Shown piece after piece: positions 1-64,000 of a stretch of DNA of 64,000 nucleotides. Origin of the DNA: Vibrio sp. HA2012 (GTDB lineage Bacteria; Pseudomonadota; Gammaproteobacteria; Enterobacterales; Vibrionaceae); NCBI RefSeq assembly GCF_002812955.1, contig NZ_PFXK01000001.1, positions 186,001 through 250,000 of the forward strand. The letters are read 5' to 3'. The position numbers and the translations under genes were made by a program. The notes under the pieces were generated by a model. The model was not told the DNA's origin, ran no database searches, and saw only the letters and a program-made list of their open reading frames with translations. The first letter of the stretch is position 1; each line of letters opens with the position of its first letter.

Positions 1-2328
1 AAGCAGCTTAAGCAAGAAAGCGGCATCTGGTTTTTAGACGTCAGAGATAATACTAATCGTAGAAAAGCCCTCAAAGGCTGGTACACACCAGCTGAGCTGA
101 AGGAATACTTGCGCCAAACACCTCAACAAGCAAATGCAGAGTTGGATGACATGGGCTTTGAGTACGAACTAAAGCTTCGTGATTATCAAAAAGAAGCCAT
201 CCTCTCGGTTGAGCAAGCGATTAAAGAAGGAGAAGAAAAGGCGCTGGTGGCTATGGCGACGGGTACCGGTAAAACCAAAACCTGTATTGCTCTAGTTTAC
301 CGATTATTGAAAGCGCAACGTTTCCGCCGAATTCTATTTTTAGTAGATAGAAGTGCCTTGGGCGTTCAAGCTTCGGTCGATTTTGGCGAGGTGCGTATGG
401 AAAACCTCAATACGTTTGCTGATACCTTTGAGGTTATGGGGATGGAGCCAGATAAAGCTCCTAAAGCTGTACCAGATGATGATACAAAAGTTCACGTGGC
501 GACAGTTCAAGGCTTGGTCAAGCGCATAATGTACCCCTCAGAGAACGGTTCAAAGCCAGGTGTAGGTCAGTACGACTGTATTGTGGTAGATGAATGTCAC
601 CGTGGCTACTTGCTCGATCGTGAGCTTAGCGACACCGAAATTAAGTTTCGAGACCAGAAAGACTACATGTCAAAGTACCGAGCCGTTATAGAGTATTTTG
701 ATGCCTTTAAAGTTGGTCTAACTGCTACACCAGCGATTCACACAGTAGATATATTTGGTGAGCCTGTATTCTCATACAGCTATACCGAAGCTGTTATAGA
801 TGGACACCTAGTCGATCATCTACCTCCAGTTCGAATCCATACCAAATTAAACACAGAAGGGATCAATTATCAGGTCAACGAAGAGGTTCAAGTCTATGAT
901 CCTCAAACCCAACAGTTTGATTTGATTCATACACCAGACGAGCTGGATTTTGAAGTCTCCGACTTTAACAGAAAAGTGATTGCTCCAGAATTTACTAACG
1001 TGATTTGTAAGTGGCTAATCGAAAGTGATTCTCTTAACCCTTACTCACAAGAAAAATCACTGATTTTTTGTGTCACAGACCGCCATGCTGATGAAGTAGT
1101 GGAAGCGTTAAAACAAGCGTGTGAAGACTACCATGGTGAGGTGGAAGATGATGCTATCCAGAAAATTACGGGTGCCTCTGATAAGCCGTTGGAAAAGATC
1201 CGCTTGTTCAAAAATGACCGCTTACCAAATATCGCAGTAACCGTAGACCTGCTCACGACCGGGGTTGATGTGCCGAGCATCTGTAACCTGGTGTTCTTAC
1301 GGCGTGTTAATAGCCGTATTTTGTTTGAACAAATGCTGGGTCGAGCCACGCGTCGTTGTGATGACATAGGTAAAGAGCGATTCCGCATATACGATGCTGT
1401 AGACATCTATAAACAGCTCGAAAAAGTGAACACAATGAAGCCCGTTGTTACTAAGGTCGATATTACCTTTTCTGAGTTAGAGCAAGAGATAACAAAAGGT
1501 ACAGACACCAAACTGCAAGAGCTGGCTAAAGAACAGTTTCTTGCCAAATTACAGAGTAAAAAGAATCACTTAACATCTGTTCAGCAGGATGAATTTGAGA
1601 GAATCGTTGGTAAGCCCCCCAAGGAGTTCGCAAAAGAATTAAAAGCCATGAACACAGAGGATGTGGCGAGTTGGTTTGTCAGTCATCCTGGCTTAGGCGA
1701 GCTTCTTGATATGAAAGTACAGGGGGGAAGCGGTCGAAACAAAATAGTGATATCAGACAAGTCCGATGATGTTACTAGCACATCAACAGGCTATGGCAGC
1801 GGTCAGAAACCAGAAGACTATTTGTCATCGTTTGCAGCCTTTGTGAACGCCAATAGTAACCGAATGGTGGCATTACAGACGGTTATCCAAAGACCGTGGG
1901 AACTGACACGAAACGATCTCAAGCAACTCGTTGTCGAGCTGGAGAAAAACGAATTCAGAGAGGAAGAGCTAAAAGTAGCTTGGAAAGAGGTGAAAAATGA
2001 GGACATTGCTGCTCGCATTATCGGCTTTATTCGACAAGCTGCAATCGGTGAGCCGCTAATTCCGTATGAACAACGAGTAGATAACGCGTTACAGCGAATC
2101 CTCTCAAGCCGCGCTTGGAAAACGCCGCAAAGAGATTGGCTAGAAACGATAGCAGCACAGGTGAAAGCAAACATTGTCGTTGATGAGTCAAACCTCAACC
2201 AAGGGATCTTCAAGCAGCTTGGTGGAATTCAACGAGCAAATAAGCTTTTCGAGCAGCCTGTTGTTGATGTCCTTGCACAATTTAACCGTGCAGTTTGGTC
2301 TAACGATGACCTCCAAGTAACTGCGTAA
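1..2328 (+). CDS. hsdR: Type I restriction enzyme R subunit, 5' partial
   Basis: The reading frame is open from base 1, so the gene starts upstream of the window. HsdR is the ATP-dependent translocase and nuclease subunit of a type I restriction complex. Visible helicase motifs, in order, are Walker A (ATGTGKT, coding near base 260), the DECH box (VVDECHRG, near 590), GLTATPA (near 715), a motif IV-like LIFCVTDRHAD, and the motif V/VI stretch with TTGVDVPS and QMLGRATRR. The C-terminal part resembles the EcoEI/EcoAI (type IB) R subunit. The N-terminal nuclease domain lies largely outside the window, so its catalytic residues cannot be checked. hsdM follows 42 nt downstream on the same strand. 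Confidence 0.95.
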   Translation, partial: KQLKQESGIWFLDVRDNTNRRKALKGWYTPAELKEYLRQTPQQANAELDDMGFEYELKLRDYQKEAILSVEQAIKEGEEKALVAMATGTGKTKTCIALVYRLLKAQRFRRILFLVDRSALGVQASVDFGEVRMENLNTFADTFEVMGMEPDKAPKAVPDDDTKVHVATVQGLVKRIMYPSENGSKPGVGQYDCIVVDECHRGYLLDRELSDTEIKFRDQKDYMSKYRAVIEYFDAFKVGLTATPAIHTVDIFGEPVFSYSYTEAVIDGHLVDHLPPVRIHTKLNTEGINYQVNEEVQVYDPQTQQFDLIHTPDELDFEVSDFNRKVIAPEFTNVICKWLIESDSLNPYSQEKSLIFCVTDRHADEVVEALKQACEDYHGEVEDDAIQKITGASDKPLEKIRLFKNDRLPNIAVTVDLLTTGVDVPSICNLVFLRRVNSRILFEQMLGRATRRCDDIGKERFRIYDAVDIYKQLEKVNTMKPVVTKVDITFSELEQEITKGTDTKLQELAKEQFLAKLQSKKNHLTSVQQDEFERIVGKPPKEFAKELKAMNTEDVASWFVSHPGLGELLDMKVQGGSGRNKIVISDKSDDVTSTSTGYGSGQKPEDYLSSFAAFVNANSNRMVALQTVIQRPWELTRNDLKQLVVELEKNEFREEELKVAWKEVKNEDIAARIIGFIRQAAIGEPLIPYEQRVDNALQRILSSRAWKTPQRDWLETIAAQVKANIVVDESNLNQGIFKQLGGIQRANKLFEQPVVDVLAQFNRAVWSNDDLQVTA

Positions 2329-2370
2329 TGGGTTACAATACCCAACAATTTAGATTAACTAAGAAGAATT

Positions 2371-3903
2371 ATGAGCACACAAGATTTAATCAACAAGCTT
2401 TGGGGTCTATGTAATTTATTACGTGATGATGGCGTTACTTACCATGAATACCTTAATGAACTGACATTCCTCGTTTTTTTAAAGATGGTAGAAGAAACAG
2501 GACAAGAAGAGTTGATCCCTGAGGGATACCGCTGGGCTGATATTGAGAATTTTAATGCAGCTACACGCCTCGAAGAATACAAAAAGCTATTGGTTCATTT
2601 AGGTTCACACGGCTCACTGATCACCAAGGCTATCTTCAATAATGCTTCAACCTGTATTCGTAAACCAGCAACACTAACAAAGTTGGTTACTGAAATTGAC
2701 AAGTTAGACTGGTACTCGGCTAAGCAAGAAGGTTTGGGGGACATGTACGAGGGCTTGCTTGAAATTAATGCAAGTGAGAAGAAATCGGGAGCTGGTCAGT
2801 ACTTTACACCACGAGTGCTGATCGAGGTTATGGTTGAGCTGATGAAGCCAACACCGAAAGATAAACGAAGTAACCAAAAAGGTGACGTTATCGTTGACCC
2901 AACAGCCGGTACAGGTGGCTTTTTGATTGCAGCCCATCAATACATGGAAAAGAACTTCGATGTGAAAGGGTTGGATGAATTGGATTACGACAGCTACCAA
3001 CATGAAACCTTTTTTGGTATGGAGTTGGTGCCTGATACGCGCCGCTTGGCAATGATGAACCTAATGCTACATGACCTAGCTGTCGATGATGAAAATTCAG
3101 GTGTTTTGTATGGTGACACGCTCTCGAACGAAGGTAAAGCGTTACCTAAGGCCTCACTCATACTGGCTAACCCTCCATTTGGTACTAAGCAAGGTGGTGG
3201 TGTGCCAACTCGTGATGACCTTGTGCACTACACCAGCAACAAACAACTGGCATTTTTGCATGCTATGTATCACGTTATGCTCAAACCTAGTGGCAGAGCT
3301 GCCGTAGTATTACCTGATAACGTACTGTTTGAGGGTTCGACAGGTCGTAAGATTCGCAATGACTTAATGGAAAAATGTAACCTGCACACTATATTACGCT
3401 TGCCTACAGGTATCTTTTACGCGGCTGGTGTTAAAACCAATGTGCTGTTCTTCGATAAGCCAACAGATATCAATCAAGACAAAGGTAATACCAAAAAAGT
3501 GTGGGTGTACGATCTTCGCGCCAATATGCCGAAATTCGGTAAACGCACTGTTTTGGAAAAAGAACACTTTGAAGAGTTTTACCGTGCGGTGGGTAGTGAC
3601 CTAACGCAAGTGGATGAAGCTAAACGTCAAGCCTTTATCGATAACCATCAAGACGGCAGTGCTGTCGGTAATATCGATACTTGCCGTCTTCGTGCGTTTA
3701 CCCGTGAAGAGATTAAAGCCAAAGATGACTCTCTCGATTTGGCGTGGATTCGTGATGATAGTTTGGAAGATTCTACCAATCTACCTGAGCCTGATGAACT
3801 AATAGCAGAGGCAATTGAAGAGTTGGCTGGGGCTATTTCTAGCCTGCAGTCTATTTTGGTTGATCTTGATGGGGCAGAAGCTTCGGAAGAGGTTTTGTTA
3901 TGA
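2371..3903 (+). CDS. hsdM: Type I restriction-modification methyltransferase subunit
   Basis: 510 aa adenine-N6 methyltransferase of the type I complex. It methylates the DNA target recognised by HsdS. The protein has an N-terminal helical HsdM domain (about 1-130), the SAM-binding motif DPTAGTGGF at 176-184 and the catalytic NPPF motif at 268-271, as expected for the N6_Mtase family. Length is normal and no key motif is missing. An AGAAG stretch precedes the ATG. The stop overlaps the start of hsdS (ATGA), indicating translational coupling in an hsdRMS operon. Confidence 0.97.
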   Translation: MSTQDLINKLWGLCNLLRDDGVTYHEYLNELTFLVFLKMVEETGQEELIPEGYRWADIENFNAATRLEEYKKLLVHLGSHGSLITKAIFNNASTCIRKPATLTKLVTEIDKLDWYSAKQEGLGDMYEGLLEINASEKKSGAGQYFTPRVLIEVMVELMKPTPKDKRSNQKGDVIVDPTAGTGGFLIAAHQYMEKNFDVKGLDELDYDSYQHETFFGMELVPDTRRLAMMNLMLHDLAVDDENSGVLYGDTLSNEGKALPKASLILANPPFGTKQGGGVPTRDDLVHYTSNKQLAFLHAMYHVMLKPSGRAAVVLPDNVLFEGSTGRKIRNDLMEKCNLHTILRLPTGIFYAAGVKTNVLFFDKPTDINQDKGNTKKVWVYDLRANMPKFGKRTVLEKEHFEEFYRAVGSDLTQVDEAKRQAFIDNHQDGSAVGNIDTCRLRAFTREEIKAKDDSLDLAWIRDDSLEDSTNLPEPDELIAEAIEELAGAISSLQSILVDLDGAEASEEVLL

Positions 3904-5489
3904 CTCTACCTAAAGGATGGATTGAAAAAACATTCAATGATGTAGGGAGTTATACCGATTACGTAGCTAACGGTAGCTTCGCGGCTCTAAAAGAGAATGT
4001 GACTCAAGTAGATGAGGTAGATTACGCTATTTTGCTGAGGCTTAAAGATCATAGCAATGGCTTTCAGGGGCCATTTAAATATGTCACCAAAGAGTCGTTT
4101 CACTTTTTAGCTAAAAGTGATTTAGAGCCTGGAGACCTCTTTCTTGCCAACGTAGGAGCACCAGGAAGAACGTTTTTGGTGCCTGACTTAGGGCAGCCAA
4201 TGACTATTGCTCCCAATGGGATAAGGGTTCGAGCGAATGAACTTAGTAGCAATAAGTTTTTGGATTATTATATTAGGTCGCCTCAGGGGCAAAGTATTGT
4301 TGCCTCAATTACTGGAGGAAATGCCCAGCAAAAGTTCAATAAGACAGCTTTAAGAAAGAGCCCAGTTCCGCTCCCTCCAGTTGACCAGCAACAGCGTATT
4401 GTGAACAAACTTGATCTGATCTTTGAAGAATTAGAGCAAGCAAAGTTTCGATTAGACAAAGTTCCTCAGTTACTAAAACGATTCCGTATGTCTGTTTTAT
4501 CATCAGCAGTGTCAGGAGATCTTACAGAAGAGTGGCGGAATGAGAATGACGTAGATGCTTGGGAGTATGTAAGCCTTAAACAGGTTGGTAAAGGCTTTAA
4601 TTATGGCTCTTCCGCTAAGTCTAAGAAAGAAGGCTCAGTGCCAGTACTGCGTATGGGGAATCTGCAAGAAGGTAAGTTAGATTGGGCGAGCCTAGTCTAT
4701 ACATCGGATGAAAACGAGATTGAAAAATATAAGCTTGAGCCTGGTGATGTGCTGTTTAACCGAACCAACAGCCCTGAGTTAGTAGGAAAGACTTCTATTT
4801 ATCGTGGTGAGAGAGAGGCTATATTCGCTGGTTATCTCATCAAAGTTCAAGGAACCGAGCGTCTCAACGGTGAATATCTGAATATTCAGCTGAATAGTCC
4901 TCATGCGAGAGATTATTGTTGGCAAGTTAAAACGGATGGCGTCAGTCAATCAAACATCAATGCCCAAAAGTTGAAAGCGTATGAGTTCAACTTGCCGTCA
5001 GTCGAAGAGCAGGAAGAAATAGTAAGAGTTGTTTCAGAGCTACTGTCTAAATCTGACTTGGTTAGAAAACAGTATGAAGCCGCAAAACTTCGTGTTGATA
5101 AGCTCAACCAATCTATTCTATCTAGAGCATTTCGTGGTGAGCTATTTGAACCTTTTACTGACAAGGCTGATCGAGTTGCTCAAACACAATTAGCAGATGT
5201 CATTGATGAGCAGTCTAAAGCGGCAGAAGAAACCGCATTAGAACAGCTAGATAAGAGTCCAACTCAATCTCAGCCGACAACAAAAGCCGTAAATGATAAT
5301 AGTGAATTGCTAGCGCAGCTAAAGTCTGTCAAGAAAGCCATGACGGCACAGCAGCTATTTGATAGTGCATCAGTTGAGACATTTAAAGCCATCGATGAGT
5401 TGTTTGTTGAACTTAAACGCCTTTTAGAGCTCAACTTGGTCGAAAAAGTAGGTGAAGGCGAAAACTGTCAGTTTAAGGCTACCAAGTAG
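3900..5489 (+). CDS. hsdS: Type I restriction-modification specificity subunit
   Basis: 529 aa DNA-recognition subunit. It shows the duplicated layout of HsdS: variable target-recognition domain 1 (about 1-155), a conserved helical spacer (LPPVDQQQRIV, about 160-205), target-recognition domain 2 (about 215-360), and a second spacer starting near PSVEEQEEIV. A C-terminal extension of about 100 aa, rich in Ala, Gln and Lys, follows the second spacer. The recognition sequence cannot be read from the protein. The start overlaps hsdM by 4 nt (ATGA), and the stop TAG shares its G with the GTG start of the next gene. Confidence 0.95.
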   Translation: MTLPKGWIEKTFNDVGSYTDYVANGSFAALKENVTQVDEVDYAILLRLKDHSNGFQGPFKYVTKESFHFLAKSDLEPGDLFLANVGAPGRTFLVPDLGQPMTIAPNGIRVRANELSSNKFLDYYIRSPQGQSIVASITGGNAQQKFNKTALRKSPVPLPPVDQQQRIVNKLDLIFEELEQAKFRLDKVPQLLKRFRMSVLSSAVSGDLTEEWRNENDVDAWEYVSLKQVGKGFNYGSSAKSKKEGSVPVLRMGNLQEGKLDWASLVYTSDENEIEKYKLEPGDVLFNRTNSPELVGKTSIYRGEREAIFAGYLIKVQGTERLNGEYLNIQLNSPHARDYCWQVKTDGVSQSNINAQKLKAYEFNLPSVEEQEEIVRVVSELLSKSDLVRKQYEAAKLRVDKLNQSILSRAFRGELFEPFTDKADRVAQTQLADVIDEQSKAAEETALEQLDKSPTQSQPTTKAVNDNSELLAQLKSVKKAMTAQQLFDSASVETFKAIDELFVELKRLLELNLVEKVGEGENCQFKATK

Positions 5490-7087
5490 TGAAAATAGAT
5501 TACTTGCATATTCGAAGCGGCTTTAAAAACGTCGAAGACTTAGACATCGATTTTGATAACAAGCAACTGCTAACGGTTCTAATTGGACGAAATGGCTCCG
5601 GTAAATCGAACGTGATTGAAGCGTTAGTTCGTATTTTTCGTGCGTTAGACCTAGGCGATGAACCCGCGCCATTTAGCTATAATCTCAGGTATTCACTGGG
5701 ATCATCTTCCGATAGGCTTATCGAAGTTGATGCGTCACCGGAGTATGGCTCGACGCCAATTCAGCAACATAAAATACAAGTATCGATTTTGGACGAGAGT
5801 GGCCAGTATTCTCTGCCAGAAAATATTTCGTTATCCAAAGTGACAAGAGATAAGGAAGGTAATTCAGATTATCTGCCAAAGCACTTGTTCGCTTATTATT
5901 CAGGCCCGAGTGATCGCTTGGAGGACTTGTTTAAGCCGCACAGGACCAAGTTTTATAACCAACTGCTAAAGAACCAGGTGAAAATCGAGGACGAGGTTCG
6001 TCCTCTTTTCTACGCCAAACCTTTTCACAGTCAGTTTGTGTTGTTGGCATTCTTTCTAAATCAACAAAAAGGTGTAGGTCGAGAATTTCTTCAAGACCAA
6101 CTCGGCATTGAGTCTTTCCATTCTGCTCACTTCGTTTTTAGACGACCAGAGTGGGGGAAAAATAATAAAAAGGATTTGTTCTGGGGTGCTAGGGGCGTAG
6201 TGCGTGACTTCCTTGAGCGGATATTGCCACATAGCTTAGGTGCGATTAAAACCGTTAGAGAAGAGGAAACAACTTTAACGGGCAAGGGCGTGAACAATGA
6301 GTTTGTTCACTTATTCTTACCGGATCTCTATAGCCTGAAGAAAGTGGCACAAGGGCTAGGGGCAAAGAACTTTTTCAAAATGCTCGAGAGTACCTTGCTG
6401 TCTGACCTGTTAAGTAGCGTTCACATCAAGGTTCGTTTGAAAAATGGAGAGATTGTCTCGTTTAGCGAACTTAGTGAAGGTGAACAACAGCTACTGACAG
6501 TTCTTGGATTGCTTGAGTTTACGATGGAAGAAGACTCTCTATTCCTACTTGATGAGCCTGATACTCACTTAAACCCGGCATGGGCCGCTAAATATCACTC
6601 GTTTCTGAAGCGATTCATACCCGACAAGCGTTTTTGCCATATATTGATGGTCACACACCATCCGTTAGCTATCGCAGAGCTGAAAAAGGAACAGATTCAA
6701 GTTCTTAGAAAAGATGCTGAAGGGCAGTCATTAGCTGAAACACCTTTGGAGAGTCCAATTGGAATGGGCGTCAATGGCATACTGACCAGCGACATGTTTG
6801 ATATGGCAACAACACTGGATCAGCATACAAGTAATGTGATTGAAGATAGACGAGAACTGCTGGAAAAAGATAGCCTGACAGAGGCTGAAAGCAGGAAGTT
6901 GAGTGAGCTAAATAACTCACTTGATAGACTGGGTTATAGCTACACCCACCCAGATGAAGACTATCGACAGTTCCTAATTGCTCGTAAAAAAGCCATGCAG
7001 CAGATGGAGGCCGAAAACAAGGATTCAACAGAGTATCGCCTCAAGTTGATTAACGCGATTTTGAAAGACCAAGGATTGATTGAGTAG
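5489..7087 (+). CDS. Restriction-associated AAA ATPase (PtuA-like)
   Basis: 532 aa ABC/SMC-like AAA ATPase. Seen: Walker A GRNGSGKS at 33-40 inside an N-terminal beta-rich half, then a middle region without recognisable motifs (about 60-310), the ABC signature-like LSEGEQQ at 328-334, Walker B LFLLDEPDTHLNP at 351-363, and the H-loop VTHH at 388-391. This is the layout of OLD/PtuA-type defence ATPases and of the ATPases often found beside type I restriction operons. It starts with GTG overlapping the hsdS stop (TAGTG), and the following HNH gene starts the same way, so the three are probably translated together. Inference: the ATPase senses phage or damaged DNA and controls the HNH partner. 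The family is secure, but the exact named system is not. Confidence 0.85.
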   Translation: MKIDYLHIRSGFKNVEDLDIDFDNKQLLTVLIGRNGSGKSNVIEALVRIFRALDLGDEPAPFSYNLRYSLGSSSDRLIEVDASPEYGSTPIQQHKIQVSILDESGQYSLPENISLSKVTRDKEGNSDYLPKHLFAYYSGPSDRLEDLFKPHRTKFYNQLLKNQVKIEDEVRPLFYAKPFHSQFVLLAFFLNQQKGVGREFLQDQLGIESFHSAHFVFRRPEWGKNNKKDLFWGARGVVRDFLERILPHSLGAIKTVREEETTLTGKGVNNEFVHLFLPDLYSLKKVAQGLGAKNFFKMLESTLLSDLLSSVHIKVRLKNGEIVSFSELSEGEQQLLTVLGLLEFTMEEDSLFLLDEPDTHLNPAWAAKYHSFLKRFIPDKRFCHILMVTHHPLAIAELKKEQIQVLRKDAEGQSLAETPLESPIGMGVNGILTSDMFDMATTLDQHTSNVIEDRRELLEKDSLTEAESRKLSELNNSLDRLGYSYTHPDEDYRQFLIARKKAMQQMEAENKDSTEYRLKLINAILKDQGLIE

Positions 7088-7965
7088 TGCGTTATATAGA
7101 TTTAAACGTTATAGACCAATGCAAACCAGATAACTGGGATGTTAATTCTCAACGCTGGGCTCAAAGAGTACAACGAGCTGCTGACAAGTCTGCCGAAATT
7201 AAATCAATTGGCAGCAAGTGGAGTGACTTTAAGCCTAATTTTATTCGCGAGTTTGGGGATAAATGTTGGTATTCTGAAGTGCCCAGAATAGGTACAGATT
7301 TTGATGTTGACCATTTTAGGCCAAAAGGTGATGTAAAAGTTTCAAAGCAGTCTTACGCGACTCGAGTAGTTCAAGGGGCACGTCAAAAACATCCTGGTTA
7401 CTGGTGGCTAGCATTTGAAGCGAAGAACTATAGGTACGCTTGTATTGAGGCGAACAGGCCAAGATCGAATGGGGGTAAGCATGATTACTTTCCGCTTATG
7501 GATGAAGCAACGCGAGTTTGGAACCGTTGCAATATTGCTGGTCACGGAGGGGAGGACGTTAAGCTTTTAGATCCATGTTCTCTAATTGATGTTACCTTGG
7601 TTTCTTATGTGCAACATCCCGGTGCTGTTATGTCTCGCTATAGCGAAATATCGCACCCTGATGAGTATTCTCGTGTTCGTGAGAGCGCGAAAAGATATAA
7701 CCTTAATAGTAAAACAATTAAGGGGGCGAGAAGCGAAGTAATCAAGAAAGTGAAGGATTCATTGCAGTTCATAGAGCTATACGCATCGCTTCCCCCAGCA
7801 CAGCAAGTCACAATGAATGGCTTTTTGGCTACAATGGAACAGAACTTGGTTGATGCTTGTAATAGAAAGTCGGGTTTTTCTGCAACAGCCGTTGCTTTTG
7901 TTCGTCAGAAAAGGCATGAGGCTTGGTTAACTGATCTGCTACCAAGACTGGATTTAACGGACTAA
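7087..7965 (+). CDS. HNH endonuclease (PtuB-like partner of ATPase)
   Basis: 292 aa. A nuclease core is visible at about 60-140: CWYSE at 60-64, DVDHFRPK at 73-80 with the first catalytic His, then YWWLAFEAKNYRYAC with the central Asn near 114, and GGKHDYFPL closing the motif. This matches the beta-beta-alpha HNH fold of retron/Septu-type effectors (general motif EHFRPK, N, FPL). The usual second Cys of the zinc knuckle is Ser here (CWYS instead of CxxC), so metal binding may differ. The rest of the protein (about 150-292) is not recognised. It starts with GTG overlapping the ATPase stop and is the last gene of the island operon. Likely role: DNA cleavage, or possibly RNA cleavage, when the ATPase is triggered. 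Confidence 0.82.
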   Translation: MRYIDLNVIDQCKPDNWDVNSQRWAQRVQRAADKSAEIKSIGSKWSDFKPNFIREFGDKCWYSEVPRIGTDFDVDHFRPKGDVKVSKQSYATRVVQGARQKHPGYWWLAFEAKNYRYACIEANRPRSNGGKHDYFPLMDEATRVWNRCNIAGHGGEDVKLLDPCSLIDVTLVSYVQHPGAVMSRYSEISHPDEYSRVRESAKRYNLNSKTIKGARSEVIKKVKDSLQFIELYASLPPAQQVTMNGFLATMEQNLVDACNRKSGFSATAVAFVRQKRHEAWLTDLLPRLDLTD

Positions 7966-8060
7966 ATATTGATGTCTATCACAAAAATTACATGTATGAC
8001 AGAGTGTATATTCGTGAAAGTCGACTTGCTATAATTTATTTAATTTCAATAAGATAGATT

Positions 8061-8088
8061 GGAAGTCCGACTCCCTCACTCACCGCCA
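8061..8088 (+). other. tRNA-Ser 3'-end fragment, probable island attachment site
   Basis: Twenty-eight bases ending in CACCGCCA. They read as the T-arm, acceptor strand and CCA of a tRNA-Ser (GCT-like) gene: CGACTCCCTCACTCACCGCCA corresponds to the usual TCGAATCCCTC..CACCGCCA tail. No tRNA body lies upstream; the sequence to the left is AT-rich island DNA. A terminator follows 6 nt downstream, as after a real tRNA. This is the pattern of an attR site, where an element integrated into the 3' end of a tRNA and left a partial copy at its far end. Confidence 0.65.
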
Positions 8089-8093
8089 CATCC

Positions 8094-8129
8094 AAAACCC
8101 TAGCAGAAATGCTGGGGTTTTCTTGTTTT
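8094..8129 (+). terminator. Intrinsic terminator behind the tRNA-Ser fragment
   Basis: Twelve-base-pair stem (AAAACCCTAGCA with TGCTGGGGTTTT, one G-U pair) closed by a GAAA tetraloop and followed by TCTTGTTTT. It was probably the terminator of the original tRNA gene. It now also ends transcription from the island. Confidence 0.85.
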
Positions 8130-8462
8130 AGGTCAATGAGTTAAGGTAGTATAAGGCTTTAACGATAACTGACTGATACCACTAAGTACTGTGTCAAACC
8201 GCAAAACTGGTACCACAAGGGTGGTACACAATGGTACTAAGAATGGCTTCTCCTGTTGTAGCCCGCCGCATGGGATGGAAACAGAAACCGCATAAAATGG
8301 TAATTTTTAAAAATAACCATTTTATGCGGTTTCTGTGTTTAACAGATGCTATTCAATGCGGGATTTAAATCTCTTTTAAACACCACCTTAAATGGCTGCC
8401 CACCGTTTAGAATGGAAAATTTGCTTATTTCCTAAAATAAAAAGTGGGGTATTAAACAGAGG
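8130..8462. other. Gene-free stretch with GGTAC-type repeats
   Basis: No coding sequence is supported here. The stretch contains a small perfect hairpin at 8210-8227 (GTACCAC, AAGG, GTGGTAC) with further GGTAC/GATACC-like copies around it (8177-8240), and a long palindrome listed separately at 8281-8336. It lies just outside the island boundary. Confidence 0.5.
8281..8336. repeat. 56-bp near-perfect palindrome (28-bp arms, no spacer)
   Basis: The left arm 8281-8308 begins ACAGAAACCGCATAAAATGG. The right arm 8309-8336 is its reverse complement at 27 of 28 positions. There is no spacer between the arms. It is too long for a simple operator. It could be a strong bidirectional terminator, a MITE-like remnant or a recombination site. 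Confidence 0.85.
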
Positions 8463-8723
8463 TTAAACGGGTTTTTCCGGCCAGGGGTTGTCGGTATGAA
8501 TCTTCAGGTAAGCTGCGTCGGCCTGCGCTTCGTATTTAGCCTGAACATCGGTTTGCCAGTCGTCTAGCTCTTCGTTCCAGGTGACGTATTGGTGTGGTGG
8601 TTGGGTTAATGTCCAACACTGTTCAATATCACCCAAGTCTTTCACTTGTTTTGATTTGAGCGGATTGGCTTTGTTGTAGATAGTTTTGTTTCGGTAGTCT
8701 GCTATGTATTGTGTTCCGCTCAA
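8463..8723 (-). CDS. Small protein of unknown function, possibly phage-tail related
   Basis: 86 aa acidic protein without signal peptide or membrane segment. The stretch YVTWNEELDDWQTD followed by an Ala/Lys-rich helix vaguely recalls the C-terminal part of phage tail-fibre assembly or tail proteins (a W-x-D-x-x-W pattern), but this is only a resemblance. It stands alone between the palindrome and decayed sequence, so it may be a prophage relic. It is otherwise unrecognised. Confidence 0.45.
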   Translation of the reverse strand: MSGTQYIADYRNKTIYNKANPLKSKQVKDLGDIEQCWTLTQPPHQYVTWNEELDDWQTDVQAKYEAQADAAYLKIHTDNPWPEKPV

Positions 8724-8756
8724 ATCGTCCAGTATTTCATTGGTTAAATCTCCACA

Positions 8757-9110
8757 AGAATTGGGAAAGCCAAGTTACGTGGGCGGGTTTCTGATGCAAC
8801 CCTAGGAGGGTCACAAGCCTGCCACCGGTCGCCTTAATGCATCCAGAAAGCGTATTCTTGACTGGTGGCAACTTGCGTGGGGGATAGTGGTCAATGGCAG
8901 AAGAAATTTTTTATCGAAGCCTCCATGTCCTTGCCCATTTTCCGCCTCGGGTATGTGATCGCCTCGGGTATGTGATTTTGAGGATGTTTTTGATGCTATG
9001 GGGCTACAGGTCAAAGGGGTAAAGAGCCGGTTGCTGATCCCGGAATGGTGAAGACAAATTTCACACGTATCTTTGGGATCAGCGCCTGATTATTATGCTT
9101 AGATTTCTGT
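8757..9110. other. Gene-poor stretch with decayed reading frames
   Basis: No intact gene is supported. A plus-strand frame at about 8808-8957 reads like protein (RKRILDWWQLAWG) but has no start and is stopped at 8957, so it may be a gene remnant. An inverted repeat GCTGATCCC (9033-9041) / GGGATCAGC (9075-9083) lies just 3' of the lipoprotein gene and could help end its transcription. Confidence 0.4.
8943..8976. repeat. 17-bp perfect tandem duplication
   Basis: Two exact copies of CGCCTCGGGTATGTGAT stand side by side inside the decayed stretch. The unit is not a multiple of three, so it shifts any frame running through it. Confidence 0.9.
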
Positions 9111-9114
9111 TTTA

Positions 9115-10626
9115 TTAGTCATCAGTACTTGATCCAATCTTTGCTGCGGCTACTTTCCATTTTGCATATAAATTATCAGCCAGTGTTCTGTTGGTCGTCA
9201 TCAACCCTCCAGTATAAACACTGCTGTCGCTTATATAATATGAGTAGCTACCATCTTCGGCGTCTCGGATATATACAATAGAAGTGCTGTTGCTGGCAGT
9301 TTCATCTGTAACCAGGTTGGATATACGAAGGTTTAGATCATTGATATAAAGTTCATAACTAAATATACCCGTTTTTGTAGAAGGTGTATCTGCTAATAAC
9401 CAGGTGGATTCTGTGGTTGTGCCGTTTTGCGTAATAGACACGGCATTACCTGAAGATGAGCCAGTTAGCATAACCTCACTGTATTCACCAAAAGCTAGGG
9501 TAATGTACTGCGGATCAGGAACAGCGGTATCATCACTATTATCGTAAATCAGGTAATAAGTTTTTCCTGCTAGGTCATCACTGGAAAAGCAGTAGTAGTC
9601 AAGAGTTTCAGAGTCCACATCATCGTTATAGTCGTTGAATTTGCTAAGATCTACCAGCAGAGAAACTTTTGGCTGTGAAATCACGGCAAATTCATTTCCC
9701 CGGAAAAGAACATCTGTTGTTACATTGTTTTCGTCGACATTGTATGAATAGGCATTCTGTGTCTCATTATAATTTACAGGGTAGCTGTTGGTCACTTCAC
9801 CTGAGTTATCTCTAATACTTATTGTGGTGTCAGTAAATGATAGGCCACCCATATCAGCATTTCCTAGTTCATATGGATTACTTGGAAGCTGCATAAAAGT
9901 ATTGCCATAATCAAAAGTTTCATGGCTGCTGTCGGTATCTAGTTTGGTGAAAAAATCAGAAAAAGAGGAAGGGGAACTATTGCTGTTACCGCTACTGTCA
10001 ATCACGATACTATCAAGATCGTCACCATCGTTTACTGCGTTATTTACCGCGTTCACAATAGTGGCTACAGAGTTTTTTATGGTACTTTTATTATTGATAG
10101 AGCTACTCAGTGCTTCTTTTAGTACGCTGGTAATTGAACGTGCTGTCAGATGAACAGCATCTGCGGTAGTTGATGTATCTTCCAGATAATTGCCGCTAAG
10201 CAGCTCTTCATCAACGCCTAATTCTGCTGCCAGATCAGATAAAGTGAGATCTGAAGTATGAACGATGGTTGTAAAAGGAGATATTACACTGGAACCTGCA
10301 TCGGCGTACATTTCAAAGGTTTCTTTTACCAGACCAGCGGTATCGCTGTCATAAGTACTTCCTGCTACTGCCCGCACAATGATTGGATATTGGCTGCCTT
10401 CAGCATCAATTGCAACGGAGCCGTCAGTACCTGTATTTTCAAGCTGTATATCTCCTGCGTCTATTGTATCGTTTTCATTTACGTCGAGGTAAACTTCTGC
10501 ATTTATCAGATATCCGTCAATTGCTTGGGCAGAATAGGCCGAACCGGAACTATCGCTTGAACTATGATGACAACCCGATAACACTAGTGTTATTGCTGTA
10601 AGTAGGGCGTTTTTTTTTATTTTCAT
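9115..10626 (-). CDS. Large outer-surface or periplasmic lipoprotein, unknown function
   Basis: 503 aa. The start is placed at the ATG giving MKIKKNALLTAITLVLSGC, a lipoprotein signal with lipobox LSGC and lipidation at Cys 19. An in-frame GTG 15 nt upstream is possible but would push the signal inward. A Ser/His-rich linker follows, then a segment with the calcium-loop-like motif DVNENDTIDAGD near residue 50, as in dockerin/EF-hand proteins. The rest is Ser-, Asp- and Thr-rich, acidic and probably beta-rich. No enzyme motif was recognised. The gene is monocistronic with a long AT-rich upstream region. Such proteins occur on vibrio and shewanella surfaces, but the role here is unknown. Confidence 0.8.
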   Translation of the reverse strand: MKIKKNALLTAITLVLSGCHHSSSDSSGSAYSAQAIDGYLINAEVYLDVNENDTIDAGDIQLENTGTDGSVAIDAEGSQYPIIVRAVAGSTYDSDTAGLVKETFEMYADAGSSVISPFTTIVHTSDLTLSDLAAELGVDEELLSGNYLEDTSTTADAVHLTARSITSVLKEALSSSINNKSTIKNSVATIVNAVNNAVNDGDDLDSIVIDSSGNSNSSPSSFSDFFTKLDTDSSHETFDYGNTFMQLPSNPYELGNADMGGLSFTDTTISIRDNSGEVTNSYPVNYNETQNAYSYNVDENNVTTDVLFRGNEFAVISQPKVSLLVDLSKFNDYNDDVDSETLDYYCFSSDDLAGKTYYLIYDNSDDTAVPDPQYITLAFGEYSEVMLTGSSSGNAVSITQNGTTTESTWLLADTPSTKTGIFSYELYINDLNLRISNLVTDETASNSTSIVYIRDAEDGSYSYYISDSSVYTGGLMTTNRTLADNLYAKWKVAAAKIGSSTDD

Positions 10627-10641
10627 ATAATAATTACTCAC

Positions 10642-11009
10642 AATGTATTCATTAGCTTAATAAGTGATGAGTAGAATATTGTATATTTGAGAATAATAAA
10701 GTATCAGTATTGAGAATTTTTGGGAAAACAGAAAAATCAATTTCATATTGAATATTAATATGCTCATCGACAGATGAAGGTGTATCTGAGTATCCGGATA
10801 CTCGGGTTCCTTGTTGGTTGATTTAGTCCTGTGATTTTAGTGCTTCACAGGCGGTGCTGTTAAGGTGTCCAATGGTAACTTTGAAAACCCAGCGGATAAA
10901 TTTTCGGTTAGCTCTATAGCGACATTAGCCCCTTTACCAGCAAAGACCAGCATATGTCCAAGTAGTTTTTTTACCTGATTTGTAAGAGCCCGAGATATTT
11001 TTAAACCTG
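10642..11009. other. AT-rich intergenic region upstream of the lipoprotein gene
   Basis: It holds the presumed lipoprotein promoter in an AT-rich stretch at 10642-10770 and a perfect 16-bp palindrome GAGTATCCGGATACTC at 10788-10803. On the minus strand it also holds an open frame ending at 10837 (listed separately). No clear single promoter could be chosen. Confidence 0.4.
10837..10953 (-). pseudogene. Possible small ORF or 3' gene remnant
   Basis: A minus-strand frame is open from about 11025 to the TAA at 10837 and reads like protein. From the only ATG (10953) it would give 38 aa starting MLVFAGKGANVAIELTENL. There is no convincing ribosome-binding site, and the frame upstream overlaps the end of the TetR gene in another phase. 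It may be the tail of a lost gene or chance. The call is weak. Confidence 0.25.
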
Positions 11010-11672
11010 TTAACCCTGCCGCATTGTCTCAGCACCTGCAAGCAGCAGGGTTAGTTTCTTTAGCCACCATTGCTTAGGTTCACCGGAAATAATACTGATA
11101 ACATATTCAACATGTTTTGCCGTACGGCTGTTGCTGGCAATTTGCCAGGAATGGCTTAAACGTTCAGTGGCTTTCTGGCCTTGTTTATTGGGGATGAGTA
11201 ATTGTTGCCAGGTTGAAGCACTGTCAGTGGTCATATCGATAATACTGTCGATGATTAATGCCGCGTCTTCTGCACTAAAACCCATCCCCTCCAGTTTGTA
11301 GCAGGTTGTAGAGAATAGACGAATAGCCGCTGGAGGGGTACGGTCAGCAGCACGAATGGTTGAGGCTAATCCCTGATATTTCGCATACAACTCCCACAGT
11401 GAGCAGGCAAGGTGATGCAAATAGGCTCTCCAGTCCGTTGCTGTGTTATCAAGAGAAAGCTGACAGATAGCAAGATCGAAGGCTGAATAGATAATCTCTT
11501 CCCGGTTTTTTACATGCCGGTATAATGATGAATGATCTACACCAAGATGAATGGCTATTTTTTTCAGGGTAACTTTATCTAACCCCAGAGTCAGTGCCGC
11601 TTCTGCGATAGTTTCCCGGGAGATTCTGGCCGGCCGGCCAACGGATAGATCGGATTTATGCTTTATCGTCAT
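11010..11672 (-). CDS. TetR-family transcriptional regulator
   Basis: 220 aa. The N-terminal TetR helix-turn-helix is at about 15-65 (AALTLGLDKVTLKKIAIHLG then HSSLYRHVKNREEI). The C-terminal ligand/dimer domain is diverged. It follows the two ABC genes on the same strand after a 113-nt gap with a hairpin. A perfect 39-bp palindrome stands in the promoter of that ABC pair. Inference: this protein is the repressor that binds it, and the ligand may relate to the transported iron-siderophore or drug. The start codon is ATG with only a weak AAGAAT upstream. Confidence 0.88.
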   Translation of the reverse strand: MTIKHKSDLSVGRPARISRETIAEAALTLGLDKVTLKKIAIHLGVDHSSLYRHVKNREEIIYSAFDLAICQLSLDNTATDWRAYLHHLACSLWELYAKYQGLASTIRAADRTPPAAIRLFSTTCYKLEGMGFSAEDAALIIDSIIDMTTDSASTWQQLLIPNKQGQKATERLSHSWQIASNSRTAKHVEYVISIISGEPKQWWLKKLTLLLAGAETMRQG

Positions 11673-11717
11673 TATTCTTGTTTAACAGCTGGATAAGATA
11701 CGTACAATAGTGAAGAG

Positions 11718-11749
11718 AAGGCGTGCTGATAGTTTAATCAACACGCCTT
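11718..11749 (-). terminator. Hairpin between ABC gene and TetR gene
   Basis: Stem AAGGCGTG / CACGCCTT extended by TGAT / ATCA with one mismatch, and loop AGTTTA. The U-tract is poor (CTCTTC on the minus strand), so it may be a partial terminator that lowers TetR expression relative to the ABC genes. Confidence 0.6.
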
Positions 11750-11785
11750 GTGCTGGCAAATGGATATTTTCGTCTCAGTGACACT

Positions 11786-13606
11786 TTAGTGGTGACGAAT
11801 ATGCCAATCCGCAGCTTGAGTCCAGCGTTTCCAAAGATCTGAGTATAGGCCAGATTGTTTAACCAGTGTTTGGTGTGTGCCTTTTTCTATTATTTTTCCA
11901 CTTTCCAACACAACGATTTGGTCTGCATTGCTGATCGTTGACAGTTTGTGGGCAACCACAATAACAGTTTTATGTGCTGTCAATGCCTGCAGCGCTTTCT
12001 GGAAGGCCAGTTCATTGGTTGGATCAATCGCTGCGGTCGCTTCATCCATAATCACGATGGGGGCATCTTTGAGAATAGCCCTGGCAATCGACAGTCTCTG
12101 GCGTTCCCCTCCGGAAAGCGTCGAACCGCCTTCACTGATATGAGTTTGATAGCCATTTGGAAGTGACATAATAAAATCGTGAGCTTGAGCCATACAAGCG
12201 GCATGTTTAACCTCCGCCATCGTCGCATTTTTCTTACCTAACGTTATATTATCCAGCACGGTGCCTGAGAAAAGAAATACATCCTGAAAAACGACGGTAA
12301 TAAGTGTATTGAGTGTTTCTGCCTTGATGTCACGAATGTCTACTCCACCAATGGAAACATTTCCGGCATTGGGATCCCAGAATCGGGCAACCAGATTCAG
12401 AACAGTACTTTTGCCTGCTCCGGAAGGACCGACTATCGCAGTCATGGTATTTTCTCCGGTTGAGAAAGAGAGTTCGTTCAATACTGGAACGTCGGCATGA
12501 TAACCAAAAGTGACGTTATGGAAATCGATACTGCAGTTATCGGGCTCTTTTCCAATTATAGGTTCGGGAAGCGGTTGTTCAGTCAGTATCCTATCAATTC
12601 GGGTTAATGATGCATCAGCCAGACGAGTCTGTTCCATCACAGGAATTAATCCCAATAGGGGGCTGTATAGGGCATAAATTAACATTAATGCGGTAATGAA
12701 GGTGGCCAGAGGCAGCTCATCAGAAAGCAGTAAAACGCTGTCGGCATACATTATCAATGGTATGCCCAGCATGATAAGGGTTCCAAAAATAATCAGAGGA
12801 AAGGTTAGCTGACGAACCATTTTGTTGGAAAGAGTCCTGAATTCACTCAGAGCCAGACGAAAATCTTCCTGACCTTTTGCTATACGGTTAAAGGCTTTGA
12901 TAACACTCATTCCCTGAACATATTCAATCATTCGTGCAGAGGCGGCAGCTTGAATATCTTGACGTTCAAGTCCCAGTTTAGCCATATGTCGGCTGGTAAT
13001 CAGATATACCGGTAGGGCAAGAACAATAGAAGCAGCACCGGCGCAGAATAGGTTAATATCCTGATAGAGAAGGAACAGCAGGACTGCAATAGGAAGGCCT
13101 GATGCTTCGGCAATGCGAGGAAGACCGTCGGAAAGGAAACTTTCTATCATCTGCATATCGGTCGTGATCATGGTGACGGCATCCCCCCTATGTTGGGAGA
13201 AATGAAAACCAAGCGGTAATTTTCTTAGTTTATCCAGCATCTTTAGCCTTAAATCACGCGCTAACTGGAAACTGGCAAACCAGCATTGCCGGGCAGACAG
13301 GAAACTGAATACCACTTGTCCAGTCAGAGAAAGCACAGCCCAAAAAATAATGGAAGTTAACCATTCGGTGGTCGGTATGAAATCATCAGCAACAAGACTG
13401 GTGACCATTAAAATAGCAACACCATAGCCCAGTCCAAGGCAAAATGATTGTATAAAACGGAAGAGAATTCCTTTTGCAACTTGCGTTTTTAGTGGCCCAG
13501 CGAGTTGCCATAAGCGGTGGAGACTCTGCCAGTCAGAATGAGTAGAGGGATTCTCTTCACAAAGCAGTTCATTATCATCAGACAAGGTTTGTGTGGTGTT
13601 AGACAT
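11786..13606 (-). CDS. ABC transporter, fused membrane/ATPase subunit 2 (YbtPQ/IrtAB-like)
   Basis: 606 aa half-transporter: six membrane helices (about 40-330), then the nucleotide-binding domain with Walker A GPSGAGKST, signature LSGGERQR, Walker B VIMDEATAAID and the H-loop VAHKL. Start choice: the ATG at 13606 gives MSNTTQTLSD and has AAGGAG six bases upstream. The longer frame to 13747 would run deep into the preceding gene. The start overlaps the upstream ABC gene by 8 nt (ATGTCTAA), so the two form a heterodimer. Proteins of this exporter fold include the siderophore importers YbtPQ and IrtAB as well as drug exporters. The Fur-like box upstream and the neighbouring suf operon favour iron uptake (inference). 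Confidence 0.88.
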   Translation of the reverse strand: MSNTTQTLSDDNELLCEENPSTHSDWQSLHRLWQLAGPLKTQVAKGILFRFIQSFCLGLGYGVAILMVTSLVADDFIPTTEWLTSIIFWAVLSLTGQVVFSFLSARQCWFASFQLARDLRLKMLDKLRKLPLGFHFSQHRGDAVTMITTDMQMIESFLSDGLPRIAEASGLPIAVLLFLLYQDINLFCAGAASIVLALPVYLITSRHMAKLGLERQDIQAAASARMIEYVQGMSVIKAFNRIAKGQEDFRLALSEFRTLSNKMVRQLTFPLIIFGTLIMLGIPLIMYADSVLLLSDELPLATFITALMLIYALYSPLLGLIPVMEQTRLADASLTRIDRILTEQPLPEPIIGKEPDNCSIDFHNVTFGYHADVPVLNELSFSTGENTMTAIVGPSGAGKSTVLNLVARFWDPNAGNVSIGGVDIRDIKAETLNTLITVVFQDVFLFSGTVLDNITLGKKNATMAEVKHAACMAQAHDFIMSLPNGYQTHISEGGSTLSGGERQRLSIARAILKDAPIVIMDEATAAIDPTNELAFQKALQALTAHKTVIVVAHKLSTISNADQIVVLESGKIIEKGTHQTLVKQSGLYSDLWKRWTQAADWHIRHH

Positions 13607-15446
13607 GATGTGCTCCTTCAGAGATAAGAGAATTTTGGTGACTATCTGTGCGTAGGGTACAGAAATCGTTCCACAAACGTAGATAAGTCCCTTGATTGTT
13701 GAGCAATTCGGTATGAGTCCCACATTCAGCGACTCTTCCATCATCAATCACGACAATCTGATCGACATCGCGGATGGTATTTAGCCGGTGGGCAATAATG
13801 ATAACGGTTTTTCCTTGAGTTAAAGACTCAACGGCTTGTTGGATCAGTGCTTCGTTTTCCGGGTCAGTGAACGCGGTAGCTTCATCCAGAATGATAACCG
13901 GCGCATCTTTAAGAATAGCTCTGGCTATGGCAATACGCTGGCGTTCCCCTCCGGATAATTTTCTTCCTTTGTCACCGATGGTCGTTGCATAACCTTCAGG
14001 CAGTGAAATAATCATGTCATGGATCTGTGCGGCTTTTGCAGCTTGAGTAATATTTTCTTCTGAAGCATCTGGGCAGCCGAAACGAATATTATCAGCGATG
14101 CTGCCACTGAATAAAAACGTATCTTGAAATACGAAAGAGACGGTATCCATCAGTTGTTCAAGGGAAAGTTCTTTCACGTTAACGCCACCTATCGTGATGT
14201 AACCATCGTTTATGTCATAGAATCGGGGGATCAGGCTGGCTAAAGTGCTTTTTCCCGCTCCGGATGGTCCAACAAGAGCGGTGATTTGATTCGGTTCTGC
14301 GATGAAACTGACGTTATTTAATACATTGTGATTATCGTATTTGAAGGAGACGTCGGAAAACTCTACTTTATGATCCCGTAAGGATGTCCAGCGTTTGGTA
14401 TCCGGTTGTTCGGGCGTATTCAGTACATCGGTGGCAAGCTGTGAGCTCATACTGATATGAGCCAGTTCGTGGAATAAGTGGAAGAGTTTCAGCAAGGGAC
14501 GACTGTAGTTGGCACCGACAATAACAAAAAAGACAAAGGTCAGAGTATCTAAGCTCTGGTTCATGACCAGTATAGCTCCAAGGATGATGATAAATACCAC
14601 ATTACTCAACACCAGACTAAAGAAAGTCCCCCCCAAAGGTAGGTAAGCACTGGCCCACTGTTTCTCGATCTGAGCATAATGTTTGATGGCTTCACCCGTC
14701 TCTTGATAACTTTCCCGGGAACGATTGAATATTTTAACAACAGGAAGACCGTTCAGATATTCAACAATAGATGCATTCATTGTCTGTCCCGCTGATTGAT
14801 ACGGATAGGCATAACGGGCACCTCTTTGCATCCCCATAACCAGCAGACAGAACGATATTGGAGTAATGATGACGGCGGCCAGAGCCATGCGCCAGTCAAT
14901 CCAGAATAACCAGATGGAAACGGCCAACCAGGTAGTTATTGCACTGATTCCTTCAGGAATACCGTGTGCGATAATCAGTTCCAGCTTTTCCGGATCATCA
15001 ATCAGAAGTTTTTTGGCATCTCCACTTTTTTTGTGACTGAAATACCCAAGCGGAAGCCGGGCTAGGTGATTGGCAATTTTCAGACGCAATTGGTAGAGGG
15101 TCTCAAAAGCGATAAGATGCGATTGGGTCATGGTGACCCCCATGAATAAGTATCCGCCCAGGATGGATATCAAAGCCGTTGTCAAATACAAAAGAGCAGT
15201 ATGTGAATGGAGTGTATGTTCAACGGCTTGCTGTAGCATCAGATAAATAGCATAAACAGGTACCAGTTCTAATCCGACAGACAGTGTTGCCAGTATTACA
15301 GCGAAAACTAATTTCCCTTGCTGAGATTTCAGTATTGGCCAGATTAAATCCATACAGGCTAAGTAATTTACTGATTGTTGTTTATCTTCAGAAGAGTGAA
15401 GACGTGTTTCTTCATCTTCGTTAGTGTTATCCAGAGTCACACTCAT
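13599..15446 (-). CDS. ABC transporter, fused membrane/ATPase subunit 1 (YbtPQ/IrtAB-like)
   Basis: 615 aa half-transporter. Membrane domain at about 35-330. Nucleotide-binding domain with Walker A GPSGAGKST at 393-401, signature LSGGERQR, and Walker B IILDEATAFTDPENE. From memory of the family, DEATAF.DPENE is typical of the IrtA/IrtB and YbtP/YbtQ siderophore importers. AAGGAG lies nine bases before the ATG. It is first gene of an operon with the 11786-13606 partner and perhaps tetR. Its promoter (15485-15513) carries a palindrome and a Fur-like box. The substrate is not determined by sequence; drug efflux is the alternative. Confidence 0.88.
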   Translation of the reverse strand: MSVTLDNTNEDEETRLHSSEDKQQSVNYLACMDLIWPILKSQQGKLVFAVILATLSVGLELVPVYAIYLMLQQAVEHTLHSHTALLYLTTALISILGGYLFMGVTMTQSHLIAFETLYQLRLKIANHLARLPLGYFSHKKSGDAKKLLIDDPEKLELIIAHGIPEGISAITTWLAVSIWLFWIDWRMALAAVIITPISFCLLVMGMQRGARYAYPYQSAGQTMNASIVEYLNGLPVVKIFNRSRESYQETGEAIKHYAQIEKQWASAYLPLGGTFFSLVLSNVVFIIILGAILVMNQSLDTLTFVFFVIVGANYSRPLLKLFHLFHELAHISMSSQLATDVLNTPEQPDTKRWTSLRDHKVEFSDVSFKYDNHNVLNNVSFIAEPNQITALVGPSGAGKSTLASLIPRFYDINDGYITIGGVNVKELSLEQLMDTVSFVFQDTFLFSGSIADNIRFGCPDASEENITQAAKAAQIHDMIISLPEGYATTIGDKGRKLSGGERQRIAIARAILKDAPVIILDEATAFTDPENEALIQQAVESLTQGKTVIIIAHRLNTIRDVDQIVVIDDGRVAECGTHTELLNNQGTYLRLWNDFCTLRTDSHQNSLISEGAHHV

Positions 15447-15471
15447 AGATTACTCCTTGTTCTATGTAAAT

Positions 15472-15490
15472 GAGAATGGATGTCATTATT
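15472..15490 (-). promoter_or_regulatory. Fur-like box upstream of the ABC operon
   Basis: The minus strand reads AATAATGACATCCATTCTC, matching the 19-bp Fur consensus GATAATGATAATCATTATC at 14 of 19 positions. It overlaps the predicted -10 element, a position where Fur-Fe(II) would repress. Confidence 0.5.
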
Positions 15491-15513
15491 GATCCTGTAC
15501 ATGTTATTTGCAA
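15485..15513 (-). promoter_or_regulatory. Predicted sigma-70 promoter of the ABC operon
   Basis: Minus strand -35 TTGCAA (15508-15513), 17-nt spacer, -10 AATAAT (15485-15490). The start of transcription would lie near 15478, about 32 nt before the ATG at 15446. The -35 lies inside the palindrome and the -10 inside the Fur-like box. Confidence 0.55.
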
Positions 15514-15536
15514 CATTGTGTTGCAAATAACATGTA
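15498..15536. promoter_or_regulatory. 39-bp perfect palindromic operator (18-3-18)
   Basis: Left arm TACATGTTATTTGCAACA (15498-15515), centre TTG, right arm its exact reverse complement (15519-15536). It covers the -35 region of the ABC promoter. Length and symmetry fit a TetR-family operator, and a tetR gene lies at the end of the same gene group. Confidence 0.75.
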
Positions 15537-15560
15537 AATAGTATTCTTACTGAATTTTGC

Positions 15561-15974
15561 TTATGGGAGGGGAGAAATATTCTTTCTGATCAATGCTTGG
15601 GTTCGGGTAATAATAGCATTGAGCCCTATGGTTCTGGTTGGGGTCAAATGTTCTTGTAGCTCTATTTCACCAAACCAGGCGAACAGATCAAATCCATCTA
15701 TCTGTTTTGCTGGCTGACCGTTATAGGCAATAATGATAAGAGCCAGCAAACCGCGAACTATAGCGGCATCGCTGGTGGCATTGATATGTATTAATCCATC
15801 AGCATAATCCAGAGTAAGCCAGACCTGACTCTGACACCCTTGTACCTGATTGGCGTGTATTTGTTCTGTGGTTGGCAGGGTAGAAAAACGTTCACCTAAT
15901 TCAATCAGGTACAGGTATTTTTCTTCCCAATTGCTACAGCGATTAAAGTTTTTTGTCACTTTTTCCGGAGTCAT
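15561..15974 (-). CDS. sufE: Cysteine desulfuration protein SufE
   Basis: 137 aa sulfur-transfer partner of SufS. It accepts persulfide sulfur on its conserved Cys, seen in QGCQSQVW (the equivalent of E. coli Cys51), and passes it to SufBCD. Length matches the family (138 aa in E. coli). The start ATG overlaps the sufS stop by one base. Last gene of the suf operon. Confidence 0.95.
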   Translation of the reverse strand: MTPEKVTKNFNRCSNWEEKYLYLIELGERFSTLPTTEQIHANQVQGCQSQVWLTLDYADGLIHINATSDAAIVRGLLALIIIAYNGQPAKQIDGFDLFAWFGEIELQEHLTPTRTIGLNAIITRTQALIRKNISPLP

Positions 15975-17200
15975 TATTTTCCCAGTAATTGTTCAATTTT
16001 TTTCAGACCGTCTACAAGTGCATCAATATCACTTTGGTCGGTATACAGTGCAAAAGAGGCTCTGCATATTGCTGATAGTTTGTATCTTTTAAGCAGAGGA
16101 AGGGCACAATGATGCCCGGTTCTGATTGCGATACCGTACTTATCCAGAAAACTACCGACATCAAAGGCATGATGTTCTCCCAGATTGAATGAAATGACAC
16201 CCGTGTGAACCGGACGTGGTGGTGATAATAAGGTGAGTGATGAAATTGTGGTCAACTGTTCTAATGCATAATCCATGATGGCATTTTCATATGTTTGTAT
16301 CTGTTCTGACCCTATTGTCTCAATATATTGAACAGCGGTACCCAGCCCGAGTATACCGGTAATATTGGGGGTTCCTGTCTCAAATTTCCAGGGAGCCGGT
16401 TGATAAGTACAACCTTGTGTCAGGTCGACATCTTCGATCATGGCTCCGCCCCCTTGCCAGGGAGGTAGGCTCTCGAGCCATTGGTCGCTGATATAGAGTA
16501 TGCCGGTGCCTGTTGGTCCATAGAGTTTATGACCAGAAAATACATAGAAATCACAGCCGGTTAGTTGTACATCAACCGTTTCATGCATAATGCCCTGAGC
16601 ACCGTCTACCAAGGTTGCGATTCCCTTAGATTTCGCCCACTGGCAAATTGAACGGATCGGGTTTACTGTTCCGAGAACGTTTGATACGTGGCTAAGTGCG
16701 ATCAATCTGGTTTTATCGGTCACCAGATTGGATAAATCTTCCAATACCAGAGTGCCATTATCTCTGACAGGCCATATGATAAGTTTGAGTTCATAGCGCT
16801 GTGCCGCCATCTGCCATGGAATAATATTAGCGTGGTGCTCCATTTCTGTAATGATAATTTCGGAACCCCTTTCACAGGCAATCACCGGGAAAGTGTTTGC
16901 TACCAGATTAATCGCCTCAGTCGATCCTTTAGTGAAGATAATGTTGGACGCTGACTCGGCATGAATAAACCTGGCGATACTTCGTCTGACATCTTCTACG
17001 TTCTGTGTTGCAACAGAGCTGAGATGGTGAATGCCGCGATGTACTGTGGAATACTCTTCATGATAGAAATGTTGCATTCTTTCTGTGACACAGTAGGGTT
17101 TTTGAGCCGTAGCAGCACTGTCCAGATAGATCAATGGCTTATCTGTGATAGTATTCAAAAGAGGGAAGTCTGTTCTCCAAGGACTGTTTAACTTATTCAT
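15974..17200 (-). CDS. sufS: Cysteine desulfurase SufS
   Basis: 408 aa PLP enzyme that removes sulfur from L-cysteine for Fe-S cluster assembly. Seen: the PLP-binding Lys in FSGHKLYGPTG, the active-site Cys in RTGHHCALPLL, and the conserved HHANIIPW. Start choice: the ATG at 17200 overlaps the sufD stop as ATGA and gives MNKLNSPWRTDFP, close to the 406 aa E. coli protein. The longer frame to 17230 lacks support. Cytoplasmic; works with SufE. Confidence 0.96.
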   Translation of the reverse strand: MNKLNSPWRTDFPLLNTITDKPLIYLDSAATAQKPYCVTERMQHFYHEEYSTVHRGIHHLSSVATQNVEDVRRSIARFIHAESASNIIFTKGSTEAINLVANTFPVIACERGSEIIITEMEHHANIIPWQMAAQRYELKLIIWPVRDNGTLVLEDLSNLVTDKTRLIALSHVSNVLGTVNPIRSICQWAKSKGIATLVDGAQGIMHETVDVQLTGCDFYVFSGHKLYGPTGTGILYISDQWLESLPPWQGGGAMIEDVDLTQGCTYQPAPWKFETGTPNITGILGLGTAVQYIETIGSEQIQTYENAIMDYALEQLTTISSLTLLSPPRPVHTGVISFNLGEHHAFDVGSFLDKYGIAIRTGHHCALPLLKRYKLSAICRASFALYTDQSDIDALVDGLKKIEQLLGK

Positions 17201-18303
17201 CGGACGGAATGTTCTTCCGGATGAAGACAACTGCTCAAGCGACTATCGATTTTTTCTTTTACCCGGATTTTTACCTTATCGTCTTCTATCCTGTCGCTGA
17301 TCTCGTGTGCAAAAGCATTAATAATAAGATGTTGGGCTTGTGCTTTGGGGATTCCTCGGGTTTGTAAATAATAGATTTGTTCAGCGCTGATCTGCCCCGT
17401 TGTCGAACCGTGGCTACATTTCACATCATCAGCATAGATTTCCAACGTTGGTTTACTGTTCACTTCAGCCTGATGGTCAGTGAGCAAATTGTGGTTATCC
17501 ATTTGAGCATCGGTTTTAAGAGCATACTTTTCAACCTTGATCATGCCATCGAATAGTCCATTGGCCTCTTTTCCTGCAATGATTTTATGTAGCTGTCTGC
17601 TCCGACAGTGTGGCGCTTTGTGAAGCAGGAAGGTACGGAAATCATAAGTCTGCTTGTTTCCTGGTAATGCGAGGCTATCGATAGTTAGCTCTCCGCCTTC
17701 ACGGAGGAATTCGGCGCTGGTGTGATGCTGAATAAATTCACCGTTTAGCATCAGGGTCTGACTTTCGGCTCGGCTGTATTGACTAAGAGAGAGAGCATTA
17801 TGACCAAAATGTAATTGTTGTTTGCCTTCCTCAATAAGTTTTATGTGTGAATAGTGGGCGTCGTCCTCAACATGGGTGATCATACGTGACAATGTAACTC
17901 CAAAGGCAGAGTCCTGAGAAATATGCTGCTCGATAGCAGAGACATTTGCTTCAGAGCCGATAGTCAGACAGACACACGAACTGATGGCAGAATCTTCTTC
18001 GCCTGTATTCAGAAAAACAAAATACAGAGGTTTGTCGAGTTTTTTACATGCAGGGATGTGGACAACGGTTTTATTGTGGATAGCCGCATCCGTCAGTCGA
18101 GAGAAAAACTCAGAATTTATAGCTGATGCATTTATATTCGGCATTGTTACCGTTTTAATATGGTCAACCCTGAAAGGGTACATACTGTCCGAATGATGTG
18201 CATTGTAACATCCGTTAATAAATACCAAACGGTAGGCATCGATAGGCAGTGTCTTCAGAGCCAGCATCGTCTGCACATTATTGATTGTCAATAATCCACC
18301 CAT
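17197..18303 (-). CDS. sufD: Fe-S cluster assembly scaffold SufD, short N-terminus
   Basis: 368 aa partner of SufB and SufC in the SufBC2D scaffold. The C-terminal beta-helix is well conserved (SRQLHKI, LEIYADDVKCSHGST, YYLQTRGI). The N-terminus is about 60-75 residues shorter than the 423 aa E. coli protein: the usual helical start with the WKYTPL motif is absent, and homology begins at YRLVFINGCY. The coding start overlaps sufC by 26 nt, so the missing part is not hidden in another frame upstream. GAGG nine bases before the ATG supports this start. Confidence 0.92.
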   Translation of the reverse strand: MGGLLTINNVQTMLALKTLPIDAYRLVFINGCYNAHHSDSMYPFRVDHIKTVTMPNINASAINSEFFSRLTDAAIHNKTVVHIPACKKLDKPLYFVFLNTGEEDSAISSCVCLTIGSEANVSAIEQHISQDSAFGVTLSRMITHVEDDAHYSHIKLIEEGKQQLHFGHNALSLSQYSRAESQTLMLNGEFIQHHTSAEFLREGGELTIDSLALPGNKQTYDFRTFLLHKAPHCRSRQLHKIIAGKEANGLFDGMIKVEKYALKTDAQMDNHNLLTDHQAEVNSKPTLEIYADDVKCSHGSTTGQISAEQIYYLQTRGIPKAQAQHLIINAFAHEISDRIEDDKVKIRVKEKIDSRLSSCLHPEEHSVR

Positions 18304-19024
18304 AACCTTTTGCCTCTAACTGTTTTGCCAGTGATGCATCACCGGATTTAACGATTTTTCCGTCAGACAATACATGTACATAATCGGGGCGGATATGATT
18401 CAGAATGCGCTGATAATGGGTGACAATGATAAAAGAACGGTTTGTATCTCTTAACGCATTGACACCGTCAGACACCGCTTTTAAAGCATCAATATCCAGA
18501 CCAGAATCGGTTTCATCCAGAATACAGAGCGATGGCTCAAGGACTGCCATCTGTAAAATATCATTACGTTTTTTCTCTCCACCAGAGAAACCGTCGTTTA
18601 CAGAACGCTCCAAAAGTTCAACCGGCATTTTTAAAAGACGGGCTTTTTCTTCCAGATGATCGTTAAAATCGAACCTGTCGAGCGGCTCCAAATTTCGGTA
18701 GCTGCGTATTGCATCCAATGCAGTTTTTAAAAACAGCTTATTGCTGACGCCGGGAATTTCGACCGGATACTGGAACGCAAGAAAGATCCCTTCACCTGCT
18801 CGTTCTTTTGCATCAAGTTCGGTAAGTTCTTTCTGCTTAAAATAAATATGTCCCTGAGTGACTTCGTAATCATTTTTTCCTGCAAGGGTCGCAGATAATG
18901 TACTTTTTCCTGAGCCGTTAGGACCCATAATAGCGTGAATTTCACCGGGTCGAACTGTCAGGTCGATACCTTTCAGGATTTCAGTATCATTAATACTGAC
19001 GTGCAGGTTTTTTATATCTAACAT
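18278..19024 (-). CDS. sufC: Fe-S cluster assembly ATPase SufC
   Basis: 248 aa soluble ABC-type ATPase of the SufBC2D complex; it powers cluster assembly rather than transport. Seen: Walker A GPNGSGKST, signature FSGGEKKR, Walker B LCILDETDSGLD and the H-loop VTHYQR. Length and motifs match E. coli SufC (248 aa). It lies 23 nt after sufB and overlaps sufD. Confidence 0.97.
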   Translation of the reverse strand: MLDIKNLHVSINDTEILKGIDLTVRPGEIHAIMGPNGSGKSTLSATLAGKNDYEVTQGHIYFKQKELTELDAKERAGEGIFLAFQYPVEIPGVSNKLFLKTALDAIRSYRNLEPLDRFDFNDHLEEKARLLKMPVELLERSVNDGFSGGEKKRNDILQMAVLEPSLCILDETDSGLDIDALKAVSDGVNALRDTNRSFIIVTHYQRILNHIRPDYVHVLSDGKIVKSGDASLAKQLEAKGYGWIIDNQ

Positions 19025-19047
19025 GGTATTAATATCCGATATAGTTT

Positions 19048-20511
19048 TTAGCCTACGCTGTGTTCAAGACTAATGGAGAGTAGTTTTTGCGCTTCTACTG
19101 CAAATTCCAGTGGTAATTCTGAAAAAACGTCTTTGCAAAAACCGTTGATAATCATAGAAATGGCATCATCTTCAGTAATACCGCGTTGCATGCAGTAAAA
19201 CAGCTGTTCTTCACCTATTTTTGAGGTGGTGGCTTCGTGTTCGATCTGAGCGGAATTATTTTTTACCTCGATACAAGGGAAAGTGTGTGCACCACATTCC
19301 TGACCGATCAGCATTGAATCACATTGAGTATAGTTGCGTGCACCATTTGCCGTAGGGAGCACCTTGACCAGACCGCGGTAGCTATTTTCACTTTTTCCGG
19401 TAGATATACCTTTTGAAATAATGGTGGAGCGAGTGTTATTGCCGATATGAATCATCTTGGTGCCGGTATCGGCTTTCTGATGACCATTCGTAAGGGCAAC
19501 GGAGAAAAATTCACCGATGGCGTTATCTCCTTTGAGAATAATACTTGGATATTTCCATGTAATGGCCGAACCGGTTTCTGATTGCGTCCATGACATTTTA
19601 CTGTTGGCACCTTCACATATCGCTCGTTTGGTCACAAAATTTAGAATACCGCCTTCAGAATCTTCTTCACCGGAAAACCAATTTTGAACCGTAGAATACT
19701 TGACTTCGGCATCCTGCTGAATAATGACTTCCACAACAGCGGCATGGAGCTGATAGGTATCACGAATTGGAGCGGAGCAACCTTCTATATAGCTGACATA
19801 GGCACCTTTATCGGCTACTAAGAGGGTTCTTTCAAACTGACCGGTTTTAGCTTGGTTAATACGAAAATAGGTAGAAAGTTCTCTGGGACAGCGTACTCCG
19901 GGAGGTATATACACAAAGGTGCCGTCTGATGCTACGGCGGCATTGAGTGCTGCAAAAAAGTTATCTCTGGGTGGTACCACGGTACCCAGATGTTTTTTGA
20001 CCAAATCCGGGTGATCTTGAACGGCTTCACTGAAAGAGCAGAAGATAATTCCTTGCTCCTTGAGTTCGTTTCGGTAGGTTGTAGTAACAGAAACTGAATC
20101 AAAGATAGCATCGACGGCGACATTGGCGCCTTCTCGGACTGGAACTCCAAGTTGGGTAAATGCATCTTCTACTTCTGAAGTAAGAAAATTATTAGCCCCA
20201 TCATTCAAAGTTGAAGCCGCGCATTTAGCACAAACCGGAGCGGAATAGTAACTGTAGTCTTGGTAGTCAAGCGGTGTGTATTCTGCTTTTAACCAATGTG
20301 GCTCTTCCATCTGAGTCCAAATTCGGTAGGCTTCTAAACGGAATTCCAGCATCCATTTTGGTTCATTCCTTTTTGCAGATATCGCCCGGACAACATCTTC
20401 ATTGATTCCCTTTGCTAGGGTGTCATTGTCCAGTTGAGTATAAAAACCTTCTTTATAGCGGTTGTTGTGCTGGCTGATATCTAAGCCGGAAACCATATTA
20501 ACTTCATTCAT
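19048..20511 (-). CDS. sufB: Fe-S cluster assembly scaffold SufB
   Basis: 487 aa scaffold protein on which the nascent Fe-S cluster forms. It shows the typical segments [35 protein letters not shown] and [16 protein letters not shown]. Start choice: the ATG at 20511 giving MNEVNMVSG, with GGAG about ten bases upstream. The longer GTG frame to 20538 overlaps sufA and is less likely. Separated from sufA by 4 nt, so cotranscribed. Confidence 0.97.
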
Positions 20512-20515
20512 GGGT

Positions 20516-20893
20516 TTATACTCCAAAGCTTTCACCACATCCGCAAACCGATTTGACGTTAGGGTTATCGTATGTAAACGATTGATTGAGTCCTTGTTGT
20601 TTAAAGTCGATCTCTGTACCGTCCATAAATGGTATTGCTTTTAAGGCAACGTATATAACCGCTCCATTCGATTCGAACATGAGATCATCATCAGAAGGTG
20701 AGTCAATCAGTTTAAGTTCATAAGCATACCCAGTGCATCCTGATGGTTTTACCGACAGGTGAAGATGTTGAGTTCCGGATATTTGGTTAATCTGGTTGGC
20801 AGCTGCTGCGGTTAGAGTGATTCCTTTCCAGTTTGCGGTTTCCAGAGAAAATTCTTGAGGTGTTGTTTCCAGGATTGGGTTATCGATACTCAT
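20516..20893 (-). CDS. sufA: A-type Fe-S carrier SufA
   Basis: 125 aa A-type carrier that receives clusters from SufBCD and passes them to target proteins. The three conserved cysteines are in [10 protein letters not shown] and the C-terminal CGCGESF. Start choice: the ATG at 20893 has GGGGAG five bases upstream; the longer frame to 20920 adds an unconserved leader. First gene of sufABCDSE, behind a Fur-box promoter. Confidence 0.95.
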
Positions 20894-20929
20894 CGTGCTC
20901 CCCTGAACAAGATTATTCAACTGAGCTAG

Positions 20930-20957
20930 ATGATAATGACTATCAACTTTAATTCAA
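20930..20957 (-). promoter_or_regulatory. Predicted suf promoter with overlapping Fur box
   Basis: Minus strand -35 TTGAAT (20952-20957), 16-nt spacer, -10 TATCAT (20930-20935). A 7-1-7 Fur box, TGATAATGACTATCA on the plus strand (20931-20945, 14 of 15 to TGATAATnATTATCA), covers the -10 and spacer. Iron-replete Fur would block it, as for suf in other enterics and vibrios. Confidence 0.7.
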
Positions 20958-21101
20958 CCATGTTCTGCGTATGGCTAAATAATCATAACAAATACATTTG
21001 TATCTTCAGATAAGATCAGAACAGCAGGATATATAGCGGTCAACTAAAACCGGACATGCGGTTAGATCTGTTTTCGGTGATCTCTGGTGGAAAGGCTGGC
21101 C

Positions 21102-21662
21102 TTAGTCTATCAGTTTCAGTAAATGCTCAGTAGCCGCCATATATTCAGGATAGTCGCTGAATTTCTGTCGTTGTTCCTGTGTCATCTCAGCGAGATTACT
21201 TTTTACTGCCCAAAACAGGCTGCTGGTACGTAACATGGCTTTTAGCGGGTTACAGATTTCATATTCGTATATATCATCGAGTAGTGCCCGGATCTGTTCC
21301 CGTCCGGTTTCGCTGCTATCTGCTTTGGAGAGTTTGTCTTTTACCCGTAAGTAACGGTCACTGGCGATAAGTTTTTCCATCAGGGGCTTATTATTACCGG
21401 CCATTTCACTTAACTGATCCCGTATTACAGCTATCCAGTGTGCCTTAGTGAATTGATCATAATTTACATGCTCAAAATCACTCCTGATAGTGTTTTCTAT
21501 ATCAGCCTGAGAATTCATCACCACAGTCCGCACCGCCTGAAAAGGGAGTTGATATTCTTTACACAGCTCAATAATCATTGCATGAAAGCCATTTCCGGGG
21601 AGGTGAAGGCTTTCTTTGAACTGTGTAAGGGCATACTCCTGCTCCGGGGTAAGGTCAGACAT
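21102..21662 (-). CDS. Conserved-looking helical protein, unknown function
   Basis: 186 aa, soluble, strongly helical and rich in Glu, Lys and Leu, with no signal peptide or membrane segment. No domain recognised. It lies 16 nt after the 74 aa gene on the same strand, so the two form an operon. Both coding frames are clean and end before the suf promoter region. An AAGGAAT stretch precedes the ATG by about 11 nt. Confidence 0.7.
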   Translation of the reverse strand: MSDLTPEQEYALTQFKESLHLPGNGFHAMIIELCKEYQLPFQAVRTVVMNSQADIENTIRSDFEHVNYDQFTKAHWIAVIRDQLSEMAGNNKPLMEKLIASDRYLRVKDKLSKADSSETGREQIRALLDDIYEYEICNPLKAMLRTSSLFWAVKSNLAEMTQEQRQKFSDYPEYMAATEHLLKLID

Positions 21663-21678
21663 ATGGCTGGTATTCCTT

Positions 21679-21903
21679 TTATTTGTGATATTTAGGCCAG
21701 ATATTCATGCATAAGCTCTGGGCTTCGGTTCTGATCGCGGTCATATAGGCATCTAATCCCAGGATTTTCATCGCAGTGAGCATACCATCGGTATATTTTT
21801 CTATCAGTAGAGCGGCAAATTCTGGTGATTCGCCTCGTTTTTTAACATCGTAAAGACGAGCCTGAGCATATTGTCGCAGAGAATTCAGTAGTTGTTTATA
21901 CAT
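21679..21903 (-). CDS. Small helical protein, unknown function
   Basis: 74 aa, predicted all-helical, soluble. Ribosome-binding site GAGGGA lies seven bases before the ATG, so translation is likely. First gene of a two-gene unit with the 186 aa protein. Not recognised. Small paired helical genes of this type can be regulators or adaptors, but nothing in the sequence shows this. Confidence 0.65.
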   Translation of the reverse strand: MYKQLLNSLRQYAQARLYDVKKRGESPEFAALLIEKYTDGMLTAMKILGLDAYMTAIRTEAQSLCMNIWPKYHK

Positions 21904-22265
21904 TATTTGTCCCTCATCGCAAATTTAGCGTTTTGAACGTAGGGTTTGCTTAATTTATATACAAATTCTGTGCCAGAGAAAGTCAATAATTTGCTGTTTC
22001 AGGTCTCTAGGGCATGGCGGCAGTATAATTAAATGAGTGATGTGACCTATATCTGATTTTATCCTACGCCCTCTCTTCTACTCCTTTGGGAATCTTTTTC
22101 AGGAGGATTCTTTTTTATTAAAGACACGCTATTTTCTTAGTTTATGAACATCATTTTATATCTCTATACACATAATGAAAAAACGGGAGACTTACTTTGA
22201 AACCAATGATGCCAACCCTACGGCTGAAAAAAATGCCCCATCTGAACTATCAGAAAGGTCTGAAT
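21904..22265. other. Intergenic region between the unknown operon and amylase gene
   Basis: AT-rich and divergent between a minus-strand and a plus-strand gene, so both promoters should lie here. A weak hairpin (GAATC/GATTC followed by TTTTTT, about 22089-22114) is seen. A possible upstream start for the amylase frame at 22197 (TTG) is not favoured. No convincing activator site (for example a MalT box) was found. Confidence 0.4.
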
Positions 22266-23861
22266 ATGAAAACAGGACTCACTCAGTTTTTACTGCCTCT
22301 TACTGTATTAATCGGAATAGCCGGATGTAGCAGTAAGACAGATACCCGGTTGGATTCAGACATGACCGGCTTTGCACCGGAAGTAAATTATGCCTGTTAT
22401 GAAGGTCAGAATGATGCATGTGATCTGCGAATTTATCAGGTCATGGTGGAGTCTTTTGTGAATGGCGACAATAAGACTAACTATGATCAGGGCTATGGAA
22501 CCTCTCACCATAAAGGGGATTTACAAGGGGTAATAGATAGTCTGGATTACATTAAGAGTCTGAATGTTAATGCTATCTGGATGACACCTGTGTTTGATTC
22601 CTGCAAAGGTGAGGCCGGTAATATAAAACTGGATGCGACAGGATATTTTGCTTGCGATTATTTTAATGTTGACCCTAATTTTGGCTCGAATAAAAAATTA
22701 AAAGAACTGATAGATAAAGCGCATGAAAAAGGTTTGTTTGTTCTGCTTGATGGTGTATTCGGTCACACAAATAAAGCACAGCTAAAATCCTCTCCGACAG
22801 GGAAAATGCCTAAGCTGAAGGCTGGAGATTCAGGTTATCCTGGACAGTTGGTTGTGTACCCGGATGCCGGGAGCGAGGCATTTTTTACCGAAGTAGCAAC
22901 GTACTGGATTGCAGAATATAAGATTGACGGCTGGAGACTGGATCAGGCTTATCAGATCCCGGTAGACAGTTGGGCCAATATTCGTCAGGCGGTTGAAGCG
23001 GCTTCTGCTAAAAACAGGGCAGAAGGCAGCGTATGGGGAACGTTGGGCTATATGGTCGGAGAGGTCTGGAATAGTGCCGGTTATATAACCGAGACAGCTT
23101 ATGGTACAGAGACACATCCGGCCTTGAAATCTGCATTTGATTTTCCGTTACGTTACGGTCTGGTTCAGGCTCTGGCGGTTGAAGAATCTGGTACAGCAGG
23201 GGATGCAACAAAGCTCAATGCAGATTGGAACAAAATTGAGAATTATCCGCCTCATGCGATGCCAAATCTGATGCTGGGTAATCATGATCTGGTACGTTTT
23301 GCTGATCTGATCCAACGGGGACATTTGAGCGATACTATACAACGGCATAAAGCAGCATTCAGTTTTATGGCTGCATATTCTGGACCCATTACTTTCTATT
23401 ATGGGGAGGAAATTGCAGATGAAGTTCCTGATTTTTCGTACAAAGTGAGTTCAAACTGTGTTGAACGGGGATTGTGTGATGATCATGTTGCCCGCTCCAG
23501 CGGAAAAATTGAAGGTGTCACTGACGGAGTGGTATTAACTCCTGAGCAGAAAGCACTGAAAAGCTGGCTTTCGAAGCTGATGCGGGTTCGTAGTGAAAAT
23601 CCGGCTCTGTATAACGGTAGACGGACTAACCTGTTGACTACCTCTTCTCTATATGCCGATTTGAAAACCTATCAAGGTGAACAGGTTGTTTATGTATTGA
23701 ATACAGCAGATAGTGATACCAGATTTGATCTGAACATGAGTGCTCTTAAGGCTACGGATAAGCTGGTTGACCTGATGACGGGTGAGGAAATCACAACATC
23801 ATCAGGAACAACATCTGTTGATGTCCCTGCTCTGACCGGGCGGCTGCTTAAAGTTGAGTAG
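22266..23861 (+). CDS. Secreted GH13 alpha-amylase, lipoprotein
   Basis: 531 aa. The start at 22266 gives MKTGLTQFLLPLTVLIGIAGC, a lipoprotein signal with Cys 21 as the lipidation site; AAAGG precedes it. The GH13 catalytic regions are all visible: LLDGVFGHT (region I), DGWRLDQAY with the nucleophile Asp (II), VGEVWNS with the acid/base Glu (III), and LGNHDLVRF (IV). It should hydrolyse alpha-1,4-glucans or maltodextrins in the periplasm or on the outer membrane. The frame upstream to 22197 only adds a Lys/Pro/Met-rich leader and would bury the signal. Convergent with the chemoreceptor gene, sharing a terminator. Confidence 0.93.
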   Translation: MKTGLTQFLLPLTVLIGIAGCSSKTDTRLDSDMTGFAPEVNYACYEGQNDACDLRIYQVMVESFVNGDNKTNYDQGYGTSHHKGDLQGVIDSLDYIKSLNVNAIWMTPVFDSCKGEAGNIKLDATGYFACDYFNVDPNFGSNKKLKELIDKAHEKGLFVLLDGVFGHTNKAQLKSSPTGKMPKLKAGDSGYPGQLVVYPDAGSEAFFTEVATYWIAEYKIDGWRLDQAYQIPVDSWANIRQAVEAASAKNRAEGSVWGTLGYMVGEVWNSAGYITETAYGTETHPALKSAFDFPLRYGLVQALAVEESGTAGDATKLNADWNKIENYPPHAMPNLMLGNHDLVRFADLIQRGHLSDTIQRHKAAFSFMAAYSGPITFYYGEEIADEVPDFSYKVSSNCVERGLCDDHVARSSGKIEGVTDGVVLTPEQKALKSWLSKLMRVRSENPALYNGRRTNLLTTSSLYADLKTYQGEQVVYVLNTADSDTRFDLNMSALKATDKLVDLMTGEEITTSSGTTSVDVPALTGRLLKVE

Positions 23862-23880
23862 AATAATATGTTCTACTCAA
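23854..23880. terminator. Bidirectional terminator over both stop codons
   Basis: Perfect 10-bp stem TTGAGTAGAA / TTCTACTCAA with a 7-nt loop. It contains the amylase stop (TAG, 23859-23861) and the chemoreceptor stop on the other strand (23873-23875). The U-tract is short, so efficiency is uncertain. Confidence 0.6.
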
Positions 23881-25615
23881 GCTTAAACTTGCTGACAATA
23901 TCGACCAGATTGCGGTTTGTTTCGCTCAGATGATGAGTACTGAGTGAGGTCTGTTCCCCGTTGGTATTGAGGGTGAGTACGACGTCCTGAATGGCAGCCA
24001 TATTTTTATTGATCTCAGCCGTTGCGGAATTCTGTTCCTCGGCGGTTGCGGCGATTTGTGTAATATGGTCAGCTACTTTAGCAACTGTATTTGTCATTGA
24101 ATCCAGAGATGTCATTACCTGAGAGGTGGTTTCTGCTGTTTTCAGACAACTGGATTTGGTGACTTGCATACTGTTAACGACACGGCTGTTTCCGGAAGTA
24201 AGGCGCGCCAGCATTTGATTCACTTCTTCTGTGCTTTTCTGGGTACGGGCTGCCAGCGCTCGGACCTCGTCAGCGACAACGGCAAATCCTCGCCCCTGTT
24301 CACCCGCACGTGCAGCTTCTATTGCCGCATTCAGAGCCAGCAGATTTGTCTGTTCGGCAATATCACCGATCACATTCAGTACCGCTCCAATCTGCTCGGT
24401 ATCTTTGCTCATTTCAATAATAGATTCAGAGGTGTGTTCCACTTCCTCAACCAGTTCACTCATCTGATCAACTACCTGCTGTACAACCGCTTTGGATTGT
24501 TCCGCTTCTGTGTTGGCATCCTGAGTCTGCCGGGCAGTAATGGATGCGTTTTCTGCTACAGAAGCTGCACTGGAACTCATTTCATTAATGGAATCTACGG
24601 CCTGAGCCATTTCTGCCGTGTGCCGCTGCAACAATATCTGATTAGAATCAGTCTGCTGTTTTAACTGGTGAGCTTCATTATTGATTTGGCTTCCGGAAGA
24701 GGCGACCTCTTGCATGATCTTTTGCAGATTTCCCATAAACTGATTGATGCCCGCTGCTATCAGACCAAGATCGTCTTGGAGTTCTACTTTTAGCCTCTGT
24801 GTTAGATCACCGTCACCATTACTCAGGTCAGTAATTAATTCTCTGAGTTTAACAATAGGGGCGAATGATTTATGAATCAAAATCAGGCTTAAAGGAATAA
24901 TAATGACGGCCAGAATAATTAAGGCTAGTGTTATAGATTTATTCAGAGCGCTGACATTTTCCTGAATGGCGGTATTATCGATGTATCCTGTTAAATGCCA
25001 TTCTTTCCCTGCAACAGTAAATGGCTGGTTAATTGATATCAGGTCTGTCCCTTCTCTGTTAGAAAAAATTGTATTATCATGTGCATCTGTTAACTGGAAA
25101 TAATAGCCATTACCACTGCTTTGTTTAAGCAATACCTGTATGGGACTAAGGTCAACATAAAATATATTACCGCCATTGGAATCTTTAGGTATGGTAATGG
25201 TGACCACAGGTTTATTATCCTGGATAAAGACGTCGCCCAGTAAGGTTTTCCCGTCTGCTGCAGAGAGGATTGTGCCATACTTTTCTTTGTCTTCTTTAGA
25301 TATCAGAGTACCTTCATCACTGTAGATGATACCATAAGTGATTTGTATAATATCGCTGAAACCTGTCTTTTCCAGTGTTTCCGCTATTTCAACAAAACTA
25401 AAATTACTGGCTTCAGCAAGTTTGATATCACTTTCCAGATTGTTTATCAGCATTTTTTTTACTAATTCAATCTGCGTGTTGACATTTTCAGTATATTTAT
25501 TCTTTATATAGTGGTTAATATAATAATTGACACTGAAATAAGAGGTGATTATTGCTAAAGATATAACGAAAATGACGATAGAAATGAGTTTTGATTTAAA
25601 AGATATGCTTCTCAC
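23873..25615 (-). CDS. Methyl-accepting chemotaxis protein
   Basis: 580 aa chemoreceptor. Membrane helix 1 at about 9-30, a periplasmic Cache-like sensor domain (about 31-220), membrane helix 2 at about 226-250, a HAMP domain (about 252-305), and the cytoplasmic signalling helices with the highly conserved tip ([20 protein letters not shown], then [13 protein letters not shown]). The tip contacts CheA/CheW, so the protein controls flagellar swimming. The ligand is unknown. The start is GTG, with no better ATG nearby. A CRP-like site lies 58 nt upstream. Confidence 0.95.
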
Positions 25616-25649
25616 ACTGTGTTATCCGCTATTAAATTTTATTAATAAT

Positions 25650-25688
25650 AGTATATATAATGCGTAGAAATAAGTGATTGAAATCACA
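25650..25688 (-). promoter_or_regulatory. CRP-like site and -10 of the chemoreceptor gene
   Basis: AGTGATTGAAATCACA at 25673-25688 matches TGTGA-N6-TCACA at nine of ten core positions. The minus-strand -10 TATACT (AGTATA at 25650-25655) places the CRP centre about 38 bp before the start of transcription, near the class II position. Suggests catabolite control of the receptor. Confidence 0.55.
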
Positions 25689-26026
25689 GCCGCTATTTAT
25701 GGCCGTTTTGTCCATGTTTATGGCGCTGATGGCTATGACCCGGATCTCATTTAAGATTCAGGCAGAGGGACGGAAGCCGGCTCATTGTTGATGGTATAAC
25801 CTGACAGAATGAATAAAAATTACTGAGATTTACAATAGAATAAGCTATTGAAATATAGCCACAAAACTGTATTGTTTGTCAATTTAGGGTATCGTTATGT
25901 TCCAAAGAGTGACAAAGGTAGCATAATCAGAAACTGGTTTAGGTAACATTAGGCGAAATTATTCGGTGCAATATTCACTGTTCTATACTCTGGTAGGACG
26001 TTTCGGGTTGTATAAGAGCTGTATAG
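25689..26026. other. Divergent intergenic region
   Basis: AT-rich stretch between the chemoreceptor and the GGDEF-EAL gene. It should hold the promoter of the latter. No protein, RNA gene or strong repeat was seen. Confidence 0.4.
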
Positions 26027-28525
26027 ATGGAAAAAGTTGATAATAGAAATTTATTACGAATCATTCAATTAGTGCCGGCCACTATCATCTTTCTGGCAAG
26101 CTTCATCATTATTGGTGTAATGATTCATGATAACCGGATTGAGGCTCAGCATAATCTGAACTCATTGCGGGAAGATTATGTTGAACAGCAAAAGCAGCAG
26201 GTGCAGAACCATATCGATAACCTTACTCAGCAGTTGCTTTACCGGAAAAATCAGACAGAAAATGAGGTAAAAACCCAACTGAAGGAACGAGTTTATGAAG
26301 CCTATGCGCTGATACTCAGTATCTATGAAGAGCATGCCGACTTGCCTAAAGAACAGTTGACGAAACTGATCACTTCTGCTCTGCGTAATATCCGATTCAA
26401 TAATGGTCGTGGCTACTTTTTCATTTATTCTATGGATGGTACTAACGTCATGTTACCACCCTTGCCGGATATGGAAGGAAGCAGTCTTTGGAATATGCAA
26501 GACAGCAGGGATTCCTACATTGTTCAGGATATGGCTTCTATTGCAGCAAATAAACAGGAAGGGTATCACCGTTGGTGGTTTTATAAGCCACAGGACTTGC
26601 AGACAGACTATGAAAAGATTGGCTTTGTTAAGCATGTGGAGCCGCTGAACTGGTTTATCGGTACCGGAGAGTATGTGGCAGATTATGAATCTGATGAGAA
26701 AAAACGGATTCTTCGCTGGTTGTCTGAAATCAGGTATGGCGCATCAGGCTATGTGTTTGTGATAGATGAAAATGGGATAATACTTGCTCATCAGGACAGT
26801 TATTCCATTGGAGAGGATCGATACAATTATAAGGATGCTGAAGGGCACTATTCTGTCCAGGATATTATAAATACTGCCAGAGACGGGGGAAAAGCCGGAG
26901 GTTTTGTACATTATCACAGTTTTTTCCATCCGAGTATGGTGACGAGTAATGAAAAATTAAGCTACGTACGCTGGATTGATGACTGGGACTGGGCGATAGG
27001 TTCCGGCATTTATTTGTCGGAAGTGGACGACTATTTACAGAAGAAAGAAGTGGTATTAAAAGAGCAAAACGATCAGGAATTGACCCGGATCCTGATTTTT
27101 AGTTTTGGGATCCTTTTGACGATGGGAATGTTTGCTCTGTTCCTTGGACGAGAGGTGGCACAAAGGTTCCGGAATTTTCAGGATAAAATAAACCGGGATT
27201 TTTACGAGCTGATTTCAACTAAAAACCAGATGCAGCATATGGCTTTGTATGATTCTCTGACGGATCTGCCAAACCGGATTCAGTTTAATCAGGTTGTTCG
27301 CCGGGCGATTAAAGATGCAGATGTGACCGGGCTGTCCGTTGCCGTTGTTCTGGTTGATCTGGATAATTTTAAAAAAATTAATGATCTGTATGGGCATTCT
27401 GCCGGTGATAAGTTACTTGGGGTCGTCAGTCGTAAACTGGAAATCTTGCTGGATAAGAATGAAAACATTTCCCGGTTTGGCGGAGATGAGTTTATTTTCT
27501 GTTTTCCGAATCTGATCCGTGAAGCCGATGTTCAGGGGAAAATTCAGCGTATTCAGGATGTTCTGGATGATCCGCTTATTATTGACGGGCGGAAAGTTAA
27601 AGTCAGTTGCAGTATTGGTGTGGCAACATACCCCAGAGATGCAATGACGGCAGAAGAGCTGATAAGTAATGCTGACATTGCCCTTTACCGTGCTAAAAAT
27701 AAGCAGAAAGGGGCTGTATTATTTTTTGATGCCTCTATTGCACAGCAGGTTGAATACGAGTTTGTACTGGAAGAGCAACTTAGAGGTGCTCTGAGAAAAA
27801 ATGAAATCAGTGTTCTGTATCAACCGCAAATGGATACAGAGACAGGAAAACTGGTCAGTGTTGAAGCTTTATGTCGCTGGAATAACAGTCGGTTGGGCGC
27901 TATTTCTCCGGTTGAATTTATTGCTGTTGCTGAAGAATTGGATCTTATCCATGATATTGGTCTGTTTGTATTCCGGCAAGCTTGTCTGGATGTCCTCAAC
28001 TTTTCTCCTAACGGATTGGAAGCAATTAAACTTGCCGTTAATATTTCACCGGTTCAGCTGAAGCTACCGAATTTTTCCAGTGAAATACAAGAGATCGTCC
28101 GACAGATTGGTATTGATATTCACCGGGTAACACTGGAAGTCACGGAAAATGTGCTGGTAGATGACTACGAAGCCGTAGAGCCGGTTTTACAGGAGCTGAA
28201 AAGTCTTGGTTTTGGTATTTCACTGGATGATTTTGGTACCGGCTTCTCTTCTCTGAGTTATCTGAATAACTTACCGATTAGTGAGATTAAAATAGATCGC
28301 AGCTTTATCGATAAGATACTGATAAGTGAACAGAGCCGTTCTCTGGTCAAAGCGATTATAGCGATCAGTGAATCATGTGATATGCGTGTGGTGGCAGAAG
28401 GGGTTGAGACGGAGAAGCAGTTTGAGTGGCTTATTGAACATCGCTGTGATTATGTGCAGGGCTTCTATTTTGATCGGCCGCTGTCTGTGCAGGTACTGAC
28501 AGAAAGATATGGCAGCGTACTGTAA
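26027..28525 (+). CDS. Membrane GGDEF-EAL protein with Cache sensor
   Basis: 832 aa. Membrane helix 1 at about 15-35, a periplasmic double-Cache sensor (about 60-345; GRGYFFIYSMDG and a second repeat GASGYVFVIDENG), membrane helix 2 at about 352-372, GGDEF domain (about 410-560) with intact FGGDEF, and EAL domain (about 580-825) with intact VEALCRWN and DDFGTGFSS. It could both make and break cyclic di-GMP. The RxxD inhibitory site before GGDEF is absent (KNEN in its place). Substrate-binding residues of the EAL domain look complete, so phosphodiesterase activity is likely. The ribosome-binding site is weak. Confidence 0.93.
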   Translation: MEKVDNRNLLRIIQLVPATIIFLASFIIIGVMIHDNRIEAQHNLNSLREDYVEQQKQQVQNHIDNLTQQLLYRKNQTENEVKTQLKERVYEAYALILSIYEEHADLPKEQLTKLITSALRNIRFNNGRGYFFIYSMDGTNVMLPPLPDMEGSSLWNMQDSRDSYIVQDMASIAANKQEGYHRWWFYKPQDLQTDYEKIGFVKHVEPLNWFIGTGEYVADYESDEKKRILRWLSEIRYGASGYVFVIDENGIILAHQDSYSIGEDRYNYKDAEGHYSVQDIINTARDGGKAGGFVHYHSFFHPSMVTSNEKLSYVRWIDDWDWAIGSGIYLSEVDDYLQKKEVVLKEQNDQELTRILIFSFGILLTMGMFALFLGREVAQRFRNFQDKINRDFYELISTKNQMQHMALYDSLTDLPNRIQFNQVVRRAIKDADVTGLSVAVVLVDLDNFKKINDLYGHSAGDKLLGVVSRKLEILLDKNENISRFGGDEFIFCFPNLIREADVQGKIQRIQDVLDDPLIIDGRKVKVSCSIGVATYPRDAMTAEELISNADIALYRAKNKQKGAVLFFDASIAQQVEYEFVLEEQLRGALRKNEISVLYQPQMDTETGKLVSVEALCRWNNSRLGAISPVEFIAVAEELDLIHDIGLFVFRQACLDVLNFSPNGLEAIKLAVNISPVQLKLPNFSSEIQEIVRQIGIDIHRVTLEVTENVLVDDYEAVEPVLQELKSLGFGISLDDFGTGFSSLSYLNNLPISEIKIDRSFIDKILISEQSRSLVKAIIAISESCDMRVVAEGVETEKQFEWLIEHRCDYVQGFYFDRPLSVQVLTERYGSVL

Positions 28526-28526
28526 G

Positions 28527-28556
28527 CGGAAAATAAAATGGGGTTAGTTTTTTCCG
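28527..28556. terminator. Candidate bidirectional terminator
   Basis: CGGAAAA (28527-28533) pairs with TTTTCCG (28550-28556) around a 16-nt loop, between the convergent GGDEF-EAL and hypF genes. The hypF stop is in the loop. Modest stability. Confidence 0.4.
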
Positions 28557-30835
28557 TTGTGCAGGAGAGCAATAGCAATCTGCCCCAGAGCGAGTCCTCC
28601 ATCCCCGCAGGAATAGTCTTTGTGCTCCAGCAGGTGAATTTTACGTGACAATTTTTCTCTGAGTAATGACGAGAGGAGAGCGTTGTGAAATACTCCTCCG
28701 GTCAGGACTAGCTCATTAAGTGCGTATTGGCTCTGTGCTTTTAATACCATGCTTGCCAAGGCGTCAGCCAGCGCATGATGAAATAGCCAGGCTTTTTCTG
28801 CTGTACTACCGGTTAGTTTCAGCCAGCTGCCCCAGAAACGCCTCAGATCCAACGTTAGCTCATTCAGAGGAATAGTCAGTTGCGGATCAGTCCCGGAGTG
28901 ATGCTGCCGGGCTATTGCTTCCAGATGGCAGGCGGCTTGTCCCTCGTATTCCAGCGGGTCGGTATCCGTTATGATGTTGAGTGAAGCGGCAACAGCATCG
29001 AATAACCGCCCGGCAGAACGTATGGTGTGGGTATTTATATTTTTCGTCCATACGGTGTTTAGCTGCTGGATTGGCTTGCGAGGCAGCAGTGCAGCCAGTT
29101 CTTGCTTTGTTAGCTGTGGTAAAAATGTTCTGAGATGCGCATAATAAGCCCGCCACGGCTCTCTGGCTGCTCTGTCGCCTCCAGATAGCCGGATTGCCGG
29201 GATACCCCCGATTCTCCGCATATTCTGATAATCAGCAATACACAGCTCTCCGCCCCAGAAAGTATGGTCATCTCCCAGCCCCAGCCCATCCAGCGCCAGA
29301 GCTAGTACCGGACGATTACCCGGCTGCCGGTTATTTTCTATCAGACAAGCGGCGATATGTGCGTGATGATGCTGGACAAAGGTAATCTCTGAGGAGGATG
29401 CGGCTTGTTTTTCGGCCAGTTGATGACTGAAGTAACCGGGGTGCAGATCAGCGACATGGTGCTGGATATTCAGTTGGTAGAGAGAGGTATAGTGGCGTAT
29501 TGTTTGCTGGTACTGTTGCTGAATATTCACATTGCTCAAGTCACCAAGGTATTGACTGACAATGATCTTTCGTCCTTTCCCGATGGCAAAAGCACTTTTC
29601 AGGTCGCCACCGTAGGCCAGATAGCCATCGGCATCCGGAAAACCTTCAGGAAGATCCAACGCATCCGGCACCATCCCTCTTGAACGGCGCAGGACTTCTG
29701 TATGCTGGTTATCAACCCGTAACAGGGAATCGTCACAGCGCTGTATGATCGGTCTATTATGCAGAATAAACCGATCCGTCAGATGGCCCAGGGTCACCAG
29801 TGCGGCTTTGTTTTCTATGGCTGGAGGGTATCCGCTGGCATTGCCTGATGTCATGACCAGTGGATAAGGAAAAGCTCTGGCAAGCAAATGCTGAAGTGGA
29901 TTGGAGGGAAGCATAATACCGATTTCGGCCAGACCTGGGGCTATATTATCAGCCAGTGATGTCGGTGCTTTTTTCTTCAGTAGCAGGATAGGCGCCATGC
30001 CGGAAGTCAGTATTTTCTGCTGAAGCTGACTGCAACAGGCAAGATCCCGAACCGCATTGATATTTGCAGCCATAATGGCAAAGGGTTTATGTCTGCGCTG
30101 TTTTCTCTGCCTGAGGGTAGCCACTGCGTTATTATCGCAGGCATTGCAGACCAGATGAAAACCACCGACTGATTTAATCGCTATGATTTGCCCTTGCTTC
30201 AGTGCATTGACGGCATGTGTCAGCCAGTGTCCTGGCAGTTGAGTGCCCTCTCTATTCGTTATCCACACATTGGGACCGCACTCAGTACAGGCGGTTGGTT
30301 GAGCGTGATAACGGCGATTCGCCGGATTTCTGTATTCTGAATCGCAGGCCGGGCAGAGTGGAAAATGGCGCATGACGGTATTCGATCTGTCATAGGGCAT
30401 GGCCTGAATGATCGTAAACCTTGGTCCGCAATGCGTACAGTTGATAAAAGGATACCGGTAGCGCCGGTTGGTACGGTCATGTAATTCAGCCAGACAAGCG
30501 GGGCAGGTAGCGGCATCCGGTACGATTTGGGTATTGATTGCAGTTGTGGCGGAAGCAGTGATCCGAAAGTTATCTGGCCAGTCCGTCCATTTATATTCCG
30601 CCATTGTCAGCGAGTCAACACAGGCAAGAGGCGGCAACCGGGTTAGCAGTGCCTGACGGAATCGTTCTATCTGTCCACCGGTTGTTTTCGTGGTCAGCCG
30701 GATAATAACCCCTTCACCGTCATTAAAAACCTCTCCTTTCAGGTGAAATTCCTGTGTCAGTTGCCAGATAAAAGGACGAAAGCCAACGCCCTGAACTTTT
30801 CCTCTGACTCTGATCTCCGTTCCTTTCATCTGCAT
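28544..30835 (-). CDS. hypF: Carbamoyltransferase HypF
   Basis: 763 aa hydrogenase maturation protein. It turns carbamoyl phosphate into the thiocarbamate that becomes the CN ligands of the NiFe site. Domains in order: acylphosphatase (VRGKVQGVGFRPF, about 8-95); two zinc fingers (CPACLAEL...CTHCG and CPACDSEY...CTECG, about 110-190); YrdC-like ATP domain (about 200-390); Kae1-like carbamoyltransferase domain with VQHHHAHIAAC (about 400-763). GGAG eight bases before the ATG. Last gene of the hypABCDEF unit. Confidence 0.97.
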   Translation of the reverse strand: MQMKGTEIRVRGKVQGVGFRPFIWQLTQEFHLKGEVFNDGEGVIIRLTTKTTGGQIERFRQALLTRLPPLACVDSLTMAEYKWTDWPDNFRITASATTAINTQIVPDAATCPACLAELHDRTNRRYRYPFINCTHCGPRFTIIQAMPYDRSNTVMRHFPLCPACDSEYRNPANRRYHAQPTACTECGPNVWITNREGTQLPGHWLTHAVNALKQGQIIAIKSVGGFHLVCNACDNNAVATLRQRKQRRHKPFAIMAANINAVRDLACCSQLQQKILTSGMAPILLLKKKAPTSLADNIAPGLAEIGIMLPSNPLQHLLARAFPYPLVMTSGNASGYPPAIENKAALVTLGHLTDRFILHNRPIIQRCDDSLLRVDNQHTEVLRRSRGMVPDALDLPEGFPDADGYLAYGGDLKSAFAIGKGRKIIVSQYLGDLSNVNIQQQYQQTIRHYTSLYQLNIQHHVADLHPGYFSHQLAEKQAASSSEITFVQHHHAHIAACLIENNRQPGNRPVLALALDGLGLGDDHTFWGGELCIADYQNMRRIGGIPAIRLSGGDRAAREPWRAYYAHLRTFLPQLTKQELAALLPRKPIQQLNTVWTKNINTHTIRSAGRLFDAVAASLNIITDTDPLEYEGQAACHLEAIARQHHSGTDPQLTIPLNELTLDLRRFWGSWLKLTGSTAEKAWLFHHALADALASMVLKAQSQYALNELVLTGGVFHNALLSSLLREKLSRKIHLLEHKDYSCGDGGLALGQIAIALLHNGKN

Positions 30836-30867
30836 ATTGGTTTCTCCGGATTGTTCCGTCTCTAACG

Positions 30868-31881
30868 CTAGCAGATTCTGGGCATTGGCTCAGAAGAGGG
30901 TAAGTCCAGCCAGCGACAACCGCCAAAAGCATGTTGTATGGTTACCTGACAACTGGTATCTGTTTCACCAATAATAGCGGCAGATTCTCCACCAGACACC
31001 TGTTGCATAGCCAGTAATGCTTTTTCTGCGTCCTGTTCCGCTACGATAGCAACCAGTTTTCCTTCGTTGGCAAAGTTAAGGGCATCCAGCCCGAGTAGCT
31101 CGCACAGCCCCCGTACTTCAGGAGTGATCGGCAGAGCGGTTTCATTAAGCCGGAATCCACAGCCAGAAAGCGGAATGAATTCATGCAGTACAGCATTCAC
31201 ACCACCTCTGGTCGCATCCCGCAATGTGCGGACTCCCTGCACGGGGAGTAAGGCTTCAACCAAAGGATACAGATGTTGGCAATCACTCTTGAGCCGGGTT
31301 TCTAGCCCAAGATCTTCGCGCAGATTCAAGATGGTTGCCCCGTGGTCGCCAAGTGTTCCAGATAACAGAATACGATCTCCGGGCTGGATTTTTTCTGCCC
31401 CCCAGCAGATACCTGAAGGGATCACACCAATACCACTGGTATTAATAAACAGCTTGTCTGCAGCTCCTTTGGGGACCACTTTTGTATCCCCGGTTACGAT
31501 CTGAATGCCGACCTGACCGGCAGTCTGAGCCATGGAGTAAACGACAGATTCGAGAGTTTCCAGTGATAACCCTTCCTCTAGAATAAAGGCAGCAGAAAGG
31601 TACAGGGGTTTGGCTCCGCACATGGCTATATCGTTAGCTGTTCCGCAGACGGCGAGCGTACCTATATTGCCTCCGGGAAAGAATAACGGGTCAATAACGA
31701 ACGAATCGGTGGTATAAGCAAGCTGCTCTCCCTGAGCAATAAGGTGAGCAAGAGACAGCCTTGCCTGATCTTCCTGACGGCACAGGGTATCGTTAGCAAA
31801 ATAGTGCAGAAACAGTTCTTGGAGTAGTTGCTGCATCATTTTACCGCCGCTGCCATGAGCCAGTGTGATTCTGTCGGACAT
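30868..31881 (-). CDS. hypE: Carbamoyl dehydratase HypE
   Basis: 337 aa. It dehydrates the carbamoyl group on its C-terminal cysteine to thiocyanate, giving the CN donor. The required C-terminus PRIC is intact, as is the N-terminal GSGG motif. Start choice: the ATG at 31881 overlaps the hypD stop (TAATG), with GGAGG before it; the longer frame to 31968 lies inside hypD. Next gene is hypF, 32 nt on. Confidence 0.97.
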   Translation of the reverse strand: MSDRITLAHGSGGKMMQQLLQELFLHYFANDTLCRQEDQARLSLAHLIAQGEQLAYTTDSFVIDPLFFPGGNIGTLAVCGTANDIAMCGAKPLYLSAAFILEEGLSLETLESVVYSMAQTAGQVGIQIVTGDTKVVPKGAADKLFINTSGIGVIPSGICWGAEKIQPGDRILLSGTLGDHGATILNLREDLGLETRLKSDCQHLYPLVEALLPVQGVRTLRDATRGGVNAVLHEFIPLSGCGFRLNETALPITPEVRGLCELLGLDALNFANEGKLVAIVAEQDAEKALLAMQQVSGGESAAIIGETDTSCQVTIQHAFGGCRWLDLPSSEPMPRIC

Positions 31882-33047
31882 TATATTTCCTCCGGATAAT
31901 GCATATCTGAGCCTGGTGGTGGCTGAGTCTGAGGAGATGGTGGTGTATATTGATAATAAGCTGCACATGCACCTTCTGATGAGACCATTAGAGCCCCTAT
32001 GGCCGTTTCAGGCGTGCACTGCTGGCCAAATAGCGGACAGTCTGTTGGTTTACAACGACCGGTCAGAACATTATTGCACAGTCCTGACTTTGTTTTCTCT
32101 GCCTGAGGCGAAGTGATTTCTGGCACAGGAAAAGCTTCCGCGTCAAAATTGCGATAGGCATCCCGCAGGCGGATACCAGAGCCGGGTATTGCACCAAGGC
32201 CTCGCCATTCGCTTTCTTCTTTAGTGGTAAATACGTCGGACATAGCCCGCTGGGCGTACAGATTTCCCTCAGTGGTAACGACCCGGCGATACTGATTTTC
32301 AATGGCACAGCGTTTTTCTTTTATCTGCGTCACCAGCATAAGCAGAGCATGAAGCATATCCAATGGTTCAAAGCCCGAAACGACACAGGGTTTGTGAAAT
32401 CGGTCTGCCAGAGGCTGATAGGGTCGAGTGCCGGTAATGACGGAAAGATGACCGGGAAGCAGAAAACCGTCTATCCGGATCTTTTCCTGTTCCAGTAATG
32501 TTGTCAGTACCGGCATGATGGTGATGTGCTGACAAAATATTTTAAAATTTCTTATCTTTTTTTTGTGCGCCTGCAGCACGGTCATTGCGGTTGCTGGCAT
32601 GGTGGTTTCAAATCCCAGCGCAAAAAAAACGATTTGTTTATCCGGATATTTTTCGGCCAGAGCCAGTGCATCCAGAGGAGAATAAACGATACGTATGTCG
32701 CATCCCTTAGCCCGGGCATCCAGCAGGGAGCCATCGGAGCCGGGTACCCGCATGGCATCACCGAAGGTACATAAAATTGTATCGGACTGGCGGGCAACAG
32801 CCATACATTGATCCAGACGGAGGGTTGGAAGAACACAAACCGGACAGCCAGGCCCATGTATAAATTCAATATCGTCCGGAAGTAGTTGCAGGATACCGTA
32901 TTTAAACAGAGTATGAGTGTGTCCACCGCAGACTTCCATAATCTGCAGTGGTTTTTGTTGCTCAGGGAGGGCGGATAATAGACGGGAGAGTGCGGCAACA
33001 AGGCCGTTTACAATCCCCGGATTGCGGAATTCATCTACATATTTCAT
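31881..33047 (-). CDS. hypD: Hydrogenase maturation scaffold HypD
   Basis: 388 aa scaffold that, with HypC, holds the iron while CN and CO ligands are added. It shows the typical CGGHTHTLFKYG and GPGCPVCVLP cysteine motifs and the C-terminal Fe-S cysteines (CNNVLTGRCKPTDCPLFG). Length is normal. It lies 13 nt after hypC. Confidence 0.97.
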   Translation of the reverse strand: MKYVDEFRNPGIVNGLVAALSRLLSALPEQQKPLQIMEVCGGHTHTLFKYGILQLLPDDIEFIHGPGCPVCVLPTLRLDQCMAVARQSDTILCTFGDAMRVPGSDGSLLDARAKGCDIRIVYSPLDALALAEKYPDKQIVFFALGFETTMPATAMTVLQAHKKKIRNFKIFCQHITIMPVLTTLLEQEKIRIDGFLLPGHLSVITGTRPYQPLADRFHKPCVVSGFEPLDMLHALLMLVTQIKEKRCAIENQYRRVVTTEGNLYAQRAMSDVFTTKEESEWRGLGAIPGSGIRLRDAYRNFDAEAFPVPEITSPQAEKTKSGLCNNVLTGRCKPTDCPLFGQQCTPETAIGALMVSSEGACAAYYQYTPPSPQTQPPPGSDMHYPEEI

Positions 33048-33060
33048 TCCTTACCTCCGG

Positions 33061-33303
33061 TTAACCATCCAGTTTCTGCAGAGTGGCCAGCGCTTCTAAT
33101 GTTGCTTTTGCCTGTACGTCATCAATGACACACATGGCGAATCCTACATGGATCAGAACCCAGTGGTTAAGCAGTGCCTCCGGGGAATCCTGTGCGACGC
33201 ACGCAAGGTTAACCTCCCGCCGGAGCCCACAAATATCCACAATGCCGCTCAGGCCATCGGCATCGGTAATATCGACCACCTTTCCCGGTACGCCCAGACA
33301 CAT
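33061..33303 (-). CDS. hypC: Hydrogenase maturation chaperone HypC
   Basis: 80 aa small chaperone. The N-terminal MCLGVPGKV with the iron-binding Cys 2 is diagnostic. It carries the Fe(CN)2CO unit between HypD and the large subunit precursor. Only one hypC/hybG-type gene is present in the window. Three nt separate it from hypB. Confidence 0.97.
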   Translation of the reverse strand: MCLGVPGKVVDITDADGLSGIVDICGLRREVNLACVAQDSPEALLNHWVLIHVGFAMCVIDDVQAKATLEALATLQKLDG

Positions 33304-33306
33304 AGG

Positions 33307-33984
33307 TTATCGTCCTTGCAGCCAGTCCAGCCATGCCTGCATACCTTCCCCGGTTGTGGCAGAAAGCAGTAATGGTTGAGCACTGGGATTGATTCTGTGG
33401 ATATATTCGGTACAGGCATTCAGATCGAAGTCCAGATGGGGCAGTAGATCGGCCTTATTGATCAGAATAAGATCTGCTTTAGCAAATACATCCGGATACT
33501 TTAATGGTTTATCTTCTCCTTCAGTGACAGATAGCATAACGATTTTATAGTTTTCCCCCAGATCGAAGGCTGCCGGACAGATAAGGTTACCGACATTTTC
33601 AATAAAGAGGGTTGTATTCGGTTCTGGCATCAGTTGAATGAGCGCATCCGCTACCATCTGGGCATCTAAGTGGCAGCCTTTACCTGTATTGATCTGTATC
33701 GCTTTTGTTCCTGTCGCCCGGATTCGTTCGGCATCGTTGCTGGTCTGCTGATCCCCTTCGATAACCAGGCAGTGTTGAGAATCAAGACACTGCAGGGTTT
33801 CGGTCAGTAGTGTCGTTTTTCCGGAACCCGGACTGGATATCATATTCAGCGTTTTAATATTGTGTTTAGTCAGAAAGCTCCGGTTTTGTGCGGCAATTGT
33901 ATTGTTCTTTGCCAGCAGATCCTGCTTCACCTGTATTATCCGGACTGGTGTGTTACTGTTTCCGCAGCCACATGTTGTACACAT
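33307..33984 (-). CDS. hypB: GTPase nickel-insertion protein HypB
   Basis: 225 aa GTPase that inserts nickel into the large subunit together with HypA. It has the N-terminal metal motif MCTTCGCG (Cys 2, 5, 7) and the P-loop SSPGSGKT at 50-57, plus NKAD for guanine specificity. There is no His-rich nickel-storage stretch at the N-terminus. Overlaps hypA by one base. Confidence 0.97.
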   Translation of the reverse strand: MCTTCGCGNSNTPVRIIQVKQDLLAKNNTIAAQNRSFLTKHNIKTLNMISSPGSGKTTLLTETLQCLDSQHCLVIEGDQQTSNDAERIRATGTKAIQINTGKGCHLDAQMVADALIQLMPEPNTTLFIENVGNLICPAAFDLGENYKIVMLSVTEGEDKPLKYPDVFAKADLILINKADLLPHLDFDLNACTEYIHRINPSAQPLLLSATTGEGMQAWLDWLQGR

Positions 33985-34325
33985 TAGTAAACCTCCAGTT
34001 GTCGAATCTGCATCTCATCTCCTCCCTGATATTCAAGGTGATAGGTGCCGCAATGTGGACATGGAGAAAACCGATCTGACAGACTGACGGTTTTTCCACA
34101 GGTTAAGCAGTATGCCTGAAGCGGGAGACTGCGGATAATCAGTTTTGCCGAGTCGGCAATGGTGCCACGGCAAATCACATCAAAGCAGAAGTACATTGCC
34201 CCGGGCTCAACCCCGGCCAGTGCACCGATATCAAGATAAATGGCTTTCACCTGATCGAATTGTTCTGCCTCAGCCTGTTGTTCAATGATCCGGATCAGAC
34301 TTTCACATAACGACATTTCATGCAT
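33984..34325 (-). CDS. hypA: Nickel metallochaperone HypA
   Basis: 113 aa. N-terminal MHEMSLCESL with the nickel-binding His 2 and a zinc site of two CxxC motifs (CLTCG and CPHCG, about 71-95). Delivers nickel to HypB and the hydrogenase large subunit. First gene of the minus-strand hyp unit; the structural genes start 215 nt away on the other strand. Confidence 0.96.
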   Translation of the reverse strand: MHEMSLCESLIRIIEQQAEAEQFDQVKAIYLDIGALAGVEPGAMYFCFDVICRGTIADSAKLIIRSLPLQAYCLTCGKTVSLSDRFSPCPHCGTYHLEYQGGDEMQIRQLEVY

Positions 34326-34540
34326 GGCACTACTGTTTCCGTATTCATCTCATATCAGAGAATCTTAGTTCTTAATATTAAAGATAGTCAATATCTGGCA
34401 TTTTCTGTGTTCTATACTCAAGTTATCGCTGGAAACTCAGGTGGTTGATCACAGATGTACTGGTTTCCTGTGGGCACTACTATATCTATGCGGTAAGTGT
34501 TCTACCGATAACAACAAGAATGGAGGCTCGGAACTGAACC
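34326..34540. promoter_or_regulatory. Divergent hyp/hyd control region
   Basis: 215 nt between hypA and hydB, which point away from each other, so both promoters lie here. A small hairpin CGGTA/TACCG stands about 20 nt before the GGAGG (34522-34526) of hydB. No convincing sigma-54, FNR or CRP site could be read. TTGATCAC near 34444 is only a half-match. Confidence 0.55.
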
Positions 34541-35689
34541 GTGGAGTCGAAATTTCATAAGGCACAGCTGGACAGAGAAAAGTTCCATACCCTGTTTGAT
34601 GTGTTACATCGTCAGAATTACAAGATCGTCGGGCCGGTTATTCGGGATGGTGCGATTGTCTTCGAGCATGTGACTTCTCCGGAGCAGCTTGCCTGTGATG
34701 TCATCGATGAACAGGCTCCGGGACACTACGCCCTGAGAAATATGCATACGGGGCGTTATTTTAGCTGGAGCAACGGACCCCAGGCACTCAAGCCACTATT
34801 GTTTAAGCCTCAGCAGGTTTTATGGCGTTGCCACGCCGATGATGCACAGTTATCGTTTTATCCCTACCCGGTAGACGCTGACCCTATTGCTGTTATTGGT
34901 GTACGGGCTTGTGACCTGGCCGCTCTGGCGTTGCAGGATCAGCACTTTTTGCATGGCGATTATTGTGACCGGTTTTATCAGGCTCAGCGGAACAATCTGT
35001 TGCTGATTGCCGTTAACTGCAGCCATAGCTCTGCTCAATGTTTCTGTGTTTCTACCGGAGACGGACCGGAAGTCTCTTTCTACTATGATTTGTTGCTGGA
35101 TGAGCTGGAAGACAGTTTCCTGCTTGCAAGTGGTAGCGAGAAAGGAACCGGTATACTGGAGCAACTGCCCCTTAACAGGGCAACGCCACAGCAGGAAAAA
35201 CAAGCTAGAAAACAGACTGAAAGTGCAGCTCGGGAACAGAAAAAAATATTACCGGGTAGCCGGCAACTGGCCGGGCTGGCGACATGGCTGAATGCAGATG
35301 GCTGGGAGTCGGTTGCAGAGCGTTGTCTGGCTTGTGGTAACTGCTCGCTGGTGTGTCCCACTTGCTTTTGCAGTAAACAAGAAACAGAAAGTGATCTTTC
35401 CCTTGCTCAGTCGATGCAGATCCGGTTGTGGGATTCTTGTTTCAGTGAGGAGCACGGGCATATCTTTGGCAAAAATTATCGTCCGGAAATTGCTTCCCGC
35501 TACAGGCAGTGGATGCTGCATAAACTGGTGTTCTGGCAGCAGCAATATGGTCGTTCGGGCTGCGTGGGATGCGGACGCTGTATTAGCTGGTGCCCGGCTG
35601 CAATCGATCTGGTTGAAGAGGCACAGCGCTTATTGGAGTTGCTGCCGGAAAGAGAGCAGAAAAGAACCGGAGGCTGCCATGGAGAATAA
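34541..35689 (+). CDS. hydB: Sulfhydrogenase beta subunit, 4Fe-4S electron transfer (HydB-like)
   Basis: 382 aa. Carries two ferredoxin-type clusters near the C-terminus: CLACGNCSLVCPTC (about 265-278) and CVGCGRCISWCP (about 344-355), as in HydB/AsrA proteins that link the hydrogenase to sulfur or polysulfide reduction. The N-terminal half has GVRACDLAALALQD, typical of the same family. The start is GTG; an ATG at 34520 is in frame but is stopped at once. The GGAGG is 14 nt from the GTG, unusually far. First gene of hydBGDA. Confidence 0.93.
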   Translation: MESKFHKAQLDREKFHTLFDVLHRQNYKIVGPVIRDGAIVFEHVTSPEQLACDVIDEQAPGHYALRNMHTGRYFSWSNGPQALKPLLFKPQQVLWRCHADDAQLSFYPYPVDADPIAVIGVRACDLAALALQDQHFLHGDYCDRFYQAQRNNLLLIAVNCSHSSAQCFCVSTGDGPEVSFYYDLLLDELEDSFLLASGSEKGTGILEQLPLNRATPQQEKQARKQTESAAREQKKILPGSRQLAGLATWLNADGWESVAERCLACGNCSLVCPTCFCSKQETESDLSLAQSMQIRLWDSCFSEEHGHIFGKNYRPEIASRYRQWMLHKLVFWQQQYGRSGCVGCGRCISWCPAAIDLVEEAQRLLELLPEREQKRTGGCHGE

Positions 35690-36500
35690 GATGACGCCTG
35701 TTACCGCCACGTTGGTGGATAAAACAGAAGAAGTACTGGATATCGTGACATTGTCACTAAAAATGAATGACAATGTTCCCTTTGAGTTTCAGTTTGGGCA
35801 ATTCAACATGCTTTCTCTGTTTGGCATCGGGGAAGTGGCTATTTCTATTATGGGCTGGAGGAATGGTTTGCTTTTACACACCATTCGTTCCGTTGGGCGT
35901 GTTACGCATGCTTTAACCGCAATCAACCCGGGTCAGCAGATAGGTATCCGAGGGCCTTTTGGTAAAGGCTGGCCTCTGGAACATGCTGTCGGAAAAGATC
36001 TGGTGTTTATTACTGCCGGTCTGGGTTGCGCGCCGGTGGTTGCGGCTATTCACTATGCCGTTCAGCACCGGCAGAATTTCCGCCGTATAGTAATACTGCA
36101 GGGGGTTAAACATCATCAGGATCTGTTGTGGTTGCCTCAGTACGAGATCTGGCGGGACCAGCATAACTGTCAGGTGCTTCTGGCTGCCAGTGAAGAATAT
36201 CAGGTGATGAAGCACTGGAAGCTGGGGATGGTAACCGGATTGCTGAATAATGCAGAGTTCGCCATAGATAACTGTGTTGTCATGATGTGTGGACCGGAAA
36301 TTATGATGAAGGCGGCTATCAGGCAATTGGTTCAGCTCGGGGTTACAGAAGATGCCTGTTATCTGAGTATGGAACGGAATTTCCAATGTGGGCAGGGGTT
36401 TTGTGGTCACTGTCAGATCGGTCCGTATTTTGTGTGTAAGGATGGCCCTGTATTTCACTATCCACAGATCAAGCCCTGGTTTGGTATCGGAGGCTTTTAA
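35679..36500 (+). CDS. hydG: Sulfhydrogenase gamma subunit, FAD/NAD(P)-binding (HydG-like)
   Basis: 273 aa ferredoxin-reductase-type flavoprotein that passes electrons between NAD(P)H and the clusters. Seen: the flavin-binding stretch GQFNMLSLFG.GEVAISIMG, the nucleotide-binding FITAGLGCAPV, CGPEIMM, and the C-terminal 2Fe-2S cysteines CGQGFCGHCQIGPYFVC. Start choice: the ATG at 35679 with GGAGG before it, overlapping hydB by 11 nt; the longer frame is an artefact of an alternative phase inside hydB. Overlaps hydD by one base. Confidence 0.94.
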   Translation: MENKMTPVTATLVDKTEEVLDIVTLSLKMNDNVPFEFQFGQFNMLSLFGIGEVAISIMGWRNGLLLHTIRSVGRVTHALTAINPGQQIGIRGPFGKGWPLEHAVGKDLVFITAGLGCAPVVAAIHYAVQHRQNFRRIVILQGVKHHQDLLWLPQYEIWRDQHNCQVLLAASEEYQVMKHWKLGMVTGLLNNAEFAIDNCVVMMCGPEIMMKAAIRQLVQLGVTEDACYLSMERNFQCGQGFCGHCQIGPYFVCKDGPVFHYPQIKPWFGIGGF

Positions 36501-37309
36501 TGAGAAAAGTGAAGGTCGCGATTCATAAACTCACGTCATGTTCCGGCTGTCAGCTTGCTTTTCTGAATCAGGGAGCGGGACTGCTTACGTTACTGGAACA
36601 TATCGAAATCTGTCATTTTGTCGAGGGTGGAGTTGATAACCCGGAAGTGAAGGTTGACGTTGCTTTTGTTGAGGGAAGCATTTCGACTCCGCATGATCTG
36701 GCCCGGGTACAGAACCTACGGACAAACTGCCGGGTTCTGGTTTCTGTCGGAGCCTGTGCGACGTCAGGTGGTGTGCAGGCATTGCGGAATCTTTCCTTTC
36801 TGTATGGTGATGCTGCAAGGATGAAAGCGGCGGTATATGCCTGCCCGGATTATATTGCGACGCTGGACAGATCAGAACCGGTTCACAAGGTGGTCACAGT
36901 CGATTATGAACTGTGGGGATGTCCGGTATCTCCCCAGCAGGTGAACCGTTTCATTTCCCAGTTATTGCTTGGTGCCGAACCCAAAGAAGAAAAAGAGAAA
37001 CTCTGCATGCAATGTAAACGGTCGCAAAATGTGTGTGTTCTGGTTACCGGTCAGTCGCCTTGTCTGGGAGCGGTAACCCGTACAGGCTGCGGTGCTATAT
37101 GCCCATCATACGGTAAAGCATGCTATGCCTGTTATGGACCATCTGAGCAGCCGAATACTCACAGTCTGGCCAATCGTTTGCAGGGATTCGGTCTGGTCGG
37201 AAGGGATATCGTCCAGCGTTTCGCTCAGTTTCACAGCCATAACCCGGTATTCAGGAAAGAGATTGCACGCTGGGAAGGGCATCATCCCCTGCATGAGGAC
37301 GATGTATGA
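36500..37309 (+). CDS. hydD: NiFe hydrogenase small (delta) subunit HydD
   Basis: 269 aa electron-transfer subunit of the NiFe core. The proximal cluster motif CSGCQ is at 14-18, with further cysteines in SVGACATSGG, WGCPVSPQQ and the C-terminal CMQCKRSQNVC / CGAICPSYGKACYACYGP group. There is no Tat signal, so the enzyme is cytoplasmic, as expected for group 3. Starts in the stop of hydG (TAATG) and overlaps hydA (ATGA). Confidence 0.96.
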   Translation: MRKVKVAIHKLTSCSGCQLAFLNQGAGLLTLLEHIEICHFVEGGVDNPEVKVDVAFVEGSISTPHDLARVQNLRTNCRVLVSVGACATSGGVQALRNLSFLYGDAARMKAAVYACPDYIATLDRSEPVHKVVTVDYELWGCPVSPQQVNRFISQLLLGAEPKEEKEKLCMQCKRSQNVCVLVTGQSPCLGAVTRTGCGAICPSYGKACYACYGPSEQPNTHSLANRLQGFGLVGRDIVQRFAQFHSHNPVFRKEIARWEGHHPLHEDDV

Positions 37310-38604
37310 ATACCCGGAAAATCCGTCTCAACGTTCCTTTTATTACCCGTGTTGAAGGTGAAGCCTCGCTGGAGCTGATTGCCCGTGGGGAGCTGCTGGA
37401 TGCATTGCACATGCGCATATTCGAACCACCGCGTTTGTTTGAACAATTTCTAACCGGGAAAAATTATAACGATGTACCTGAATTGACCGCACGGATTTGT
37501 GGTATTTGTCCGATGGCTTATCAACTGACGTCCATTTTAGCACTGGAAAAACTATTCCATGTTCAGGTTTCAGAGCCAGTGATGCAATTACGCCGGGTTA
37601 TGAATCTGGCGGAATGGATTCAGAGCCATGCCCTGCATATTCATTTTCTGGCATTACCTGATTTTCTTGGCTTTTCTAACGGGCTGGAAATGGCAAAAGT
37701 GCATACCGAACTTTTTAACCGGGGGATAAAAATTCAGGCTTTTGGTAATCAGGTTATGTCGTTGTTGGGAGGGCGTAGTGTACATCCCGTCGGACTGAAA
37801 GTCGGAGGGTTCGAAGGTCTTCCTAAGCTGAATGACTTAATGGATTTGCAGGGATCAGCAGAAGAAGCACGTCATTTGGCGGAATTGCTGGTGCTGTTTT
37901 GTTCTTCTCTGGAGCGTCCGGACTATTCCCACAGTTTTGACTATGTCAGCCTCAAATCCGGGCTGCATTACCCCATCAACCATGGCCGTATTGTCAGTGC
38001 TTCGGATATCGATATTGATCCGGAAGCATATGAAGAGTGTTTTCAGGAACATCAGGAAGCGCATTCTACGGCACTCTATTCTCTGTTGCACAACAGTGAT
38101 TATCTGGTAGGACCGCTAGCCCGTTTTAACCATAATTTTTCTGTGCTGGACAGCGATACCCGACGGTTAGCTATCCAGGTAGGGCAGACAGGTGAAAGTC
38201 AGAATATGTACGACAGTATTCTGATCCGGGCTCTGGAAATCCATTATGCCTGTCGGGAGATTGGGCAGATTCTGGCTGGTTTTACGCCACCGGAAGATGC
38301 TTATGTGCCAGTTACTGTTTGTGCGGGAACTGCTTGTCATGCAACGGAGGCTCCCCGGGGGCTGATTTATCATCGGTATAATATCGATGCCGACGGAAAA
38401 GTAATGAATTGTACGATTATCCCGCCGACGAGCCAGAATCAGGCTCGTATAGAGCGGGATTTAAGTGATTCAGTACAACGATTCGGTCTGGGGCATAGTG
38501 ATGAAGAGCTAAAATTGTTCTGTGAGCAGTTAATCCGTAATTATGACCCCTGCATTTCCTGTTCAACCCATTTCCTGAAACTGAAGGTAACCAGAAATAA
38601 ATAA
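37306..38604 (+). CDS. hydA: NiFe hydrogenase large (alpha) subunit HydA, group 3b
   Basis: 432 aa catalytic subunit. The four nickel-binding cysteines are present: RICGICP (Cys 65, 68) and DPCISC (Cys 416, 419). After His 422 a 10-residue C-terminal peptide (FLKLKVTRNK) remains, the part removed by the maturation protease encoded downstream. The short tail and sequence fit group 3b NAD(P)-linked bidirectional hydrogenases. It should interconvert H2 and NAD(P)H, possibly also reducing sulfur. Overlaps hydD by 4 nt. Confidence 0.97.
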   Translation: MNTRKIRLNVPFITRVEGEASLELIARGELLDALHMRIFEPPRLFEQFLTGKNYNDVPELTARICGICPMAYQLTSILALEKLFHVQVSEPVMQLRRVMNLAEWIQSHALHIHFLALPDFLGFSNGLEMAKVHTELFNRGIKIQAFGNQVMSLLGGRSVHPVGLKVGGFEGLPKLNDLMDLQGSAEEARHLAELLVLFCSSLERPDYSHSFDYVSLKSGLHYPINHGRIVSASDIDIDPEAYEECFQEHQEAHSTALYSLLHNSDYLVGPLARFNHNFSVLDSDTRRLAIQVGQTGESQNMYDSILIRALEIHYACREIGQILAGFTPPEDAYVPVTVCAGTACHATEAPRGLIYHRYNIDADGKVMNCTIIPPTSQNQARIERDLSDSVQRFGLGHSDEELKLFCEQLIRNYDPCISCSTHFLKLKVTRNK

Positions 38605-38619
38605 CCGGTGAGTCTGCTT

Positions 38620-39117
38620 ATGATCAATATTATCTGTTTTGGAAACCCTTTGTGTGCTGATGATGGTGCTGGACATGCTGTTTTTCAGCAACTGAAATCA
38701 ACACTGGAAAGTGAGCCGGAGCTGGAATCGCATATCCAGTTGTTTTATGGCGGAAATTCAGGTCAGAGAGCTTTGCCTTATTTTATGAATTGCTCAGATG
38801 TCATTGTTGTTGATGCGCTGTTAGATCGTGGCGCACCTTCTCCCGGAAGGATTTACCGTCTGGATGCAGACGATCTGGATGATATTGATGATGAGCGGGA
38901 GAGTATTGGATTCAGCACACATATCCTTGCTTTGCCACAAAGCTGGAGACTGTTAAAAGAGCTGAAAAATACGCTGCCGGCGCTGACGGTATTTGCGATT
39001 GAGATTGCCGACACGACCCTGTACCGGGAAGGGTTGAGCCGGGAAGTTCAGGAAGCAACATGTTCGGTTACGCAGAAAATTATCCGGCAGTGCAAAGAAC
39101 TTATGTGTTCAGAATAA
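38620..39117 (+). CDS. Hydrogenase maturation protease
   Basis: 165 aa HyaD/HycI-family endopeptidase. The N-terminal GNPLCADDGAG holds the first nickel-sensing acidic residue, and VIVVDALLDRG holds the second. It cuts the C-terminal peptide of HydA after nickel is inserted. The ATG at 38620 gives MINIICFGNPL, normal for the family; a GTG at 38608 in frame is a less likely start. Lies 15 nt after hydA and completes the operon. Confidence 0.93.
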   Translation: MINIICFGNPLCADDGAGHAVFQQLKSTLESEPELESHIQLFYGGNSGQRALPYFMNCSDVIVVDALLDRGAPSPGRIYRLDADDLDDIDDERESIGFSTHILALPQSWRLLKELKNTLPALTVFAIEIADTTLYREGLSREVQEATCSVTQKIIRQCKELMCSE

Positions 39118-39167
39118 AACGGTGGTAACTTAATTGTTAACTATTTTGTGGTTTTGGGTAAAGTGCA

Positions 39168-41027
39168 ATGATAAAAAATAAACATATCTACTACAAGTTC
39201 ATTGTTTGCCTGCTTTTTTTTAGCTTATGTATCACGTCATTATCAGTTTTTTTGATTAACCAGCATAATCAAAACGTGCTTGATGCTTCTGTTGCAGAGA
39301 ATACGGCTTTTCTGCAACAGAGTGCCATGTCTGCGACACAGGCATTCGCTGTTTCTTCTTCCCGTGCCGTCCGGACATTGTGGGAAAGTGAAGAACTGGA
39401 CAGTTTTATCAATACCGGGTCGGAAGCATCATTTAACATGCTTGAACGTCTGATGCAGAATATTTTAAAGATGAGTTTCAGTTATTACCGGGTTGATGTT
39501 ACCGGTGCAGACGGTGTGGTTTTGCTTTCACTGGCGCGTTCTGATAACGGAATGGTACACAAACAGTTACACAGACATGAAGTCTGTCTGTTACCTGAAA
39601 GCCAACCGGAAAATAACTATGCGGTCTGGTTTTCTGAGATCACGCTGAATCAGGCATCGTCAACTGATTCAGCATTTCATACCATGAGTGTTAGTAAGCC
39701 TCTTTACCATCAAAATCTTTTCGTTGGACAGGTGGTTTTGTATCTGAAGATGGATTTCCTGCTTGAGGTGCTGACCCGTAACGGTAATCTGGATGCTTAT
39801 CTGATGAATGAGCATGGACGGATTATTGCCACTTCTTTGCCGGCAGAAATGACCTATCCTTCTGCACAGCCAGTACTGTTTCAGACACTATCCGGAGTTA
39901 GTGATATTCATTCAGAAGATGCGATGCATGAGAAAGGCTTCTCGGTGCAGAATTTGACTAACCTTCCTTCCCTAGGGGGGCTGACATTGATCAGCCATGC
40001 TGCGACTCAGTTTATTGCTGCAAGAGAGGAAGAGTACAGAAACTCATTGATTAAAATAGCGTTAATCGTTATGAGTTTTTCTATTCTTGCAGGGATGCTG
40101 ATTGCAATCAATCCTTCCCGGACAATGGGGCAACTGGAGATTGTTTCCAGAGACCGGAGCCGCTATATGAAACTGTTAGATCAGTATGTGCCGGTTCTGG
40201 AAACGGATATTCGTGGTTCGATTACCCGTGTCAATCAGGCTTTTACGGACATCAGCGGCTACAGTGAAGAAGAACTTCTGGGAAAATCAGCGGCCGTCCT
40301 GAGCTTTAGCCAGAATGATGAGCAGATGGCTGAAGTGTGGGGTATTCTTGAAAGTGGTCTTCCTTGGCAGGGAGAATTTCATAACCGGACTCAGAGTGGC
40401 TCTGAATTCTGGATATTCAGTACGGTTATCCCTATGTATAAGAATGAAAAAGACCTGACGGGGTATATGTCTATTTCTGTAGACAGAACCGAGAGAAAGC
40501 AACTGGAAGTTTTTGCAGAAACGGACGCGCTGACGGAGATTTATAATCGGCGTAAAATTGACCGGATTTTACAGCAGGAATGTGAACGCAGTAAACGATA
40601 CGGTTCGCTGTTTTCTGTGTTAATGATGGATATTGACCATTTTAAACGGGTCAATGATCGTTACGGGCATCTGGTCGGGGACAAGGTACTTAACCGGTTG
40701 GCTGTACTGCTGAACGACAATACCCGGGCTGTTGATGAAGTCGGTCGCTGGGGAGGCGAAGAATTTCTTGTAATTTGCCCAGAAACGGATCTGGATGCAG
40801 CGACGATTGCAGCAGAGAAGATAAGAAAAGCCATACAGCAGTATGATTTTCCGGGCATTGACCGTATTACTATCAGTATTGGTGTTGAAGTGTATAAGCC
40901 TGATCAGGGTCTGAAAGAGACCCTAGAGCAGGCGGATTATTATCTGTATCAGGCTAAGAAGAAGGGACGTAACCGGGTTATCAGCCGGTTGTCCCGAAAG
41001 GATGAGTCATATGGCTCTGAGACTTAA
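39168..41027 (+). CDS. Membrane PAS-GGDEF diguanylate cyclase
   Basis: 619 aa. Membrane helix 1 at about 8-28, a periplasmic sensor region (about 30-290) without a named domain, membrane helix 2 at about 292-315, a PAS domain (about 335-440; ITRVNQAFTDISGYSEEEL), and a GGDEF domain with an active WGGEEF. An RxxD inhibitory site (RAVD) sits five residues before GGEEF, so product feedback is likely. It should make cyclic di-GMP. It starts 50 nt after the protease gene on the same strand and may be cotranscribed with the hydrogenase; convergent with ygiQ. Confidence 0.93.
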   Translation: MIKNKHIYYKFIVCLLFFSLCITSLSVFLINQHNQNVLDASVAENTAFLQQSAMSATQAFAVSSSRAVRTLWESEELDSFINTGSEASFNMLERLMQNILKMSFSYYRVDVTGADGVVLLSLARSDNGMVHKQLHRHEVCLLPESQPENNYAVWFSEITLNQASSTDSAFHTMSVSKPLYHQNLFVGQVVLYLKMDFLLEVLTRNGNLDAYLMNEHGRIIATSLPAEMTYPSAQPVLFQTLSGVSDIHSEDAMHEKGFSVQNLTNLPSLGGLTLISHAATQFIAAREEEYRNSLIKIALIVMSFSILAGMLIAINPSRTMGQLEIVSRDRSRYMKLLDQYVPVLETDIRGSITRVNQAFTDISGYSEEELLGKSAAVLSFSQNDEQMAEVWGILESGLPWQGEFHNRTQSGSEFWIFSTVIPMYKNEKDLTGYMSISVDRTERKQLEVFAETDALTEIYNRRKIDRILQQECERSKRYGSLFSVLMMDIDHFKRVNDRYGHLVGDKVLNRLAVLLNDNTRAVDEVGRWGGEEFLVICPETDLDAATIAAEKIRKAIQQYDFPGIDRITISIGVEVYKPDQGLKETLEQADYYLYQAKKKGRNRVISRLSRKDESYGSET

Positions 41028-41041
41028 CCGGCAGGGCGTCG

Positions 41042-43189
41042 CTAGACTCGAGAACGTTTTTTAGGTTTCGGCCCGGAATGTCTCTGATCTGGCTGTCGGG
41101 TATGTTTAGTAGCAAAACGGTTTGCACCGTGCCGTCCGGATTTTCTTCGTTGAGCCGGAGTCTGGGTTGCTTTGTCTTCTGTCGGAACCAGACATCCCGG
41201 TTTATCACCAATCAGGTATTTTTTACCCATGTCCAGTAATGCTTTTCGGATAAGCGACCAGTTCTCCGGATCGTGATAGCGAAGCAGTGCTTTATGCAGC
41301 CGACGCTGGCGCTCTCCCTTTGCCACCGGTACTTCATCCCGTTGTTTATATTTGACCCGTTTCAGCGGATTGGTTTCCGAATAATAGGCTGCGGTTGCAT
41401 AGCTCATAGGTGTCGGATAAAAGTTCTGCACCTGATCACACTGGTAGTTGTTGGCTTTCAGCCACAGCGCCAGATTCAGCATATCTTCATCGGTGGTTCC
41501 CGGATGAGCAGAAATAAAGTAAGGGATCAGATACTGCTTTTTACCGGCTTCTTTACTGTATTGCTCAAACATTTCCTTAAAGCGATACCAGGTATCCATA
41601 CCCGGTTTCATCATCATATTCAGAGGGCCTTTTTCTGTATGTTCCGGGGCAACTTTCAGATAACCACCTACATGGTGAGTAACCAGCTCTTTTATGTATT
41701 CCGGGGATTCAACCGCTAAGTCGTAACGCACACCGGAAGCGATAAAGATTTTTTTGATACCATCAAGATTACGTGCTTCCCGGTACAAGTCGATAAGATG
41801 CTGATGGTTGGTGTTCAGTTTGGCGCATATTCCCGGGAAAATACAGGAAGGACGACGACAGTTCGCTTCTGCTTTTGGATCTGAACAGCCGAGACGGTAC
41901 ATATTCGCCGACGGACCACCCAGATCGGAAATGGTGCCGGTGAAGCCCGGTACTTTTGCTTTTATGTCTTCAAGTTCATGCAGAACAGATTCTTTTGAGC
42001 GGTTCTGGATTATGCGCCCTTCATGCTCTGTGATAGAACAGAATGCACAGCCACCGAAGCAACCCCGCATAATGTTGACGGAGGTTTTGATCATTTCATA
42101 GGCCGGTATTTTAGCCTTACCGTACATGGGGTGAGGTACACGGGCATAGGGCAGATCAAATACGTAGTCCATTTCTTCTGTAGTCAGAGGTATTGGTGTC
42201 CGGTTAACCCATAGCTCACGGTTGCCGTGCCGCTGTATCAGTGCACGGCCGGAATACGGATTTGTCTCAAGATGCATGATCCGGCTGGCATGGGCATAGA
42301 GTACCCGGTCATTCTGTAATTTTTCATAAGAGGGCAGGCGTACGGCGGTGTGTGTCGTATCTTTTGCTGCCGGCAGTACGGTTACAGGGGTTACGCTCCC
42401 GTTTTCGGCGTCTTTTTCTTCACACTGAGTGTCTATACGATAAGGATTAACCGGCACATAGGTTTTCCCCGGTTTTTCGATACGGGAAGAATCAACCTCG
42501 GCATAGTGAGCTGGAACGGCTGGAAGATTTACGGCAGTGCCGCGAATATCGATCAGCTCTTTTATTGATTCACCATTGGCCAGGCGATGAGCGACCTCAA
42601 CCAGAGCCCGCTCGGCATTACCGTACAGAAGGATATCAGCCTTAGCATCAAACAGCACTGAACGGCGAATCTTATCTGACCAGTAATCATAGTGAGCAAG
42701 ACGACGCAGGCTGGCTTCGATACCCCCCAGTACCACCGGTATTTCTTTGTAGGCTTCCTTACAGCGTTGTGAGTAAACCAGTACAGCACGATCCGGGCGT
42801 TTTCCTCCCTCGTTGTTCGGCGTATAGGCATCATCGTGGCGTAGCCTTCTTTCTGCTGTGTAGCGGTTGATCATGGAATCCATATTTCCGGCGGTAATGC
42901 CGAAAAACAGGTTCGGTTTGCCTAACTGCATAAAGGCATCTTTATTACTCCAGTCCGGCTGAGCAATGATACCAACACGAAATCCCTGAGCTTCCAGAAG
43001 CCGTCCGATGATTGCCATACCAAAACTTGGATGATCCACATACGCATCACCCGTAACGATGATAATGTCACAGCTATCCCAGCCTAATTTCTCCATTTCT
43101 TTTCTGCTGGTCGGCAGAAAAGGTGCACTGCCGAAACATTCAGCCCAGAAACGGGGATATTGATGAATAGGAGTGATAGTGCTGTGCAT
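41042..43189 (-). CDS. ygiQ: Radical SAM protein YgiQ
   Basis: 715 aa member of the UPF0313/YgiQ family. Seen: the radical SAM cluster motif CFGGCAFC in the central domain (after MRGCFGG), an N-terminal domain with [12 protein letters not shown], and a basic C-terminal tail. The reaction is not established for the family. Start choice: the ATG at 43189 giving MHSTITPIH, with GAGG about seven bases upstream; the longer frame to 43243 is not supported. Monocistronic, tail to tail with the GGDEF gene. Confidence 0.96.
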
Positions 43190-43337
43190 ATTTTGACCTC
43201 TGTTTTTGGAGCGGGGCATTATAGCCATATCTTGTGTGAGCATCTACAGATATCGGGAAAATCTCTGCTTCCGACACTTTCATAATGCCGGATATGGGCT
43301 AATACTTATCTGTGTATCCAAGCAGAGGAGTACTATC

Positions 43338-43538
43338 ATGGACTTGAGTAATGTACAAAATACCGACAGCATCATTTTACTGGGCATTGTAAATGAAAAG
43401 TTGCGTCTTGAATGTGATAGCTTTGAAGAGCTGGTCTCTAAATATGAAGTGGATGTTGAAAATCTGATAGGAAAACTGGATGTACTCGGATACCAGTATG
43501 ATCCGCTCACAAACCAGTTTAAGTCCTACGAAAGATAA
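43338..43538 (+). CDS. DUF4250 family small protein
   Basis: 66 aa. Matches the DUF4250 pattern: NTDSIILLGIVNEKLRLECDSFEELVSKYEV, then a second helix with GYQYDPLTNQFK at the C-terminus. Start at the ATG with GAGGAG eight bases upstream; the frame upstream to 43206 is not a coding extension. The 3' end overlaps the metR 3' end by 13 nt on the other strand. Function unknown. Confidence 0.85.
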   Translation: MDLSNVQNTDSIILLGIVNEKLRLECDSFEELVSKYEVDVENLIGKLDVLGYQYDPLTNQFKSYER

Positions 43539-44446
43539 GGCAGTTTTATTCCTTCCAGATGATTCTCTGATTGCTGTCGTGCTGTGTTGAAGAAAGCCTG
43601 CAGGTAGCGTTTGTCGGCTTCGGCACTGCGTACGGCAGCAAAAAGACGGCGTTTCAGACCATCGCCCAGTGGCAGAGTGCTGATCAAGCCCTGACGGGAA
43701 AACTCGCTGATGGCCCAGTTTGGTAGAGAAGCGACACCCAGCCCGGCTGATACCATTTGTACCAGCATCAGGGTGTTGTCGGCCTGTTTCCATTTTTTCG
43801 GCTCTACTCCTGCCGGTTGCATAAAGTGTTTGACCACATCCAGTCTCTGTTTGGGGACAGGATACGAGAGCATGGTTTCATTACGCAGATCCTCCGGTTC
43901 AATATGGCTTTGAGCCGCAAGGGGATGATTGATTGCTGTTATCAGGCGCATCTCAAAGTCAAACAGTGGTTCATAATGCACATCTGCGCGGGGGAGAATA
44001 TCAGAAGTGATGACCAGATCCAGCTCACCGGCCAGCAAGGCCGGAATGGGGTCAAAACCAAAACCAGAGGAAAAGTCTAGTGTGACGTTCGGCCAGGAAA
44101 TCTGGTATTCCTTCAGTGCTGGCATCAGCCACTGGAAACAGGAATGGCAGTCTATAACCATATGCAGACGGCCGTTAATATCTTCTTTCAGTCCAGCCAG
44201 TTGTTGTTCGGCACTTATAATTTTAGGCAGCAGTTCGTCGGCCAACTTCAGTAATATTTCGCCTTCAGAGGTAAACTTTACCGGGCGGGTTTTACGCAGA
44301 AAAAGCTGACCACCGATACGTAATTCCAGATCTTTAATCTGATGGGATAATGCCGACTGAGTCAGGTGCAGCGATGTTGCTGTTGCGGTCAGTGAGCCTG
44401 TTTCTCGTAGAGAAGCGAGTGTTCGCAAATGCTTAACTTCTATCAT
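43526..44446 (-). CDS. metR: Methionine regulator MetR (LysR family)
   Basis: 306 aa. Close to E. coli MetR along its length: N-terminal MIEVKHL, helix-turn-helix at about 18-60 (SLTATATSLHLTQSALSHQI), and the MetR-type VIDCHSCFQWLMPAL and DLVITSDILPR. MetR uses homocysteine as co-inducer and activates metE and other methionine genes. No metE is in the window. Upstream ATGAG/CTCAT near 44487 could be part of its own site but is weak. Confidence 0.94.
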   Translation of the reverse strand: MIEVKHLRTLASLRETGSLTATATSLHLTQSALSHQIKDLELRIGGQLFLRKTRPVKFTSEGEILLKLADELLPKIISAEQQLAGLKEDINGRLHMVIDCHSCFQWLMPALKEYQISWPNVTLDFSSGFGFDPIPALLAGELDLVITSDILPRADVHYEPLFDFEMRLITAINHPLAAQSHIEPEDLRNETMLSYPVPKQRLDVVKHFMQPAGVEPKKWKQADNTLMLVQMVSAGLGVASLPNWAISEFSRQGLISTLPLGDGLKRRLFAAVRSAEADKRYLQAFFNTARQQSENHLEGIKLPYLS

Positions 44447-44545
44447 TAATTAACCTAATGCCTTTTCAGCGTTTATGAGATTGCCTCATGATTCAGTTAA
44501 TCTACCAGCCAATCAAAGCGGTGTAAACGTCTGGATGGCTATAAG

Positions 44546-44974
44546 TTATTGCTGTAAGTGCTTAAAGGTCAGCGTCTGATTTTTATTCGTAAGCTGCATC
44601 ATCTCACCGGAAAGCGTGATGCTACTGTTTCCTGTCAGTAACTGAGACAATGAGTATTCTACGTCCATTACTTCACCGAAACATAACTTCTGAGTCTGAT
44701 TCATCTTTTCTACGTGAAATTGGTTTTCTTTTAATACACCCAAACCGGAGAACTGGTTACAGCCGGTAAAACCGGAAGTTTGCATATCATCATCAACTTC
44801 CAGGTATGGCGTTTTTTTCTGCAGCATCGGGCTAAGTGGTTTACCGTCTATTTCTGCCAGAGTCCAGCGGTTGTGCTGTAAAGCGGCTTCTGTCAGGGCG
44901 TTGGTGGTATTGCCATTACATGCACAGGCTCCTATCGCGGCGGGTAGTAACAGTGCGGTTAACTTTGCTTTCAT
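44546..44974 (-). CDS. META-domain lipoprotein (HslJ-like)
   Basis: 142 aa. Signal peptide with a lipobox-like IGAC (Cys 17, then Ala-Cys), followed by a META domain: HNRWTLAEIDGK and GFTGCNQFSGLG are the usual conserved segments. Related to E. coli HslJ, a heat-inducible outer-membrane protein linked to novobiocin tolerance. It lies upstream of metR on the same strand, but a gap of about 100 nt suggests separate transcription. Confidence 0.85.
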   Translation of the reverse strand: MKAKLTALLLPAAIGACACNGNTTNALTEAALQHNRWTLAEIDGKPLSPMLQKKTPYLEVDDDMQTSGFTGCNQFSGLGVLKENQFHVEKMNQTQKLCFGEVMDVEYSLSQLLTGNSSITLSGEMMQLTNKNQTLTFKHLQQ

Positions 44975-45084
44975 CAGTGATTCCGTAAACAGAGAGTAGA
45001 TATTTTCTGAGTATATACCTAAGTGACCTCATGATGCAGGCTTCAGAGATATAGGTTAAATAAAGCATAAGCTAAGCAATGGAA

Positions 45085-45117
45085 TCATCAGCCCAAGGAT
45101 GCTGTTCGGGCTGATGA
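45085..45117 (-). terminator. Hairpin after the MFS gene
   Basis: Perfect 10-bp stem TCATCAGCCC / GGGCTGATGA with a 13-nt loop, 11 nt past the MFS stop. No clear U-tract, so terminator or mRNA-end structure. Confidence 0.6.
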
Positions 45118-45127
45118 ATATGGAGAA

Positions 45128-46330
45128 TCAGGCAGCTTGCTGAGAGGCTTTTCTGCTTTTCAAGAACAGGAGATGGCAGATAGCAACAAGGAAAATGCAC
45201 AGAATCAGTGTCAGTTGTGTAGTTTCCAGTACGCCAGCCCAGCCTTTAATTAAATAAGACGGCTCCAGAATAAAGACACCCGCACTGGCACCCGTATAGT
45301 AAAACAAACTGTATAGAGCCTGAGCACTGCCTTTGGCTTTTTTCACGCTGCGACTGACAAGCGCACTGGCTTGTGCATGACAGAAGAAAAAGCCCATTGC
45401 CATCAAGACCATGCCAAGAATCAACAGCAGCAGCTGTTCCCTACCCAGCAATAGATTTGCCACCAGCATCATCGTGATGCCAACAGCCATTCCCGTGATT
45501 AGGCTATGTTTTTTAGCATATTTCCCAGCAAATGAGGAACTGGTGGTTCCGCCCAACAGCGTAAGAAACATCATGCTGCGGATATCACTCGGCAGATGAT
45601 AAGGGGCGGCCTCCAGCACCAGCATCAGGTAGTTGGATAGATTGACAAAGCAGCCAAAAGCCAGACCGATAATCAAATAAATAACCATCAGTTGTGGTCG
45701 TTTCAGATGGTGGCCAAAAGCCAGCAGGCTAGGTTTCAGATGAAATTCAGACGGGCGGAAGTGACGCTGCTTTGGCAGAGTAAAGCGGACGATTATAAAC
45801 AGAATTACGCTGATAGTTCCGATAAGATAACCGGAAGCCTGCCAACTGCCGAAATACTCTGCACTGATCCCGGCAAGCAGACGGCAACTTATGCCACCGA
45901 GCGTATTAGCTGCAATGTAAAAACCGACGGCAGCCGGCAGCCAGCTTTTTCTCAGTTCATCCCCCAGCAGGGGAATCGCCACTGCTGGGCAAACAGCAAG
46001 AAACATGCCCTGAATAAATCGCAGAGTAAGAAATAACGGATAGTGGTCAATCAGTGGCAAAAGAAAAGAAATACAAAGACCCGCTGCGGTTCCGACCAGC
46101 AGAATATTGCACCGCCCAATAGCATCAGACCAGCTGGCAAAGAACAGCAGCCCCAGTCCCATACCGAATAGTGATGCAGACATGGCAAGACTGGCTGACA
46201 TGGAAGAGACGGAAAAACTTTGCTGTAACTGAGGGAGTAACGGCTGCAGCCAGTAAATATTAGAAAAAGTGACAATAGAGCAGAGACAAACAGAGAGTGT
46301 CAATCGACGGTAATGGGTTAAATTTTTCAC
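45128..46330 (-). CDS. MFS transporter (YnfM-like)
   Basis: 400 aa, twelve predicted membrane helices, with the MFS motif between helices 2 and 3 seen as FFASWSDAIGRCN. Similar to YnfM/arabinose-efflux-like transporters; substrate unknown. It diverges from the LysR gene at 46500, a common arrangement in which the regulator controls the transporter. Confidence 0.87.
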   Translation of the reverse strand: MKNLTHYRRLTLSVCLCSIVTFSNIYWLQPLLPQLQQSFSVSSMSASLAMSASLFGMGLGLLFFASWSDAIGRCNILLVGTAAGLCISFLLPLIDHYPLFLTLRFIQGMFLAVCPAVAIPLLGDELRKSWLPAAVGFYIAANTLGGISCRLLAGISAEYFGSWQASGYLIGTISVILFIIVRFTLPKQRHFRPSEFHLKPSLLAFGHHLKRPQLMVIYLIIGLAFGCFVNLSNYLMLVLEAAPYHLPSDIRSMMFLTLLGGTTSSSFAGKYAKKHSLITGMAVGITMMLVANLLLGREQLLLLILGMVLMAMGFFFCHAQASALVSRSVKKAKGSAQALYSLFYYTGASAGVFILEPSYLIKGWAGVLETTQLTLILCIFLVAICHLLFLKSRKASQQAA

Positions 46331-46499
46331 AGCTAATGAAACTCGGGATCAAAATAGTAAGAACAAGGAACCTGAATAGAATAACGACAGGATTACAATA
46401 AATAAAATATTCTATTTTTATACTATCTATAGTTTTTGTTTATGGTTAGAATCGGGGGGAGAAAAAACCACGGATAAGGTGGCACAGTAAGAGGTTTTT
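46331..46499. promoter_or_regulatory. Divergent MFS/LysR control region
   Basis: 169 nt, strongly AT-rich. A short palindrome ACTAT-CT-ATAGT at 46422-46433 is a possible LysR half-site pair. No clear promoter was chosen. Confidence 0.4.
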
Positions 46500-47378
46500 A
46501 TGGAATTTCGGCAGTTAAAACATTTTATTGCTGTAGCAGAATCCGGAACGATATCTGCGGCATCACGTCAACTGAATTTGGCTCAGCCAGCGATAAGCAG
46601 CAGCATTAAGAAGCTTGAAGCAGAATTAAATATGCCATTATTGCACCGCAGGGAAAGGGGGGTCAGCCTGACCGGTGCCGGAACCCATTTTTTACAGCAT
46701 GCCAGACAGATTTTACAGCAGGCCAGTGATGCAAAGTTATCAATGCTGGCTTTGGATGGATTGGAACAGGGTGAAGTTACCATCGGCGTACCCAGCATGA
46801 TTGGCTCTTATTTTCTACCGCCTTTGCTGATGGCATTTAAGCACCAATATAGCAACCTGACGCTGAATATTTTTGATGATGGTACGCGGAATATTCGTCA
46901 ACTGTTGCTGGATGGAGAACTGGAGTTGGGGGTTATTGCTGATACTTATCTGCGTCCGGAGCTGGATAGTGCCCCACTGGTACAGGAAGAAATGGTGGTT
47001 TGTATGTCTCCGGATCATCCGCTGGCAGAAAAGGAGCTGATAGAGTACAAGGATTTTCTTGCTTATGAATTGATACTGTTCCAGAAGAGTTATTACCACC
47101 ATTCTCTGATTGAGAAGATCAGCCGTGAGATGCAGATAGTACCGAAAGTCGCTTTTTCTACCAACCTGCTGCCTCTGATTAAGTCGGTTATCCGGCAGGG
47201 GTATGCTATATCCCCCATGTGGAAAGTAGCGACACAGGACGATGACCAAATTATTACCCGGCCATTTAAAAAACCTTTTTATATTGATCTCAGTCTGGCA
47301 TGGCGGCGCGACAGCTACCTCTCCAGAGCCAATCAGGTCTTTCGTGATTTTATTCTGGAGAATGCAGCTGCCGGTTAA
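46500..47378 (+). CDS. LysR-family transcriptional regulator
   Basis: 292 aa. N-terminal helix-turn-helix at about 1-60 (GTISAASRQLNLAQPAISSSI), then a substrate-binding domain (about 90-290). It belongs to the general LysR group close to CynR/YnfL-type regulators; the inducer is unknown. It diverges from the MFS gene and probably regulates it. Convergent with the secreted protein gene 14 nt downstream. Confidence 0.93.
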   Translation: MEFRQLKHFIAVAESGTISAASRQLNLAQPAISSSIKKLEAELNMPLLHRRERGVSLTGAGTHFLQHARQILQQASDAKLSMLALDGLEQGEVTIGVPSMIGSYFLPPLLMAFKHQYSNLTLNIFDDGTRNIRQLLLDGELELGVIADTYLRPELDSAPLVQEEMVVCMSPDHPLAEKELIEYKDFLAYELILFQKSYYHHSLIEKISREMQIVPKVAFSTNLLPLIKSVIRQGYAISPMWKVATQDDDQIITRPFKKPFYIDLSLAWRRDSYLSRANQVFRDFILENAAAG

Positions 47379-47392
47379 GAGTAGCCCATCTG

Positions 47393-47905
47393 TCAATTTG
47401 ATGTCAGGCTATCACACAGAGCCATTATTTCACTAATGGTTTCTTGTGACAGTTCTGCACAGTAGGCTGACGGGTTACTTTCATTGGTATCACACATGAT
47501 CTTGGATTGTGACCCCGGGTTAATCCGAAGAACCTGACAGCTTCTGTCATCAAATTCGGTTGTAAAGTCATACTGAACAGCTACTTTTCTGGCAATATCA
47601 GCCGCGATATCTTCAGCGGTATCTTTAAAGGTTGCCCCGACTAACTGTGCAGTTTGTGAATCGGTTGAACTGATCACCTCGGCAACACCCGGGCATAAGC
47701 TGATAATTTGATGGGTGATTTCTGTACTCAGAGTAACCTGATCCATTGCTGGATCTTCTGGGTTGAAAGTTTCTCCGCTACTAAAATCACCACAGTCAAT
47801 GGCCATACTAAAATCGGCACCCTGACCGGAAGCGGTTTGAGAATCTTCTGCTATTGCCGGTATGGCGAGTAAAGCTGCAAGTATTGATAATATTAGATAT
47901 TTCAT
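47393..47905 (-). CDS. Secreted six-cysteine protein, unknown
   Basis: 170 aa. Cleavable signal peptide (MKYLILSILAALLAIPAIA, cleavage near AIA-ED). The mature part is acidic, helical at its ends, and has exactly six cysteines, enough for three disulfides, so it should fold in the periplasm or outside. No family recognised. GGTAAGG precedes the ATG (minus strand), so expression is likely. Monocistronic. Confidence 0.75.
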   Translation of the reverse strand: MKYLILSILAALLAIPAIAEDSQTASGQGADFSMAIDCGDFSSGETFNPEDPAMDQVTLSTEITHQIISLCPGVAEVISSTDSQTAQLVGATFKDTAEDIAADIARKVAVQYDFTTEFDDRSCQVLRINPGSQSKIMCDTNESNPSAYCAELSQETISEIMALCDSLTSN

Positions 47906-48133
47906 ACCCTTACCTTCCTGTATCTGGCAAATGAAATAGCTGCAGAAACTATTCAGAGTTCGATTCTCTTAAATAACTTCCACCACTAGTCTAGTAATAG
48001 CAGAAACCGGAAGAAAGGCGTGTTTTATTATTAATACATTTGTCAATTTATCACTAAAAATTACATTGCCAGTAATAGGCACAGCAATAGTGGTTGCCAT
48101 ATTATTTAACGCAATATCTGCACTTGTACGGAT

Positions 48134-49273
48134 TCATAGCAGTAATAAACCGGCAAAAAGAAACAGAGCCACCATCCATACCAGAGGCAGTTTAAGCTGT
48201 TTTTGCAAGAATAATCCCAGCAGAATCAGAGCGAAGTCAGATGAGTTGTTTACCGCACTAAGAAAGACAGGTTGATAAAGTGCGGCAGCAAGTAAACCCG
48301 CTACAGCGGCATTTACTCCGTTTAACGCTCCGCTGATTTTCGGAATAGAAGCCAGCTTTTGCCAGTGTTTCAGTACTCCCAGTAACAACAGGAACCCGGG
48401 AAGAAACACGCCGGCGGTTGCCAACAATGCTCCGGCTACCGGAGAATCCGGCTGCATAACATAACCGATATAGGTTGCAAAGGTGAACATGGGGCCGGGA
48501 ACAGCCTGCGCGGCGGCATATCCGGTTAAAAATGCATCCGGGGAAATCTGTTCGCCGACGATATGTTGCAGAAGGGGTAACACGACATGTCCGCCACCGA
48601 ACACCAGACTTCCTGTCTGGAAAAATGCACTGAACAGTCCCGGGAGTGTCTGTTGCGGCACAATCAACGGCAGGGCAAACAGCAGCAGAATAAACAGAAT
48701 AAGGGGAAACCAGAATGGACGGAATGATTCTCCAGAATAAGGTTTTGTGTCTGATTGCAGGAACAGACTGCCGATAATCGCAGCCAGAATAAGCATCAGT
48801 ATCTGAGTGAAAATTCCGGGAATGATCAGCTGAGCCATTGCTGTGAAGACGGCGATGCTGACGGGGAGCATCGTCTTGCAGAAGTTATTAAACATCCCCC
48901 ATGCAGCATCAGCAACAACCACAACAGCCAGTAACTTCAGACCATGAATGGCTGATAGAAGTGCAGGTTCTCCCGACAAACCGGTACTTATGGAGGCCAG
49001 TACAAACATAATCATGATGGATGGAAGAGTAAATCCGAGAAAAGCAGCTACAGCTCCGGGCAGCCCGGCATGCCGGTAACCGATAGCAAACCCCACCTGG
49101 CTGGAACCGGGGCCGGGTAAAAATTGGCTGAGAGCAACAAGTTGTGCGTAATCGCCTTCGCTGAGCCATTGCAGTCTTTCGACAAAAGTCCGGCGGAAGT
49201 AACCGATATGAGCTGCCGGCCCCCCGAAACTAATCCAGCCTAGTGCAAAAAATATTTTAAAAACGGAAAACAT
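48134..49273 (-). CDS. chrA: Chromate transporter ChrA
   Basis: 379 aa long-chain CHR-family transporter with two CHR halves. The N-terminal half has ISFGGPAAHIGYFR and FLPGPGSSQVGFAIG; the C-terminal half has LVFGGGHVVLPLL and AQAVPGPMFTFATYIG. Ten or so membrane helices. It exports chromate, lowering its toxicity; sulfate competes in known members. Lone gene, with no chrB-type regulator next to it. Confidence 0.93.
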   Translation of the reverse strand: MFSVFKIFFALGWISFGGPAAHIGYFRRTFVERLQWLSEGDYAQLVALSQFLPGPGSSQVGFAIGYRHAGLPGAVAAFLGFTLPSIMIMFVLASISTGLSGEPALLSAIHGLKLLAVVVVADAAWGMFNNFCKTMLPVSIAVFTAMAQLIIPGIFTQILMLILAAIIGSLFLQSDTKPYSGESFRPFWFPLILFILLLFALPLIVPQQTLPGLFSAFFQTGSLVFGGGHVVLPLLQHIVGEQISPDAFLTGYAAAQAVPGPMFTFATYIGYVMQPDSPVAGALLATAGVFLPGFLLLLGVLKHWQKLASIPKISGALNGVNAAVAGLLAAALYQPVFLSAVNNSSDFALILLGLFLQKQLKLPLVWMVALFLFAGLLLL

Positions 49274-49398
49274 GCTGCTTATCTCATCAATATGGTGAAT
49301 GATAAATTCGGGATATATTGCTAATAATAGAACCCAGAATAATTACATTTTTATGACAGCGATAATATTGACGGTTGGTTAGGGGGGGGGGAAATAGC

Positions 49399-49433
49399 GA
49401 AACCCCAGATTGTTGGTAGCAATCTGGGGTTTC
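49399..49433. terminator. Strong intrinsic terminator downstream of rplY
   Basis: Perfect 14-bp stem GAAACCCCAGATTG / CAATCTGGGGTTTC with loop TTGGTAG. The U-tract is on the plus side (TGATTTTTAG). It sits between chrA and rplY. A run of ten Gs precedes it at 49382-49391. Confidence 0.75.
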
Positions 49434-49520
49434 TGATTTTTAGATTTTCCAGTTGGTAAGACTGGTTTATCTGATATGCAAAAGGATTGGAATTATCCGA
49501 TAATTCTTCTGGTAAAAGAA

Positions 49521-49799
49521 TTAGATGCGGATGAAGTCCATGTGCTCAACTTTTGGCTTAAACACGTGACGCTGTACGTCTTGTGGCTTAACCTTAACTT
49601 CAGCACCGTTGATAACCAGAACGATACCTTCGTAGAACTCTGGCTTGTCCATTTGGTTGATCACGTCATCGTGGTTTAGAGCGATAGATACAGGTGCTTC
49701 AGTTCCACCATAAACGATTGCTGGGAATTGACCAGCGAGACGTAGGCGGCGGCTCGCACCCTTACCTAGCTCAGTACGTACTACTGCTTCGAATTTCAT
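49521..49799 (-). CDS. rplY: 50S ribosomal protein L25
   Basis: 92 aa short-form L25 that binds 5S rRNA. The whole length resembles the E. coli protein (start [20 protein letters not shown]). The ATG at 49799 is chosen over a frame extension to 49814. Next to radD, as in E. coli. High-expression codon use is apparent. Confidence 0.96.
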
Positions 49800-50004
49800 A
49801 GTATTTACTCTCAAATTGGGTAAAAAATAGATCCATTATCAACATAGCGACCTGGTCGATAATGCTAACCGTTCCGGAATAACGGGTTGTTACTCCTAAA
49901 ACGAGCGCGGATACTATCATTATTGGTATTTTTGAGCAATAGCAGGACGATGTTTTTAGCCGTTCAGTGTAGATTTGTTTCCGGCTGACTTTTCTGTAAC
50001 AGGA

Positions 50005-51738
50005 TTAGTGCAGTTCATCGTCGAAAATCTTGTCTCTCAGTTTCCAGAAACGCCCGGATTTTCGGGCTATCACAAACTGTGGCAGACGAAATCTGTGCTG
50101 GTGGCTGACAACTTTCACCGGGGTGTTTTCTGTAAAGGGACGATGACGATCTGCCAGATGCGGGCGTACAAATTGCTGATGAAATGTCAGTTTCTGCTTC
50201 TGTGTGCTCAGTGACCAGAATTCATGCACCTGAGCATGGTTATCTCCGGTGTAGGTGACTTTCAGCTGATTTTTTCCTGACGAGTCTTTGTGCACTGAGA
50301 ATTGCATCTCCCTGCACTCAAAGACTAGTGCATCTTTCAGACTCAGGGCTTCCCTCAGCTTTTTATCCGGATCGACGAGTGTTGTGTCACATTCATGGCA
50401 GATCCGGGCGGCAATATCATTGTCGGCTCCGCACTCATTACAGTATTTGGCCCGAAAGCGGTAGCCACAGTGTTCCCGTTCGCCATTTTCATCTTCAAAA
50501 TAGCCCTGACAGCGACGACCGTAGTGCTCAAGCAAAAAACCATTTGTATCCAGTTTTCCCCAGAAATTATTGTTAAAACCACAGGCCGGGCAGGGAATAG
50601 TAATGATTTCGCTGGATGAATCCGGTTTAGGATCGCCAACCTCCGGCTGATAAAGATCGTAATTGTTACCAGCGTAATCAAGGATAAGACACTCCTGCTT
50701 CCCATCGGCCAGACGCAAACCTCGACCGACGATTTGCTGATAGAGGCTGACAGATTCTGTCGGTCTTAAAATTGCAATTAGATCAACATGTGGTGCATCA
50801 AAGCCAGTAGTCAAAACTGAGACATTGACCAGATATTTGATTTGCCGTTTTTTAAACTGACGGATAATCATATCCCGCTCGGTTGTTGGCGTATCACCAA
50901 TGACAAGAGCAGACTCCCGATCAGGCAGAAGGCTGAGGATTTCTTCCGCATGACGGACGGTGGCTGCGAAAATCATAATACCGGCTCTGTCAGCTGCAAG
51001 CCGGATAATTTGCTGAATAATCTGGGGGGTGGCTCGTTTTGCATTTTCAATGACCATATCCAGTTCGGATTCTTTATATCTGCCGGTAGATGCAGGCTTC
51101 AATTGAGAAAAATCATAGCTGAGTACCGGGGCATCGATCATTTTTGCCGGGGTCAGAAATGCTTCATCCAGCAGATAGCGGATTGGCAGTTCGAAAATAC
51201 AGTCCCGGAAAAAACGGGGTTCATCACTACGCACCTGACCCCGTGTGTGATACTGATAAATCCAGCCCAGTCCCAGACGATAAGGTGTTGCTGTCAAGCC
51301 CAGAACTTTTATCCCCGGATTCACAGCCTGAAGATGGGTGATCACCTTTTGGTAGCTGCTGTCTTTGTTATCGGGAACGCGGTGACACTCATCAATAATC
51401 AGCAGGGAAAACTGATTGGCAAAGGCATCCAGATTCCGAACCACTGATTGAACGGAGGCAAAAATGACCTGCTGATCCGTTTCTTTTCGTCCCAGACCTG
51501 CAGAAAAAACAGCGCCCTGCAATCCATATCCTTCATATTTGGCGTGATTTTGTTCTACCAGTTCTTTGACATGAGCCAGTACGAGTACTCGTCCTTTTGC
51601 CAGCCTGGCCAGTTCTGCAATAACCAGACTTTTTCCTGCTCCGGTCGGTAGAACAATTACTGCCGGAGATGAATGTTGACGGAAGTAGTGAATAACCGCC
51701 TTAACGGAATCACGCTGATAGGGACGCAGGGTATACAT
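50005..51738 (-). CDS. radD: DNA repair helicase-like ATPase RadD
   Basis: 577 aa superfamily 2 protein. Very close to E. coli RadD (YejH): Walker A PTGAGKS, DECH box, GLTATPYRLG, TTGFDAPHVDL and QQIVGRGLRLA, then the zinc-rich C-terminal part with four CxxC pairs. It acts with single-strand binding protein in double-strand-break repair. Start choice: the ATG giving MYTLRPYQRD; a TTG at 51759 would only add an unconserved leader. Neighbours rplY and rsuA match the E. coli order. Confidence 0.95.
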   Translation of the reverse strand: MYTLRPYQRDSVKAVIHYFRQHSSPAVIVLPTGAGKSLVIAELARLAKGRVLVLAHVKELVEQNHAKYEGYGLQGAVFSAGLGRKETDQQVIFASVQSVVRNLDAFANQFSLLIIDECHRVPDNKDSSYQKVITHLQAVNPGIKVLGLTATPYRLGLGWIYQYHTRGQVRSDEPRFFRDCIFELPIRYLLDEAFLTPAKMIDAPVLSYDFSQLKPASTGRYKESELDMVIENAKRATPQIIQQIIRLAADRAGIMIFAATVRHAEEILSLLPDRESALVIGDTPTTERDMIIRQFKKRQIKYLVNVSVLTTGFDAPHVDLIAILRPTESVSLYQQIVGRGLRLADGKQECLILDYAGNNYDLYQPEVGDPKPDSSSEIITIPCPACGFNNNFWGKLDTNGFLLEHYGRRCQGYFEDENGEREHCGYRFRAKYCNECGADNDIAARICHECDTTLVDPDKKLREALSLKDALVFECREMQFSVHKDSSGKNQLKVTYTGDNHAQVHEFWSLSTQKQKLTFHQQFVRPHLADRHRPFTENTPVKVVSHQHRFRLPQFVIARKSGRFWKLRDKIFDDELH

Positions 51739-51841
51739 AAAAAGTGTGAAATAGCTCAACTATTGGGATAAAGGAGCATATAATAACGTATTCTTATCCG
51801 GATTGTCTCAGGCGTTCGGATGACACAAAAAAGAGGTATAA

Positions 51842-52540
51842 ATGCGACTGGATAAATTTTTATGTGACGCTCTTGGCGCGACCCGAAAAGAAGCCATTAA
51901 AATCATCAGAAGTGGTGATGTTACGGTAGATGGTAATGTACAAAAAAGTGGTTCTTTTCAAGTAACGGAAGGTCTTTGTGTTGAATGGCAGGGAAAAGAG
52001 ATAGCCATGCAGGGACCAAGATACATCATGTTGTATAAACCGGAAGGGTTTGTGTGCTCGCATGAAGATGGATTTAATCACACGGCATTTGTATTGCTGG
52101 ATGAAGTCAGACAGGATGATTTGCACTTTGCAGGCAGGCTGGATGTGGATACTACCGGGCTGGTACTGATCACGGATGACGGTAAATGGTCTCATCGTAT
52201 TACGTCCCCGAAACATAAGTGTGACAAAACATATTATGTCTGGCTGGCTGACCCTGTTCAGGATAATTATGCTGAATGCTTCAGACAGGGCATTGAACTC
52301 CGAAATGAAAGAGAGCGTACTCTTCCTGCCGAGCTGGAAGTCCGGGCTGAAAAAGAAGTTCGCCTTACCATACATGAAGGTAAATACCATCAGGTAAAAC
52401 GTATGTTTGCGGCTTTAGGTAACAAAGTTGAAGCACTGCACCGGGAACGCATTGGCGACATCGTCCTGGATGAGTCGCTTGAACCGGGAGAATATCGTTA
52501 TCTGACCGAACAGGAAATCAGTTCTGTCTGGAAAAAATAA
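51842..52540 (+). CDS. rsuA: 16S rRNA pseudouridine(516) synthase RsuA
   Basis: 232 aa. N-terminal S4 RNA-binding domain (about 1-55), then the RsuA catalytic domain with the active Asp in GRLDVDTTGLV. It converts U516 of 16S rRNA to pseudouridine. The bcr gene begins 56 nt downstream. RsuA/RluB group assignment is supported by length and the neighbouring genes. Confidence 0.94.
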   Translation: MRLDKFLCDALGATRKEAIKIIRSGDVTVDGNVQKSGSFQVTEGLCVEWQGKEIAMQGPRYIMLYKPEGFVCSHEDGFNHTAFVLLDEVRQDDLHFAGRLDVDTTGLVLITDDGKWSHRITSPKHKCDKTYYVWLADPVQDNYAECFRQGIELRNERERTLPAELEVRAEKEVRLTIHEGKYHQVKRMFAALGNKVEALHRERIGDIVLDESLEPGEYRYLTEQEISSVWKK

Positions 52541-52596
52541 GCATCAGCTATTTTTTCCGGAAAATAATCTTTTTATTCAAATAATACTGGAAAGCT

Positions 52597-53784
52597 ATGT
52601 CAAATAAACAGGTGCAGCTTACATTTGTGCTGCTGTTGGTTCTTGGGGCAATAGGGGCTTTGACGCCTTTTGCTATAGATATGTATTTACCGGCAATGCC
52701 GATAATTGCAAAAGATTTAGGTGTGGATGCCGGTGCAGTGCAGATCACACTGACAACCTATACGGCAGGATTTGCTATTGGGCAGTTAATCCACGGGCCG
52801 CTTGCCGACAGCTTTGGTCGCAGACCTGTTTTGATCTTCGGCATCGTTTTTTTTGCTGTGGGGTCGGTTGCCTGCGCTCTGACATCTGATATCGACACTC
52901 TGACCTATATACGCGCTGCACAGGGTTTTGCCGGAGCGGCGGCTGCAGTGATTATCCAGGCAGTTGTACGCGACATGTTTGACCGGGAAGAATTTGCCCG
53001 TACTATGTCGTTTATTATCCTCGTTATCACAGTGGCGCCACTGATAGCACCTATGTTCGGCGGATATTTATCGGTCTGGTTTGGCTGGCGTTCTGTATTC
53101 TGGTTTCTGACGATTGTTGCCCTGTTGGTTATTTTGGCTGTGTACTGGAAGATCCCGGAGACCCTGCCGGAAGAAAAAAGACAGCCGCTGCGTCTTAAAA
53201 CTACGATGCAAAATTATATTCGCCTGTCTATGAATCCGGTTGTGGTTGGTTTGGTATTATCCGGTGCATTTTCTTTTTCTGGTATGTTTGCATTTTTAAC
53301 AGCGGGTTCGTTTGTTTACATCGACATTTATGGTGTGCCACCGACTCAGTTCGGCTATTTGTTTGGTCTGAATATTGTTTGTTTGATCACTATGACTAGT
53401 ATCAACAGCCGGCTTGTTATCAGGAAAGGCTCTCATAGTATGATGCGCCTGGGGTTGACGATTCAGATGGTAGCGGGTCTCGGTTTGTTTATTGGTTGGC
53501 TGTTTGATCTGGGACTATGGGGTATTGTTCCGTTTGTGATGTGTTATGCCGGAACACTTTCCACGATTGGCAGTAATGCCACTGCTTTGTTGCTATCCGG
53601 TTATCCGGATATGGCCGGAACAGCCTCTTCGCTGGCCGGGACGTTGCGGTTTGGCATGGGATCGATTGTTGGCACCATCGTCGCGGCCATGCCGGGTGAT
53701 GCCGCCTGGCCGATGATATTAATGATGAGTTTATGTGCATTGTTATCCGGAGTGATGTACTGGACATTAGGGAAAAAAGCGTAA
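52597..53784 (+). CDS. bcr: Bcr/CflA-family multidrug efflux MFS transporter
   Basis: 395 aa, twelve predicted membrane helices. Motif A between helices 2 and 3 is GPLADSFGRRPV, and a Bcr-type start TPFAIDMYLPAMP is present. Exports bicyclomycin and other drugs in E. coli. Translationally coupled to the next gene: the TAA stop overlaps its ATG by one base (TAATG). Same neighbourhood as E. coli rsuA-bcr. Confidence 0.93.
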   Translation: MSNKQVQLTFVLLLVLGAIGALTPFAIDMYLPAMPIIAKDLGVDAGAVQITLTTYTAGFAIGQLIHGPLADSFGRRPVLIFGIVFFAVGSVACALTSDIDTLTYIRAAQGFAGAAAAVIIQAVVRDMFDREEFARTMSFIILVITVAPLIAPMFGGYLSVWFGWRSVFWFLTIVALLVILAVYWKIPETLPEEKRQPLRLKTTMQNYIRLSMNPVVVGLVLSGAFSFSGMFAFLTAGSFVYIDIYGVPPTQFGYLFGLNIVCLITMTSINSRLVIRKGSHSMMRLGLTIQMVAGLGLFIGWLFDLGLWGIVPFVMCYAGTLSTIGSNATALLLSGYPDMAGTASSLAGTLRFGMGSIVGTIVAAMPGDAAWPMILMMSLCALLSGVMYWTLGKKA

Positions 53785-54467
53785 TGGCTGACTATTATAT
53801 TGAATTACAGAATCTGGTTAATACTGCGCTGCTAGAGCTGGAACAAGAACACAACAAAGGCCGACTGGCCGATACCCCAGTAAGCAATACCCATTTTCTT
53901 GTTCGCTGGGTTACAAAAAGCCTGAAGACTCAACGTTTTCCCCGCAGTGTCGGTGATGACCTGACTCGCTGGCAGAAAGCAGGGCGAAGTAAAGGTACGG
54001 CATCTGATCTCTTGTTTACGTTCCGGAGTATTTCCGATTTCTACCGGCATCATTTTCCTGCTGATACGGAACCGAAAGCGATTACCGATAAAGATGTGGA
54101 AGCTTTCCTCGACCTGATGGAGAAAGAAAACTGGAGTGTATGTACAGAATATGATCTGACGGAGAAAATCCAGCTGTTTACCGAAGGAGATAACTCTCTG
54201 GTGTTGTGTGCAAAACAGTGTGTGGAATGTTTTGCCAAAACAGATATGGATGGTGACACTAATGATGCCGAAGTATTGATCAGACCTGTCAGTCTGTTTG
54301 TGCGGGGAAATCATGCCCGCTTTATTCAACTGGCAGCAGAAGCCGGATTTCTGGTACATAAAAGAACAGATTATAAATCCATCGTGAAATATCACGGCGA
54401 ATATATTATCTATCCATTTAATAAGGGAACTCAGTTGGCTGAGATTCCAATCGGATTTAACCAATAA
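53784..54467 (+). CDS. DUF2913-like protein
   Basis: 227 aa soluble helical protein. The pattern NTHFLVRWVTKSLK, ASDLLFTFRSISDFY, and a central Cys-Val-Glu-Cys resemble vibrio DUF2913 proteins; the family assignment is from memory. No enzyme motif. Start choice: the ATG in the bcr stop codon; the frame upstream to 53733 lies inside bcr. The next gene (MATE) starts in this stop codon too, so three genes are coupled. Confidence 0.7.
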   Translation: MADYYIELQNLVNTALLELEQEHNKGRLADTPVSNTHFLVRWVTKSLKTQRFPRSVGDDLTRWQKAGRSKGTASDLLFTFRSISDFYRHHFPADTEPKAITDKDVEAFLDLMEKENWSVCTEYDLTEKIQLFTEGDNSLVLCAKQCVECFAKTDMDGDTNDAEVLIRPVSLFVRGNHARFIQLAAEAGFLVHKRTDYKSIVKYHGEYIIYPFNKGTQLAEIPIGFNQ

Positions 54468-55846
54468 TGCAAAATGCACTGACACTGGTTTTTCAGCATA
54501 CCAGAGGGGAATTTATTCGTCGTCTGTTTGCTATTGCTTTGCCTATTACCCTGCAGAATATTCTTTTTTCCAGTCGTGGCTTGGTAGATGTACTGATGCT
54601 CGGTCAACTTGGTGAAGCGGATGTCGCTGCCGTAGGGGTAGCGAGCCGGGCGATGTTTGTTACGACCATTATGCTGGTTGGCGTAAATATGGGAGGAGCG
54701 TTATTGACGGCTCAGTACTGGGGTGCTGGAAATAAGCAGGGTGTGAAAGAGAGTACGGCACTTACTTGGATTATTGCCAATACCTTTGCCGCATTAGTGG
54801 TTGTACTGTTTTTGTTTTTCTCTGTTGATATTATGGGACTTGCTACTGATTCTCCGGAGGTTATTCAGCGTGGAAGTGATTATATTATTATCACCTCTTT
54901 TAGCATGTTTGCTGTTGCCTGTGTCAGTAGTATGGCGGTGGGGTTAAGAGCCATGCACCGGCCGGGTGTCAGTACTTTTTTCAGTGGAATAGGTATTTTA
55001 TCCAATGTTGTTCTCAACTGGGTGCTGATATTTGGTCATCTGGGTATGCCGTCTATGGGAATAAAAGGGGCGGCTATTGCAACAGTATTAAGTGGAGTGA
55101 TTGAAGTCGCCTGCTTATATTTTTTCCTGTATTCGCAGAACCATCTTCTGGCATTTCGTTTGGATGTTATTCGCTCTGCGTTGACTCAGGATAAAGTTAT
55201 CCGTTTTTTGAAACTCTCATTACCGACAACATTTAATTTCTTTGCCTGGGCTGCCGGGATGTTTTCTTATCATGCCATCATGGGACAGACTGGCGTTCAG
55301 GGGTTGGCTGCTTTGTCAGTAATGACTCCGGTTGATCAGCTCTCGTTCAGTTTGCTTATTGGTATGGCAAATGCGGCCGGGGTACTGACGGGAAATACGA
55401 TTGGAGCAAAAAAATATGACGCCGTCTACTATCAGTCAATCGGACTACTGATGCTTAGTGTTTTGGTGGGTATTTGTGTGTCTATCCTGCTTTATTTTGT
55501 CCAGGTTCCGATCCTAGATGCATTCAGTGCATTGACGGAGGAGACTCGACTTCTGGCGGATAAATTTATTCTAGTTCTGTGTGTCGGAATTATTATTCGT
55601 TCGGTTCCGTTGACTCTGGTGGTCGGGGTTCTTCGTGCTGGTGGTGACGTAAAATACTGCCTGTATCAGGATCTGGCAACTCAATGGCTGATTGGGGTTC
55701 CTGTTACTGCGTTGGCGGCTGTCTGGCTTGGTGTAAATCCGGAGTGGGTATATGCTCTGTTTCTGCTTGAAGAAGCGATTAAATGCTTCAGCAGTTTTTC
55801 CCGCCTTAAAAGTAAAAAGTGGATCCGGAATTTGATCGATAATTAA
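54467..55846 (+). CDS. MATE-family multidrug efflux transporter
   Basis: 459 aa, twelve predicted membrane helices in two MATE repeats (ALPITLQNILFSSRGLVDVLMLG at the first). Drug/cation antiporter coupled to Na+ or H+. The third gene of a coupled bcr-DUF2913-MATE unit; start overlaps the previous stop by one base. Which MATE subfamily cannot be decided by eye. Confidence 0.93.
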   Translation: MQNALTLVFQHTRGEFIRRLFAIALPITLQNILFSSRGLVDVLMLGQLGEADVAAVGVASRAMFVTTIMLVGVNMGGALLTAQYWGAGNKQGVKESTALTWIIANTFAALVVVLFLFFSVDIMGLATDSPEVIQRGSDYIIITSFSMFAVACVSSMAVGLRAMHRPGVSTFFSGIGILSNVVLNWVLIFGHLGMPSMGIKGAAIATVLSGVIEVACLYFFLYSQNHLLAFRLDVIRSALTQDKVIRFLKLSLPTTFNFFAWAAGMFSYHAIMGQTGVQGLAALSVMTPVDQLSFSLLIGMANAAGVLTGNTIGAKKYDAVYYQSIGLLMLSVLVGICVSILLYFVQVPILDAFSALTEETRLLADKFILVLCVGIIIRSVPLTLVVGVLRAGGDVKYCLYQDLATQWLIGVPVTALAAVWLGVNPEWVYALFLLEEAIKCFSSFSRLKSKKWIRNLIDN

Positions 55847-55852
55847 TGTGCG

Positions 55853-55882
55853 GTCATCCGGATATTAATCTGTCTGGATGAC
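55853..55882 (+). terminator. Hairpin after the MATE gene
   Basis: Ten-pair stem GTCATCCGGA / TCTGGATGAC (one G-U) with a 10-nt loop, starting six nt after the stop. No good U-tract. Confidence 0.55.
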
Positions 55883-56116
55883 GCAAATGTAAATTGCAGT
55901 AAGCAAATATTTATTTTACGCTCCAAAAATAATTAAAGAACAAAATACGTAATATTATTTTGATAAATTACAATTTTTTTTGATAAAAAATAGATATTAG
56001 TCGGTGGTTTTTGTTCGAATATTATTAATATTGTGATCAATTCATCAAAATGCTTTCGGAACAGATCAATTTGGTGTAGATTCTCTTTCCTGTTTTGCAG
56101 CCATGAGAATGTTTTA
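55883..56116. promoter_or_regulatory. AT-rich upstream region of the ABC/FtsX/AttH operon
   Basis: Strongly AT-rich, with long A/T runs at 55920-56030, where the promoter of the next operon should be. No RNA gene or operator could be chosen. Confidence 0.4.
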
Positions 56117-56788
56117 ATGTTAAGACTGTCCGACCTGAGTAAAGGCTTTGTAGATGGTGGTGAATTTCATCCCGTGCTACAAGGGGCAGAACTTGAATTA
56201 AAACAGGGTGATCAACTGGCTTTGATGGGGGAGAGCGGCTCAGGTAAAAGTACGCTTTTGAACCTGATTTCCGGTCTGGATACCGTTGATTCTGGTGAAA
56301 TATGGTTTCCCGGATTTCCGATGCATGACAGTGCTGAATCTAAACGTACAGCTTATCGCCGTAATAATATCGGCCATATATTTCAGCAATATAACCTCCT
56401 GCCTACGTTAAATATTGCAGATAACATTCGTTTTTGCCGTCAGCTTAAAGGCATGCAGGAGAATTCGAGTTTATGGCGACAGATCTTATCCGCTCTGGAT
56501 CTGATGCCGCTTCTTGGCCGTTATCCGGAAGAAGTATCCGGCGGTCAGCAGCAGAGAGCTGCAATCGCACGGGCACTGTATATGGAGCCTAAATTGTTAC
56601 TGGCCGATGAGCCGACTGGCAGTCTTGATGAACGGAATGCCGAGGCAGTAATGCGTCTGTTAACGTCACTAACCCGTAAACTTGAATGTACGCTGCTGCT
56701 GGTGACCCACAGCGAAAAAGTGTCCCGGCATATGGATGGCTGCATTCGGCTTCAGGGAGGACAACTGCATGTTGTGGCCCATAGCTAA
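56117..56788 (+). CDS. ABC transporter ATPase (LolD/MacB type)
   Basis: 223 aa. Walker A GESGSGKST, signature VSGGQQQR, Walker B LLADEPTGSLD, H-loop VTHS. Belongs to the LolD/MacB group that works with FtsX-type permeases moving lipids, lipoproteins or peptides outward rather than importing. Start: the ATG at 56117; the frame upstream to 56033 is unlikely. Overlaps the permease gene by 20 nt. An ATP-driven mechanotransmission type is expected. Confidence 0.92.
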   Translation: MLRLSDLSKGFVDGGEFHPVLQGAELELKQGDQLALMGESGSGKSTLLNLISGLDTVDSGEIWFPGFPMHDSAESKRTAYRRNNIGHIFQQYNLLPTLNIADNIRFCRQLKGMQENSSLWRQILSALDLMPLLGRYPEEVSGGQQQRAAIARALYMEPKLLLADEPTGSLDERNAEAVMRLLTSLTRKLECTLLLVTHSEKVSRHMDGCIRLQGGQLHVVAHS

Positions 56789-59225
56789 AGCATTACTGGG
56801 TCATTATCGTCGTCATCCTCTGCAAATTGTTCTTGTCTGGCTTGGTCTTACTCTGGGCGTGTCCATCTATGTCGGTGTCGCAGCGATTAATCATCATGCG
56901 TTGCAGAGTTATGCCAGCGGTGAACGTTTATTTTCCCATGTGTTGCCTTATCGAATCAGCCCGAAACACAGCGCCACGAAAATTCCTCAGGGGTTTTATA
57001 TTCAGTTGCGCAGAGAGGGCTTTTATCAGTGCGCTCCGTTCGACCTACTGCGTGGTGAAACCAGTGAAGGAAAAGATTTTGTCATTATCGGGGTTGATCC
57101 ACTGGCTTTGGTGAATACGCATCCGGTAAAAGGTAGCGATATTATCTCGGTAACGGATATCATGCATCCGCCGTATCCTTTATTAGTCAGTGCGGATTTA
57201 GCTTCTTATCTGCAGAAAAAATCTGGTGAGTACATTGTTCTGGCGAACGGATATCATTTGGGTCCGATCCTGATTGATGACAAGAACCGTGTGGATGGTA
57301 CGCGGGTCGTTGCAGATATGGCGCTGGTCCGGATGTTGAATAAAACCGGAGGGTTCTCTTTTATCGGCTGTGCGGATATGCCGGCAGAGAAGATTGAGCG
57401 GCTGAAACAGATGCTGCCTGATGGAATGAGTCTTTCTCATGGTTCCCGTACCGAACTGGAATCTCTGACCCGGGCTTTTCATATGAATTTGTCGGCAATG
57501 GGAATGCTGTCATTTGGCGTTGGTCTGTTTATCTTTTATCAGGCCATGTCACTTTCTTTTATTCAGCGGCAGCCCTTAGTCGGAATCCTGCGCCAAACCG
57601 GAGTATCAAGCTGGCAACTGATTCAGGCACTATTTATTGAGTTGCTTATTCTTATTGTCGTATGTTGGCTCTTTGGTAATGTCTTCGGTCTGATACTGGC
57701 TGATCAGTTAATGCCGTCGGTATCTATTACTCTTGCTGATCTTTATGACGCCAATGTCGGGTTTAATATTCACTGGAGTAAGGTCTGGCTGCTGGATAGT
57801 CTGCTGGTATGCATAGCTGGTACTTTATTATCCTGTAGCTGGCCGTTGATCCGTTTATTAAGAACTCAGCCGATAAGGCTGTCTGCACGCCTGTCGCTGG
57901 TGCGTTTCGCCGGGTTGGAGTTTTACTGGCAGGCACTGATTGCTTGTGCCTGTTTTCTTATTCTGATCACTGTTTATCAAACTCAGGATATGACACCGGA
58001 AAACGGCTTTTTGTTGATCGCATTGCTGATGCTCTGTGTCGCACTGTTTGCCCCGTTTATTATTTTCAATCTGTTTAATATCCTTTCTTATATATTGCGC
58101 TGGGTTAAAGTCCGCTGGTTATTTGCGGATGCGGCAGCCAGTATGAGCTATCGAGGTGTTGCAGTGATGGCATTTATGCTGGCAATGGCTGCAAATATTG
58201 CGATAGGAACAATGATTGGCAGCTTCAGGATCACAACAGACCACTGGCTGAGCCAGAAACTGGCTGCGGATATCTATATTTATCCAACTAATAATTCGGC
58301 TCCACGTATTGTTGAGTGGCTGACTCGTCAACCTGAGGTCGGGGATGTTTGGTGGCGCTGGCAGGATGAAGTCCGGACCCATTCAGGAATGCTGCAGGTT
58401 GTCAGTACCGGAGATTCTATCGGAGAGCAGGACGCACTGACGGTTAAACTCGCCATTCCTGATTACTGGTATCTTCTGCACAACTCTCAGGGAGTTATGG
58501 TGAGTGAATCAATGGCGCTGAAAAAAGGGATCCGTCCGGGGGATTTTCTTACAGTTGATGAGCTGGCTGATAGCAAGTGGCAGGTCCTCGGGGTGTATTA
58601 CGATTATGGCAATCAGTATAACCAAATTATTATGTCGCATTCCAACTGGATAAAAGAGTTTACCGGACAGGGTAATGTCGGTCTGGAAGTACACCTTGTC
58701 GGGGGGGCGGATGCAGAAAGTCTGACCACCCGTCTGGACAGTTATTATCACCTTCCTCCTGAACGGGTATTTGATAACAGCAGCCTGCGTGATCAGGCGA
58801 TGCGTATTTTTGACCGCACTTTTACGATTGCTGACACCCTGGGAAAACTGACGCTGGTGGTTGGTGTTTTTGGTATTTTCTTCGCGACAGTTGCCGGAGA
58901 AATGTCCCGGCAGCGTGATGTTGCATTGCTGCGCTGCTTTGGTATGTCAGCTAAGGAACTGATCACACTGAGTGCGGTACAGCTATTTATTTTTGGTGCC
59001 ATTTCCGCTCTGATAGCCATTCCTTTGGGGCTGGCGATTGCAAAAATCATGGTAGAGGTGGTTCTTAAACAGTCTTTTGGCTGGTCGATCCAGTTCTACA
59101 TGATGCCGTGGGACTATGTGTCGGTTTTTGTCTGGACTATGGCGGCCTTGCTGGTTGCTGGTGTTCTGCCACTATCTGAACTGGTCAGACGCACACCGAT
59201 AAAGTCACTAAGGGATGCGCTATAG
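56769..59225 (+). CDS. FtsX-type ABC permease, large
   Basis: 818 aa, about eight to ten membrane helices with two FtsX domains (helices near 270-370 and 690-810) and large periplasmic segments between. Start: the ATG at 56769 with GGGAGG about nine bases upstream, inside the ATPase gene. Resembles the large permeases of the AttFGH/YbbP type, which act alone with one ATPase. It is followed directly by the lipocalin-like protein, so the three probably form one export machine. Confidence 0.9.
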   Translation: MLWPIAKALLGHYRRHPLQIVLVWLGLTLGVSIYVGVAAINHHALQSYASGERLFSHVLPYRISPKHSATKIPQGFYIQLRREGFYQCAPFDLLRGETSEGKDFVIIGVDPLALVNTHPVKGSDIISVTDIMHPPYPLLVSADLASYLQKKSGEYIVLANGYHLGPILIDDKNRVDGTRVVADMALVRMLNKTGGFSFIGCADMPAEKIERLKQMLPDGMSLSHGSRTELESLTRAFHMNLSAMGMLSFGVGLFIFYQAMSLSFIQRQPLVGILRQTGVSSWQLIQALFIELLILIVVCWLFGNVFGLILADQLMPSVSITLADLYDANVGFNIHWSKVWLLDSLLVCIAGTLLSCSWPLIRLLRTQPIRLSARLSLVRFAGLEFYWQALIACACFLILITVYQTQDMTPENGFLLIALLMLCVALFAPFIIFNLFNILSYILRWVKVRWLFADAAASMSYRGVAVMAFMLAMAANIAIGTMIGSFRITTDHWLSQKLAADIYIYPTNNSAPRIVEWLTRQPEVGDVWWRWQDEVRTHSGMLQVVSTGDSIGEQDALTVKLAIPDYWYLLHNSQGVMVSESMALKKGIRPGDFLTVDELADSKWQVLGVYYDYGNQYNQIIMSHSNWIKEFTGQGNVGLEVHLVGGADAESLTTRLDSYYHLPPERVFDNSSLRDQAMRIFDRTFTIADTLGKLTLVVGVFGIFFATVAGEMSRQRDVALLRCFGMSAKELITLSAVQLFIFGAISALIAIPLGLAIAKIMVEVVLKQSFGWSIQFYMMPWDYVSVFVWTMAALLVAGVLPLSELVRRTPIKSLRDAL

Positions 59226-60344
59226 ATGTTGTTCAGTGCTTCGTGTCCGTGGAAAAAACATATTCTGACCGCCGCTATCTTACTGGTGGTGGTTGCGCTG
59301 CTCATTATACTGAATGTGAGTTTTCCGGTAAAAAATTATCCGGCGAGCCAAGAGTCTGGTTCGAACAGAGTCCCGGAGACTGTTTTTGATATCGTGTCAC
59401 CGGAACATCCCCTTAGCTTGCCGGATGATTTTCGTTTTCATCCCGGATATCAGAATGAAGTGTGGCGTTTTTTTGCTGATCTGATTGACGCTAAAGGGCA
59501 ACGTTACACCATCCAGTGGAATTATTACCGCATTGCGCAGGACAGCCGTACGGCCAGTGGTTGGCAAAATTCTCAGTTGTATGTCGCGCAGGTGGTTGTT
59601 ACCGCAGGAAAACGTGTATGGAGAGAGCAGCGTCTGGCTCGTGGCGGTATTGGTCAGTCTGGATTCCGCGCACACCCATTCCGGTTGTGGATTGATAACT
59701 GGAGCTGGCATGCTCTTGGGGCGGCTCCATTTCCCGGTATGCTGAATATCAGCAGCGATGATTTTTCTGTTCAGATTAATATGAGCACTGCAGGCGCTTA
59801 TGTGTTGGATGGTCTCGGTGGTTATCAGAAGCAGCATGATATCTTTCCGATGGCAGCTTACCAGCTCAGTGCGCCTTTTCTGGATATTGCCGGAGAATTG
59901 ACGCTGGAGGGACTTCCTGTTCCGGTTAAAGGCCGCGCTCATTTGACTAAAGTATGGGGAAACAACCTTATTAATAATGGCGCAGGACATCAGGATGAGT
60001 TTGTTTTGCATCTCAATGATGGCAGAAGTCTGGCACTGCACCGGGTTTTGTTCCGTCATCATGCTGCATTTAATTACGGCACACTGGCTGACAGACAAGG
60101 AAACACCATATACCTGCAGAATAAAGACGTGGATGTTTTCCCGGAATCCTATACGGATTTATCTGATGAGCTTCAGATTCCTGTACGCTGGATTATTTCT
60201 GTTCCGGAGCACCATATCCGATTGACGGTCAGTCCAGACAACAGTGAACTCTGGCACTCCTTTGTTATTCCTTACTGGGAAGGTTCCATAACAGCATCCG
60301 GTTCGCATAAAGCCCGTGGCTACATGCATTTGTCGGGATACTAG
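59226..60344 (+). CDS. AttH/CrtC-like lipocalin-fold protein
   Basis: 372 aa. One N-terminal membrane anchor (about 13-33, LTAAILLVVVALLIIL), then a periplasmic domain pair resembling the AttH / carotenoid 1,2-hydratase (CrtC) family, a calycin fold; GYQNEVWRFFADL, the central KAHD-type turn and HLTKVWGNN.. fit it. In known relatives it is found next to an ABC ATPase and FtsX permease, as here. It may accept or deliver a lipid or other hydrophobic molecule. It begins with the ATG right after the permease stop. Function not proven. Confidence 0.75.
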   Translation: MLFSASCPWKKHILTAAILLVVVALLIILNVSFPVKNYPASQESGSNRVPETVFDIVSPEHPLSLPDDFRFHPGYQNEVWRFFADLIDAKGQRYTIQWNYYRIAQDSRTASGWQNSQLYVAQVVVTAGKRVWREQRLARGGIGQSGFRAHPFRLWIDNWSWHALGAAPFPGMLNISSDDFSVQINMSTAGAYVLDGLGGYQKQHDIFPMAAYQLSAPFLDIAGELTLEGLPVPVKGRAHLTKVWGNNLINNGAGHQDEFVLHLNDGRSLALHRVLFRHHAAFNYGTLADRQGNTIYLQNKDVDVFPESYTDLSDELQIPVRWIISVPEHHIRLTVSPDNSELWHSFVIPYWEGSITASGSHKARGYMHLSGY

Positions 60345-60392
60345 TCATAACCCATGTGTTTAGTTCGGGAAAATATTGATTAACAGTTAAAC

Positions 60393-60414
60393 ACATCGGA
60401 TATTCCGATGTTTT
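60393..60414 (+). terminator. Intrinsic terminator of the ABC/FtsX/AttH operon
   Basis: Eight-bp stem ACATCGGA / TCCGATGT with a TAT loop and a TTTT tail, 49 nt after the attH-like stop. Confidence 0.7.
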
Positions 60415-60501
60415 AGTGCTAAACAAACGATTTTTTTCTTTACAGGGTACGATATACGCTCTACACCATAAAATAAAAAACAGATTTATTATGGTGATGA
60501 G

Positions 60502-61695
60502 ATGACTGACGCGATTCGGTATTTTTTTAAAATGGAATCCGCTGCCGGGATTATCCTTGTAGTTGCTGCTGTACTGGCTATGCTGGTGGCTAATTCTCCT
60601 TTAGGGGATGTCTATACCTCTTTTTTACATACCTATGTATCGGGTATGTCTGTCGTTCACTGGATCAACGATGGCCTGATGGCTGTCTTTTTCCTGCTTA
60701 TCGGATTAGAAGTTAAACGGGAACTGATGGAAGGGGCTCTGAAGTCCCGGGAAACGGCCATATTTCCTGCTATAGCGGCTGTTGGTGGCATGCTGGCTCC
60801 GGCATTAATTTATCTGCTATTTAATATGGGAAACACACTGGCACTCCAGGGGTGGGCTATTCCTGCAGCAACAGACATTGCGTTTGCTCTGGGTATCATG
60901 GCTTTGCTGGGAAGCCGGGTTCCGGTCGCACTAAAGGTATTTTTACTGGCACTGGCTATTATTGATGATCTCGGCGTTGTAGTGATTATTGCCTTTTTCT
61001 ACAGCAGTGATCTGTCGGTTCTGTCTCTGGCTGTCGCTTTTCTGATGACGGGCGTACTGTTTATGTTGAATGCCCGACATGTCAGCAAATTGTCCTGGTA
61101 TTTGATAGCCGGAGGGATCCTCTGGGTTGCCGTACTTAAATCAGGTGTACATGCTACGCTGGCCGGTGTTGTTATAGGGTTCGCAGTGCCACTGAGAGGC
61201 GCGGATACATCGTATTCTCCGCTGAAGCGACTCGAACATGCTCTTCACCCGTATGTTGCGTTCGCGATTCTACCGCTGTTTGCTTTTGCCAACGCCGGGA
61301 TTTCTCTGGAGGGGATTTCTGTCTCCGGTCTCACAGCCATGCTTCCGTTGGGGGTGGCGTTTGGACTATTGATAGGTAAGCCTCTGGGAATCTTTACTTT
61401 TAGTTGGCTGTCGATAAAAACCGGACTGGCAAAATTACCCGAAGGCGTGGGGTTACGGGAAATTTTTGCGGTATCCGTTTTATGCGGAATCGGATTTACC
61501 ATGTCGATATTTATCTCATCACTGGCATTTGCTGGTAATGAGCCTGCCTTTGATACTTATGCAAGGCTGGGAATCCTAATGGGATCAACAACCGCAGCGG
61601 TTACCGGGTATGTGCTGCTTAACCTGTTCTTGCCAAAATCTGGGGTAAAAAAAAGCCCAATCCAAAGTGGGCTGGGCAATAAACATAGGAGTTAA
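60502..61695 (+). CDS. nhaA: Na+/H+ antiporter NhaA
   Basis: 397 aa, twelve membrane helices. The ion-binding pair is present in LAIIDDLG (E. coli Asp 163/164), with other family signatures [13 protein letters not shown] and [11 protein letters not shown]. It expels Na+ in exchange for H+, important for a marine bacterium. GGTGATGAG before the ATG is a fair ribosome-binding site. Its last 15 codons run over a minus-strand terminator hairpin, so the C-terminal tail may be unconserved. Confidence 0.96.
61647..61673 (-). terminator. Minus-strand intrinsic terminator inside nhaA
   Basis: Read on the minus strand: AGCCCA, loop CTTTGGAT, TGGGCT, then eight Ts. It lies within the nhaA coding end but points against it, so it should stop transcripts coming from 61700-61940. 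Confidence 0.7.
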
Positions 61696-61936
61696 TAAGA
61701 AAAGCAGCATACCTGAGTGAGCCAGTAAGAAATCATGTCTGGCGACTTGCAAGACTATCGAAAGGCACTGTTCACTACACTGGGTATAGACAGGAGTAAC
61801 AGTGAACAGTTCCCTGATGACTGAAAAAAATTTCTGAAGCAGAATGAACCGTATCAAATAGCGTCTCTTTTTCAGGTAGGAATCTTTGTTTGCAGCTAAG
61901 ATTTCTACAACAGAACAAAAAGATAGAGAGGCTGTT
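61696..61936 (-). ncRNA. Candidate minus-strand small RNA, unverified
   Basis: The nhaA-fadE gap of 241 nt has no gene on the plus strand. On the minus strand it leads to the terminator above and contains a perfect 10-bp inverted repeat (ACTGTTCACT at 61767-61776, AGTGAACAGT at 61801-61810, 24-nt loop). No clear promoter could be chosen, and it resembles no RNA I know (not Qrr, GcvB, Spot 42 or CsrB). The fadE leader on the plus strand shares the region. Confidence 0.3.
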
Positions 61937-64000
61937 ATGTGTTCGATCAGAAGACATTGGATCAGTGACCCTGCGTTCCGTTTTTTTAAGAAGGTACTGC
62001 CGCCCTTGTCTGAAACTGAGAAAGAAGCGATGGAATCCGGTAGTGTCTGGTGGGACGGAGAGCTGTTTTCTGGTCATCCCGACTGGCAAAAACTGCTGAA
62101 CTATCCTAAACCAAGACTGACTCATGAAGAGCAGCAATTTATTGACCATCAGCTTGAGACTTTGCTGGCTATGCTGGATGATTATCAGATGGTTAAACGG
62201 GACAGAGATCTTCCTCCTGCCGTATGGGATTATCTGCGTAAGGAAGGTTTTTTTGCTTTTATTATCAGCAGACAATATGGTGGACATGGCTTTTCGGCTC
62301 TGGCAAATTCAACCATAGTGACAAAAATAGCCTCCCGGAGTGTCAGTGTCGCTTCCACTGTCATGGTTCCTAATTCTCTTGGACCGGCGGAGCTGTTGTC
62401 CCGTTATGGAACTGAAGCGCAAAAGCGGTTTTGGTTGCCACGTCTGGCGGATGGCAGAGATATTCCCTGCTTTGCGTTAACCAGTCCTGACGCTGGATCT
62501 GACGCAGGGAGCATTCCGGATGAAGGAATTGTCTGTCGGGATGTTTTTGATGGTGAGGAAACTATCGGCATAAAACTTCACTGGAATAAGCGTTATATCA
62601 CATTGGCGCCTGTAGCGACAGTACTTGGTCTGGCCTTCAAGTTGTATGATCCAGATGGCCTCATTGGTGATAAAAAGCATATCGGCATCACGCTGGCACT
62701 TATTCCGGCGAACCATCCCGGTGTTGAAACGGGAGAACGGCACGACCCTATGGGACTGGCGTTTATGAACGGTCCGACACGGGGACATGATGTCTTTATT
62801 CCGCTGGACTGGATTATCGGTGGTCAGGCGTTTGCGGGTAAAGGCTGGCGTATGTTGATGGAATGCCTGTCGGCAGGACGTGGCATTTCTCTTCCCGCGA
62901 TGGGAACAGCGATTGGTCATCTCACGGCTCGAACCTGCGGGGCATATGCCTATGTCCGGAAACAGTTCGGTTCTCCTATAGGAACGTTTGAAGGTGTAGC
63001 ACAGAAACTGGGACGTATTGGAGGACTGACTTATCTGTTGGAAGCTACCAGAATTCTGACGACAACAGCTCTCGATCTGCAGGAAAGGCCGGGAATTGTA
63101 ACGGCTATTGCCAAATCCCATATGACGGAGATGGCCCGAATCCTCATGAATGATGCTATGGACATTCATGGCGGGCGAGGGCTGCAACAGGGGCCAATGA
63201 ACTATCTGGCACAGCATTATAGTGGAACACCGATAGCCATTACCGTAGAAGGCTCCAATATTCTGACCCGTAACCTGATGATATTCGGGCAGGGAGCCAT
63301 TCGCTGTCACCCATATCTTTTGCATGAGATGGCAGCAGCAATGATATCCGATCCGGAAGAAGGTGCTGGTGAGTTTGATCGTCAGTTGCCCGGACACATC
63401 GTACATACCGTGAAAAATGCTATCGGTACACTGGTCGCTGGTATTACCGGAGCCAGATTCATCCGAAGTGGTATTAGTGGAGAAACCTGCGGTTATTATC
63501 GTGATCTGACCCGGATAAGCAGGGCTTTGGCATTGAGTGCAGAGATCGCAATGATCGTTTTGGGGGGGAATTTAAAGCGTAAAGAGATGATTTCTGCTCG
63601 GCTTGGTGATGTGCTCAGCTATCTTTATATGGCCTCGGCGGTACTGAAACGCTATGAAAATGATGGTCGTCAGCAGAGTGACCTTCCTTATGTTCATTAC
63701 GGGGTTCAGCATTGTTTACATTATGCAGCCATTGCATTGCAGGAGACCTGTACGAATTTTCCGCAACCTTGGGTTGGTAAGCTGTTAAGCCTGTGGATGT
63801 TTCCGCTGGGGAATGGCTTTCGAAAACCAACGGATGCACTGACCATTCAGCTCGCTGAAACATTGATGATGCCTGGAGCCCATCGGGAAAGACTCACCTG
63901 TTTATGCTATGTCGGAGAGTCGGAAACAGACGCGGTGGGATTGGTTGAACGGGCTTTTCAGTCTCTTTATGCGATTCGTCCGCTGGAGCGAAAGCTGCGT
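61937..64000 (+). CDS. fadE: Acyl-CoA dehydrogenase FadE paralogue, 3' partial
   Basis: 688 codons visible, open to the last base, so the gene continues beyond the window. Matches FadE (E. coli YafH) along its length: ISDPAFRFFKKVLPP, WWDGELFSGHPDW, FALTSPDAGSDAG, TWNKRYITLAP-like LHWNKRYITLAP, AITVEGSNILTR and RKEMISARLGD. It should catalyse the first step of beta-oxidation. AGAGAGG precedes the ATG. An in-frame TAG at 61877 shows the start cannot be far upstream, so it lacks the N-terminal membrane segment of about 80 aa seen in E. coli FadE. Confidence 0.93.
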   Translation, partial: MCSIRRHWISDPAFRFFKKVLPPLSETEKEAMESGSVWWDGELFSGHPDWQKLLNYPKPRLTHEEQQFIDHQLETLLAMLDDYQMVKRDRDLPPAVWDYLRKEGFFAFIISRQYGGHGFSALANSTIVTKIASRSVSVASTVMVPNSLGPAELLSRYGTEAQKRFWLPRLADGRDIPCFALTSPDAGSDAGSIPDEGIVCRDVFDGEETIGIKLHWNKRYITLAPVATVLGLAFKLYDPDGLIGDKKHIGITLALIPANHPGVETGERHDPMGLAFMNGPTRGHDVFIPLDWIIGGQAFAGKGWRMLMECLSAGRGISLPAMGTAIGHLTARTCGAYAYVRKQFGSPIGTFEGVAQKLGRIGGLTYLLEATRILTTTALDLQERPGIVTAIAKSHMTEMARILMNDAMDIHGGRGLQQGPMNYLAQHYSGTPIAITVEGSNILTRNLMIFGQGAIRCHPYLLHEMAAAMISDPEEGAGEFDRQLPGHIVHTVKNAIGTLVAGITGARFIRSGISGETCGYYRDLTRISRALALSAEIAMIVLGGNLKRKEMISARLGDVLSYLYMASAVLKRYENDGRQQSDLPYVHYGVQHCLHYAAIALQETCTNFPQPWVGKLLSLWMFPLGNGFRKPTDALTIQLAETLMMPGAHRERLTCLCYVGESETDAVGLVERAFQSLYAIRPLERKLR

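Follow-up and report, generated by a model that had tools for sequence, protein, structure and literature searches.

Organization of the locus

The window analysed, a 64-kb stretch of the Vibrio sp. HA2012 genome, contains eleven genes that fill positions 28544-39117, all of them intact open reading frames, and in which hypFEDCBA diverges from hydB-hydG-hydD-hydA and a protease gene (Table 1). The initial annotation had described a complete hydrogenase locus in a vibrio-like genome, and the gene calls and profile matches establish that the eleven-gene locus is real and intact, within these limits and in a vibrio host. Its own maturation protease and its divergent hypABCDEF set, both part of that description, are confirmed by the NCBIfam cut-offs: each of HypF, HypE, HypD, HypB and HypA passes at least one curated equivalog cut-off, and HypC lies over the HypC subfamily cut-off. 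The most likely starts of hypE and hydG are at 31881 and 35679, the longest-ORF starts being disfavoured for both.

Table 1. Genes and control region of the hydrogenase locus, in window coordinates.
Feature	Position	Strand	Support
hypF, carbamoyltransferase	28544..30835	-	TIGR00143 781 bits, cut-off 466
hypE, C-terminal Cys, start codon overlaps hypD stop	30868..31881	-	TIGR02124 433 bits, cut-off 252; sequence read
hypD	31881..33047	-	TIGR00075 507 bits, cut-off 193
hypC	33061..33303	-	TIGR00074 71 bits, cut-off 48
hypB	33307..33984	-	TIGR00073 282 bits, cut-off 121
hypA	33984..34325	-	TIGR00100 111 bits, cut-off 88
divergent control region	34326..34540	.	between hypA and hydB
hydB, beta subunit, Fe-S electron transfer	34541..35689	+	P. 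furiosus SHI beta E 8.2e-36; Fer4_22
hydG, gamma, FAD/NAD(P)-binding, 2Fe-2S motif	35679..36500	+	P. furiosus SHI gamma E 2.7e-38; NAD_binding_1, DHODB_Fe-S_bind
hydD, delta (small) subunit	36500..37309	+	P. furiosus SHI delta E 5.9e-44; PF01058
hydA, alpha (large, NiFe) subunit	37306..38604	+	P. furiosus SHI alpha E 2.5e-53; PF00374
hydrogenase maturation protease	38608..39117	+	TIGR00072 85 bits, cut-off 47; PF01750

The comparison of the eleven genes with those of V. albus gives low dN values (0.08-0.30) and near-saturated synonymous sites; at the sequence level, purifying selection on the genes of the locus is shown. In the divergent control region, the hexamer TATACT (34413-34418), picked out by eye, is a candidate -10 box; each of the five vibrio carriers has it ahead of hydB. 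The FNR, CRP and sigma-54 consensus scans of this region yielded only matches with two or three mismatches, none of which was seen conserved across species, while the promoter scan of positions 34000-39400 remained at chance level, with promoter and terminator counts equal to those of shuffles.

Conserved residues and class of the enzyme

The Pyrococcus-like subunit set recognized at the outset holds, since the four subunits match the chains of the P. furiosus sulfhydrogenase 1, or soluble hydrogenase I (PDB 9nez, 9e15), with E values (2.5e-53 to 8.2e-36) that place these matches far beyond chance. The likeness lies in the four subunits and in their shared cysteines; the hydB-G-D-A gene order is presumably also that of P. 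furiosus. In the alignment, every cysteine common to P. furiosus and the bacterial enzymes is present in the Vibrio sp. HA2012 subunits: HydA C65, C68, C416 and C419, which form both CxxC motifs and are the predicted Ni ligands assigned by motif, twelve cysteines in HydD, fifteen in HydB (124, 160, 167, 169, six in 262-277, 300 and four in 341-351) and five in HydG (206, 239, 244, 247 and 255, numbered from the start of the submitted stretch, which lies two residues before Met1). We take particular shared cysteines to be those that bind the clusters. A few additional P. furiosus cysteines in HydG and HydB occur in none of the bacterial rows. The large subunit ends ten residues beyond DPCISCSTH, the presumed cleavage site, against four residues in P. 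furiosus, whose processed large subunit in 9e15 terminates at the matching His. All the nickel ligands, the C-terminal Cys of HypE and the C-terminal peptide of HydA are thus in place, as first noted, by alignment and by reading of the sequence. The two enzymes differ in the first motif (RICGIC in Vibrio, RICSFC in P. furiosus) and their identity is limited to 30% for HydA, 33% for HydG and 34% for HydD. In a loosely aligned stretch of HydG near the presumed NADP site, a Glu occupies the position of a P. furiosus Arg; since this residue is acidic, the use of NADH in place of NADPH may be possible.

Judged from its sequence, the locus encodes a bacterial [NiFe]-hydrogenase of group 3b and is complete; it adds a further member to a kind of hydrogenase already known. 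Its large subunit carries both Ni-ligand CxxC motifs and, among the group 3 enzymes, is closest to 3b (in the PDB ranking of HydA, 181-187 bits for SHI/Hyh, 133 for Mvh, 116 for the NAD-reducing and 98 or less for the F420-reducing enzymes), and HydBGDA shows the four-subunit architecture of the group, flavin/NAD(P) and Fe-S subunits included. A sulfhydrogenase proper, whose physiological reaction would form H2S from elemental sulfur or polysulfide, seems very improbable. The homology to the P. furiosus sulfhydrogenase 1 speaks for it, together with the scores, below cut-off, of HydB and HydG against the anaerobic sulfite reductase subunits AsrA and AsrB, but none of the four subunits reaches the cut-off of an NCBIfam equivalog for sulfhydrogenase 1 or 2 (NF040832/33/35/36, NF040828-31). 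Indeed, they fall far under both cut-offs: 199 bits against 880 and 249 against 700 for HydA, 135 against 750 and 143 against 690 for HydB, 146 against 650 and 145 against 600 for HydG, and 166 against 500 and 139 against 460 for HydD. Furthermore, according to a passage of a review, an M. smegmatis mutant devoid of any hydrogenase still makes H2S, which counts against such a role in that organism (PMC6311188).

Distribution and ancestry of the structural genes

The distribution among vibrios is patchy, as had been suspected: the structural genes are rare, with carriers in 5 of the 227 genus genomes. HydA of Vibrio sp. HA2012 is 83% identical to that of V. albus, 71% to V. hangzhouensis, 67% to G492 (V. 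hannami or very near) and 64% to G568, then about 58% to two other families and 38-45% to most bacterial plasmid copies. In the tree of the four Hyd subunits, the five vibrios are grouped (100/100) and adjoin a clade of rows from the families f25 and f16 (96/98). The structural genes appear to belong to a bacterial lineage common to four other sampled vibrio species and to two or three families of the order.

The group 3b operons of Burkholderia and Rhodococcus plasmids (NZ_CP013419, NZ_AP023173, NZ_CP118328), whose HydA proteins are 38-45% identical to that of Vibrio, share with it the order hydB, hydG, hydD, hydA, protease, the RICGIC motif and C-terminal HFL tails; all three have, between hydB and hydG, an extra cyclic-nucleotide-binding gene that is missing in the Vibrio locus. 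The likeness of M. smegmatis Hyd3 is confined to the gene order. The designation "archaeal-type" is not supported as a statement on descent: bacterial enzymes are the closest relatives, the same subunit order is found on bacterial plasmids, and the P. furiosus HydA is only 30% identical. In the HydA tree, P. furiosus is not adjacent to Vibrio HydA, but the branch that separates them (86/95) is unstarred and the root is a single long Mvh row, so that the case for setting aside an archaeal origin as unsupported draws equally on identity, on gene order and on the tree.

Vertical descent in all close relatives would argue against a transferable module. The three nearest relatives by RpoB (in a ranking of the 223 of 227 genus genomes with an RpoB match, own genome included) all have the structural genes; the packed locus is missing in two of them, where hyp lies in the Hyd-2 locus, and simple inheritance by every close relative does not therefore account for the packed module.

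An old presence of the genes in Vibrio followed by loss in most lineages, with no transfer between vibrios, has in our estimate somewhat less than an even chance. In the phylogeny of HydA alone, the check proposed at the outset, the four other vibrios group to the exclusion of V. hangzhouensis (93/89 and 91/89 in two trees), as expected under vertical descent; this grouping is not rejected by the four-subunit alignment (p-AU 0.405), and the synonymous sites relative to V. albus are near saturation for the locus and its flanks alike. For the species order the rpoB DNA tree was used, because the RpoB protein tree (42 rows) did not resolve the Vibrio backbone. On rpoB DNA, however, a single clade of the five carriers is rejected (p-AU 5.5e-6). 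Among 31 vibrios the sister of V. hangzhouensis is G035, which lacks the genes, so that their presence in V. hangzhouensis calls for either a transfer or numerous losses. Against strict descent stands also the same divergent hyp-hyd-protease block in Vibrio sp. HA2012, V. albus (G450) and V. hangzhouensis (G491), absent in G492 and G568. The four-subunit tree weakly joins V. hangzhouensis to the two other species with the block (74/63), an arrangement that lowers the likelihood for HydA alone by 4.5 log units but is still compatible with the data (p-AU 0.143).

Genomic setting

No near DNA match to the locus exists in 72,556 plasmid records, 17 of which contain distant HydA relatives, and no copy in 50,697 phage records, where two weak partial matches were found; the 64-kb window is free of tRNA genes. 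A recent plasmid or phage transfer was rejected on these grounds. The GC content of the eleven genes (46-54%) overlaps that of four flanking genes (42-49%) and of the V. albus copy. The immediate neighbours of the locus are two c-di-GMP genes, and among the four other carriers a match for its site was found in V. albus only. The dgcA-like gene and ygiQ are separated by 12.5 kb in Vibrio sp. HA2012 and 13.1 kb in V. albus, against 0.21-0.25 kb (match edges) in G568 and G037, two of the eight ygiQ neighbourhoods fetched; because the dgcA matches are merely 48-53% identical and in tandem, the reading of this short spacing as the empty site of the locus is only suggestive. As stated in the initial annotation, the eleven genes include no nickel transporter; elsewhere in the genome one NicO-family protein was found and no NikA over the cut-off.

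Origin of the hyp genes

Two of the three nearest RpoB relatives keep hyp away from hydBGDA, beside a Hyd-2 operon; G492 and G568 have no hyp next to hydBGDA, their hyp genes sitting with Hyd-2. In the HypDE tree, which carries long-branch warnings and in which the outgroup is not a single clade, Vibrio sp. HA2012, V. albus and V. hangzhouensis fall inside a nine-row clade (100/100) that includes these G568 and G492 cassettes, apart from the hyp genes adjoining the same enzyme in other families. The nearest relatives of the hypD-hypE pair are thus the maturation cassettes of vibrio Hyd-2 (hybOABC), and since the hyp cassette groups with Hyd-2-linked vibrio hyp, the self-contained module looks to have been assembled within Vibrio: the cassette would have come from the Hyd-2 locus of a vibrio and been linked to the structural operon. 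The relatives serve a Hyd-2, whereas in the Vibrio sp. HA2012 genome the PF00374 search finds no Hyd-2 and a single [NiFe] large subunit, HydA, so that the hyp set would serve HydA. The first 150 residues of HypB contain 46-47 His in the Hyd-2-linked G492 and G568 proteins, against 3 in Vibrio sp. HA2012.

A more far-reaching scenario, which we advance as doubtful, is that vibrios formed a portable and self-sufficient NADH-to-H2 valve from two parts, a Hyd-2 maturation cassette and a bacterial 3b operon that ordinarily belongs to a pyruvate module for low oxygen, that Hyd-2 and the His-rich HypB tail were dropped, and that the hybrid block later passed from one vibrio lineage to another, reaching V. 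hangzhouensis.

A model for the function

The model we favour, and hold to be fairly probable as a whole, combines a complete group 3b locus acting mainly as a redox valve from NAD(P)H to H2, structural genes of a bacterial lineage and hyp genes from a vibrio Hyd-2 locus. HypA-F would assemble the NiFe site and place it in the enzyme, and the protease of the locus would cut HydA behind the His of DPCISCSTH, releasing its tail. HydG would hold FAD and bind NAD(P)H, HydB would pass the electrons along its Fe-S clusters, and HydD-HydA would form the H2-active module. The enzyme is most probably a cytoplasmic, reversible valve under oxygen limitation, working mainly from NAD(P)H to H2 whenever acceptors such as oxygen are scarce, and reducing power from pyruvate oxidation would feed the formation of H2. 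Pyruvate dehydrogenase genes lie downstream in four of the seven f25/f16 loci compared, with acetate-CoA ligase in two, and were not seen in the other three, one of them at a contig end; a PEP synthase and a P-type ATPase stand beside the operon in G491 and G492. No PEP synthase, ATPase or pyruvate dehydrogenase neighbours the Vibrio sp. HA2012 locus within the window.

For the M. smegmatis cluster annotated as beta-gamma-delta-alpha-peptidase (MSMEG_3931-3927), the column for the lowest oxygen in PMC2799521 lists ratios between 7.6 and 67, the HydDB table gives group 3b as reversible, from NADPH to H2 (PMC5037454), and sections of a review describe group 3b enzymes as able to use NAD(P)H for H2 formation during fermentation and also to oxidise H2 (PMC6311188). 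The same enzyme could mainly make NAD(P)H from environmental H2, as the tabulated reversibility (PMC5037454) and the role in feeding CO2 fixation ascribed to group 3b in Hydrogenobacter (PMC6311188) would allow; the pyruvate and acetate genes that neighbour the operon in several relatives argue against H2 uptake, which we judge improbable.

Vibrio H2 production is usually attributed to formate hydrogenlyase. Indeed, this enzyme is given as the H2 source of three marine Vibrionaceae, for which the table rows seen hold no group 3b entry (PMC2974642). Among the literature matches listed, no title or abstract start concerned a vibrio group 3b locus, and no paper paired "Vibrio albus" with "hydrogenase", in a coverage mostly outside subscription journals. 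The soluble group 3b enzyme of a few vibrios would provide, among mesophiles, a relative of the Pyrococcus enzyme equipped with its own maturation set. Furthermore, its hyp genes would be an example from nature of maturation genes that have changed their client hydrogenase, and may thereby bear on the specificity of the Hyp proteins.

Results

Gene content and family of the hydrogenase

The eleven genes of the locus (see the table) are intact, and their hyp and hyd halves diverge from a region of 215 bp. Each of the four structural subunits matches its counterpart chain in the sulfhydrogenase 1 structure of P. furiosus, and the cysteines common to the P. furiosus and bacterial enzymes are all kept when the window copy is aligned with ten or eleven other sequences, in agreement with the initial annotation, which had considered that nothing was missing. 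The two terminal features that it reported are also present: HypE ends in a cysteine, and HydA carries a tail of ten residues past DPCISCSTH. Cleavage after this motif is supported by the P. furiosus large subunit, which stops at the equivalent His in structure 9e15 and extends four residues beyond it in 9nez. Compared with V. albus (G450), the eleven genes have dN values of 0.08-0.30 with synonymous sites near saturation, which argues for long purifying selection. A search of the whole 3.76 Mb genome with PF00374, the [NiFe] large-subunit profile, matched the hydA of the locus alone, so that a single client of the hyp set is known.

Features of the hyp-hyd locus and of related stretches
Feature	Position	Strand	Remark
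Locus	window 28544-39117		eleven genes
hypF-hypE-hypD-hypC-hypB-hypA	within 28544-39117	minus	divergent from hyd genes
hydB-hydG-hydD-hydA and maturation protease	within 28544-39117	plus	divergent from hyp genes
hypE start	window 31881	minus	likely; shorter than longest ORF
hydG start	window 35679	plus	likely; shorter than longest ORF
HypB	window 33307-33984	minus
HydA region	window 37306-38604	plus
dCache-GGDEF-EAL gene	window 26027-28525		c-di-GMP gene
PAS-GGDEF gene	window 39168-41027		c-di-GMP gene
PEP synthase and P-type ATPase loci (G492, V. hangzhouensis)	L057 3725-13175; L185 4348-9432
NicO-family gene (L072)	contig C15 of the same genome, near 477583

Alignment columns 344, 369 and 406, inspected in the window HydA and the hydA sequences L055, L056, L057, L058, L062 and L066, are cysteines in the five vibrios carrying hydBGDA and in the genomes G294 and G151, and are absent from P. 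furiosus; the column 406 cysteine occurs in every bacterial row aligned.

Among the group 3 enzymes of the PDB, HydA scores best with the archaeal 3b type (181-187 bits), against 133 for Mvh, 116 for the NAD-reducing enzyme and 98 or less for the F420 types, and on its sequence we file the enzyme as a group 3b [NiFe]-hydrogenase. As it reaches none of the NCBIfam sulfhydrogenase equivalog cut-offs, it is not filed as a Pyrococcus-type sulfhydrogenase.

The earlier label "archaeal-type" is not supported in an evolutionary sense. HydA is 30% identical to its P. furiosus counterpart, and its nearest relatives are bacterial: 64-83% in vibrios, 57-59% in family f25 and G151 (family f16), 49% in G077 (family f18) and 38-45% for full-length plasmid relatives, except Sulfurimonas (24%). 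More distant group-3-like proteins of G082, G165, G251, G261 and G329 lie at 26-31%. In the HydA tree, one branch (86/95, not starred) sets the Mvh and archaeal 3b rows on one side. HydA matches occur in 17 plasmid records, and the three loci examined, from Burkholderia savannae and two Rhodococcus, read hydB, a cyclic-nucleotide-binding gene, hydG, hydD, hydA, protease; gene order is thus not diagnostic of archaeal origin.

Flanking genes and nickel supply

No clear FNR or CRP site was found in the divergent region; TATACT precedes hydB in each of the five carrier genomes, as seen by eye. Two c-di-GMP genes bracket the locus, with both at matching places in V. albus. The second starts 50 bp after the protease gene, with which it may be cotranscribed. 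No nickel transporter was found among the eleven genes, as the initial annotation had stated. The genome holds no NikA above the cut-off (six weaker matches) and one NicO-family protein, whose gene adjoins what we take, by look, to be a DUF1007 protein on one side and a glycyl radical enzyme on the other.

Distribution and history of the hyd genes

HydA relatives above 60% identity occur in 5 of the 227 genomes of the genus, its own included, and a contig scan gave V. albus, V. hangzhouensis (G491) and V. hannami (G492 is this species or very near) as named species with locus relatives. G494, G528 and G529 also pass the E 1e-10 threshold, with matches that are partial and only 30-34% identical; HypD is found in 34 of the 227. 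RpoB, matched in 223 of the 227, places G450, G492 and a fourth relative, G568, nearest to the window; all three of these close relatives carry hydBGDA, though G492 and G568 lack the adjoining hyp genes. On rpoB DNA (32 rows: the 30 nearest vibrios, window included, G491 and one outgroup, ten more distant rows being dropped), a clade of the window with these three is not rejected (p-AU 0.367), and the same clade enlarged by V. hangzhouensis is rejected (p 5.5e-6); the sister of V. hangzhouensis, G035, is without hydA.

In the four-subunit Hyd tree (16 rows; G077, with HydA only on its contig, omitted), the five vibrios group at 100/100 and V. hangzhouensis joins the window and V. albus at 74/63, the vertical order not being rejected (p 0.405). 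HydA alone (17 rows) gives the vertical order at 91/89, and does not reject V. hangzhouensis with the window and V. albus (p 0.143). The Hyd trees do not settle vertical versus lateral history: the block may have been transferred into V. hangzhouensis, or an old presence in Vibrio may have been followed by many losses.

Discussion

The packing of hyp set and protease against hydBGDA, which had suggested a self-contained module, is real in the window, but in G492 and G568 the hyp genes lie elsewhere, next to hybOABC (Hyd-2). The latter passes the Hyd-2-type equivalog cut-offs for small subunit, HybA, cytochrome b and large subunit in G568, and for small and large subunit in G492. A tree of HypD+HypE was built from 37 rows, of which 32 come from the 34 genus genomes that have HypD (G049 and G039 were omitted) and five are additional. 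It places the cassettes of the window, V. albus and V. hangzhouensis in a nine-row clade (100/100) with those of G492 and G568, apart from the hyp genes found next to this 3b enzyme in f25 and in G151; this tree carries long-branch warnings and its outgroup is not a single clade. Profiles were applied to two of the six other clade rows (G568, G492), and Hyd-2 linkage holds in both. The remaining four are G557, G452, G037 and G013; the last two have, about 4 kb from hypD, a large subunit with ends like those of G568 and G492. The first 150 residues of HypB contain 47 histidines in G568, 46 in G492, 12 in V. albus, 5 in V. hangzhouensis and 3 in the window. The simplest reading of the packed module is a hybrid that arose inside the genus Vibrio. 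The window HypB is without the His-rich N-terminal stretch of the Hyd-2-linked HypB of G492 and G568.

In some relatives the operon lies at the pyruvate node. Pyruvate dehydrogenase genes stand downstream in four of the seven f25/f16 loci compared (G084, G294, G407, G151; G442 lay outside the comparison). The other three, G323, G156 and G304, showed no such genes, the G304 locus being at a contig end. The G084 and G151 loci also show acetate-CoA ligase, and G568 has an acetate kinase gene some 1.8 kb upstream of hydB. In both G492 and V. hangzhouensis the operon has genes for PEP synthase and a P-type ATPase next to it, whose products are 80% and 79% identical between the two genomes; the V. 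hangzhouensis synthase passes its cut-off, and the ATPase is nearest calcium types, yet below cut-off. Both neighbours are present in these genomes despite their differing hyp arrangement. Among the plasmid copies, those of B. savannae and R. qingshengii also have PEP synthase nearby, and both Rhodococcus copies have universal stress and DUF1876 genes near them.

The coenzyme may, from the sequence, be either NADH or NADPH. An Arg of the P. furiosus gamma subunit (SVTRD) corresponds to Glu (AASEE) in the vibrios, G294 and G151, and the plasmid proteins have an Asp close by; the alignment of this stretch is uncertain.

DUF1876, wax-ester synthase and universal stress genes are presumably reminiscent of the mycobacterial DosR hypoxia regulon. 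According to PMC2799521, M. smegmatis MSMEG_3931-3927, annotated in the same order, have expression ratios of 7.6-67 in a third column that we read as 0.6% oxygen. A review (PMC6311188) describes group 3b enzymes, with reference to Berney 2014, as able to make H2 from NAD(P)H in fermentation, and sulfur reduction as doubtful for M. smegmatis. Together with the pyruvate-node neighbours, this expression and the review's account of H2 production lead us to favour a role in which the window enzyme would act as a low-oxygen NAD(P)H-to-H2 valve.
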